A model generated the notes under the pieces. The model saw only the letters and a program-made list of their open reading frames with translations. It was not told the origin of the DNA and did not search any database. A DNA stretch of 34,928 nucleotides, from positions 1 to 34,928 of the IMG/VR virus record IMGVR_UViG_3300031841_002317; one strand, given 5' to 3'. The position numbers were made by a program, and so were the translations under genes. Within the stretch, counting starts at the first letter, position 1. The number at the start of each line of letters is the position of its first letter. The stretch is from a virus. This document shows, in pieces, positions 1-34,928 of the stretch.

Positions 1-186
1 ACCAGATGGTGTATGTGCGCTTGCGATTGCCACAGTGACGAGATCCAACTTTTTGAAAGCGGTAGCGAAATTCCCTACAGATTAGACGTTGAAGGTTCTG
101 AAATGAAGTGGCTAATAAAAGGATTGATAGATGGTGGCATAAAACCGAGCCTTTTAACCAACCATAAGAAAGGTAACGAGAAATGA
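1..186 (+). CDS. C-terminal end of an unknown protein (partial)
   Basis: An open frame enters at base 1 and runs to a TGA at 184-186, giving about 61 residues. It contains Cys at three closely spaced places and His (W-C-M-C-A-C-D-C-H near the start), which could bind metal, followed by a short basic tail. The stop overlaps the next start (ATGA at 183-186), so it belongs to the same operon. The family is not recognised; the 5' part lies outside the window. Confidence 0.6.
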   Translation, partial: TRWCMCACDCHSDEIQLFESGSEIPYRLDVEGSEMKWLIKGLIDGGIKPSLLTNHKKGNEK

Positions 187-380
187 ATTTTAGGCCTACA
201 TGCCCTCATTGCGGGTACGAGTTTGATGATGAAGAAACTTGGTACGCTGGTACGGGTAAAACAGTTCATACCGGTGATTGTGACGAGTCAGAATTGGTTT
301 GTCCGAATCTCGACTGTAAGAAAGAATTTAAAGTTGTATGCGTCCATCAAATAACATTTCAACCCGCTGAGGATGAATAA
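183..380 (+). CDS. Small zinc-ribbon protein
   Basis: A 65-residue protein with CPHC at residues 7-10 and CPNLDC at 40-45, plus a further Cys at 33, an arrangement typical of small zinc ribbons in phage early operons. The region between is acidic. The start overlaps the upstream stop (ATGA), indicating translational coupling. It sits just upstream of ninB and ninG, so a nucleic-acid or protein-binding accessory role is plausible, but this is inference from context and fold only. Confidence 0.7.
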   Translation: MNFRPTCPHCGYEFDDEETWYAGTGKTVHTGDCDESELVCPNLDCKKEFKVVCVHQITFQPAEDE

Positions 381-410
381 TGAATAACCAAACACAAGAG
401 CAAGTGAGTT

Positions 411-830
411 ATGTCTAAAAAACAAGTAACCAATCTTGAAGAGTTCGACATTATGGTCGAAGAAATGCGAGCAGGCTATATAGCAAATCAAAGATTAACC
501 TGCATCATTGAAGATGAAGAGCAATATAGAACCAGTCAGCAAAATAAAGCTCTACACGTGTTTTGCTCTTTATTAGCCAAAGCATTAAATGAGGTTGGCC
601 TTGATATGCAGAAAACCCTAGCAACGGCTGCAAGTATTCCTTGGTCTGGTGATTCGATAAAAGAATCAGTATGGCGACCTGTTCAGATAGCTATGTTTAA
701 AAAGAAGTCAACAACCAGCTTAAGCTCTAAACAGGTAAGCAAGGTCTATGAGGTTATTAATAGGCATATGGGCGAGAATCACGGCGTCTCAATGCCATTT
801 CCGCATTATGATGGGATTGATTGTAAATAA
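411..830 (+). CDS. ninB: NinB-like (Orf-type) recombination protein
   Basis: A 139-residue protein. The middle segment Q-N-K-A-L-H-V-F-C-S-L-L-A-K-A-L-N-E-V-G-L-D-M, then I-P-W-S-G-D-S-I-K-E and W-R-P-V-Q, and the end V-Y-E-V-I-N-R-H-M-G with P-F-P, match the pattern of NinB/Orf-like phage proteins, which bind single-stranded DNA and mediate recombination in lambda-type phages. The length is usual for the family. ninG follows with a TAATG overlap, as in lambdoid nin regions, which supports the call. The N-terminal third is more divergent. Confidence 0.65.
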   Translation: MSKKQVTNLEEFDIMVEEMRAGYIANQRLTCIIEDEEQYRTSQQNKALHVFCSLLAKALNEVGLDMQKTLATAASIPWSGDSIKESVWRPVQIAMFKKKSTTSLSSKQVSKVYEVINRHMGENHGVSMPFPHYDGIDCK

Positions 831-1450
831 TGCCAAACGCTAAACTAAAATGCTGCAACTGTAAAGATAGGTTCAAGCGTGAATCTATGACCAATCTACC
901 CGCGGGCAACTTCTGCTCTCAGGATTGCATTGTTGAGTACGCGGCCAATAAGGGAAAAAAAGCGGTTAAGAGGCAAATAGCGGCAAAAAAGAAAAAAAAC
1001 AACCTAGAAAGAAAGCTTTTTAATATTAATGATGTCAAGAAGCAGCTAGAGCTAACACAGCCTGTATTTAATAAGCTTAGACGATTACAAGAGTTTGAGT
1101 GGTTCAAACAAAGAGGTTTGGAGCCTGAGTGTATAAGTTGTGGAAAAAAGAATATGGACTGGTGTAATGGACATTTTAAAACGGTAGGCTCTCAAGGTGG
1201 ATTAAGGTTCGACCCTATGAACAGTTATCTGCAATGTAATCGATACTGTAACAAAGGGCTAAGTGGGAATATTGAAGGCAATAAAAACACTCGAGGCTAT
1301 AAAGTTGGACTGGCTGAGAGGTTTGGCGCTGACAGAGCTAAAGAGATAATAGAATACTGTGAGACTGATCAAGTAAGAAAGTGGACTGGTCAAGAACTAT
1401 TTGAAATGAGAAAAGAATTCAACAAGCAAATTAGAGATTTAGAAGCTTAA
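830..1450 (+). CDS. ninG: NinG/Rap-like recombination endonuclease
   Basis: A 206-residue protein related to lambda NinG (Rap), a Holliday-junction endonuclease used in phage recombination. An N-terminal Cys cluster (C-C-N-C at residues 8-11, then C and C near 29-33) looks like a zinc site. A long basic stretch of Lys/Arg follows. The C-terminal HNH-like part has E-C-I-S-C-G, N-G-H-F, L-R-F-D-P-M-N, Q-C-N-R-Y-C-N and L-S-G-N, which are the family signature blocks. It overlaps ninB by one base. A stem-loop follows the stop, so this operon segment probably ends here. Confidence 0.85.
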   Translation: MPNAKLKCCNCKDRFKRESMTNLPAGNFCSQDCIVEYAANKGKKAVKRQIAAKKKKNNLERKLFNINDVKKQLELTQPVFNKLRRLQEFEWFKQRGLEPECISCGKKNMDWCNGHFKTVGSQGGLRFDPMNSYLQCNRYCNKGLSGNIEGNKNTRGYKVGLAERFGADRAKEIIEYCETDQVRKWTGQELFEMRKEFNKQIRDLEA

Positions 1451-1452
1451 CA

Positions 1453-1524
1453 GCGTCTAGCACTTCTTTTCTGTGGGTTTTGGCCGAATATCCCAACTCT
1501 CACTTTAGGCTAGACGCTTTTTTA
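1453..1524 (+). terminator. Long-loop stem with U-tract after ninG
   Basis: GCGTCTAGC at 1453-1461 pairs perfectly with GCTAGACGC at 1509-1517, followed directly by a run of seven T. The 47-nt loop can form a weaker inner TGGG/CCCA stem. The strong closing stem plus U-tract fits an intrinsic terminator. The large loop is unusual and could be a small RNA or attenuator. Confidence 0.6.
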
Positions 1525-1544
1525 TTAACAATAAGGAATATATG

Positions 1545-1724
1545 ATGAGTGTGAACGCTGATGAGATAGTAAGTGAAATTAATAATTTATATGAAATTAT
1601 GGAGTGGTACGCGCTTAAACCAGAACACGGAGGTTATAAAGGCCCATTTGGCAACCGTAAAATAAATAAAATCAAAGAAAAAATCAAAGAATTAGAGCTT
1701 AGCGCTGTCAACCATAAGGAATAA
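1545..1724 (+). CDS. Small acidic/helical hypothetical protein
   Basis: About 59 residues, predicted mostly helical, with a Lys/Glu-rich C-terminus (K-I-N-K-I-K-E-K-I-K-E-L). Two adjacent ATG codons exist at 1542 and 1545; the AAGGAA sequence about 6-9 bases upstream serves either. The family is not recognised. It lies between the ninG terminator and a new promoter, so it may be expressed by read-through. Confidence 0.55.
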   Translation: MSVNADEIVSEINNLYEIMEWYALKPEHGGYKGPFGNRKINKIKEKIKELELSAVNHKE

Positions 1725-1735
1725 GCGGCCCTAAA

Positions 1736-1764
1736 TTGCGACTCTAGCCAATAACCGTTATAAT
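1736..1764 (+). promoter_or_regulatory. Sigma70-like promoter for the gp49-like gene
   Basis: TTGCGA at 1736-1741 and a perfect TATAAT at 1759-1764 are separated by exactly 17 bases. Transcription would begin near 1771, about 35 bases before the next ATG. The -35 box matches four of six consensus positions. Confidence 0.6.
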
Positions 1765-1805
1765 AATTAAGCTCAATATCGAGCATGACTGAAAATAGGT
1801 AAAAA

Positions 1806-2114
1806 ATGATGAATGATCAACAAATTGAAGAAGAAATTATTAGCAAAGGTCTGACAGCTCCAAGAGTCACCGAAGAGTCCTTAGAAAACGTTATTTTACA
1901 TGAGCAATTCCATATCTTTCCAGGCACTACGTTTACAGCATGCTTACTTACATTAAAAAATGGATATACCGTTATAGGCGAGTCTGCTTGCGCAAGTCCT
2001 GAAAATTTTAATGCGGATCTTGGAAGGAAAATAGCCAGAGCGAACGCGAAAAATAAAATATGGAGTCTGGAAGGGTATTTGCTTAAGCAAAAACTTTTCC
2101 AAGAGAATCGATAA
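1806..2114 (+). CDS. Gp49-like phage protein (Phage_gp49_66 family)
   Basis: A 102-residue protein whose C-terminal half carries the family signature: L-K-N-G-Y-T-V-I-G-E-S-A-C-A-S-P-E-N-F, then G-R-K-I-A-R-A-N-A, K-I-W and L-E-G-Y-L-L-K-Q-K-L. This family is widespread in phages and prophages; its biochemical function is not established. It has its own promoter upstream and an intrinsic terminator 24 bases downstream, so it looks like a single-gene unit. ATG codons at 1806 and 1809 are both possible starts. Confidence 0.85.
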   Translation: MMNDQQIEEEIISKGLTAPRVTEESLENVILHEQFHIFPGTTFTACLLTLKNGYTVIGESACASPENFNADLGRKIARANAKNKIWSLEGYLLKQKLFQENR

Positions 2115-2137
2115 GCTAAAGATTATCCGATAATACT

Positions 2138-2172
2138 AAACCGCCCCTCCTAACAGATTGGCGGTTTTTTTA
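2138..2172 (+). terminator. Intrinsic terminator after the gp49-like gene
   Basis: AAACCGCC at 2138-2145 pairs with GGCGGTTT at 2160-2167 across a 14-nt loop, followed by a T-rich tract. The 3' arm also supplies the -35 box of the next promoter. Confidence 0.85.
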
Positions 2173-2186
2173 TGCCGTGCTATAAT
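2158..2186 (+). promoter_or_regulatory. Sigma70-like extended -10 promoter for the lysis region
   Basis: TTGGCG at 2158-2163, 17 bases, then TATAAT at 2181-2186 with TG at the extended -10 position. The -35 box lies inside the 3' arm of the preceding terminator hairpin. It would drive the small genes and lysis cassette from 2217. Confidence 0.7.
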
Positions 2187-2216
2187 TACCTATCTTTTAA
2201 TCAAGGTGTAAGAATA

Positions 2217-2389
2217 ATGACAATAAGATGGTCAGGCTATCCGTATTCAATAAACGGTGGCGAATCTCAGAAAATAACAAGACTGTATTGTCTGGGATTG
2301 GATCTACCCAGCAAGCGATAGCAATAGCTAAGCGTTACGGGTTTGTATTGTCAGAAATAAGCACCAAGAATCATTTGAGAGTAGCGTAA
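2217..2389 (+). CDS. Small gene, reading frame uncertain (two overlapping ORFs)
   Basis: Two small frames overlap here. An ATG at 2217, with a good AAGGTG ribosome site 9-10 bases upstream, gives 34 residues ending at 2321. A second frame from ATG 2228 gives 53 residues ending at 2389, one base before the next gene, and its second half (A-I-A-I-A-K-R-Y-G-F-V-L-S-E) looks protein-like. The frames differ by -1, so one original gene with a frameshift is possible. No family is recognised. Confidence 0.35.
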
Positions 2390-2390
2390 A

Positions 2391-2549
2391 ATGTGTCCCA
2401 CGGGTCAAGACGGCGACAAAAAGCCACCAAAAGAAGCGCCAACAGCTGATACGGTAAAGTGTGAGCTTTGCGGCCACAAATTAACACCGCCTAAAATCGA
2501 TGAGTACGAGAAATTCAACCGTAGATGGTCAGACAAAAAAGATGTTTGA
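2391..2549 (+). CDS. Small protein with a C-x2-C motif
   Basis: A 52-residue protein, Lys/Pro-rich at the N-terminus (D-K-K-P-P-K-E), with C-E-L-C-G-H-K-L in the middle that resembles half a zinc ribbon; Cys2 is the only other Cys. Spacing to both neighbours is tight, with an 8-base overlap with the next gene's start at 2542. Function unknown; a host-directed or late accessory role is only a guess. Confidence 0.6.
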   Translation: MCPTGQDGDKKPPKEAPTADTVKCELCGHKLTPPKIDEYEKFNRRWSDKKDV

Positions 2550-3012
2550 TGGTGTCTGCATCCTGATTGCTTTGTATCTTTTCTCAAAATGCAGAGAGCG
2601 ATTTAAGAGCATAGCATTTCTTGTGCTGTGCTTTTTTGTTGTGCCTGATGTTGTGTACCATTACTTTCTTTTAGATTTTAGAGCCGAAAACAACTGGGTA
2701 ATCTATCAGCTTTACAACATTATTAATGTAGCTTTAATCTATAAACTATACAAATCCAATGCTCACCTAATAATTATTGCGCTTTTAGCTATCAATGTTT
2801 TGTTAAATATTGTTGCGTCGCATTACTTCATTAGCGACCTAATACCTAAAATCGTTTATAATTCATACTCATATATAGCAGGCGGCATCATGCTAGCTTG
2901 TCTAGGCTACATGCGAGTATTAACTAATGGAAATAGGACACTTGAGCGCTTTAATAATCATTCAGGGCTTATCGGTGTTCTTTTTCGGACTAGCGATAGG
3001 CTGGTTTTCTAG
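2542..3012 (+). CDS. Polytopic membrane protein of the lysis region
   Basis: About 156 residues from ATG 2542, which overlaps the upstream stop. An earlier ATG at 2500 lies deep inside the upstream gene and is less likely. Four to five hydrophobic segments alternate with short polar loops, for example I-A-F-L-V-L-C-F-F-V-V near residue 25 and H-L-I-I-I-A-L-L-A-I-N-V-L-L near 75. It is an inner-membrane protein upstream of endolysin and spanins. It may take part in lysis, but its size and helix count are not typical for a holin and no family is recognised. Confidence 0.6.
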   Translation: MFDGVCILIALYLFSKCRERFKSIAFLVLCFFVVPDVVYHYFLLDFRAENNWVIYQLYNIINVALIYKLYKSNAHLIIIALLAINVLLNIVASHYFISDLIPKIVYNSYSYIAGGIMLACLGYMRVLTNGNRTLERFNNHSGLIGVLFRTSDRLVF

Positions 3013-3136
3013 GGGTTACTATGAGCGGCACAGACAAGATAGACGCAGACACTCACGCAATATTGAACGGCTTCGAAAGATTGCTAATAGCTCATCAGGA
3101 AGCAACTCAAAAGAGTCAGGACAAATCGAACGCTAA
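2927..3136 (+). CDS. Single-helix small membrane protein, overlapping both neighbours
   Basis: A 69-residue frame with a clear membrane helix (S-V-F-F-F-G-L-A-I-G-W-F) followed by a very basic tail (R-H-R-Q-D-R-R-R-H-S-R). It overlaps the previous gene by 86 bases and the next by 116 bases in other frames. The helix-plus-basic-tail pattern is plausible for a lysis-associated protein and is unlikely as a random shadow frame. The double overlap keeps confidence moderate. No ribosome site stands out. Confidence 0.45.
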   Translation: MEIGHLSALIIIQGLSVFFFGLAIGWFSRGYYERHRQDRRRHSRNIERLRKIANSSSGSNSKESGQIER

Positions 3137-3398
3137 ACTAGATAAGCTTGTCGAGACTGTTACAACGCTAACTCAAAGCCATATCGAATCAAGAAAAGAT
3201 CGAGAGTATGACCAAGCTAGAATGGAAAGGCTCGATCAAAACCAACGCGAGCAAGGTAAAGAGCTAACCGAAATTGCCAACCAACTAATACTAATTAATG
3301 AACGCCAAGCGAACGGCAAAAACACAATAGAGCGCTGGACTAATGTTGTCAATGCGGTAGGTGTTGCTGGAATATTGGCTTATTTGGGCTTTAAATGA
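3021..3398 (+). CDS. XhlA-like coiled-coil membrane protein (haemolysin/holin-associated type)
   Basis: A 125-residue protein with a long heptad-rich coiled coil (about residues 20-100) and one C-terminal membrane helix (N-V-V-N-A-V-G-V-A-G-I-L-A-Y-L-G). This layout matches XhlA-like proteins, which sit in the inner membrane and act with holins and endolysins during lysis. A GGGG-type ribosome site lies close upstream, and the stop overlaps the endolysin start (ATGA). Detailed similarity cannot be verified by eye. Confidence 0.55.
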   Translation: MSGTDKIDADTHAILNGFERLLIAHQEATQKSQDKSNAKLDKLVETVTTLTQSHIESRKDREYDQARMERLDQNQREQGKELTEIANQLILINERQANGKNTIERWTNVVNAVGVAGILAYLGFK

Positions 3399-3745
3399 AT
3401 TACTTTTCAGAATCAGAGTTAAGGTGTTCGCATTGCGACGAGTATTGTTTTAGGCAAGAAACGCTTGATAGATTAAATGCATTAAGAAAAGAACACGGAA
3501 GCCCTTTGCTAGTATCATCAGGCTACAGGTGTGAAGAATACAACAACCTTAGAGGGTTTACCCAGACGCACGCAAGCGGTCAAGCGGTTGATATAGTTTG
3601 CGATAGAGGTGAAGCTTATAAAGTGTTAAAATTAGCCTTAAAGCATGGATTTACTGGTATTGGAATAAAGCAAAAGGGCGAAGGAAGGTTTATTCACCTT
3701 GACGACTTGGAAGAAGGTTTACGGCCTACAATTTGGAGTTATTAA
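3395..3745 (+). CDS. Endolysin: peptidase M15 (D-Ala-D-Ala carboxypeptidase-like)
   Basis: A 116-residue single-domain M15A-type peptidase, which cleaves peptide cross-links in peptidoglycan. S-G-Y-R lies at residues 42-45, the zinc ligands H59 and D66 in T-H-A-S-G-Q-A-V-D, and the third ligand H101 in R-F-I-H-L-D. The length is normal for phage endolysins of this type. It has no signal peptide, so it needs a holin to reach the cell wall. It overlaps its upstream neighbour by ATGA and the holin-like gene by one base (TAATG). Confidence 0.9.
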   Translation: MNYFSESELRCSHCDEYCFRQETLDRLNALRKEHGSPLLVSSGYRCEEYNNLRGFTQTHASGQAVDIVCDRGEAYKVLKLALKHGFTGIGIKQKGEGRFIHLDDLEEGLRPTIWSY

Positions 3746-3942
3746 TGAATGACATGGTAAAAGATAAGTCCGGCAAGATTTGCGCTGCTAAGATAGCGTA
3801 TTGGATAACTTTAATATCATGCCTTGTTAAAATCTTCATGCAAGAGTCCCCAGATTACTCGGGACTAGCTTTATTTCTATCACCTGTAGCTGCAACTTAC
3901 TTCGGGCGTAACTGGTCTAAGGAGCATAAGAAAGATGCTTAA
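3745..3942 (+). CDS. Holin-like two-helix membrane protein
   Basis: A 65-residue protein from ATG 3745, chosen because GGAG lies 6 bases upstream and the start overlaps the endolysin stop; a TTG at 3733 is a less likely start. Two hydrophobic segments (A-A-K-I-A-Y-W-I-T-L-I-S-C-L-V and L-A-L-F-L-S-P-V-A-A-T-Y-F) are flanked by charged ends and end in a Lys-rich tail. The position between endolysin and spanins, the size and the topology fit a small holin, but sequence family membership is not certain. Confidence 0.6.
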   Translation: MNDMVKDKSGKICAAKIAYWITLISCLVKIFMQESPDYSGLALFLSPVAATYFGRNWSKEHKKDA

Positions 3943-4192
3943 AGGTATTTGGTTAAAGGTGGCGGCATTCTTCGCGGCATTAAGCGGAATCCTGTTAGTT
4001 TGGGGTAGACACCAGCAAAGCCAAAGAGAAAAGGCAGAGCATGAAGTAAAAATCAAAGACGCTATCGAAGAAATCGACGCAGAACAAGAATTATTCGAGC
4101 AGGAATTGAGGAAAGATGAACAAAAACGAATTAATCAAAAGGTTAAAAATAGCCAGTTTGCTAGTAGGCGTGATCGCGCTTCAAAGCTGTAG
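3935..4192 (+). CDS. Inner-membrane spanin subunit (Rz-like)
   Basis: An 85-residue protein with one N-terminal membrane helix (V-A-A-F-F-A-A-L-S-G-I-L-L-V-W) followed by a charged Gln/Glu/Lys-rich coiled coil in the periplasm, the standard i-spanin layout. It forms a complex with the outer-membrane lipoprotein encoded by the overlapping gene to fuse the two membranes at the end of lysis. It overlaps the holin-like gene by 8 bases. It is shorter than lambda Rz (153 residues). Confidence 0.75.
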   Translation: MLKGIWLKVAAFFAALSGILLVWGRHQQSQREKAEHEVKIKDAIEEIDAEQELFEQELRKDEQKRINQKVKNSQFASRRDRASKL

Positions 4193-4397
4193 CACCTTAG
4201 AAATTGCACATAGCGACCTAAATTGCGTGCTATATCCTGAGAAATCACTTGCTGATAGAATGAGTGATGAAGAATTAAACTCAATGTCTGACGAAGTATT
4301 TAACAAGGTAGAGATTCATATAATCAGCTACCAAGAGCGCATGAATACTCAATGTGAAGCAATTAAGAAGCATAATCAATTACACGGCGATAATTAA
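4116..4397 (+). CDS. Outer-membrane spanin lipoprotein (Rz1-like)
   Basis: A 93-residue lipoprotein whose gene starts 77 bases before the end of the Rz-like gene in another frame, the classical overlapping Rz/Rz1 arrangement. The signal peptide is K-R-L-K followed by I-A-S-L-L-V-G-V-I-A, and the lipobox L-Q-S-C has its Cys at residue 25. The mature part is acidic and not Pro-rich, unlike lambda Rz1. The final TAATG couples it to the next gene. Confidence 0.75.
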   Translation: MNKNELIKRLKIASLLVGVIALQSCSTLEIAHSDLNCVLYPEKSLADRMSDEELNSMSDEVFNKVEIHIISYQERMNTQCEAIKKHNQLHGDN

Positions 4398-5104
4398 TGG
4401 CAGCAACATTTGTTAGTGGTGCAGCCGCCTCTAATGGTGGCAGCTATTCAGCAGCTAGCGGTACTGATACCCTTCTTAGCTGGACAGTTACGGGCTATAG
4501 GAGTGGAACCACCACAACCTCAGCTCAAGATTATGGCGGCACGTCTTTAACAGAGCGCTCAGATGTTACAATTAATTTGACTGGTGGCGGCGATCCAGTA
4601 GGAAGCCTTTCTGATGTTGTTAACCCATCTACCAGCTCAAATACTTTAAGCTGCACATTCAGTTCAGCATTAACAGATAACTCAGGATATGCGCTAACGA
4701 TTAGTGGCGTAGATCAAACAACCCCTCACGATTCAAGTGACGGCACCACCTACAACGTAGACAACTCACCATCTTTCACAATTGACGCGCCGGCCAACTC
4801 ATGTATTGTTTATTGGAGGCATCACGCAGCCAATACTGGTGGAGGAGCCCCATCTTGGACTCCTCCGGCAGGGTTCACAGAAAGATTTGCGGACACAATC
4901 ATCACATCACCAGCATTTAGAGAGTTTAGGCTTTTCACAAGGGATGTAACAACCGCCTTAACATCATTTAGCCTTTCTGCAACTACTACCGGCACGGCAA
5001 TAGGCGGGATACACGGTTATACTATCTACAATGAGGCGGCTGGTGGTGGCGGGGTAACAATTCCTGTTATAATAAACCATCTACGAAACCAGGGTATTCT
5101 TTAA
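4397..5104 (+). CDS. Ser/Thr/Gly-rich beta-type virion appendage protein
   Basis: A 235-residue protein rich in Ser, Thr and Gly with alternating hydrophobic positions, expected to be all-beta. Features are S-W-T-P-P-A-G-F-T-E-R near residue 155, often seen in phage fibre-associated beta domains, and a Gly-rich linker leading to a short conserved-looking tail I-P-V-I-I-N-H-L-R-N-Q-G-I-L. It is directly followed by the large fibre-like gene. Likely a structural or receptor-binding accessory; a specific role cannot be assigned. Confidence 0.55.
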   Translation: MAATFVSGAAASNGGSYSAASGTDTLLSWTVTGYRSGTTTTSAQDYGGTSLTERSDVTINLTGGGDPVGSLSDVVNPSTSSNTLSCTFSSALTDNSGYALTISGVDQTTPHDSSDGTTYNVDNSPSFTIDAPANSCIVYWRHHAANTGGGAPSWTPPAGFTERFADTIITSPAFREFRLFTRDVTTALTSFSLSATTTGTAIGGIHGYTIYNEAAGGGGVTIPVIINHLRNQGIL

Positions 5105-7237
5105 ATGTGGCTAAGACAATCAACAGCAAGTCAAGAAATAAGCTTAGGGCCGTTCCTAGATTCCACTGATGGAGATACGGAAGAGGGTGGGCTAACTATA
5201 GCCAACACCGACATTAAAATTAGGAAGCATGGCGCAACCACGTTAGCAAATAAAAATTCTGGCGGTGCAACAGTTATATCTAATGGCGTTTACCAGTGCA
5301 CTTTGGACGCTACCGACACCGACACGGCTGGTCAATTGGAAATATATGTTCACGTTGCTGGAGCGCTGGCAGTTAAAAATACTTATGTAGTGTTGACCGC
5401 TACCGCTTTTGATGCCTTGCTTACAGGAACCTTTAATAATCTAGGTGGAACCGCTCAAACGGGTGACTCATTTGCTAGGTTAGGCGCTCCAGCTGGAGCA
5501 AGCGTTAGTGCTGATGTAGCCGACCTTCCAACAGTATCAGAATTTAACGCTAGAACATTGGTATCAGCAGATTACTTTGACCCAGCAGCGGATTTGGTGA
5601 TTGCAAATATGACTCAAATAAGCGGAGACGCTACCGCAGCAGATAACCTAGAGGCTATGTATGATGGCACAGGCTACACCGATGATTTGGCGCCAGCCAC
5701 ACAAGGCCAAGTTGGGGCTATTAGCTCAGGATCAAGCTCTGGATTTAACTACCCTGTAACAGCAGATAATACAAGCGCAGCGATTGATCCTAGTTCGGTG
5801 GCTTTTGTGGGTGGTACACCAGTTGGCACTTTTGCTAACACAGAGTCAGATCTAACTACGGTTCACCAAATACCTGATAGTGGAGATGCTATTGATCTAG
5901 TTTATAAGATAGAAGCAGGTGCTACCAACGTGTTTACGTCAGTAGTTATTGACGCTAGAGCAACAGGAGGCAATGACGAGGTTAATATTCAACTCTACGA
6001 CCATATAGGAGCCGACTGGGAAACTGTAGGCGTTATCAGTGGAACAAATGGCACAGCATTAAATGAATTCTCTTTTAGCCCATTCTTAAAGCATACTGGC
6101 GCTTTAGGGGCTTCTGAGGCTGGCAACCTTTACTTAAGGTTTGTTTGTTCGGCACAATCTAATCCTGAGCTGTTTATTGCTAGAGTTTACGGCGTGGCGG
6201 TTGCTGCTACTAGCACAATGGGATATGAAAATGGGACAGTGTGGGTTGATGAGTCAAACGGAACATCAACTGGCACAACACAAGGCGTGGACGGGATATT
6301 TGCAAACCAGTGTGATGATTTTGACAACGGTCAAACAATTGCCGACAACTTAGGCACTAGCTTTATACACCTGCATCCAGGCAACTCAATCACATTAACA
6401 GCAGCTTTACAGGGCTACAATATTAGCAATGTTCAATGCACATTAAACGGTGGCAGTCAAAACTGTGATTCAACCAGAATTAACGGAGGGTTCATAGCTG
6501 GAACGTGGGCTAGAGCGGGGACTGGTATTATGACCTTTGTTGGATGCTCGTTAACTAATGTGACTAGTGATAGATGTGCTATTTTGGGCGGCTCTGGATT
6601 AGTTGGAACATTTACGTTGACCGAGGCGGGTTTATATCCAATGGTCGACTGTCAAGCGGCAGGGGCAACTGGAATAACTACACTCGATTTTGCATCATTA
6701 GGCGGCGCAACCGTTAATATGGAGAGGTGGGCAGGCAACCTAACTGTGGCTAATATGGCCGCGGGCGATACGTTAAACCTGCATTCGGTAGCCGGCGGTG
6801 ATATTGTCTTAGGCGGGGTTAGTGGGACGGTTAGTATTTCGGGGGTAATTGGAACACTAACGGACAACAGAACAGGCTCGCCAACGCTAACTGATAATTC
6901 TGTGCTAGGCACCGACGCTAAGGCGATATTGGCTGATACTAACGAATTGCAATCTGACGATATACCAACACTAATCGCAGCACTACCTACGGCAAGCGAG
7001 ATAAACGCTGAAATGGTCGATGTAATGGAGGTAGATACTCATGCTCAACCGTCAAGCGTACCCGCAGCTACTACCACCTATCAGAATATGCTTACTTACG
7101 CATTTACATTGGGTAGAAACAAAATGACCCAAACCGCCACCACAACACTATTAAGAAATGATGCTGATTCTGCTACAATAGGCACATCAACAGTAAGTGA
7201 TGACGCTACCACCTTTACCAAAGGAAAATTCGTATAA
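5105..7237 (+). CDS. Large tail fibre/appendage protein
   Basis: A 710-residue protein. The N-terminal domain (R-Q-S-T-A-S-Q-E-I-S-L-G-P-F at residues 4-17, then L-T-I-A-N-T-D-I-K-I, C-T-L-D-A-T-D-T-D-T) is a module recurrent in fibre-like proteins of podoviruses and siphoviruses. The middle is Gly/Thr-rich beta sequence, with a jelly-roll-like part near 250-360 and a ladder-like part near 430-600. The C-terminal part has D-T-N-E-L-Q-S-D-D-I-P, then a terminal domain found at the ends of related proteins. Probably a virion appendage that contacts the host surface. Confidence 0.65.
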   Translation: MWLRQSTASQEISLGPFLDSTDGDTEEGGLTIANTDIKIRKHGATTLANKNSGGATVISNGVYQCTLDATDTDTAGQLEIYVHVAGALAVKNTYVVLTATAFDALLTGTFNNLGGTAQTGDSFARLGAPAGASVSADVADLPTVSEFNARTLVSADYFDPAADLVIANMTQISGDATAADNLEAMYDGTGYTDDLAPATQGQVGAISSGSSSGFNYPVTADNTSAAIDPSSVAFVGGTPVGTFANTESDLTTVHQIPDSGDAIDLVYKIEAGATNVFTSVVIDARATGGNDEVNIQLYDHIGADWETVGVISGTNGTALNEFSFSPFLKHTGALGASEAGNLYLRFVCSAQSNPELFIARVYGVAVAATSTMGYENGTVWVDESNGTSTGTTQGVDGIFANQCDDFDNGQTIADNLGTSFIHLHPGNSITLTAALQGYNISNVQCTLNGGSQNCDSTRINGGFIAGTWARAGTGIMTFVGCSLTNVTSDRCAILGGSGLVGTFTLTEAGLYPMVDCQAAGATGITTLDFASLGGATVNMERWAGNLTVANMAAGDTLNLHSVAGGDIVLGGVSGTVSISGVIGTLTDNRTGSPTLTDNSVLGTDAKAILADTNELQSDDIPTLIAALPTASEINAEMVDVMEVDTHAQPSSVPAATTTYQNMLTYAFTLGRNKMTQTATTTLLRNDADSATIGTSTVSDDATTFTKGKFV

Positions 7238-7584
7238 TGGGATTCTTCGACTTATTCACATCAAAACCGAGCAAAGAAGATATTGCTAACGAAAAAGCCA
7301 GAGCAGCAGAAGCCAAACTTAAACACTCTGAAAAGCTCAATATGGAGCTACAAGCGGCTTTAGAGGTTGAGGCTAGCAAAGAGGCTAAGCACAAGGCAAA
7401 GAATCAAGCGCAAGCTGTAGAGCATCTTAGAATCGCTGAGCGTTACGAAGAAATGAGTTTAATGGTAAACGGCGCTAGAAAATCAGAGTTTAGAGCAATT
7501 GTAGAGCGTAGAATAGAAAACGCTGCCAACTTAGGTGTAAAAGTTAAAGGCTCGATCACTGAAACAATCAATAGGTATAGTTAA
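7237..7584 (+). CDS. Helical coiled-coil protein, unknown
   Basis: A 115-residue, highly charged Ala/Glu/Lys-rich protein, almost entirely helical after an N-terminal G-F-F-D-L-F-T motif. It overlaps its neighbours by single-base TAATG junctions, so it is translated with the fibre gene upstream and the small gene downstream. It may be an assembly chaperone or minor virion protein; no family is recognised. Confidence 0.55.
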   Translation: MGFFDLFTSKPSKEDIANEKARAAEAKLKHSEKLNMELQAALEVEASKEAKHKAKNQAQAVEHLRIAERYEEMSLMVNGARKSEFRAIVERRIENAANLGVKVKGSITETINRYS

Positions 7585-7781
7585 TGGCTATTGATACCGC
7601 AGTAAAGCGCAATTCAGTATTAGCAATAGCAACTAATTTACTGCCATTGCCTGACAATACAATTGATCAAGGTGATAGACAAACACTACTAAGGCATTAT
7701 GCAGGTATATTGGCTGGAGTGGCTGAAGAAGTATTAAACAAAATCCAAAAAATGAGCATAGGTATAGGTATCTCAATATGA
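7584..7781 (+). CDS. Small conserved phage protein beginning MAIDTA-KR-S
   Basis: A 65-residue protein. The start M-A-I-D-T-A-V-K-R-N-S-V-L resembles small proteins commonly encoded beside fibre genes in phages and prophages, where the usual pattern is M-A-I-D-T-A-x-K-R. The C-terminus is short and Ile/Gly-rich. Function unknown. It overlaps the next gene by ATGA. Confidence 0.55.
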   Translation: MAIDTAVKRNSVLAIATNLLPLPDNTIDQGDRQTLLRHYAGILAGVAEEVLNKIQKMSIGIGISI

Positions 7782-8011
7782 GTCAGGGCGAAACTAAAGC
7801 GGCAACACTATGGCAATCAGTCACACCAAGCGACTCAACCGATGTTAACTTTAGAGCTATATGGATAACAACCGCTGGAAATGTAGCATTAAGAGATAGA
7901 AATGATAATGATGTAACATTCACAGTAGTAGCAAGTACTTTATTGCCTGTTCAACCTAAACGAATACTAAGCACAGGAACCACAGCAACAGGCATTGTAG
8001 GGCTTAATTAA
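7778..8011 (+). CDS. Spike-base-like small virion protein
   Basis: A 77-residue protein with V-T-P-S-D-S-T-D, F-R-A-I-W-I-T-T-A-G-N-V-A-L-R-D and L-P-V-Q-P-K-R-I-L-S-T-G-T-T-A-T. These blocks resemble the small spike-base or RCAP_Rcc01079-type proteins found with phage tail appendages. It is somewhat short for that group. An all-beta structural role is likely. Confidence 0.5.
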   Translation: MSQGETKAATLWQSVTPSDSTDVNFRAIWITTAGNVALRDRNDNDVTFTVVASTLLPVQPKRILSTGTTATGIVGLN

Positions 8012-8259
8012 TGATTAAGACTATTAGACTAAAAGCAATTAAAGGCGGAGGCTCTAAAGCCTTATTTGTTGCCTCTAATATAACTATAGTTAAACCCAAT
8101 AAAGATAACACTTCCATAGTATGTGTAACAGGTGATACTAAAGGTATAGAAGTTTATGAGAGCGCTGATGAAATAGAGCAGATGATTAGGTTTGAACAAG
8201 TAGGCCATGAACCTAATTCAACATTTCAACCAGCATACCCACAAATAGAGCACGAATGA
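8011..8259 (+). CDS. Small hypothetical protein of the appendage block
   Basis: An 82-residue protein with a basic N-terminus (K-T-I-R-L-K-A-I-K-G-G-G-S-K) and beta-like stretches (N-I-T-I-V-K-P, I-E-V-Y-E-S-A-D-E-I). No family is recognised. It overlaps both neighbours by one and four bases and so is co-translated with them. Confidence 0.55.
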   Translation: MIKTIRLKAIKGGGSKALFVASNITIVKPNKDNTSIVCVTGDTKGIEVYESADEIEQMIRFEQVGHEPNSTFQPAYPQIEHE

Positions 8260-8504
8260 AACGACCAACTATAAAAGGGTTAGAGCAATACGCCGCTAAA
8301 CCGGTGTTAGTATTCTCTGGCTCACTCTTGGTTTTATCGGTTGCATTAAACAATATAGGATTCAAAGAAGTTATTGACGCATGGGCTAAGCATATCGCTC
8401 ATCAGATAGAAGAACCAAACAAAGATTTGGAATTAAAGGTAATCGAGTTAGAAAAAAGGCTCAAAGAAGTCGAAAAGCTAGCTCATCATAGTGGAGAAAA
8501 GTAA
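8256..8504 (+). CDS. Single-helix membrane protein with coiled-coil tail
   Basis: An 82-residue protein with one membrane helix (V-L-V-F-S-G-S-L-L-V-L-S-V-A-L) followed by an amphipathic C-terminal helix of Glu/Lys heptads (L-E-L-K-V-I-E-L-E-K-R-L). The layout resembles an i-spanin or holin accessory, but a spanin pair already exists at 3935-4397. The role is unknown. Confidence 0.55.
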   Translation: MKRPTIKGLEQYAAKPVLVFSGSLLVLSVALNNIGFKEVIDAWAKHIAHQIEEPNKDLELKVIELEKRLKEVEKLAHHSGEK

Positions 8505-8816
8505 ATGAATAGACGAGATTTTCTAAGGGGGCTAAGGAGTACAGCGGTAGCTACCACAATTGCCGTATCAAGCATATCCGCATTCGGGGCGCAGTCTCAC
8601 AAGCTGCTAAGCAGCCTAACATCAAAAAGATCAATAGAGGTTAATTTCGTGCCTGAATATATGGCCAATATCGTAACAATGACAGCGAAAGATGTTCATG
8701 GTGTTGAGTGGATGGCTTATGAATATTCTGAACCTGATGTAGACGTACTTAACAATGAACACCTAATAAACCTTATGAATACCACTCTTGATAATAGGGG
8801 CGCTATTTATGCCTAA
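8505..8816 (+). CDS. Small exported protein with a twin-arginine (Tat) signal peptide
   Basis: A 103-residue protein beginning M-N-R-R-D-F-L-R-G, a near-consensus Tat motif (S/T-R-R-x-F-L-K), followed by a weakly hydrophobic Ala/Ser/Thr-rich stretch (A-V-A-T-T-I-A-V-S-S-I) and A-F-G-A, a possible cleavage site near residue 29. The mature part of roughly 75 residues has no recognised domain. Its start abuts the upstream stop. Export of a folded phage protein to the periplasm is inferred from the signal alone; the identity of the mature part is unknown. Confidence 0.6.
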   Translation: MNRRDFLRGLRSTAVATTIAVSSISAFGAQSHKLLSSLTSKRSIEVNFVPEYMANIVTMTAKDVHGVEWMAYEYSEPDVDVLNNEHLINLMNTTLDNRGAIYA

Positions 8817-9015
8817 TATAGAAAATTATAATTGGAGTGACGCAAGAGTCGCAGCGATAGAAGCGCAAGAAGACTTCATAACTATAACTACAACCAGTTC
8901 AGGGAAGTTAATAGATATAAATGAGAGCGATGCTATCCATATTGCCCAGCATTTCAACCTGCTAAAGGAAGGGGTTCTATTTACTAGTAAATGGAAGGAG
9001 GTTTGCGATGCCTAA
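8809..9015 (+). CDS. Small IENYxWSD-family protein (paralogue of 28673-28966)
   Basis: About 68 residues from ATG 8809; an upstream in-frame start at 8788 overlaps the previous gene more deeply and is less likely. The start M-P-N-I-E-N-Y-N-W-S-D and the block E-S-D-A-I-H-I-A-Q-H-F-N match the gene at 28673 (I-E-N-Y-K-W-S-D and Q-D-S-I-A-I-A-K-H-F-N). Two related copies in distant operons indicate duplication within the phage or separate acquisition. Function unknown. Confidence 0.6.
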   Translation: MPNIENYNWSDARVAAIEAQEDFITITTTSSGKLIDINESDAIHIAQHFNLLKEGVLFTSKWKEVCDA

Positions 9016-9310
9016 GAAAGGACAAACAACTAAACAAGCCCGTAGAGCAGAAAGGCAAGAAGATCTAAGACAGTTATTAACGTCACAGGGTCATTTACAG
9101 CATGTTATTAAAATATGTGAAGAATTAGATGATTTAAGTATTACCTTAGAGCCTACTGATATAACTCGTAAATCAAAAGTCATAGATACTAAATTAAAGC
9201 TAATTAACAAGTACTTACCTGATATTAAAAACGTAGAGATAGCGAATGATGGCGGGGGTGAGTTAACAATTAAACTAGTTGATTACAGTGGTGAACACAA
9301 TGATTCTTGA
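9008..9310 (+). CDS. Putative terminase small subunit
   Basis: A 100-residue, basic, helical protein directly upstream of the large terminase. It starts K-K-G-Q-T-T-K-Q-A-R-R-A-E-R-Q. The block R-K-S-K-V-I-D-T-K-L-K-L-I-N-K-Y-L-P-D, and the end G-G-G-E-L-T-I-K-L-V, are patterns seen in small packaging proteins of podoviruses. The small subunit recognises the packaging site and assists TerL. Position is the stronger argument; no helix-turn-helix is obvious. Confidence 0.6.
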   Translation: MPKKGQTTKQARRAERQEDLRQLLTSQGHLQHVIKICEELDDLSITLEPTDITRKSKVIDTKLKLINKYLPDIKNVEIANDGGGELTIKLVDYSGEHNDS

Positions 9311-9422
9311 TTTAATTGAAGTTGTGCTGTTGATTGTGGCATACACCTTTATAATTACACCTATCATGTGTGCGATTGTGGTTTTAGAGCTTAAATTACT
9401 AAACAAATACTTTTGTGACTGA
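9300..9422 (+). CDS. 40-residue membrane miniprotein between the terminase genes
   Basis: ATG at 9300 to TGA at 9420-9422 gives 40 residues: an acidic start (M-I-L-D-L-I-E), one hydrophobic segment (V-V-L-L-I-V-A-Y-T-F-I-I-T-P-I) and a short polar end. It overlaps the small terminase stop by 11 bases and the large terminase GTG start by 8 bases, exactly filling the gap. This tiling supports it being translated. Function unknown. Confidence 0.5.
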   Translation: MILDLIEVVLLIVAYTFIITPIMCAIVVLELKLLNKYFCD

Positions 9423-10749
9423 AATAACCATTCCTTACAAATGGAACCCTAGAAGCTACCAGCTGCCATTCTTTCAAGCAATGTCTAGTGGAGTTAAAAG
9501 GGCTTGCCTTGTTTATCATCGTCGAGCAGGTAAGGACTCAATGAGTCTAAACTTTACCGCCTCAATGATGTTAAAGCGCAAAGGTATCTATTGGCATTGC
9601 CTCCCCAAGATAGCTCAAGCCCGTAAAGCGATATGGAATGGTATCGATGGTCAAGGGAGAAAGATAATAGATCAAGCATTCCCTTTATCAATCCGCAAAC
9701 GTACCAATGAGCAAGAGATGCTAATAGAGCTTAAGAATGGTTCTATCTGGCAATTAGTAGGTTCTGACAATTATGATGCAATGGTAGGTTCTAATCCAGT
9801 AGGAATTGTGTTCTCTGAATATTCAATATCAAACCCTCAAGCATGGGACTACTTTAGACCGATGTTAGCAGAGAATGGTGGATGGGCTGTATTTATCTAC
9901 ACTGCTCGAGGTAAGAATCACGGCTATCAGTTATACACAATGGCTAAAAAGACTAAAGAATGGTTTTGTGAGCTATTAACAGTTAATGACACTAAGCGTG
10001 ACGATGGCTCGCCAGTAATAGGTCCCGAAATAATACAACAAGAACGCGATGAAGGAATGAGCGAGGAAAAGATACAGCAAGAATACTTCTGCTCGTTTGA
10101 TGCTCAGATACCTGGAGCCATTTATTCAACTCAATTATCAACGGCTAGAGATGATCATAGAATACTATCAATACCAGTCGATCCAATGCTAGAAGTTCAC
10201 ACTGCATGGGATTTAGGTATCAGTGACGCTATGTCGATATGGTTCTTCCAAACAATAGGCAATGAAATACGCTTAATTCATTACTACGAGAATCACAACG
10301 AAGGTATGGAGCACTACATCCAATACCTACAAGAGTTTAAAGCAAAGCATAAAATACATTACGGCCAACACTTAGCCCCGCATGATATTGAGGTTAGAGA
10401 GTTGTCCACAGGTAAAACACGTAAATCGACAGCTGCTAGAATGGGTATAGCATTCAGAACGGTTCAACGACCTAGAGCCAAATCAGAAGGTCATGGAGCA
10501 GTTAGGAAGATATTCCCAAGGCTTTACATTGACGACACAAGAGCTGAGCACGGATTGAACTGTTTAGCATCCTACCAATATGAATGGGATGATAAGAAAG
10601 GCGTATTTAAAGACCAGCCACTGCACGATTGGGCTAGCCATGGAGCAGACGCATTACAAACCCTAGCATTAGGATGGAATGAGCAAAACACTCACAAGCC
10701 ACCACCTAAAGCAGGCAGCATGAAAGTAGAGTTCAATGTGTTCGGATGA
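9415..10749 (+). CDS. terL: Terminase large subunit
   Basis: A 444-residue ATP-driven DNA packaging motor and nuclease. Walker A-like H-R-R-A-G-K-D-S lies at about residues 35-42, after an N-terminal W-N-P-R-S-Y-Q-L-P-F-F typical of this group. Walker B-like I-V-F-S-E-Y is near 130-136. The nuclease domain has W-D-L-G-I-S-D near 264-270 and G-A-D-A-L near 412. The start is GTG 9415, because no upstream ATG exists in frame. The small size fits podoviral and BPP-1-like terminases. Confidence 0.92.
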   Translation: MTEITIPYKWNPRSYQLPFFQAMSSGVKRACLVYHRRAGKDSMSLNFTASMMLKRKGIYWHCLPKIAQARKAIWNGIDGQGRKIIDQAFPLSIRKRTNEQEMLIELKNGSIWQLVGSDNYDAMVGSNPVGIVFSEYSISNPQAWDYFRPMLAENGGWAVFIYTARGKNHGYQLYTMAKKTKEWFCELLTVNDTKRDDGSPVIGPEIIQQERDEGMSEEKIQQEYFCSFDAQIPGAIYSTQLSTARDDHRILSIPVDPMLEVHTAWDLGISDAMSIWFFQTIGNEIRLIHYYENHNEGMEHYIQYLQEFKAKHKIHYGQHLAPHDIEVRELSTGKTRKSTAARMGIAFRTVQRPRAKSEGHGAVRKIFPRLYIDDTRAEHGLNCLASYQYEWDDKKGVFKDQPLHDWASHGADALQTLALGWNEQNTHKPPPKAGSMKVEFNVFG

Positions 10750-11077
10750 TATGTACATCGTATTCAAAGAGGCGGAGCGCCCGCTATGGTGGATGAGGTG
10801 GCTAAAGGATGGATTTAGCCATTGCTTTGTCATAAGAGCAGACGGTAATAAATGGCTCAAGTATGAATCAGGTCATGGCGTTACTCGTATAGACTCAGTC
10901 AATCATTATGCAACTCTCATAGAAAACGGTATAATAGTCAAAATTCAGGCAGTAGAGCGAAAAAGATGGGTATCACTGAATACCTGCGTCGGCTTTACAA
11001 AGCTAATTACTGGTGTTAAGTCGTGGAGCTTAACCCCTTATCAACTATTTAAGAAGGTGCACAATGGGTCTATTTAA
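10736..11077 (+). CDS. Conserved phage protein with a possible papain-like fold
   Basis: A 113-residue protein between terminase and portal. It has D-M-Y-I-V-F-K-E-A, F-S-H-C-F-V-I near residues 27-33 and N-T-C-V-G-F-T-K-L-I-T-G with L-T-P-Y-Q-L-F-K-K near the C-terminus. A His near the N-terminus and a Cys near the C-terminus, followed by TPxQLxxxL, recall small permuted NlpC/P60-like proteins found next to phage packaging genes. That link is tentative. The start at 10736 overlaps terL by 14 bases; ATG 10751 is an alternative. Confidence 0.6.
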   Translation: MCSDDMYIVFKEAERPLWWMRWLKDGFSHCFVIRADGNKWLKYESGHGVTRIDSVNHYATLIENGIIVKIQAVERKRWVSLNTCVGFTKLITGVKSWSLTPYQLFKKVHNGSI

Positions 11078-11423
11078 GTGGGACAAAGACATCAGCTTAG
11101 TCGGCCGAGAGAAAGAAAAGAAAAAGCCAAAAAAGGAACCAAAAACAGCCGAAGAATTAGCCGCAGAGACAAGAAACAAACGCCTACTTGATGAAGAGAT
11201 AGAGAAGTCGGAGGAAAAGTTTGCAGCATTAGCTAGAGGTAAGCTTGGAAATGTCTCGTTACTGTCAGGCGCACCAAGAAATGTCAGTGAGGCAGTAGGA
11301 GGGAGGCGCTCATCAGGCGGAGGTGGTGCAGGCAGTTTGCTTGGTGGCGCTAGAGGTGCAGGAGTTTCAGGTGGCTCAAGTTCACCCAATAGGGCAACTA
11401 GAGGGGTTTATTCGAGAAAATGA
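11064..11423 (+). CDS. Lys/Glu-rich and Gly/Ser-rich low-complexity protein
   Basis: A 119-residue protein. The first half is highly charged (K-E-K-K-K-P-K-K-E-P-K) and helical. The second half is a flexible Gly/Ser/Ala tract (S-S-G-G-G-G-A-G-S-L-L-G-G-A-R-G-A-G). Its position just before the portal gene, with overlaps on both sides, resembles small proteins found there in related podoviruses. No domain is recognised; it may be a minor virion or assembly protein. Confidence 0.55.
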   Translation: MGLFKWDKDISLVGREKEKKKPKKEPKTAEELAAETRNKRLLDEEIEKSEEKFAALARGKLGNVSLLSGAPRNVSEAVGGRRSSGGGGAGSLLGGARGAGVSGGSSSPNRATRGVYSRK

Positions 11424-12994
11424 ACATACCAAACAATCTAGGCTCGCTATCAGACCTAAAAGCTAGAGAAAAGAAAGCATTTGCTGAATCATCTCAATGG
11501 GAAGATACTCTCGATGATGCTTACGAATTCTTTCTACCCAACAGAAACCTATTCAACCGAGAAGGTCGTGGCCAAAAGAAAATGGATCGCATATTCGACG
11601 GTACTGGGCCTGAATCTATCAAAATAGGCGCGTCTAAACTACAAGAGAATATCGCTCCAATCTGGGCTAGGTGGGCTAACTATGAGCCATCAGGAGAAGT
11701 GCTAAGGCAGATAGAAGCAGCTCAAGGCGACATATCAGAGAAAGATATTCGAGAGAATTTAGAAGAACAAGCATCTATCACATTCGATATTATCAACCGA
11801 TCCAACTTTGCCACTCAATTCTACGAGTTTGGCCTAGATTTGTTGATTGGCACAGCGACAATGAGCATTGAAGAAGATGAATCCGACGAAATGCCGGTCA
11901 TATTCAAAGCTATTCCACAAATAGGCATTGCATTTGAAGAAGGTCCAAGAGGTGTTATTGAAACTCACTGGTGGAGACTTAAGGTTAAAGCTAGGAACCT
12001 TGAGCGTCAATGGGCAGGATTTAAGCCGTCATTGCAGATGTCTAAACTTATTAAAGACTCACCCGATGAGATGGTTGATGTTCGCCAAGGTGTTGTATTT
12101 GATCACTTAGAGCAGAAGTATTACTTAATCGTATGGGTTCACGAAGAAGAATCTATATCATTTGTCGATGAATATAATGATACATCACCCATGGTTACTG
12201 CTAGATATTCTAAAACATCAGGCGAAGTTAGGGGGCGCGGGCCAGTGTTAGACGTTCTACCCAATGTTAAATCACTCAATAAAGCCAAAGAATACATGCT
12301 AACCAAGGCAGCTATTGATTTATCTGGCATGTGGACTGCAACCGATGATGGTGTAACCAACCCTTATAATATTAAAATCGCCCCAGGTATTGTGATTCCA
12401 GTTGGCTCAAATAACTCACAGAATCCATCATTGCAAAGGTTAGACACCTCAACTGATTTAAATCTAGGGTTGTTCGTTGTCGAAGATATGCAAAACGATG
12501 TACGTCGAGCATTATTCAATGATATTAGAGAGCCTGACGATTCTGTGGTATCGGCAACACAATTTGCTATTGAATCAAGAGAGTTAGCCAAGCGCATAGG
12601 TTCAGCATTCGGAAGAATACAAACCGAGGCATTAATTCCCATTCTTAAGCGCGTTCATTCAATCTTAGTGCGTAGAGGTATATTGCAACCAATCAAGATA
12701 GGCGGTCGAGAAGTTGCTATTAAGTTCACATCCCCGTTAGCAAGAGCGCAAGATGCAGAGGATTTACTATCATTCCAGCAAGCCGTTGAGTTTACTCGCG
12801 CAGTCGGTGGTGATGAAGCTGTTCAACTATCATTTAAAGTCGAGAATGCCGGCACTTGGGCAGCACAGAAGACAGGCTCACCACAAGAGCTAAGCAGAAC
12901 GGAAACTGAAAAGAAAGAGATGGTTCAGGCCGCAGGCGCATTAGCTGAGCAAGGTATCGAAGAAGAAGCTCCACAACAACCGCAGGCCGTATAA
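11420..12994 (+). CDS. Portal protein (podoviral head-to-tail connecting type)
   Basis: A 524-residue protein of the head-to-tail connecting family. Recognisable parts are A-F-A-E-S-S-Q-W-E-D-T-L-D-D-A-Y-E near residues 19-35, I-F-D-G-T-G near 59, A-S-K-L-Q-E-N-I-A-P near 71, and the central clip/stem region with E-Y-M-L-T-K-A-A-I-D. The C-terminal part ends in a Gln/Glu-rich tail. Twelve copies form the ring through which DNA enters and leaves. ATGA overlap upstream and TAATG downstream. Confidence 0.88.
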   Translation: MNIPNNLGSLSDLKAREKKAFAESSQWEDTLDDAYEFFLPNRNLFNREGRGQKKMDRIFDGTGPESIKIGASKLQENIAPIWARWANYEPSGEVLRQIEAAQGDISEKDIRENLEEQASITFDIINRSNFATQFYEFGLDLLIGTATMSIEEDESDEMPVIFKAIPQIGIAFEEGPRGVIETHWWRLKVKARNLERQWAGFKPSLQMSKLIKDSPDEMVDVRQGVVFDHLEQKYYLIVWVHEEESISFVDEYNDTSPMVTARYSKTSGEVRGRGPVLDVLPNVKSLNKAKEYMLTKAAIDLSGMWTATDDGVTNPYNIKIAPGIVIPVGSNNSQNPSLQRLDTSTDLNLGLFVVEDMQNDVRRALFNDIREPDDSVVSATQFAIESRELAKRIGSAFGRIQTEALIPILKRVHSILVRRGILQPIKIGGREVAIKFTSPLARAQDAEDLLSFQQAVEFTRAVGGDEAVQLSFKVENAGTWAAQKTGSPQELSRTETEKKEMVQAAGALAEQGIEEEAPQQPQAV

Positions 12995-13284
12995 TGGACT
13001 GGAAAGAAATAGATGCAACTACATCAAAAGAAAATATTAAGAAAGCGGAGCATGCTAAGGCTAAGCAGAGAGAAGAGGCTGCAAACGTTGCGCAGGCGTT
13101 CAGTCGATTGTTTAAGACAGATGATGGCGTGAGAGTAATGCAGCACTTATCAACTGTGTTTATTATGAATAACGATGTAACTATGAATTCCCCTAATATT
13201 AATTATGAAGCCGCATATAAGAACGGCGAGGCGGGAGTGGTTAAATACATGATCAAACAAATGGAAAGAGCGGAGGTATTATAG
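12994..13284 (+). CDS. Bbp19-like conserved protein
   Basis: A 96-residue protein with the pattern F-S-R-L-F-K-T-D-D-G-V-R-V-M-Q-H-L and later A-Y-K-N-G-E-A-G-V-V-K-Y-M-I, which resembles Bbp19-type proteins encoded between portal and scaffold in BPP-1-like podoviruses. The function of that group is unknown; a head-assembly role is inferred from position. The N-terminus is a charged helix. Confidence 0.6.
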   Translation: MDWKEIDATTSKENIKKAEHAKAKQREEAANVAQAFSRLFKTDDGVRVMQHLSTVFIMNNDVTMNSPNINYEAAYKNGEAGVVKYMIKQMERAEVL

Positions 13285-13583
13285 TGGATATAAAAGAACT
13301 TCGGGCGAAAGCTAAAGAAGCTGGAATTAAAAGCTATTGGAACAAAAAAGAGGCTAAGTTAATCGAAGAATTAGCAGCTCTTGAGTCGTCTGATGATTTT
13401 GATTTGACAATTGATGAGCGAGCAATGCCATTCCTTAGGCGTGTAAGCTTTGACAAGGATAAGCTTATTGCAGCAGCCAAACACCAAAAGGCTGACAAAG
13501 TGGTTTACGATTTAAGATACAGAACATTTGACCTATACAACAACAATAAAAAGTTTGACACATTACCAATCGGTTCATTCTAG
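13284..13583 (+). CDS. Small protein with an N-terminal HeH/SAP-like motif
   Basis: A 99-residue protein starting at GTG 13284, one base from the upstream stop. The N-terminus (I-K-E-L-R-A-K-A-K-E-A-G-I, then K-K-E-A-K-L-I-E-E-L) matches a helix-extended-loop-helix/SAP-like motif used in nucleic-acid or protein binding in phage head genes. The C-terminal half (K-L-I-A-A-A-K-H-Q-K-A-D) is unassigned. Confidence 0.6.
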   Translation: MDIKELRAKAKEAGIKSYWNKKEAKLIEELAALESSDDFDLTIDERAMPFLRRVSFDKDKLIAAAKHQKADKVVYDLRYRTFDLYNNNKKFDTLPIGSF

Positions 13584-13594
13584 GAGACAAAACA

Positions 13595-14344
13595 GTGGAT
13601 ACAGAAAACAACGAAGCAGTAGAATCAACAGAAACCCCAGTAGAAACAAGCTCATTACTTGAGTCGGCAGCCCCCGAACTGGGAGAAGGTGAGTACTTTC
13701 TCTCTGATGGTGTTAAAGGGGATGGCGAGCGCCCTGAATGGTACAAAGGCGACAAGTACAAAACAGTAGCAGAGCAGGCTAAAGCTTACACTGAGCTTGA
13801 AAAGCAGTTTGGATCATTCACAGGCGCACCTAAAGACGGATATGCTACTCCAGAAGGCATTGAGTCTGAGGATGAGCTATTCAACCAGTTAGTAGAGTTT
13901 GGCAAAGAAACCAATATGAGCCAGCAAGGATTAGAAAAGGCGTGGGAATTACTTTCAACTCAGGCTGGAGTAAGCCAAGAGGTCAACCAAGAGGCTGAAA
14001 TGGCTAAGCTTGGGGATAACGCCTCAGAAAGACTGCAGCAAGTTGATACCGCCCTAAAGAACAAGCTAGGCGCAAAGTATGATGATGTAGCCCCGCTAAT
14101 CACAACGGCCGAAGATGTGATACTGGCCGAGACTCTAATTAAATCATTCGCACCATCTAAGATAGCTCAAGAGGGAGCCCAACAACCTCAAGGCTTAACG
14201 CTAGAGGAGGTGGAAAAATTCTCTAACGCTAAGGACGAAAGCGGTCGGCTATTACGCTCAACCGATGCAGCTTATAATGCTAAGGCTGAACAAATGTGGC
14301 GTGATTTAGTAGGTGATGGCGAGCATAGAGTTGTAATAGGCTAA
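13595..14344 (+). CDS. Capsid scaffolding protein
   Basis: A 249-residue, very acidic protein starting at GTG 13595 after AGGAGA. Near residues 47-85 it has P-E-W-Y-K-G-D-K-Y-K-T-V-A-E-Q-A-K-A-Y-T-E-L-E-K-Q-F-G and G-A-P-K-D-G-Y, typical of podoviral capsid assembly or scaffolding proteins that guide capsid formation and are then lost. The position immediately before the major capsid gene agrees. A promoter for the capsid gene overlaps its stop codon. Confidence 0.85.
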   Translation: MDTENNEAVESTETPVETSSLLESAAPELGEGEYFLSDGVKGDGERPEWYKGDKYKTVAEQAKAYTELEKQFGSFTGAPKDGYATPEGIESEDELFNQLVEFGKETNMSQQGLEKAWELLSTQAGVSQEVNQEAEMAKLGDNASERLQQVDTALKNKLGAKYDDVAPLITTAEDVILAETLIKSFAPSKIAQEGAQQPQGLTLEEVEKFSNAKDESGRLLRSTDAAYNAKAEQMWRDLVGDGEHRVVIG

Positions 14345-14358
14345 AACTATGGTAAAAT
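14331..14358 (+). promoter_or_regulatory. Sigma70-like promoter upstream of the capsid gene
   Basis: TTGTAA at 14331-14336, 16 bases, then TAAAAT at 14353-14358. It overlaps the scaffold stop and would start transcription near 14365, giving a leader of about 125 nt before the capsid ATG. Confidence 0.5.
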
Positions 14359-14387
14359 AGAATCAATTCGGACACCCTATCTCTAGG

Positions 14388-14431
14388 CCCGTTTAAATGT
14401 AAAGGTTTTTAGTTGACCCCATTTAGACGGG
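14388..14431 (+). promoter_or_regulatory. Stem-loop in the capsid mRNA leader
   Basis: CCCGTTTAAAT at 14388-14398 pairs with ATTTAGACGGG at 14421-14431 (11 bp with one G-U pair) around a 22-nt loop. GGACACCC occurs just outside on both sides, at 14370-14377 and 14430-14437. There is no U-tract, so this is unlikely to be a standard terminator. It may be an mRNA processing or stability element. Confidence 0.45.
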
Positions 14432-14446
14432 ACACCCAATAAAAAC

Positions 14447-14481
14447 CCTCAAGAAAATATTATTAATTTCACTTTTTGAGG
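14447..14481 (+). promoter_or_regulatory. Hairpin covering the capsid ribosome site
   Basis: CCTCAA at 14447-14452 pairs with TTGAGG at 14476-14481, and adjacent A/T runs extend the stem. The 3' arm contains the GAGG ribosome site for the ATG at 14491. Folding would limit initiation and opening would release it. Confidence 0.4.
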
Positions 14482-14490
14482 TAATTCAAA

Positions 14491-15339
14491 ATGAGTAAGT
14501 TCTTATCAACAGCAGCTAAGACCGAGTTTGACTCAATGGTCAAGCCAGCCTATCAAGGCGGTTCAAAGTTGCGAAGCACAGTAGAATATCGAGGAAACGT
14601 TGTAGGTGACACCTATAAGTTTCGTTTAATGGGTAAAGGTCAAGGGCACAAGCGAACAGGCACAAGCTCTGTAGTTGTGCCAATGAATATCACCCACGGG
14701 TTACCAACTGCCAGTTTGGAAGATTGGGAACACCCAGAGTATACCGATATTTTCGACCAAGCCACTGTTAACTTTGATGAAAAATCAAAGCTAGCTACCA
14801 CTATTGGCAAGGCTATGGGTCGAACGGAAGATCAAATTATCATCGACACGATCGTTGCTGAATCTTCATACAACACAACCGCAACCGATGGTGCCGCATT
14901 TGATATTGCGGCAGGCGGCACAGGGTTTACAGCGGCTAAACTTAGAGCGCTACGGGCGTACTATGACGATCTAGAAGTTGACGAAGATGTCAACATTGTT
15001 GTTTCTGGCTCCGGAATGGAATCTCTTTTAGCTAACACTGAAACCACATCATCAGACTTTAACACTGTTAAGTCTCTTGTTGGTGGGTCACTTTCTAACT
15101 TCATGGGGTTCAATTTCATCAAGGTTGGCGCTCGTAGACTTGAAGGTGGTTTAGGTGGCTCTGGTTTGATTGCTTATGCTTATGCGCCTAGCGCGGTTGG
15201 CTTGGCGGCAGCAAGCTTAGAGAAATCAATGGGGGTCGACTGGGTGGCAGAGCGCTCTAGTTGGTTATGTAATGGTAACTTAAAAGCTGGAGCGGCAATC
15301 ATCGATCCTGAAGGCTTAGCCAGAATCGCTTTCGTTTAA
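14491..15339 (+). CDS. Major capsid protein
   Basis: A 282-residue protein after the scaffold gene, with GAGG 9 bases before ATG. Key parts are F-D-S-M-V-K-P-A-Y-Q-G-G-S-K-L near the N-terminus, V-V-G-D-T-Y-K-F, W-E-H-P-E-Y-T-D, and a central helix K-A-M-G-R-T-E-D-Q near residue 108. The C-terminal region has G-G-L-G-G-S-G-L-I-A-Y-A-Y and ends D-P-E-G-L-A-R-I. This pattern fits short HK97-fold capsid proteins of BPP-1-like podoviruses. No protease or delta domain is present. Confidence 0.85.
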   Translation: MSKFLSTAAKTEFDSMVKPAYQGGSKLRSTVEYRGNVVGDTYKFRLMGKGQGHKRTGTSSVVVPMNITHGLPTASLEDWEHPEYTDIFDQATVNFDEKSKLATTIGKAMGRTEDQIIIDTIVAESSYNTTATDGAAFDIAAGGTGFTAAKLRALRAYYDDLEVDEDVNIVVSGSGMESLLANTETTSSDFNTVKSLVGGSLSNFMGFNFIKVGARRLEGGLGGSGLIAYAYAPSAVGLAAASLEKSMGVDWVAERSSWLCNGNLKAGAAIIDPEGLARIAFV

Positions 15340-15353
15340 TAGGAGATATTAAA

Positions 15354-15626
15354 ATGGCTTTAGTTTTAACTGATTTCAAACACGGTGATACAACTGGCAC
15401 AGCGCCAGCTATCCACCTATACACCACTGTAGACACTCAAGCGGATGTCAATACGGCTGGATATTTCAATAACCTTTCAGCAACATTGCGAGTTGGTGAC
15501 TTGATTTATGGTGCAGTAGATACAGATGGTACAGCGGCTTACATTCTATTCCCTGTGCTAAGTAATGCATCAGGCGTTGTAGATGTGGCAGATGGTACAG
15601 TATTAGCAGTCACCGATACTGATTAA
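15354..15626 (+). CDS. Small head decoration-like protein
   Basis: A 90-residue beta-rich protein immediately after the capsid gene, with AGGAGA 7-12 bases upstream. V-N-T-A-G-Y-F-N-N-L-S and L-R-V-G-D-L-I-Y-G form a pattern found in small capsid-associated proteins of related phages. The position and high expression signals suggest a decoration or cement protein, but this is inferred. Confidence 0.6.
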   Translation: MALVLTDFKHGDTTGTAPAIHLYTTVDTQADVNTAGYFNNLSATLRVGDLIYGAVDTDGTAAYILFPVLSNASGVVDVADGTVLAVTDTD

Positions 15627-15648
15627 TCCATAACAATAGGTAATCATC

Positions 15649-16206
15649 ATGGCGAGTAAGATTGATCTTATTAGTAACGCTCTTATTTTGATTGGTGATT
15701 TACCTATCAATACTTTAACTGGTAACAGCCGCGCTCAAGTAGTTGCGGCTAACCTTTATGACAACATTGTCAAGAATGAACTATCAAAACACCGATGGGG
15801 ATTCGCTAGACGTAAAGCTCAGTTATCCTTATTAGTTGACACTCCGATAGACTCAGACTATTCAAACGCGTATCAATTGCCTACAGATATGATAGCGCTA
15901 GTCAAATTAAACCCAAATCTAGATTATCAAATATTTGGTGACAAGGTTTACACTAACTTCTCGCAAGCAATGTACTGTGATTATATTGCAGACGTAGCTG
16001 AGTCAGAATGGCCTGTGTATTTCTCTAAAATGATTGAATACGCCCTTGCTAGGGACTTTGCATCATCCATTAGGGATAGTGCGGCATCAGCCGATAGAAT
16101 GGGGCAAGAGTATGTAAACGCCTCCAGAATGGCCCGATACACTGATTCAATGCAGCACCCACAATCAGCTATTGTTAATAGACCTTTCGTTGACGTGAGG
16201 GCTTAA
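15649..16206 (+). CDS. Tail tube protein A-like head-tail adaptor (T7 gp11-like)
   Basis: A 185-residue helical protein. K-I-D-L-I-S-N-A-L-I-L-I-G at residues 4-16, L-Y-D-N-I-V-K-N-E-L-S-K-H-R-W-G-F-A-R-R-K near 35-57, and Y-Q-L-P-T-D-M are the hallmarks of gp11-type adaptor proteins, which form the ring between portal and nozzle. The next gene encodes the matching nozzle protein, with one base of overlap. Confidence 0.85.
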   Translation: MASKIDLISNALILIGDLPINTLTGNSRAQVVAANLYDNIVKNELSKHRWGFARRKAQLSLLVDTPIDSDYSNAYQLPTDMIALVKLNPNLDYQIFGDKVYTNFSQAMYCDYIADVAESEWPVYFSKMIEYALARDFASSIRDSAASADRMGQEYVNASRMARYTDSMQHPQSAIVNRPFVDVRA

Positions 16207-18680
16207 TGGCCAAATCAAGATTTATTCAAGCATCTTTTAATAGTGGTGTATTATCGCCTCTAATAAAAGGTCGAACCGATATTGAGCAGTACTACAAAGG
16301 CTTAGAGGTTGGTAAGAATATTGTACTAATCCCTCAAGGCGGATTAAAGCGTCGACCTGGAACTGATTACATTGACACCGCCTCTTTCAAGACGTCACGA
16401 ATAACCACCACGCCAACAATGCCAGAAGGTGGTACGGCGGCGAATATCAACGATGATAACGATTCAACATCAACTACAACCACTACCAATATATCCACTA
16501 TTGACCCCTATGTGATCGCCCATTACGACTTAGGGACGGCAAAAACGGTTGAATTTGCTGATATAAGGGGTATTTTTTTAACGGTATCAGGCTCAACAAA
16601 TGATGTGGTTGTACAGTGGTCAGATGATAACTCGTTTTGGCAAGGGACAACCATTCGAGAAGTTGGCACAGAAGCTAGGGATATGCGTACCTATCTTGGT
16701 GGCACACATAGGTACTGGCGGTTAATTAAAGAGGATGGTATAGATTTAACTACCAATAAATTTACTCTATCAGAATTTGCCCTGCAAGAGCGAACAGCAA
16801 ACAATAGCTCAGTTAAATTAAAGGATTTTAGCGCATCTAAGGATGAGAATTACTTGTGCGTGTTTACTGATGGGAATTGCGCTATTTACGATAAAGAGAC
16901 CGAGAATAGAGTGGCTGATATAAAGATGCCTTATATTGAGTCTCAACTATCCACACTAAGAGATGTTCAAACCGAATCAGTTATGTTGTTATTTCACGAG
17001 GATACAGCCACTCAAAGATTAATCAACCTTGGGACTGATTGGGATTGGCAGCTGGATGATGCGCCATTCTTCAATATTCCACAGTATGACTTCGATGATG
17101 CGTCAAGCCCTACCCCAACTAGCGAAGTTCAGATAATGACATTCACGGGCTTTGTTGCTGGTGATACTTTCCAAATAGATATTGAGGGCGTTTTAAGTAA
17201 AAACATCACTTATGCTGGAGATGCTACAGCAGACGAGCGAAGCGCCACAGCGTTAAATATCCAGAAGAATATACAAGATATGCCAGTAACAGGCGAAACA
17301 GGTGTATCAGTAGCTAGGACAGGCGCAGCCGCTTACACAATTACTATTAGCGGTGAATCAACCAAAGATTTCGAGCTGTTCTCTGCATTCGCTACTAGTG
17401 GGACAGCCTCTAAAACGATTGCTGTTGCTAAGTCGGTTAGCGGCTCCCCAAGGAAGGAGGATGTATGGAGCGCAACAAGAGGTTACCCGCGTTCAGCTTG
17501 CTTCTATGAGGGTCGACTAGTTATTGGTGGTGTGAAAGCTAAGAAGCAGTCACTGTTTTTATCTAAGTCAGGCAGCCTGTTTGATTTCGAGATAGATGAA
17601 GGTGATGATGATGATGCGATATTTACCACTATATCAAGCAGAAAACTGAATGATATTATCGACGTTTACCCAGGAAGAAACCTGCAAATATTCACTGATG
17701 GCTCAGAGTTTACTGTTAATGTAAGTCCTATTACCCCATCATCGGTAGCAATTACCCCACAACCCGAATCGGGAGGCTCTTCTAACCTTGAGATTAAAGA
17801 GATTGATGGAGCTACTATTTTTGTCAGTCGCAACGGTAAAAGCCTAAAGCGATACGTTTATAACTTCAACGAGGACACCTATTCAGCAGAGGATATAAGC
17901 GTTCTTAGCCCTGAATTAATAAAGTCACCAGTTGATGTAGCGGTATTGTCTGGGGCGACGTCAGATGACGCTAACTGGGTGTTTATTGTCAATAACGATG
18001 GAACTGCAACTATTCTTAATACACTTAGATCGCAAGACATTAACGGCTTTACTGAATGGACAACCAGTGGCTTTATCACCGATGTATCAGTAGTTGATGA
18101 CAGTCTCTATATGGTTAACAAGCGAACCATTAATAGCGTAGAGTCTTATTTTATTGAAAAGTGGAACTTCGATTCTAAGCTGGACATGTCTCACACGGGC
18201 AACGGGACAGGATTTATTTCAGGCTTAGACGCTTTAGAGGGTGAGACAGTTACTTTAGTTGCTGATGGTATTGTTCTTGATGAAAGGGCGGTAAGCGGCG
18301 GCCAAGTAACATTGACTGCTAGCGAAATAGCTCAAAACTACTCAGCGGTAGAAGTGGGCATTAAGTTTACCCCAGAATTTAAACCGATGCCATTATCAAC
18401 CAATATCGGTAGTGGGCCTAACCAGATGCGCCTTAAAAAGATACTAAGAATGAATGTTCGAGTATTAAATACCACGGGTATGCAGATTGATGGTCAGGAT
18501 ATACCAGCCAGAAGCTTTGGCACACTAACGCTGGATGCGCCGCCGGTTAATTATTCAGGTATAATTGATGATGTTTATGATACAGCAGGATGGCAAAGAG
18601 AAAGCATGCCGACTTTTACCTGTCCAGACCCTACACCGATGACGGTGCTAGGTATCGAATTTGAAGTGGAGTCCTCATAA
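16206..18680 (+). CDS. Tail tube protein B-like nozzle (T7 gp12-like) with inserted domains
   Basis: An 824-residue nozzle protein of the short tail. The N-terminus has F-N-S-G-V-L-S-P-L-I-K-G-R-T-D and G-G-L-K-R-R-P-G-T, the family signature. Residues about 64-197 look inserted: they resemble a discoidin/F5-8C beta-sandwich (H-Y-D-L-G-T-A-K-T-V near 106, R-Y-W-R-L-I near 169). The core then resumes with F-S-A-S-K-D-E-N-Y. A second beta insert is likely near 300-410. G-Y-P-R-S-A-C-F-Y-E-G-R-L-V-I-G-G, a family hallmark, follows near 425. Confidence 0.85.
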   Translation: MAKSRFIQASFNSGVLSPLIKGRTDIEQYYKGLEVGKNIVLIPQGGLKRRPGTDYIDTASFKTSRITTTPTMPEGGTAANINDDNDSTSTTTTTNISTIDPYVIAHYDLGTAKTVEFADIRGIFLTVSGSTNDVVVQWSDDNSFWQGTTIREVGTEARDMRTYLGGTHRYWRLIKEDGIDLTTNKFTLSEFALQERTANNSSVKLKDFSASKDENYLCVFTDGNCAIYDKETENRVADIKMPYIESQLSTLRDVQTESVMLLFHEDTATQRLINLGTDWDWQLDDAPFFNIPQYDFDDASSPTPTSEVQIMTFTGFVAGDTFQIDIEGVLSKNITYAGDATADERSATALNIQKNIQDMPVTGETGVSVARTGAAAYTITISGESTKDFELFSAFATSGTASKTIAVAKSVSGSPRKEDVWSATRGYPRSACFYEGRLVIGGVKAKKQSLFLSKSGSLFDFEIDEGDDDDAIFTTISSRKLNDIIDVYPGRNLQIFTDGSEFTVNVSPITPSSVAITPQPESGGSSNLEIKEIDGATIFVSRNGKSLKRYVYNFNEDTYSAEDISVLSPELIKSPVDVAVLSGATSDDANWVFIVNNDGTATILNTLRSQDINGFTEWTTSGFITDVSVVDDSLYMVNKRTINSVESYFIEKWNFDSKLDMSHTGNGTGFISGLDALEGETVTLVADGIVLDERAVSGGQVTLTASEIAQNYSAVEVGIKFTPEFKPMPLSTNIGSGPNQMRLKKILRMNVRVLNTTGMQIDGQDIPARSFGTLTLDAPPVNYSGIIDDVYDTAGWQRESMPTFTCPDPTPMTVLGIEFEVESS

Positions 18681-19087
18681 TGGCCGCCCCATTAATGCTA
18701 TTACTATATGCAGGCACAGCGGTTTATAGTGCTGAACAACAAAAGAACGCCGCCAAGTCTCAACAGTTTGAATTAGAGCGTCAAGCCGATCAAGAAAAGC
18801 TAAGCGCAGAAGCTCAAGAGGTTGAGCGTAGGCAACGATTAAATAAAGTGTTATCTGCCAACGTAGTAAGTCAAGCAATGTCCGGCACAACTGGAGAAGG
18901 TACACCGCAAAGCTTAGCTCTAGAAAGCGCTAAACAATCATCCGCTAGCGAAGGGTTAAACGCATTAAGCGATAGGCTTAGACAGGCTCACTTAAAGCGT
19001 ATGGGTGCAAATGTTAGGCAAGCGGGCAGTACTCAAGCAACAAGCACCTTATTGAAAGGCGCATCAAAAGTTTATCAGGGGTCATAA
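18680..19087 (+). CDS. Internal virion protein A-like (T7 gp14-like ejection protein)
   Basis: A 135-residue helical protein. An N-terminal hydrophobic stretch (L-M-L-L-L-Y-A-G-T-A-V-Y) precedes a long charged helix (E-V-E-R-R-Q-R-L-N-K-V-L-S-A-N). Then comes G-T-T-G-E-G-T-P-Q-S-L-A-L, typical of small ejection proteins carried inside podovirus heads and inserted into the outer membrane during infection. It lies between nozzle and larger ejection genes, matching T7 gene order. Confidence 0.75.
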   Translation: MAAPLMLLLYAGTAVYSAEQQKNAAKSQQFELERQADQEKLSAEAQEVERRQRLNKVLSANVVSQAMSGTTGEGTPQSLALESAKQSSASEGLNALSDRLRQAHLKRMGANVRQAGSTQATSTLLKGASKVYQGS

Positions 19088-21240
19088 TGGCTCAGACTAA
19101 AATAGGATTCACTGGAAAGCTAAAACCGACTGGGGTTGACCAAACTACTGGCCAAAACTTACGCATGCTTGCTGGATTATCCGACCAAGTAGGCGAGCTC
19201 GCTTTTAACCAAGTTGCTAAAACTCGACAAAAAGAGGGCGCATTAGCTGGCGCTCAATCGGTTAAGCGTGACGAAGAAGGCAAAGTATTAAGCCCAGAAT
19301 TGGAAAGCGATAACACGATATTTGGACAATCCTTCAATCAGTCGGCGATATTAGCTCATAAAGCGCAAGTATCAATGGATAGCCGAGAAAGTCTAGACCG
19401 ACTACAAGAAGAACACAAGCTAGACCCAGAAGCATTCAAAGTTGCTGCCTCAGGCATGCGAAAAGGTACACTTACTGGAATGCCAGAAGAGTTAGCCGTG
19501 CTTGTGGGGCAGGATATTGACTCATCTATATCAAACCGCCATGCTAAGCTCCTAAATAGCCAGTTTAAGCGCGAATCAGAGCAACAGAGAGCTACCGCAT
19601 TAGCAAGTATAGAGACTCAGCAGAACGAGATTTTAAACTCAGCAAGAGAGGGCGATACTGAGCAACATGCAAGGCTGATGATTAATGCCAACGCTGAATT
19701 GGATGCATGGGTGGAGTCTGGAAAAATTTCACCAAATGAAGCCGAAAACATTAAAACAAACACTATCCATAGATCAATTGTGGCTTCCGAGGTTGGCGAA
19801 ATAGATCGCCTATTAACTGAGAATCCAACATCAGAAACCATTAAAAACGCATCAGAGTATATTGATAAACTAAAAGGAAAATTTGATAAAGAATTTCCTA
19901 TCGAAAAGAAAGACGCGCTTATAGCCAAGGCTGAATCAACAGTAAATTCCGCAATCAATGGGTTAACTAGGCAAAAATCAGCCAATAAAGCAGCCTTAAG
20001 GGGTGAGATAAAAACCTTAAACAAGAAAATCTCAGCGGCTAAAGTTAATTTAAATAATGGTATTAAGGTTAACCAAGAAGAAATCGATTTAATTATAGAG
20101 CGATCACAACAAGTCAATCTAATGACCGGCGAAGATTCTATTGATTTGGCTGAATTAAATAGTGAATTGATGGAGGCTCAGCAAGTCAATACATTTTCAC
20201 TATTACCTGGAGCCGCAAGGGAAGCTCAAGAGCGCGAACTAATAAACCTAGAAAGGCAAGCCAAACTATCCATTGAGGGTGGCGAGATGCTGACAAGCAT
20301 CAGAAAAGCCAACGCAAGGGTTGAGAGCCAAATAAAAAGCAAAGGCATTGAATACTACCAAGAGCAAGGCATTAAAAATATCGGCCAATTGTCGCTAATC
20401 GACGAGAGTGGCGAGCTAGATATTGATGGCTTTATTGACGGTTTAGACGAAAGAAAGGCAATTGCTTTAGAGGCAGGCGAGCATTACAAGCAAGATATTT
20501 CGCCACTTACTAACAGTGAAGCTGATGATTTTGGGCGTCTATATAATTCATTACCAGCTAACGACAAAGGTAAATTACTATCAGCAATGGTTCAAGGGTT
20601 GGGCGATCAATCTATTCCAGCGTTAGAGCAATTTGCAAATAAAGGTGCTGATGTGATGGCGCTATCAGGGGCTATCATTAACGATGGCGGCAATGCTGAT
20701 TTAATTCTTCAAGGCCAAGAGCTACTAAAAGAAGCAGGCGGCAAAGCTTTACTACCATCGAGCGGTTTTGATATGTCAATAGCCACAGCATTAGGCCACA
20801 CCTACATTGAAAACCCACAACAAAGAGCAGCAAGTGTTAAAGCAATAAAAGCAGCTTACGCGGCAATTTCAGCAGAAAAGGGTGGGGCTGATGAGTCAGG
20901 CATGGTCGATGACGACCTTCTAGAACAAGCTATCAACACGGTTACCGGTGGAATTGTTGAGTATAACGATGTTAAAACGCCCGTGCCGGTTCGAGGTATG
21001 ACTGAATCCAAGTTTGAAGATATGATAGAGGGGCTATCTATCACAAGCTTTAATAAACAAGATCAAATATTGCCATTTGCAGCTGATGAAATGGATGAAG
21101 TTATAGAGCAGATACAAGACAATGGCACTTTTCACGCAGTAGGCCCCGGGGAATACATCATTAAAATCGGTGAGGGTTCCCTAGTTGGCAATGATGGCAA
21201 GGCATACGTTTTAGATTTTAGGCGGCTAATCAATGAGTAA
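19087..21240 (+). CDS. Internal virion protein B-like ejection protein (T7 gp15 position)
   Basis: A 717-residue, almost entirely helical protein with Gln/Glu/Lys-rich repeats, matching the character and position of gp15-type internal virion proteins that form part of the periplasmic DNA-ejection tube. The N-terminus (K-I-G-F-T-G-K-L-K-P-T-G-V-D) is extended. There is no catalytic motif. Sequence-level homology to T7 cannot be shown by eye, so the role rests on order and composition. It overlaps the next gene by 8 bases. Confidence 0.7.
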   Translation: MAQTKIGFTGKLKPTGVDQTTGQNLRMLAGLSDQVGELAFNQVAKTRQKEGALAGAQSVKRDEEGKVLSPELESDNTIFGQSFNQSAILAHKAQVSMDSRESLDRLQEEHKLDPEAFKVAASGMRKGTLTGMPEELAVLVGQDIDSSISNRHAKLLNSQFKRESEQQRATALASIETQQNEILNSAREGDTEQHARLMINANAELDAWVESGKISPNEAENIKTNTIHRSIVASEVGEIDRLLTENPTSETIKNASEYIDKLKGKFDKEFPIEKKDALIAKAESTVNSAINGLTRQKSANKAALRGEIKTLNKKISAAKVNLNNGIKVNQEEIDLIIERSQQVNLMTGEDSIDLAELNSELMEAQQVNTFSLLPGAAREAQERELINLERQAKLSIEGGEMLTSIRKANARVESQIKSKGIEYYQEQGIKNIGQLSLIDESGELDIDGFIDGLDERKAIALEAGEHYKQDISPLTNSEADDFGRLYNSLPANDKGKLLSAMVQGLGDQSIPALEQFANKGADVMALSGAIINDGGNADLILQGQELLKEAGGKALLPSSGFDMSIATALGHTYIENPQQRAASVKAIKAAYAAISAEKGGADESGMVDDDLLEQAINTVTGGIVEYNDVKTPVPVRGMTESKFEDMIEGLSITSFNKQDQILPFAADEMDEVIEQIQDNGTFHAVGPGEYIIKIGEGSLVGNDGKAYVLDFRRLINE

Positions 21241-22513
21241 TCCATTCGCCAAAGGTAATGAAACCCTGCTATCTAAAGCTTCCATCAATGGTATAAGCTC
21301 AGTTGATGATTTCGCCCCATCTTATACAGAACAGATAGGCGCAGAGTTTGATAAGTTTTACTATGGCATGGGTATAGGTATCAAGAAAACTCAGAACGAC
21401 TCTATAAAGCGCGAAGTATCAAAGCTAGAAGGCTTATCTTTTGATGACAGGCTTAATGCTGAAAAATACTACACGATGAAGCACAACGGCATAGGCCAAG
21501 AGCAGATCAACGATCACTTTACCGAGGAAGGCGCACAATACTACAGCGACCTGCTAGACTCTTTTGAAGATTTAAAAAAGCCAGAAGAACTAAAATCAGA
21601 AACAAAAGCTAGAATACTAGGCGAAGTTGAAACAGCAGAATCTATATCAGCAAGAGGTGAGGATTTTACAGCCAAGCTCATAGGCGGGGCCGGTGGCGCA
21701 TTTACTAATCCAGCGGTTTTAGCCTCGGTTATGGTTCCTTTTGGCGGCGGGGTTAACGTAGCAGCTAACGGTAGCAAGATAGCCAATATATTAAAAGTAT
21801 CAACAGCCGAGGGGCTTATTGGTGCCGGTGTAGAGCTAACCACTATTCAGTTTCAAAAACAAAATGCTGCTTATTTAAATAAAGACTTAAGTAATTGGGA
21901 TATAGCCCAAAATGCTGCCATGGCTGGTCTAGGTGGGTTTCTATTAACCGGCTTAGGTAAAAGCGGGTTAGATACTTACACCTACGTTAAAGAGTTAAGA
22001 CGTGGAGTTAATGACGCTCAAGAAATAGTATTAAAAAATGTTGATGTGCCAGAGGGTAGCGATTCAGCCATAAAACAAATGGATGATTTTGTTTATACGG
22101 CTGAGAGAGCTATTGATGGCCATGAGCCAATACACGGAAAAGATATAACCCCAGAACAATATCAAGCACATATGGACAAGTCAGGCGAAGCGTTAAAAGA
22201 GGCGTCTGATTGGGGTGATTTCAAAAAGCCAATTGATGAGATTGAGCCTCCAGCAGTCAAAGCTGATATTGCGCCAAGAGTTGGTGATGAGAAAATATAC
22301 AGTGATTTACTAACAGAAGCTGATCGCGCTTACGATGCCGACCTATACGCAAGGGCAGCAAAGATCGACTCTGAAATACCTTTAGATGTAAAAATTGATA
22401 AAGAGGGGGCTGTGGTAATCGAAACAAGAAATGCTAAAAACATAACCAAAGAGCTAGACGATCAAATATCCTCATTAGAGGGCGTAGCTATGTGTATGCG
22501 GGGTGCTCAATGA
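21233..22513 (+). CDS. Internal virion/ejection protein with hydrophobic segments
   Basis: A 426-residue protein. After a helical N-terminus, residues about 145-240 hold Gly/Ala-rich hydrophobic segments (L-I-G-G-A-G-G-A-F-T-N-P-A-V-L-A-S-V, A-A-M-A-G-L-G-G-F-L-L-T-G-L-G), which could insert into the host inner membrane as described for gp16-type ejection proteins. The rest is helical and acidic. With the next gene it may represent a split gp16-like function. No transglycosylase motif was found. Confidence 0.65.
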   Translation: MSNPFAKGNETLLSKASINGISSVDDFAPSYTEQIGAEFDKFYYGMGIGIKKTQNDSIKREVSKLEGLSFDDRLNAEKYYTMKHNGIGQEQINDHFTEEGAQYYSDLLDSFEDLKKPEELKSETKARILGEVETAESISARGEDFTAKLIGGAGGAFTNPAVLASVMVPFGGGVNVAANGSKIANILKVSTAEGLIGAGVELTTIQFQKQNAAYLNKDLSNWDIAQNAAMAGLGGFLLTGLGKSGLDTYTYVKELRRGVNDAQEIVLKNVDVPEGSDSAIKQMDDFVYTAERAIDGHEPIHGKDITPEQYQAHMDKSGEALKEASDWGDFKKPIDEIEPPAVKADIAPRVGDEKIYSDLLTEADRAYDADLYARAAKIDSEIPLDVKIDKEGAVVIETRNAKNITKELDDQISSLEGVAMCMRGAQ

Positions 22514-24864
22514 GTTTACAAAGCTGCGTAAATCAAGCGCTAGAGGCTGGCCGACTAACCAAAGAAGAAGCCGACAACCTTCTTAACCAATCAGGTATTG
22601 ATGAAGATTTAATAATCCGTGGAGCTATCGAAGATAAAATCATCAAGAAACGCCAAACAGCCTTACAGGCTTTAGCTCTGGATGACGCTATAAAAAAAGC
22701 ACGCTCACACAAACACAGTTTAAATGCTGGCGTAATGTCACTAATAGTTAGAGATATAACCAACAAGGCTGAATACTCAAATATTGACGCTAGGTCGCTA
22801 GGTATATTTGGAGACTATCAACGCGAATTAACCGATATGATGGACGCCTACCGCTCTAAACTTGCAGGATTAAAGCAAGATAAAGAAGGCGCTAGAAAGA
22901 TGGTCAGAGAGCTATTTGAAGAATCTACCGGCGATGCTAACGCCTCAGCTTTTGCTAAAGCATGGTCTAAAGTATCAGAACGTGCAAGAGTAAGATTTAA
23001 CCGAGCTGGTGGAAATATTAAAAACCGTAAAGATTGGAGATTGCCGCAACATCATGATCCATTAATGGTAGGTCGAGCAGGTTTTGATGATTGGTTTAAT
23101 GATGTAAATCAACTAATCGAACCATTAACTGATTCATTAGGTAGAGAATTAACCCCAGAAAAGGCGCGAGAGGCGCTAAGAGAGTCTTGGGATGCTATCA
23201 GAACAGGCGGGGCAAGTAAGATTAATCCAGGCGCTAAAGGAGGCTCTAAGTTGGCCAATAGGCGACAAGACGAAAGGGTTTTCAGTTTTAAAGATGCCGA
23301 CTCGTGGCTAGCCTATCAGGATAAGTACGGCTCTAAAGATATCTACTCCATGATGCAAGACCACTTAAGAGCGATCGCCAATGACACAGCAATGCTTGAA
23401 GTTTTAGGTCCAAACCCTAACGCAGCTTTCAAATTTCTTCAAGACTTACAAAAGAAAGAAGGCGTAAACCCTAGAAACCTACAATTTCAAGAGGCGGTAT
23501 TTAGAGAACAGACCGGCATGGGTTCACTAGAAAATGTTGGGCGAGTAGCCTCTGTGTTGGGCGCCACTCGAAATGTTATTAGCTCAGCGCTGCTTGGCGG
23601 GGCTTGGTTGTCTGCGTGGTCTGATGCGTTCTTTATTAGACAGGGCGCTAGATTCAACGGCCTGCCCACAACAAAGATAATGAAGCGCATGATGAAAAAT
23701 TTTGCAGGTTCAGCAGAGGGTCGCAAAGATGCGGTTAGAGTTGGGCTAGTAGCAGAGGCTTGGCTGTCTCGAAGTATTGGCGCTAGCCGATATACTGAGG
23801 TCTACGGCAAAGGTATCACTGCTAAAATGAATGATTTTGTTATGAGGTCGTCTTTATTGTCGCCTTGGACGGAGGCGGGTCGCACTGCTTTTGGTATGGA
23901 GTTTGCCGCACATTTTGCTAAGAACGCAGTTAAAAACTTTGATCAACTAGATGAAGGGTTAAGAGGCGCATTAAAAAGAGCAGGTATCTCTGGTGATGAA
24001 TGGAATGTTATTAGAAGCGCAAAACCAACCGATATTAAAGGAAGTAAATTTTTAGCAACAGAAGCTATTCAAGGTTTAGATATTCCACAAAACCAAAAGG
24101 ATGATTTAAGTTCAAAGTTTATGGGGATGATCTTGCAAGAATCAGATGTAGCTGTCCCAACGCCTGGAGCAAGGGAGCGAGCAATAGCAAGCGGCATGAC
24201 TCAAAAAGGAACAATACCTGGAGAGTTATTTAGAACAGCTATTATGTTTAAATCGTTCCCTGTTACGCTTTTAACTACGCACCTATACCGCGGCGCTATG
24301 ATGAACAAGAAAATGGATAGAGTGGCTTATTTAGGCGCAATGGTGGCAGGTACTACTATTATAGGCGGGTTATCCTTGCAAGCTAAAGATATTGCAAAGG
24401 GTAAAGACCCTAGAAACATGAATGATGACAAATTTTGGCTAGCCGCATTAACTCAGGGTGGCGGCTTAGGCATTATGGGAGATTTCTTCTTCTCTGACCA
24501 AAACAGGTTCGGGGGTGGTTTAGCATCTTCAATGATGGGGCCGGCAATTGGCATGACAGACGACTTTGGTAAGTTAACAGTTGGCAACATTCAGCAAGCA
24601 GCTAAAGGAGAAGATACAAACGCAGCAGGTGAGGCTATAAAGTTTGGCGCAAGGTATACTCCTGGCGGCTCGCTGTGGTATCTACGATTAGCTGTAGAGC
24701 GTGGTATAATTGACCAATTAGCATTATTAGCTGATCCAAAAATGAAGAAAAAATTCGCAGCAGCAGAAAAAAGGCAAAAGCGAGATTATGGCAATAAATT
24801 TTGGTGGAAGCCTGGAAAGGCTACACCCAGTAGAGCACCAGACTTAGAAGAGGCAATAAAATAA
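22510..24864 (+). CDS. Large internal virion/ejection protein
   Basis: A 784-residue protein from ATG 22510, chosen for its ATGA overlap with the upstream stop; an in-frame start at 22492 is less likely. It opens C-V-N-Q-A-L-E-A-G-R-L-T-K-E-E-A, is helical throughout, and has hydrophobic patches near residues 345-375 (V-I-S-S-A-L-L-G-G-A-W-L-S-A-W) and 605-625 (G-A-M-V-A-G-T-T-I-I-G-G-L). Similar large proteins occupy the last ejection-protein slot in BPP-1/T7-like podoviruses. The C-terminus is strongly basic (K-M-K-K-K-F-A-A-A-E-K-R-Q-K-R), possibly binding DNA. Confidence 0.7.
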   Translation: MSLQSCVNQALEAGRLTKEEADNLLNQSGIDEDLIIRGAIEDKIIKKRQTALQALALDDAIKKARSHKHSLNAGVMSLIVRDITNKAEYSNIDARSLGIFGDYQRELTDMMDAYRSKLAGLKQDKEGARKMVRELFEESTGDANASAFAKAWSKVSERARVRFNRAGGNIKNRKDWRLPQHHDPLMVGRAGFDDWFNDVNQLIEPLTDSLGRELTPEKAREALRESWDAIRTGGASKINPGAKGGSKLANRRQDERVFSFKDADSWLAYQDKYGSKDIYSMMQDHLRAIANDTAMLEVLGPNPNAAFKFLQDLQKKEGVNPRNLQFQEAVFREQTGMGSLENVGRVASVLGATRNVISSALLGGAWLSAWSDAFFIRQGARFNGLPTTKIMKRMMKNFAGSAEGRKDAVRVGLVAEAWLSRSIGASRYTEVYGKGITAKMNDFVMRSSLLSPWTEAGRTAFGMEFAAHFAKNAVKNFDQLDEGLRGALKRAGISGDEWNVIRSAKPTDIKGSKFLATEAIQGLDIPQNQKDDLSSKFMGMILQESDVAVPTPGARERAIASGMTQKGTIPGELFRTAIMFKSFPVTLLTTHLYRGAMMNKKMDRVAYLGAMVAGTTIIGGLSLQAKDIAKGKDPRNMNDDKFWLAALTQGGGLGIMGDFFFSDQNRFGGGLASSMMGPAIGMTDDFGKLTVGNIQQAAKGEDTNAAGEAIKFGARYTPGGSLWYLRLAVERGIIDQLALLADPKMKKKFAAAEKRQKRDYGNKFWWKPGKATPSRAPDLEEAIK

Positions 24865-27047
24865 TGGCCGTGCAAGATAATGGAACACGAATTCAATATA
24901 CCGCCACCGCATCACAAACAGTGTTTCCGTACCCTTTTGAAATACTTGATGAGGATGATATAACAGTCGTTCAAAACTCGACCACGCTGTCAAAAACAAC
25001 GCATTACACTGTATCTGGTGTGGGTAGCGATACAGGCGGAAACATCACCTTTGTGACTGGCGCAACGTCCGGTGATGTCATTACTATTTACCGGTCAATG
25101 GCTTTATCTCGGGTAACCAACTATCAAGCTAACGCTGCGTTTTTGGAATCGGAAGTTGATGCAGACTTTGATCGCCTATGGATGGCCATGCAACAAAACG
25201 AGTCAGATGTCACTAGAGCGATTAGAGCTAGTCAAACAGATTCTATTTTAAACTCAACCAACACTGAATTAGCTATTCCGGCAACTAGAGCTGGTAAGGT
25301 TTTAGGCTTTGATTCAACAGGCGCTCTAAGTTATTACGCTAGCACAGTAGCAAGCGCTGATTTTATTCAAGCAACTACTACATCGGCAATGGCTGCATTA
25401 GCAGCGCCCACAGTTGGGGATGTAGTTCAGACAGCAGAATTCTCAACCGGTAGTGGCGGCGGCGGAACTTATGATTGCGTAACAGTCGGAACCACCCCAA
25501 ACGTAGACCTGCCAAACACTTATAATATTATCGTATCAACTGTTGATGCGACTAAGTGTTTTGTGTTGAGGGTTGGAGGGGTGGCTAATGTTCGTCAATT
25601 TGGCGCTACTGGTGACGGGGTCACAAATGATGTATTAGAGATACAAGCAGCCATTGACTATATAGCTGCTGCTGGCGGCGGCGGGGTGTATATGCCCGAG
25701 TCAACTTATATAGTAAGCGCGTCTATTGAAATAAAGACAGGGGTTAAGTTAAGAGGTGACGGATGGAAATCTATAATAAAATTAAACAATGGCTCGGTGG
25801 CTTCATTAACCTCAATTCAATCTAACACCGTACCAGCTGTAATATATACCGATGACAGTAATATAACTGATTTCAGCTTAAGTGATTTTGCTTTAGATGG
25901 GAACGATGCAAATAATAACACAAGTACATTTTGGGGTGTTGGGCTAGCTGATTGCAGTCAATATAATATTAGTAACATTAAAATCACTGATGTTTATGGC
26001 GCAGGGTTTGGCACCTTTTTTGGATTTGACTTTACTATTAATAACTGTTTATTCAAAGATATAACCGGCACTACTGGCAATCCAGGCGAGGGTATGTATA
26101 TAAGAAAATCCTACAACTTTACTATAGACAGCTGCCTCGGAATAGATCTAGATGATCATTTGGTATATTTGAGCGGAAGCTCTACAGAGTTTACTACAGA
26201 TGGCGTTATTAGCGGCTGCGTAGGTATTAATTGCGGTAGAACTAGCAACTCATCAGCATTCAACGCTCTAGACGGCATACGTAGATGCACTTTTGACTCA
26301 TGTCACGCTAGAGACTGTAAGAAAGGGTTTACAATTGTAGGTACTAATGATGCTGTACAGGATTTAACCTATAACGGTTGCACAGCATACGATTGCGATG
26401 AAGCGACAAGTCCGAACGGATTCTCGTCATCATCAAGCAGCGGAACTAGGCACACAAGAGTTAGAATGTCTAACTGCAAAGCTTATAATTCAGGAAACGG
26501 CATAGTAGCCGCCAACGGTTACGGTTTTAATATGCAAGATATTGATGATTTAACGTTGGAGGGGTGTGAGGGAAGTTTTAGTAATTACGATGGGTGCTGG
26601 GTAAAAAACTGCGACGATATACGAATAACTGGCAGGTTTTTTGATAACGGGCAGGAGGCCACTGTAACAAATCGAGCAGGGGTTAAGATAGAAAACTGCG
26701 ACAGGGGTTATGTTAACGTTCATTCTTACAATAATGACTGGGGAGTGAAGCTTGAAAATGACGCGACAGAAATACACATACATGGGAACCTTGATGGCAA
26801 TATAGACGGGCCATACCTGAAAGGCGCAACAACTGCCTCGTCATGTATTTTTGTTAATATACCGGACTCCAATTCTGACAGGGTGCCAAGCATACTATTT
26901 GGAACTGCTGCGCCGACAACAAAAATATGGGGGCAAGGCGATATAGTCTATAACACATCGCCGACAGCGGGTGGAACAATGGGTTGGGTTTGCGTGACCG
27001 CTGGAACGCCTGGAACATGGAAAACCTTTGGAGCCATAACGGTATAA
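24864..27047 (+). CDS. Tailspike with T7 gp17-like N-terminus and pectate-lyase-type beta helix
   Basis: A 727-residue receptor-binding protein. Residues 1 to about 130 match the tail-attachment domain of T7-type fibres (Q-T-V-F-P-Y-P-F-E-I-L near 18-28, E-S-E-V-D-A-D-F-D-R-L-W near 92-103). V-R-Q-F-G-A-T-G-D-G-V-T-N-D near 244-257 is the pectate-lyase-3 entry motif. It is followed by a right-handed parallel beta helix rich in N/C/D repeats to about 660. The C-terminal W-G-Q-G-D-I-V-Y-N and G-T-W-K-T-F-G cap recur in spikes. It probably binds or degrades a surface polysaccharide. Confidence 0.88.
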   Translation: MAVQDNGTRIQYTATASQTVFPYPFEILDEDDITVVQNSTTLSKTTHYTVSGVGSDTGGNITFVTGATSGDVITIYRSMALSRVTNYQANAAFLESEVDADFDRLWMAMQQNESDVTRAIRASQTDSILNSTNTELAIPATRAGKVLGFDSTGALSYYASTVASADFIQATTTSAMAALAAPTVGDVVQTAEFSTGSGGGGTYDCVTVGTTPNVDLPNTYNIIVSTVDATKCFVLRVGGVANVRQFGATGDGVTNDVLEIQAAIDYIAAAGGGGVYMPESTYIVSASIEIKTGVKLRGDGWKSIIKLNNGSVASLTSIQSNTVPAVIYTDDSNITDFSLSDFALDGNDANNNTSTFWGVGLADCSQYNISNIKITDVYGAGFGTFFGFDFTINNCLFKDITGTTGNPGEGMYIRKSYNFTIDSCLGIDLDDHLVYLSGSSTEFTTDGVISGCVGINCGRTSNSSAFNALDGIRRCTFDSCHARDCKKGFTIVGTNDAVQDLTYNGCTAYDCDEATSPNGFSSSSSSGTRHTRVRMSNCKAYNSGNGIVAANGYGFNMQDIDDLTLEGCEGSFSNYDGCWVKNCDDIRITGRFFDNGQEATVTNRAGVKIENCDRGYVNVHSYNNDWGVKLENDATEIHIHGNLDGNIDGPYLKGATTASSCIFVNIPDSNSDRVPSILFGTAAPTTKIWGQGDIVYNTSPTAGGTMGWVCVTAGTPGTWKTFGAITV

Positions 27048-27063
27048 CAAACATAAACGACCA

Positions 27064-27103
27064 ACCCGCTCGAAATTAAATTTGACAGCGGGTATTATTT
27101 TAT
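27064..27103 (+). terminator. Intrinsic terminator after the tailspike
   Basis: ACCCGCT at 27064-27070 pairs with AGCGGGT at 27087-27093 around a 16-nt loop, followed by an A/T-rich tract. It closes the late operon. Its loop and 3' arm hold the -35 box of the next promoter. Confidence 0.8.
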
Positions 27104-27110
27104 CTATTAT
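27082..27110 (+). promoter_or_regulatory. Near-consensus sigma70 promoter of the RHH-led operon
   Basis: A perfect TTGACA at 27082-27087, exactly 17 bases, then TATTAT at 27105-27110. This is the strongest promoter in the window by consensus match. It lies within and just after the tailspike terminator. Confidence 0.8.
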
Positions 27111-27113
27111 GTA

Positions 27114-27126
27114 TTACGCAACGTAA
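27114..27126 (+). promoter_or_regulatory. Operator-like dyad at the transcription start
   Basis: TTACG-CAA-CGTAA, a perfect 5-bp dyad with a 3-base centre, lies 4-16 bases after the -10 box and just before the gene for a likely ribbon-helix-helix protein. The placement suggests autorepression; no binding evidence exists. Confidence 0.4.
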
Positions 27127-27142
27127 CACGAAGGAGAAAAGA

Positions 27143-27307
27143 TTGTCTAAATTTCAAAACAAAACTAGAAAGCTTGGCGAGACTAAATTAGTCAAACCTA
27201 TGAGAATTTACGAGGATGAGTGGAAGGCGGCAAAACGCATTCACCCAAACTTTAGCGAATTTGCTAGACGAGCAATTCTTGAAAAGATAGAGAGGGATAA
27301 TAAATGA
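27143..27307 (+). CDS. Likely ribbon-helix-helix transcriptional regulator
   Basis: TTG at 27143 preceded by AAGGAG at an ideal distance gives 54 residues. The basic N-terminus (K-T-R-K-L-G-E-T-K) precedes a strand-like K-P-M-R-I-Y and two helices (D-E-W-K-A-A-K-R-I, then N-F-S-E-F-A-R-R-A-I-L-E-K-I-E). That is the strand-helix-helix layout of Arc/MetJ-type dimeric repressors. It is the first gene after a near-consensus promoter with a dyad at its start site, which fits autoregulation. The ATGA overlap couples it to the next gene. Confidence 0.6.
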   Translation: MSKFQNKTRKLGETKLVKPMRIYEDEWKAAKRIHPNFSEFARRAILEKIERDNK

Positions 27308-27405
27308 ATAACGATTACGACGAAGGCTTAGCGGTAATCAAGCTAGTAACATGGTGCTTGATCATTGCAGGTTTAACTTTAATTGGATGGAGTCTATTCG
27401 CATGA
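27304..27405 (+). CDS. 33-residue membrane miniprotein
   Basis: ATG 27304 to TGA 27403-27405. A polar start (N-N-D-Y-D-E-G) is followed by one membrane helix (L-V-T-W-C-L-I-I-A-G-L-T-L-I-G-W). It overlaps the genes on both sides by ATGA junctions, which supports translation despite its size. Function unknown. Confidence 0.55.
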   Translation: MNNDYDEGLAVIKLVTWCLIIAGLTLIGWSLFA

Positions 27406-27851
27406 GAACCATTCAAAGTAGAATCCAGCATTGCAAAAACAGAGTTCCGATCGCAGCGCCAAAGATTGAAGAAAGCGCAAAGCTTCAAGCTGATGTGGAT
27501 GCATGGCTAGCAAAGGGCAACGAGATTTACGACGCTGACAAAAAAGAGGCTAACTTTAGAAACGATATTGAAAAATCTAGAGCCTACAAAAAACGCACCA
27601 AGCCAGTATTAAACCTATCCATGTGGCGCTTTAGAGGTGAAGATACCATCCTAACCACTAAAGATATGGTTAGAGTTTTAGAGTGCTCTAGTGATTGGGT
27701 TGTTACTGAATACACTAAAAAACACCTTATTCCAGCGCCCTATAAAATTAGAGATTTGGATGGGAAGGTGAAAATAACAAAGCAAAACCACAACGCCAAC
27801 TACTGGAAGTTAGGCGATTTAATTAAACATAATAAGGAGTTATCGAAATGA
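27402..27851 (+). CDS. Putative DNA-binding protein with an HTH-like segment
   Basis: 149 residues from ATG 27402, chosen for its ATGA overlap rather than the upstream in-frame codon at 27351. The N-terminal half is helical and basic. In the C-terminal half, T-T-K-D-M-V-R-V-L-E-C-S-S-D-W-V-V-T-E-Y looks like a MerR/excisionase-type helix-turn-helix, followed by a wing-like I-P-A-P-Y-K-I-R-D and Y-W-K-L-G-D-L-I. Such proteins often recognise DNA in phage early regions. The target is unknown. Confidence 0.55.
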   Translation: MRTIQSRIQHCKNRVPIAAPKIEESAKLQADVDAWLAKGNEIYDADKKEANFRNDIEKSRAYKKRTKPVLNLSMWRFRGEDTILTTKDMVRVLECSSDWVVTEYTKKHLIPAPYKIRDLDGKVKITKQNHNANYWKLGDLIKHNKELSK

Positions 27852-28069
27852 GCCACATTCAACGATTAAAGGAAATACGGGTCAACCTACTAGGAAGAGG
27901 TTTAACACACTTAGAAAGCATGGTTGATAGCTTAATAGCCGATATGGAAGCGGAGCGTACGAGTATCGATAAAGCAATGGATAAGCTAGAAGATATCCAC
28001 AAGCCTAACCCGAAATACAATGATATTAACGGCAAGGTTCTTAATTCTAAAATGTTTGGGGTGGAGTAA
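27848..28069 (+). CDS. Small helical protein, unknown
   Basis: A 73-residue, mostly helical protein (R-L-K-E-I-R-V-N-L-L, E-S-M-V-D-S-L-I-A-D-M-E-A-E-R) with a polar C-terminus (K-P-N-P-K-Y-N-D). AAGGAG lies upstream. ATGA overlap with the preceding gene and TAATG with the next. No family is recognised. Confidence 0.6.
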   Translation: MSHIQRLKEIRVNLLGRGLTHLESMVDSLIADMEAERTSIDKAMDKLEDIHKPNPKYNDINGKVLNSKMFGVE

Positions 28070-28287
28070 TGGGGCTGATTGTAGTTGTAACTTTTTACGT
28101 AATTGTAACCTTTTGTTTTGGCTTTGCCTTTGGGGTGTATTCTCAGCAAAAAGCAAAGTCAGGCATTAAAACATGTCAAAGCGAATTCAGCCAAAAGGCT
28201 AAATCAACCAGTATCGAGCATGGCCAAGACATCCCACACAAGGGAAAGCGGCCTAATCGAATAGTTATTGAATGTGAGGGTAAATAA
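28069..28287 (+). CDS. Single-helix small membrane protein
   Basis: A 72-residue protein with an N-terminal hydrophobic helix (L-I-V-V-V-T-F-Y-V-I-V-T-F-C-F-G-F-A-F-G) and a basic, Ser/Lys-rich cytoplasmic-type tail. No lipobox. Function unknown; one of several tiny membrane proteins in this operon. Confidence 0.6.
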   Translation: MGLIVVVTFYVIVTFCFGFAFGVYSQQKAKSGIKTCQSEFSQKAKSTSIEHGQDIPHKGKRPNRIVIECEGK

Positions 28288-28422
28288 ATGATGAATTTTA
28301 TATTGTGTCTTATCGCCCTAGGTCTCTGCGGAATTGGTTATGAGATTAAAAAACTTAGGGTGAAAATAGTTGAATGTCATAATAATCGCATAAGTCACGC
28401 ATTAGAGGATAACAAACAATGA
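28288..28422 (+). CDS. 44-residue membrane miniprotein
   Basis: ATG 28288 (or 28291) to TGA 28420-28422. A short hydrophobic N-terminus (F-I-L-C-L-I-A-L-G-L-C-G-I-G) is followed by a basic, polar tail (K-K-L-R-V-K-I). It abuts the upstream stop and overlaps the downstream start by ATGA, filling a gap that would otherwise be empty. Confidence 0.5.
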   Translation: MMNFILCLIALGLCGIGYEIKKLRVKIVECHNNRISHALEDNKQ

Positions 28423-28676
28423 GCCAGCTAAAAGAAATTGTATCTAGCGATATTAAAAAGGCGGTTATAGAGATTAGCGCTAATAGCCAAGCTTACTCTC
28501 CGATGTTTATGTGTATATTTATTATGATTATTGGCGCCATTATTGAGCTTTCAATAGGTGATGCTAGGGTGCTTTTTGGCCTTCTTATAGCGCTGGTTAT
28601 CATGCCTTTGGGTTTAATGCTGATAGCCTACATGTTTAGCGTGTTAATTAAGCTTATAGGAGCGCCAAAACAATGA
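28419..28676 (+). CDS. Two-helix membrane protein, unknown
   Basis: An 85-residue protein. After a polar N-terminal 25 residues come two hydrophobic hairpin segments (M-F-M-C-I-F-I-M-I-I-G-A-I-I, then F-G-L-L-I-A-L-V-I-M-P-L-G-L-M-L-I-A) and a short basic end. The holin-like topology is noted, but a lysis cassette is already present at 3021-4397. ATGA overlaps on both sides. Confidence 0.6.
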   Translation: MSQLKEIVSSDIKKAVIEISANSQAYSPMFMCIFIMIIGAIIELSIGDARVLFGLLIALVIMPLGLMLIAYMFSVLIKLIGAPKQ

Positions 28677-28966
28677 GCATAGAAAACTATAAGTGGAGTG
28701 ATGGCCAACTTTTATTACTTAGCCATAGTGATGACGAAATACATCTAGAGTTTACCTTAATTCCCGAGATATTTAGCTTCAACAAGCAAGACTCCATAGC
28801 AATAGCCAAGCACTTTAACGTAGACAGGGAGTCTCTAGTGGAGGGTATAAAGGAGATTATTGATATTGACGTAAGAAGGTGGGCTAAGTATGGAAAGGGA
28901 TTAAGTAGAGATGAGATTATGATGTGCCTACAAAAACTAATAACTAAAGAGGATATAGAAGAATGA
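28673..28966 (+). CDS. IENYxWSD-family protein (paralogue of 8809-9015)
   Basis: A 97-residue acidic protein beginning M-S-I-E-N-Y-K-W-S-D, with Q-D-S-I-A-I-A-K-H-F-N in the middle. Both blocks are shared with the 68-residue protein at 8809. This copy has an extra C-terminal helix (D-E-I-M-M-C-L-Q-K-L). Function unknown. It is co-translated with its neighbours through ATGA junctions. Confidence 0.65.
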   Translation: MSIENYKWSDGQLLLLSHSDDEIHLEFTLIPEIFSFNKQDSIAIAKHFNVDRESLVEGIKEIIDIDVRRWAKYGKGLSRDEIMMCLQKLITKEDIEE

Positions 28967-29163
28967 CTAAAGAGGAAAAGCTAGAGGCTAGGTTGATCAA
29001 CTTGGAAACCGCTTTTATAGCCTATTCAACGCTAACAATAAACCTGTTGCCAGAAGATGCTCAACAGTCTACATATAACATGATTAATGAGTTGTTCAAT
29101 AGCGCATTAACGCTAGGCAAAGACGAAAACCAGATTGATTTTATTAAGGAGACTAGACAATAA
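28963..29163 (+). CDS. Small helical protein, unknown
   Basis: A 66-residue acidic helical protein (K-E-E-K-L-E-A-R-L-I-N-L-E-T-A-F) with no recognised domain. It is the last gene before the long non-coding stretch. Its stop lies inside the promoter at 29154-29181. Confidence 0.55.
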   Translation: MTKEEKLEARLINLETAFIAYSTLTINLLPEDAQQSTYNMINELFNSALTLGKDENQIDFIKETRQ

Positions 29164-29181
29164 CCAAGAATGAGGTATAAT
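29154..29181 (+). promoter_or_regulatory. Strong sigma70-like promoter of the structured non-coding region
   Basis: TAGACA at 29154-29159 (five of six), 16 bases, then a perfect TATAAT at 29176-29181. Transcription would start near 29188, immediately before the attenuator-like RNA. Confidence 0.7.
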
Positions 29182-29187
29182 TAAAAA

Positions 29188-29334
29188 CGCTGAAATGAGA
29201 CGCAGCAAAGATTTAAAAACACACAAACAGATAATAGAAAGACTTTAAGAGAACTCAGAAAGCCTAGTTGTAATTCGTTTGTGTGTAACTAGATCAAGCT
29301 TGTCTCAACTGGGTTCCCTTAAGGTCTTTTTTTT
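29188..29334 (+). ncRNA. Attenuator-like leader or small RNA ending in a strong terminator
   Basis: Starting from the promoter at 29154-29181, the RNA ends in an 18-position stem, 29241-29258 with 29309-29326 (17 pairs, one mismatch, two G-U), followed by eight T. CTAGTT at 29264-29269 and AACTAG at 29287-29292 form an inner stem. ACACACAAAC at 29219-29228 is exactly complementary to GTTTGTGTGT at 29277-29286 in the terminator loop. That gives a crossing or competing pairing as in antitermination. No open frame of note is present. It may be a stable small RNA or an attenuator controlling the nuclease gene downstream. Confidence 0.6.
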
Positions 29335-29356
29335 CGCCTCAAGTTTCCTCAGTAAA

Positions 29357-29501
29357 TAGTTAGCATATCAACGACCACTTGTCACAGATTGGGTTTAAGT
29401 CCCTTTTGGAGATAACTGGCGGGAATATTAATTCCGACGATGCCGTTTCAATAGGTGGCGTTGATATGCTAATTGACAAGTCCTTTGAGAATTTAGATTC
29501 T
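29357..29501 (+). ncRNA. Structured RNA with 14-bp stem and crossing pairing, upstream of the GIY-YIG gene
   Basis: TTAGCATATCAACG (29360-29373) is the exact reverse complement of CGTTGATATGCTAA (29459-29472), closing an 85-nt interior. Inside, 29414-29447 forms an 11-bp arm ending in GGAAT-ATTA-ATTCC. ACTTGTCA (29377-29384) inside the loop is complementary to TGACAAGT (29474-29481) just outside the stem, a pseudoknot-type crossing. AGAAT-TTAG-ATTCT follows at 29488-29501. All frames have stops. No group I, group II or tRNA hallmark was found. The family is unknown. Confidence 0.55.
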
Positions 29502-29689
29502 TGTTCAGCAGAAATGAAAACGAGTCAGGAAAGCAAGACATTAAATACGGCTTTATAAATCCTAGCAATGCTGACTACTTGTATCTAGGTCGTTTAATGG
29601 GACCAGTCTATGGGAAATATAAAAGGGTAACGAGTACCAAGGTTTAGTGAGTTTAGATAACTTACCAGCCTATGGGAAAGGGGGAAGAT
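29502..29689 (+). other. Remaining non-coding leader of the GIY-YIG gene
   Basis: No gene is seen here. It holds a hairpin at 29585-29606 (CT-GGTC with GACC-AG), a small GGTA/TACC hairpin near 29625-29637 and two copies of a 16-base repeat (29602-29617 and 29664-29679). No good promoter was found inside, so transcription most likely comes from 29154 through the attenuator. Confidence 0.45.
29602..29679 (+). repeat. 16-base direct repeat ACCAGYCTATGGGAAA, two copies
   Basis: Copies at 29602-29617 and 29664-29679 match at 15 of 16 bases, 62 bases apart. The second copy holds an in-frame ATG (29672) of the nuclease reading frame; the first copy's ATG gives only a five-codon frame. Possibly a duplicated translation-start region. 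Confidence 0.6.
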
Positions 29690-30265
29690 ATGGCTAAAAA
29701 GAAAAAGTGGAAGAGTGAATCAGCAAAAAGAGGTTTAACAGAGAAACAAAAGTTGATGGCGAACTTGCATAGAATAGTTAAATCAAAAACAATTGATGAG
29801 AAAGATAGGTCGATCGCGTCCTCTCTAATAACTTGGTATTTGCGTAGGCATGGATTGTCGCCATCTCAATGGGATTATGCGGACGTCATTATTAGAAGGC
29901 ATAAAGCGGTTAGAGAATCAAAAAATACAGATAAGAAGCAATATTTGTATGGGATATCTGATGGAGAGATGATTAAGCTTGGCATGAGCTACAATCCAAA
30001 AAGCAGAATAAAAGAGCTTCAAACGTCAAACCCGAAAGATTTAAAAATGATTTGGAGTTACTACACTGGTAAATGCGTTCAGACGGCTAGAAACCTCGAG
30101 AAAAAACTACACAGAAGATGTAAAAAACACAAAGTTCGGGGCGAATGGTTCTCTATGGACTGCTTTGATCTAGTAAAGGCGTTTAGAGGTCAAGATGAGA
30201 AACGAGCAAGATCATTAAATGAGCACGATCTAGAATTGATTAAACAATCACAAAAGATGGGTTAG
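29690..30265 (+). CDS. GIY-YIG nuclease-like protein (MUG113/T5orf172 type)
   Basis: 191 residues from ATG 29690, with GGGGGA just upstream; an in-frame ATG at 29672 lacks a better ribosome site. The N-terminal 80 residues are basic and helical and may bind DNA. The C-terminal domain has Q-Y-L-Y-G-I at residues 84-89, I-K-L-G-M-S at 95-100, R106, L-Q-T-S-N-P near 110-115, E137 and G-E-W-F at 151-154. These are the GIY, YIG-equivalent, Arg and Glu positions of this superfamily. It could be a free-standing homing-type endonuclease or another phage nuclease. It follows the structured RNA region directly. Confidence 0.8.
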   Translation: MAKKKKWKSESAKRGLTEKQKLMANLHRIVKSKTIDEKDRSIASSLITWYLRRHGLSPSQWDYADVIIRRHKAVRESKNTDKKQYLYGISDGEMIKLGMSYNPKSRIKELQTSNPKDLKMIWSYYTGKCVQTARNLEKKLHRRCKKHKVRGEWFSMDCFDLVKAFRGQDEKRARSLNEHDLELIKQSQKMG

Positions 30266-30297
30266 ACAACCTATAACTTAATAATTGGAGAATGGAA
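30262..30297 (+). repeat. 36-base intercistronic repeat, copy 1
   Basis: Contains the TAG stop of the GIY-YIG gene, then AACCTATAACTTAATAA and a GGAG ribosome site for the next gene. A second copy at 30754-30789 differs at two of 36 positions. Confidence 0.8.
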
Positions 30298-30299
30298 AA

Positions 30300-30521
30300 A
30301 TGTGCAAAAAAACACATAAAGGCTGCAAACATCTTGACTACAGTGAAAATTACATTGATTGCAAGATAGTAGAAATGGACGGGTATAAATGGTGGGAAAG
30401 GCAAAACCCTCCATACGAAGGCGCTCCGGTGAAGGTGCAGTTTTGCGGAAAGGGTAGAGGTAGAATAAATGGTATATTTCAATGCATTAATAAAGATGAA
30501 ATGAGCTGCTTTGAAGAATAA
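30300..30521 (+). CDS. Cys-rich small protein, probably metal-binding
   Basis: 73 residues from ATG 30300, with GGAG 9 bases upstream; the earlier TTG frame start overlaps the ribosome site and is unlikely. Cys at residues 2, 9, 21, 49, 62 and 70 and motifs C-K-H-L-D-Y-S, K-W-W-E-R, V-Q-F-C and R-I-N-G-I-F-Q-C. The spaced Cys/His suggest a zinc site. This pattern looks conserved in phages, but its function is unknown. Confidence 0.65.
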   Translation: MCKKTHKGCKHLDYSENYIDCKIVEMDGYKWWERQNPPYEGAPVKVQFCGKGRGRINGIFQCINKDEMSCFEE

Positions 30522-30553
30522 CCACTATTAACTAAAAACAGGAGTAGGAAAGA

Positions 30554-30757
30554 ATGATAAACAATATAAGAAAGAAACTAATAAAGCTGCTTGTTGGCGA
30601 TATGCCCGTATGCATGAACTACGAATTAGTTTTATTTAATGAGGCGAAAGCCATAACAGTAATCGATCCAAAAGATAACTGCATATTTGATAACAACCTT
30701 TTAATTACAGACTGCTCAGATAGCAGCTATCAAATGACCCCGATTTTACAGGATTAG
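30554..30757 (+). CDS. Small hypothetical protein
   Basis: A 67-residue protein with a basic helical N-terminus (N-I-R-K-K-L-I-K-L-L) and a beta-like remainder (E-L-V-L-F-N-E-A-K-A-I-T-V-I-D). GGAG plus GGAA lie upstream. Its TAG stop falls inside the second copy of the 36-base repeat. Not recognised. Confidence 0.55.
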   Translation: MINNIRKKLIKLLVGDMPVCMNYELVLFNEAKAITVIDPKDNCIFDNNLLITDCSDSSYQMTPILQD

Positions 30758-30789
30758 ACAACCTATAACTTAATAACTGGAGAATAGAA
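30754..30789 (+). repeat. 36-base intercistronic repeat, copy 2
   Basis: Same organisation as the copy at 30262-30297: upstream stop TAG at 30755-30757, A/T-rich middle, GGAG ribosome site, and the next gene's ATG at its end (30789). Confidence 0.8.
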
Positions 30790-31046
30790 TGATCAAATTA
30801 AAATTTCTACTTACTATCGTCTTGGCAGCTTTATGCTCAGGATGTCTTGATAGCCCATTTCAAGGTGGCGGATCTTTATATTTGGCAAAAAAAGGCGTTA
30901 TAAAATGTGTAGACGCCGAATCAGTCACCTTTGTAAGTAGTCGACATACTGAATACGAGGTGAAAGGCGGCCTGCTGGTGAACTCAGACCCAGCCAAGCG
31001 CCCAGAAGATATTGACAAAATGATCAAAATCAAGGGGGCGGTGTGA
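30789..31046 (+). CDS. Small phage lipoprotein
   Basis: An 85-residue protein with a lipoprotein signal peptide: basic start, F-L-L-T-I-V-L-A-A-L, lipobox C-S-G-C with the modified Cys at residue 19. The mature part is about 66 residues (S-P-F-Q-G-G-G-S-L, V-T-F-V-S-S-R-H-T-E-Y). Lipoproteins in early or accessory phage operons sometimes block superinfection, as T5 Llp does, but no similarity to Llp is visible. GTGA overlaps with the next gene. Confidence 0.7.
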   Translation: MIKLKFLLTIVLAALCSGCLDSPFQGGGSLYLAKKGVIKCVDAESVTFVSSRHTEYEVKGGLLVNSDPAKRPEDIDKMIKIKGAV

Positions 31047-31555
31047 TAGACCTAAAAACCTGCACAAGAGCCGATTTTATAGAGGCTTACACAAACCTAG
31101 AAAACTCTCATAAACACCTAGAAAACGAAGTTCACTACCTTAACGAGCGCCTACAGGAATACGAAGGTATTCAAACTGATGGCGAAAAAGAAGCTGAGTT
31201 TCAAAAATTCTGGACGATGTACGAAAAGAAAGGAAATCTCAAAACTACCCGAACTAGATGGAATAAGTTAAGCAATAAGAAAAAGAAGCTGATATTCGAG
31301 CATCTACCTAAATATATCAAATCAACCTATAAAGATGCTAGATACCCTTCAAGAAAGAATGCAGAAGTTTACATCAGTAAAGAAGCATGGCTTGAAGAGG
31401 TAATCGAGAATAAAGACTACCAGAAGTTTTCACCACAGCCAGCAGTGGGAAGCGCATCATTTAAGCCAAGCCCGATAAAAGATAGAAGTAAGGAGCTAGA
31501 TAGGCTTAGAGAGCAGAGTAAATCGGTTAACATTAAAGAGAGGTTAGGATTGTGA
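31043..31555 (+). CDS. Replication protein O-like/DnaT-like protein
   Basis: A 170-residue protein starting at GTG 31043. The N-terminus is a helical coiled region. The middle block F-Q-K-F-W-T-M-Y-E-K-K-G, R-T-R-W-N-K-L-S, H-L-P-K-Y-I-K and Y-I-S-K-E-A-W-L matches the C-terminal domain often found in phage O-type replication proteins and DnaT-like primosomal proteins. The winged-helix origin-binding part of full O proteins is missing, so it may be a truncated or accessory loader. Confidence 0.6.
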   Translation: MIDLKTCTRADFIEAYTNLENSHKHLENEVHYLNERLQEYEGIQTDGEKEAEFQKFWTMYEKKGNLKTTRTRWNKLSNKKKKLIFEHLPKYIKSTYKDARYPSRKNAEVYISKEAWLEEVIENKDYQKFSPQPAVGSASFKPSPIKDRSKELDRLREQSKSVNIKERLGL

Positions 31556-31800
31556 TACATGAATTAAAAATAAAAGACGAATATCTTGATAATTTAATCT
31601 CAGGAAAGAAGAAATTTGAAATTAGATACAATGATAGAGATTATCAGTTGGATGATACATTAATGTTTGAAAGATGGGGTATTCAGTATCTATTTGGGAT
31701 AACGCATATTCACTCAGGACTTGGCTTGGAGAATGGCTATATCATAATGTCGGTTTATTATATGAACAATTCAGAATTAGGAGATAAAAACAATGAGTAA
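31552..31800 (+). CDS. DUF3850 (ASCH/PUA-like) protein
   Basis: An 82-residue protein starting at GTG 31552. H-E-L-K-I at residues 3-7, S-G-K-K-K-F-E-I-R-Y-N-D-R-D-Y-Q near 17-32, and I-T-H-I-H-S-G-L-G-L-E-N-G-Y-I-I-M-S near 50-67 are the DUF3850 signature. The fold belongs to the ASCH/PUA superfamily, which is linked to RNA or modified-base binding. Its biological role in phages is not known. GTGA overlap with the O-like gene. Confidence 0.85.
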   Translation: MIHELKIKDEYLDNLISGKKKFEIRYNDRDYQLDDTLMFERWGIQYLFGITHIHSGLGLENGYIIMSVYYMNNSELGDKNNE

Positions 31801-31990
31801 ATATGCAAGCGGATGGTATTTCGTAGAGCTTTACCAATTTAATAAAGAAAAAGACGAGCACCCTGATTATTTTAACGATTGGATAGAAATGGTTGGCGAC
31901 AATTGGGACTTGGGTGAGTATGAGAGTCGGTGCAAGATTTCAAAGGTGATCCGGCCTGAACAACTCAAAGAGGTAAAGAGTAATGAATAA
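31793..31990 (+). CDS. Small acidic hypothetical protein
   Basis: A 65-residue, Trp- and Asp/Glu-rich protein (G-W-Y-F-V-E-L-Y, D-W-I-E-M-V-G-D-N-W-D-L-G-E-Y-E-S-R). AGGAG lies upstream, overlapping the DUF3850 gene end by 8 bases. Not recognised. Confidence 0.55.
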   Translation: MSKYASGWYFVELYQFNKEKDEHPDYFNDWIEMVGDNWDLGEYESRCKISKVIRPEQLKEVKSNE

Positions 31991-32032
31991 CAATAACTGG
32001 ATAGAGCCACCAAAGTAAAAGGATAGCGAATA

Positions 32033-32632
32033 ATGATTGAGTTACATAATATCGATTGCGTGGAGTATATGAAAGCGCTTGAGGATAACGCTTTTGAGTT
32101 GGCTATTGTTGACCCACCCTATAGGGACGAAAATCAACCAACCAAAGATATGAGAGCAAACGGAAGCATGAAAAGCTTAGAGGGAAGGCCAGATAAAAGG
32201 TATTTTGATGAGTTAATAAGGGTTAGCAAAAATCAAATAATTTGGGGGGCCAACAATTTTCAATTGCCACAATTCAAAGGTTTTGTGGTTTGGGAAAAGG
32301 AAACGATAAGTGAAAATTTTACAATGTCGATGTGTGAAATAGCGGCGCTGAGTGAGGGCTTAGGGACAACATCGAAGTTAATAAAAATAAGACCGCAAGA
32401 CAAGTTCAGAATTCACCCCACACAAAAACCTTTAAAGTTGTATGAGTTTTTATTAAAACATTACGCTAAAGAAGGCGACAGAATACTAGATACACATCTA
32501 GGTAGCGGTTCAAGCGCAATAGCGGCTCATTATGGAGGTTTTGATTTTGTAGGGTGCGAGCTAGACAAAGATTACTTTAACGCAGCCAAAGAGCGCATTG
32601 ATAACGAAACTAGACAAAAGGCTATGTTTTGA
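32033..32632 (+). CDS. DNA adenine/cytosine-N4 methyltransferase
   Basis: A 199-residue amino-methyltransferase of the circularly ordered beta type. D-P-P-Y (motif IV) lies at residues 27-30, H-P-T-Q-K-P (motif X) near 140, and D-T-H-L-G-S-G-S-S-A-I-A-A (motif I, SAM-binding) near 157-169, then F-V-G-C-E-L-D (motif II). No restriction endonuclease gene is adjacent, so it looks like an orphan methylase, perhaps protecting phage DNA or altering expression. Target specificity cannot be read from sequence. Confidence 0.88.
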   Translation: MIELHNIDCVEYMKALEDNAFELAIVDPPYRDENQPTKDMRANGSMKSLEGRPDKRYFDELIRVSKNQIIWGANNFQLPQFKGFVVWEKETISENFTMSMCEIAALSEGLGTTSKLIKIRPQDKFRIHPTQKPLKLYEFLLKHYAKEGDRILDTHLGSGSSAIAAHYGGFDFVGCELDKDYFNAAKERIDNETRQKAMF

Positions 32633-32796
32633 ACTGGCAACGAAAAAACAAATACTACACTGACAGCGGCCCATATAGAATATGCTGGACAGATGCCAGA
32701 CCCACGTTATTTATGTGTAGTTATAAAAAAGAGTTCATCGGCAAGTCAAACAATGCTGAGGAAGCTAAGCGAATTTGTGAAAACCATTCTATTTGA
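32629..32796 (+). CDS. Small basic protein starting at TTG
   Basis: TTG at 32629 overlaps the methyltransferase stop; the frame runs 55 residues to TGA 32794-32796. It contains Y-Y-T-D-S-G-P-Y-R-I-C-W, F-I-G-K-S-N-N-A-E-E-A-K-R-I-C and no low complexity, so it looks like a real protein. AAAGG lies about 8 bases upstream. Not recognised; it may assist the methyltransferase or be unrelated. Confidence 0.45.
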   Translation: MNWQRKNKYYTDSGPYRICWTDARPTLFMCSYKKEFIGKSNNAEEAKRICENHSI

Positions 32797-32818
32797 TAGA
32801 AGGGTTAGATATGCTAAC

Positions 32819-33016
32819 TCACTCGCCTAAAGCTATAAGCTCAGAAGGTTTAATTCCAAATAATTGCGCATAAGCTTTGATTGTGTTCATTGTTGGATTG
32901 TTAGAGTTGCTTTGATTTCTAACCTTTTGAGTTGTTATACCAAAATACTCAGCAGCATCAGCGGTGCTAACTCTATATTTTATCAATGCTAACTTAATAA
33001 CTTTAACGTTTTTCAT
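32819..33016 (-). CDS. Leftward HTH repressor (XRE/Cro-CI-like)
   Basis: A 65-residue protein on the minus strand, the only clear leftward gene. V-S-T-A-D-A-A-E-Y-F-G-I-T-T-Q-K-V-R-N-Q at residues 16-35 is a helix-turn-helix, and M-N-T-I-K-A-Y-A-Q-L-F-G-I-K-P-S-E-L is the following XRE-type helix pair. It is transcribed away from the early operon across a shared promoter region, as for CI/Cro-type switches. It has no C-terminal dimerisation or protease domain, so a small Cro-like repressor is likely. Confidence 0.8.
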   Translation of the reverse strand: MKNVKVIKLALIKYRVSTADAAEYFGITTQKVRNQSNSNNPTMNTIKAYAQLFGIKPSELIALGE

Positions 33017-33032
33017 ATTATTAAAATAACTC

Positions 33033-33061
33033 TTGTAATGGTTGAATGGTTAGATTATACT
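33033..33061 (+). promoter_or_regulatory. Rightward early promoter
   Basis: TTGTAA at 33033-33038, 17 bases, then TATACT at 33056-33061. It drives the operon from 33096. It contains ATGGTT twice (33038-33043 and 33046-33051), possible operator half-sites for the adjacent repressor. Confidence 0.6.
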
Positions 33062-33082
33062 AGGTTTAAGTTGAAAAGTTAA
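33054..33082 (-). promoter_or_regulatory. Leftward promoter of the HTH repressor gene
   Basis: On the minus strand, TTAACT (33082-33077), 17 bases, then a perfect TATAAT (33059-33054). Its -10 box overlaps the -10 box of the rightward promoter, so the two cannot be occupied together. Confidence 0.6.
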
Positions 33083-33095
33083 GGAAATAAATTAA

Positions 33096-33473
33096 GTGAG
33101 TCAATTAACATTTTTCGAGCGGTACGTAGAAGGTGAATTCAGCCTAGAGGATGTAACGTACATCTCAGACGAGCAAGCGTTATCAAGCCTAGGCTTTATG
33201 CAAGTCAATCATCCTGATGAATACCAAGAGATAATCGACCAAGTTAATGCTAGTTACGAGCCTCCAGAGGGTAAAGAATTTGACCTTGACGAGCTAACCG
33301 ACGCTATCACTAATAGAAACCCTATGAAGTTTGTTAAGGAATTAGAGCGATTAATAATAGTCGAGTTTAAAGCCTATATTGATGAAGTTCAGCAAGAAAT
33401 CGCATACAAGAGCGCAAACCCAGAGCGTGACGGCGATTATGAAGCTAAACAAGCAAGGGAGATGGCGTTATGA
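33096..33473 (+). CDS. Early acidic protein, unknown
   Basis: A 125-residue acidic protein starting at GTG 33096 with AAGGAA upstream, the first gene of the rightward operon. It is mostly helical (L-T-F-F-E-R-Y-V-E-G-E-F, E-Y-Q-E-I-I-D-Q-V, E-L-E-R-L-I-I-V-E-F). As first gene after a repressor-controlled promoter it could be an early regulator or host-takeover protein, but there is no motif to show this. Confidence 0.6.
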   Translation: MSQLTFFERYVEGEFSLEDVTYISDEQALSSLGFMQVNHPDEYQEIIDQVNASYEPPEGKEFDLDELTDAITNRNPMKFVKELERLIIVEFKAYIDEVQQEIAYKSANPERDGDYEAKQAREMAL

Positions 33474-33586
33474 AACTAACAACCAGAGAAAAAATATACA
33501 AAACTCTAGGTATTCTAGTTATTCTTATGGTGGGCGCATCAGCTCCAGACATTGTAGATAATATTTTATTAGGGTGGGGATTATGA
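33470..33586 (+). CDS. 38-residue membrane miniprotein
   Basis: ATG 33470 (overlapping the previous stop by ATGA) to TGA 33584-33586. A basic N-terminus (K-L-T-T-R-E-K-I-Y-K) precedes one hydrophobic segment (L-G-I-L-V-I-L-M-V-G-A). It overlaps the next start by ATGA. Function unknown. Confidence 0.5.
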   Translation: MKLTTREKIYKTLGILVILMVGASAPDIVDNILLGWGL

Positions 33587-34089
33587 GTAAAACACACTAC
33601 AGAAAAGTATTCAAAAGCGACCATCTTGGACGAGCAGACCTCGAGGACTTTTTGGAGGAAGGTAAGGATTTAATATTCACTATAACCCACGTTAACCAAG
33701 AGATTGGCGCAAAGGTGGCAGGAAAGAAAATAAACGCTAATATCGCATATTTTCAAGAAGGTATTAAGCCGCTTGTGCTGAACGCGACTAATTCAGGGGT
33801 TATGCGAAACTTAACAGGTAGTTGCTTTGTTGAAAACTGGCAAAATGTAACAGTACAGCTTTATATCGATAAGCAAGCAAAGCTTAAGGGTGAGGTTGTT
33901 GGTGGCGTGAGAATAAGCCCTAACGCAGTTAGAAAGGCTAAACCTGTGATAACGCCTAACAATGTAAATATGTGGAATAACGCAAAAGCCGCATACGTTA
34001 GAGATGGCAATTTTAACGCAGTTCTAAAACGGGCGGACATATCAGAAGAGAATCAGCAAGAAATAATAAGGCTATGCAAAAATGCTTAA
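33583..34089 (+). CDS. Conserved phage protein partnered with the YqaJ exonuclease
   Basis: 168 residues from ATG 33583, chosen for its ATGA overlap over the GTG at 33574. H-Y-R-K-V-F-K-S-D-H-L-G-R-A-D-L-E-D-F, then N-I-A-Y-F-Q-E-G-I-K-P-L-V-L-N-A-T-N, F-V-E-N-W, Q-L-Y-I-D and G-V-R-I form a pattern I associate with a protein often encoded beside YqaJ-type exonucleases. Its beta-rich middle could be an OB-like single-strand DNA binder, which is inference only. The 8-base overlap with the exonuclease gene supports joint function. Confidence 0.65.
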   Translation: MSKTHYRKVFKSDHLGRADLEDFLEEGKDLIFTITHVNQEIGAKVAGKKINANIAYFQEGIKPLVLNATNSGVMRNLTGSCFVENWQNVTVQLYIDKQAKLKGEVVGGVRISPNAVRKAKPVITPNNVNMWNNAKAAYVRDGNFNAVLKRADISEENQQEIIRLCKNA

Positions 34090-34717
34090 GTTTTATGATG
34101 TGGCACAAAACACTGATGAATGGCTAGAATTAAGGGCTGGAAGGTTAACTAGTTCAAACCTCGGCAAGGTCATGGCTAATTACGGTAAGGCGTTTGGAGA
34201 GCCGGCAAAAAAGCTAGCAGTCAGTATTGCGATAGAGCGTATAACTGGTAGAACAATTTCAAACAATTATACCAACGAGCATATGGAACGCGGTCACGAG
34301 CAAGAGCCTATCGCAAGAATGCTTTATGAATATTCAACCTTTTCAGAAGTCCAAGAGGGCGGCTTTTTCTGTAATGATGATATCGGTTGCTCGCCTGACG
34401 GTTTAACATTTGACGGAGTGGTGGAGATAAAGTCAGTAATTGAAGGTGTTCACTTTAACAACGTAAAGCGCCAAAATGTTGACCCTGCATACAAATGGCA
34501 ATGTATAGGAAACCTAAAGCTGACTGGTAAAGATTGGATTGATTTTATAAGCTATTGTGAAGGCTACCCAGATGGAAAGCAATTGTTCATTCACAGGTTG
34601 CATCCAAAAGATTTACAAGAAGAATTTAAGATGATTGATTCAAGAATTGATGAGTTTTTAAAGCTGGTCGACTCATCTGTAAAACTAATAAAAGAAAGTT
34701 CTTATAATAACTATTAA
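34082..34717 (+). CDS. YqaJ-like (lambda-exonuclease family) recombination nuclease
   Basis: A 211-residue protein of the YqaJ viral recombinase group, which resects double-stranded ends for phage recombination. W-L-E-L-R-A-G-R-L-T-S-S lies at residues 14-25, R-G-H-E-Q-E-P-I-A-R at 70-79 (catalytic Glu), S-P-D-G-L at 104-108 with Asp106, V-E-I-K at 114-117 giving the E-x-K pair, and Y-K-W-Q near 137-140. All expected catalytic residues are present. The length is normal. Confidence 0.88.
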   Translation: MLKFYDVAQNTDEWLELRAGRLTSSNLGKVMANYGKAFGEPAKKLAVSIAIERITGRTISNNYTNEHMERGHEQEPIARMLYEYSTFSEVQEGGFFCNDDIGCSPDGLTFDGVVEIKSVIEGVHFNNVKRQNVDPAYKWQCIGNLKLTGKDWIDFISYCEGYPDGKQLFIHRLHPKDLQEEFKMIDSRIDEFLKLVDSSVKLIKESSYNNY

Positions 34718-34735
34718 CCACAAAAGGGCAATTAA

Positions 34736-34928
34736 ATGAAAGGTCACGGATTATCACCACAACGTAAGCCAGTCGCCAGCAAATTAAGAAGCATTAGAGA
34801 GTCTAAAGGGATGAGCCGGTTAGCATTATCTCTAGACACTGACTCTATGATATCGGTCACAACGGTAGTTAGAGCTGAGGCTGGTGATAATACCAGAATA
34901 AGGACTGCTATTGAGTTATGTAATGCTT
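34736..34928 (+). CDS. XRE-family HTH regulator, cut by the window end
   Basis: ATG 34736, with AAAAGGG upstream, opens a frame still running at the last base (about 64 residues visible). S-K-L-R-S-I-R-E-S-K-G-M-S-R-L-A-L-S-L and V-V-R-A-E-A-G, then I-R-T-A-I-E-L-C-N-A, form an XRE/Cro-type helix-turn-helix layout. It may regulate the early operon together with the leftward repressor. The C-terminus is outside the window. Confidence 0.7.
   Translation, partial: MKGHGLSPQRKPVASKLRSIRESKGMSRLALSLDTDSMISVTTVVRAEAGDNTRIRTAIELCNA

Follow-up and report, generated by a model that had tools for sequence, protein, structure and literature searches.

A conserved RNA helix upstream of a phage GIY-YIG nuclease gene appears to enclose one slot of a modular RNA array in which tRNAs and tRNA-like RNAs stand beside hypervariable structured RNAs

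Results

The locus and its relatives

The window, by which we mean the whole stretch of DNA analysed, comprises an entire virus record of 34,928 bases and is distantly related to marine podoviruses such as Methylophilales phage MEP301. The region considered here runs from a promoter, through two structured RNA elements, to a nuclease gene, and contains the following features (relatives are given by L numbers).

29154..29181, + strand: array promoter (TAGACA-16-TATAAT), matching 11/12 consensus bases and conserved in relatives
29189..29334, + strand: RNA1, a hypervariable pseudoknotted RNA ending in a U-run, three helices of which covary (7-9 phages)
29196..29201, + strand: hairpin-loop strand of RNA1 (TGAGAC), pairing with GTCTCA at 29302-29307 as helix P1pk
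29219..29228, + strand: 5' arm of RNA1 helix P2, pairing with 29277-29286 (arm comparison)
29240..29249, + strand: 5' arm of RNA1 helix P3, pairing with 29318-29327 directly 5' of the U-run (arm comparison)
29345..29359, + strand: conserved inter-slot spacer TTCCTCAGTAAATAG, identical in L001, L002, L029, L047 and L052
29360..29373, + strand: 5' arm of the slot-6 stem, TTAGCATATCAACG, exactly complementary to 29459-29472 and compared among relatives
29374..29458, + strand: Y cargo RNA, with an inner helix (29375-29382/29451-29458) and two hairpin arms (fold; core identity)
29377..29384, + strand: 8-base segment of a doubtful crossing helix, ACTTGTCA, exactly complementary to 29474-29481
29459..29472, + strand: 3' arm of the slot-6 stem (complementarity; comparison among relatives)
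29473..29523, + strand: 3' flank of slot 6, conserved in relatives, including the second 8-base segment (29474-29481)
29524..29671, + strand: ultraconserved non-coding leader of the nuclease gene, 100% identical in L001 and L002 and 90% in L123
29672..30265, + strand: ORF for a GIY-YIG endonuclease with MUG113 and T5orf172 domains

L001 and L002 were first recruited through a match to the GIY-YIG protein. Scans for conserved strings, run as exact patterns on IMG/VR and GTDB, recruited further arrays from uncultured phages (L095, L101, L107, L109, L111, L112/L143, L113 and L123, L143 being an extension of L112), and the array is present in about 15 uncultured phage records. L002 is 100% identical to the window across the 316 bases of 29356-29671 and carries additional RNA modules 5' of the equivalent region. 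A single contig, IMGVR_UViG_3300032087_003094 (74,480 bases), bears both the L029 and the L052 arrays, which are related yet distinct and lie about 35 kb from each other, so the contig seems to combine two phage genomes.

The 14-bp inverted repeat is a conserved helix

The original prediction had singled out a perfect 14-bp inverted repeat in a gene-free stretch, enclosing a well-formed arm at 29414-29447. The repeat was confirmed where it had been placed and is well above chance, no ORF of ≥70 aa was found in the stretch, and the arm is present in the computed fold. Across the window, the repeat is unique at its length within 200 nt, and dinucleotide shuffling of the whole window produced a 14-bp repeat in 2 of 100 runs. 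For the 128-nt region the computed folding energy is -47.3 kcal/mol (z = -5.2 versus shuffles), a stability that comes from the stem, since the cargo alone (85 nt, stem removed) gives z = -1.1.

Relatives retain the pairing with altered letters (TTAGCATA/TATGCTAA versus TTAGTATA/TATACTAA). The outer stem follows the consensus TTAG[C/T]ATA/TAT[G/A]CTAA, in which a C-G pair becomes U-A through changes on both arms, and the inner half has been wholly rewritten between relatives with complementarity kept. The stem is 14 bp and perfect in the window, 15 bp and perfect in L143, and 8 + 9 bp with two mismatches in L123. On this comparison, we conclude that the repeat is a genuine conserved RNA helix, with support that is good but not deep because the data hold only three independent versions of the slot-6 stem.

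The proposed crossing helix fared less well. An 8-base match within ≤20 nt of the stem occurred in 3.1% of shuffles, so that, of the nested and crossing complementarity originally described as hard to explain by chance, the nested repeat stands and the crossing match is weak; restricting the search to the 12 nt on the right of the stem lowered the figure to 0.5%. The 8-bp helix is invariant among the near-identical copies of Y, and the partner is not kept in phages without Y, where the flank equivalent to 29474-29481 reads TTAACAAGTCC in L001, TTAAAGTCC in L143 and TTAAAGTC in L123. The G at 29475 that completes the complementarity occurs only alongside Y and counts as one event. H-type geometry would also be strained, with the single base 29473 linking the foot of the 14-bp stem to the second helix, and we regard the crossing helix as sterically doubtful and weak; the pseudoknot proposed for this feature finds no clear support. 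The segment 29377-29384 also competes with the inner helix 29375-29382/29451-29458, and a switch between the two pairings is possible, because the inner helix is weakened in L029 and L052.

Slot 6 holds different RNAs in different phages

The stem encloses Y in four phage genomes (the window, L002, L029 and L052). In L123, slot 6 holds an RNA different from Y, and in L143 it holds tRNA-Ser(TGA) and tRNA-Ser(GCT), as identified by ARAGORN, around which the slot position and a recognisable 3' flank are kept. In L001, Y is missing and its stem survives only as a portion of the 3' arm, and two tRNA-Arg genes occupy the neighbouring slot 5. Genuine tRNAs thus sit in the arrays of relatives, in L143 within the very slot that holds Y in the window; ARAGORN found no tRNA left in the window itself. 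Comparison shows slot 6 to be a container with interchangeable cargo, tRNAs among its possible fillings, because the occupants differ while the stem still pairs. The 3' flank (29473-29523) is present in L001 without Y and, in divergent form, in L143 and L123, so the flank, including 29474-29481, belongs to the slot and not to Y.

The 84-nt core of Y is identical in its four genomes, in contrast to the other non-tRNA cargos of the array. Two copies carry changes that weaken the inner 8-bp helix (GGCGG in L029, GGTGA in L052), and the four copies are too alike for the internal fold to be tested. Neither ARAGORN nor RF00005 found a cloverleaf with T arm and acceptor in Y, and we rejected the idea that it is a tRNA or a tRNA remnant. 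Searches against the ribozymes, riboswitches and introns of Rfam 15 gave only weak matches far under the curated scores; the earlier reading had seen no group I, group II, HDV-like or tRNA signature. Cultured phages and plasmids gave no credible match to Y. The compensating changes in the stem and the core identical in four phage genomes bear out the view that this is a conserved, previously unclassified RNA.

The nuclease gene and its leader form an exchangeable block

The GIY-YIG ORF matches MUG113 and T5orf172 above cut-off and has a PHROG homing endonuclease match; we predict it to be a neighbouring homing-type endonuclease gene. The gene and its L123 counterpart share only 67% identity in the ORF, against 90% in the 148-nt leader (L123 3640-3796). 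Nuclease and leader behave as one exchangeable block (about 29524-30261), which replaces the Z RNA of L029 and L052, and Y occurs with or without the gene just as the gene occurs with or without Y. A coding function for the leader was rejected, the open frame of the window being broken by a stop in the L123 homologue. A group I intron core in 29474-29671 was likewise dropped: the L123 homologue changes both sides of the P7-like GACT/AGTC pairing without compensation. Elsewhere, HNH nuclease genes come after the arrays of L095 and L113 and, at a greater downstream distance, after that of L101, and no nuclease adjoins the arrays of L107, L109 and L112. The window also carries an identical 23-nt gene-start leader, TTAGACAACCTATAACTTAATAA, at 30262-30284 and 30754-30776, 5' of two small genes.

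Slot 6 belongs to a promoter-led series of stems

The 14-bp stem encloses slot 6 of an array whose modules are tRNAs, tRNA-like RNAs or hypervariable structured RNAs; the original prediction had missed this array. The sigma-70-like promoter is conserved in L001, L002, L029, L052 and L079, and it is this conservation that constitutes the evidence, a consensus scan alone being not above chance. Where slots are present, the order is constant: the promoter is followed by RNA1 and then by up to five stems, long and mostly A+T-rich, each of which loops out an exchangeable cargo. The stem of slot 2 is variable (e.g., GCCCGTTG/CAACGGGC), and those of slots 3, 4 and 5 are CTGTTTAATA/TTAAGCAG, GTGTTTATA/TATAAACAC and GATGATATA/TATATCATC, respectively. 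In slots 2-4, the arms pair better within one phage than across phages; the slot 5 stem hardly varies. The cargo may be one or two tRNAs, a tRNA-like RNA with a replaced anticodon domain, or a non-tRNA RNA such as Y, and it shifts between slots: X RNA (described below) fills slot 4 of L001 but slot 5 of L002 and L052, and slot 4 of L002 and slot 5 of L123 both carry a tRNA-Leu-like RNA. Modules are also lost as units, as in L001 and the window, which is without slots 2-5 and keeps RNA1 and slot 6 alone; comparison with L002 suggests that its slot 5 was lost between two ATAG repeats. A further promoter-led non-coding stretch, in which changes appear to keep a stem, was seen at L052 1685-1790 and L096 1135-1240; its conserved strings are absent from the window.

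RNA1 was seen in the window and in L001, L002, L052, L101, L107, L111, L112 and L123. It is triply pseudoknotted, the loop of its 5' hairpin pairing with a 3' segment, and its long helix P2 is completely changed from phage to phage. We compared the arms directly, because a MAFFT alignment misplaces P2, and found that pairing between a phage's own arms was longer than re-pairing between phages (p = 0.0006 to 0.00005 per helix, 7-9 phages); for P2, the mean helix was 9.4 bp within and 5.0 bp between phages, an effect size that is still large although the arms were picked by eye, which favours self-pairing. RNA1 had no match in Rfam. A different RNA occupies its position in L079 and L109, and a third type in L095 and L113. 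RNA1 is better supported as a pseudoknot than the slot-6 feature, and is the stronger RNA candidate.

X RNAs (seen in L099, L101, L106, L107, L109, L111, L112, L113, L116, L119, L123, L095, L001, L002 and L052) share a common cap (UAUAUGUGGUGGAGUU ... AGCUCCCCUUCAUA) around interiors whose bases are entirely different between phages. A tRNA-like ACCA ends the cap in L099 and L116; in the others the ending is CCCUUCA, and U.U and U.C mismatches are conserved. The X RNA of L107 contains a nested tRNA-Leu-like sequence; tRNA genes apparently nested in another structured RNA or tRNA were also noted at L107 8390-8565 (- strand) and L087 12808-12991. The tRNA-like RNAs of L002, L123 and L109 have, by sequence and fold, recognisable D and T arms and CCA, with inserts or a replaced hairpin at the position of the anticodon arm, and are presumably unable to act in translation. 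Z RNA is a terminal module (L029 12480-12740, L052 475-680, L079 5100-5310 and L109 4360-4520, - strand) whose stems apparently covary (TTTAGACC/GGTCTAA versus TGAGGG/CCCTCA) and surround conserved AGCAGG and GTTCTGCATA strings.

The array appears undescribed, because, apart from pieces of tRNA, neither its region in the window nor the L123 array had a credible match in collections of cultured phages and plasmids; within the open-licence papers searched, none described such an array. Matches to 18-mers in prokaryote genomes came without an array, look like chance, and were set aside. A second spacer pattern searched in viral contigs yielded zero new arrays, and no array could be recognised in L003, which is a distant GIY-YIG relative.

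Discussion

Comparison among the relatives shows a conserved promoter and conserved helices, interchangeable cargo, and a Y RNA uncoupled from the nuclease. We consider it probable (roughly 0.6) that the feature is slot 6 of a tRNA/small RNA array made as one transcript, with the stem as a processing stalk and Y released as a small RNA. A single transcript would start from the 29154-29181 promoter and cover the array, reading through RNA1; read-through must be assumed because RNA1 ends in a terminator-like U-run 5' of Y. A host RNase, RNase III for example, would then cleave the slot stem, in the manner of pre-rRNA, and Y, most likely a non-tRNA RNA cut from the polycistronic transcript at its stem, would be freed as a stable small RNA acting in trans. 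Its role is the least certain step. Y is perhaps accessory or anti-defence, and an anti-defence role would be the most likely because phage tRNAs are used so and other cargos of the array diversify quickly; we hold this part tentatively, at less than even odds. It has been proposed that phages withstand tRNA-cutting defences by means of their own tRNAs (PMC10264068), and the homing endonuclease SegB, often co-located with phage tRNAs, amplifies a tRNA overcoming Septu, a tRNA-cutting defence (PMC13096335). The GIY-YIG endonuclease may help the array to spread by homing.

Y lies ~200 nt 5' of the GIY-YIG gene, on the same strand and with a stable fold, which would suit an RNA that acts on the gene in cis, as a controlling leader or by processing itself; the original prediction had set the feature before that gene, with a self-processing RNA among its options. 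We find such control improbable and a link of Y to the gene contradicted: L029 and L052 pair Y with Z RNA and have no nuclease there, L001 and L123 have nuclease and leader with no Y, a separate and highly conserved leader intervenes between Y and the gene, and no Rfam ribozyme or riboswitch matches. An accidental repeat or ordinary terminator is barely credible; about 2% of whole-window shuffles do give a 14-bp repeat, yet the compensating changes and the core conserved in four genomes rule out chance, and no U-run follows the stem.

Were the slot stems DNA elements, such as cassette recognition or recombination sites or endonuclease targets, with RNA pairing a side effect, one would understand why outer stem parts are conserved as sequence, why cargos hop across slots and why nuclease genes follow several arrays. 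Against this, the inner stem halves are rewritten on both arms with pairing kept, no integrase-type gene was seen beside the window's array, and genuine tRNAs fill slots, which argues that the unit is a transcribed RNA; we judge this explanation unlikely. It is more doubtful again that the whole array is one large ornate RNA of the GOLLD or ROOL type, with slot stems as outer helices and cargos as appendages. RNA1 is intricate and pseudoknotted, and GOLLD and ROOL, structured, pseudoknotted phage RNAs, occur close to phage tRNA islands, the GOLLD linker sometimes bearing tRNAs (PMC12286853); the array is likewise structured phage RNA with pseudoknots alongside tRNAs. However, it consists of small separable modules, slots are freely gained and lost to the point that the window keeps RNA1 and slot 6 only, a U-run ends RNA1, and the GOLLD and ROOL covariance models of Rfam gave no match.

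The one-transcript array with stem-enclosed cargo has partial parallels in known systems. Phage tRNA clusters of the T4/T6 type, with their Seg homing endonucleases, also hold tRNAs in one unit with a homing-type endonuclease adjoining, and the array bears a general resemblance to T4 RNA C and RNA D, non-tRNA small RNAs within a tRNA cluster. Here, however, each unit sits in its own long stem, cargos swap slots, most of the non-tRNA cargos are hypervariable, and a pseudoknotted RNA stands at the head of the array. In pre-rRNA, RNase III stems around 16S and 23S rRNA bring the mature ends together; the slots resemble these stalks in setting a long stem, presumably cleaved, around a cargo, and differ from them in that the cargo is small RNAs and tRNAs.

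A broader proposal, speculative and in our estimate doubtful, is a cassette system: stems and tRNA-like scaffolds would stay constant and present hypervariable structured RNA domains, which would pass from slot to slot and from phage to phage, under the pressure of an arms race against host defences that recognise or cleave RNA. If true, the system would be the equivalent, in RNA, of a hypervariable gene array. It has long been asked why phages carry tRNAs and, next to them, stable RNAs of other kinds, and the array offers the same slot with tRNAs in one phage and an unclassified structured RNA in another. The slot stems, the X caps and the promoter-linked RNA1 make a searchable, testable signature, and should the cargos prove to be RNAs that counter host defences, many new RNAs of this type would be available from the array.
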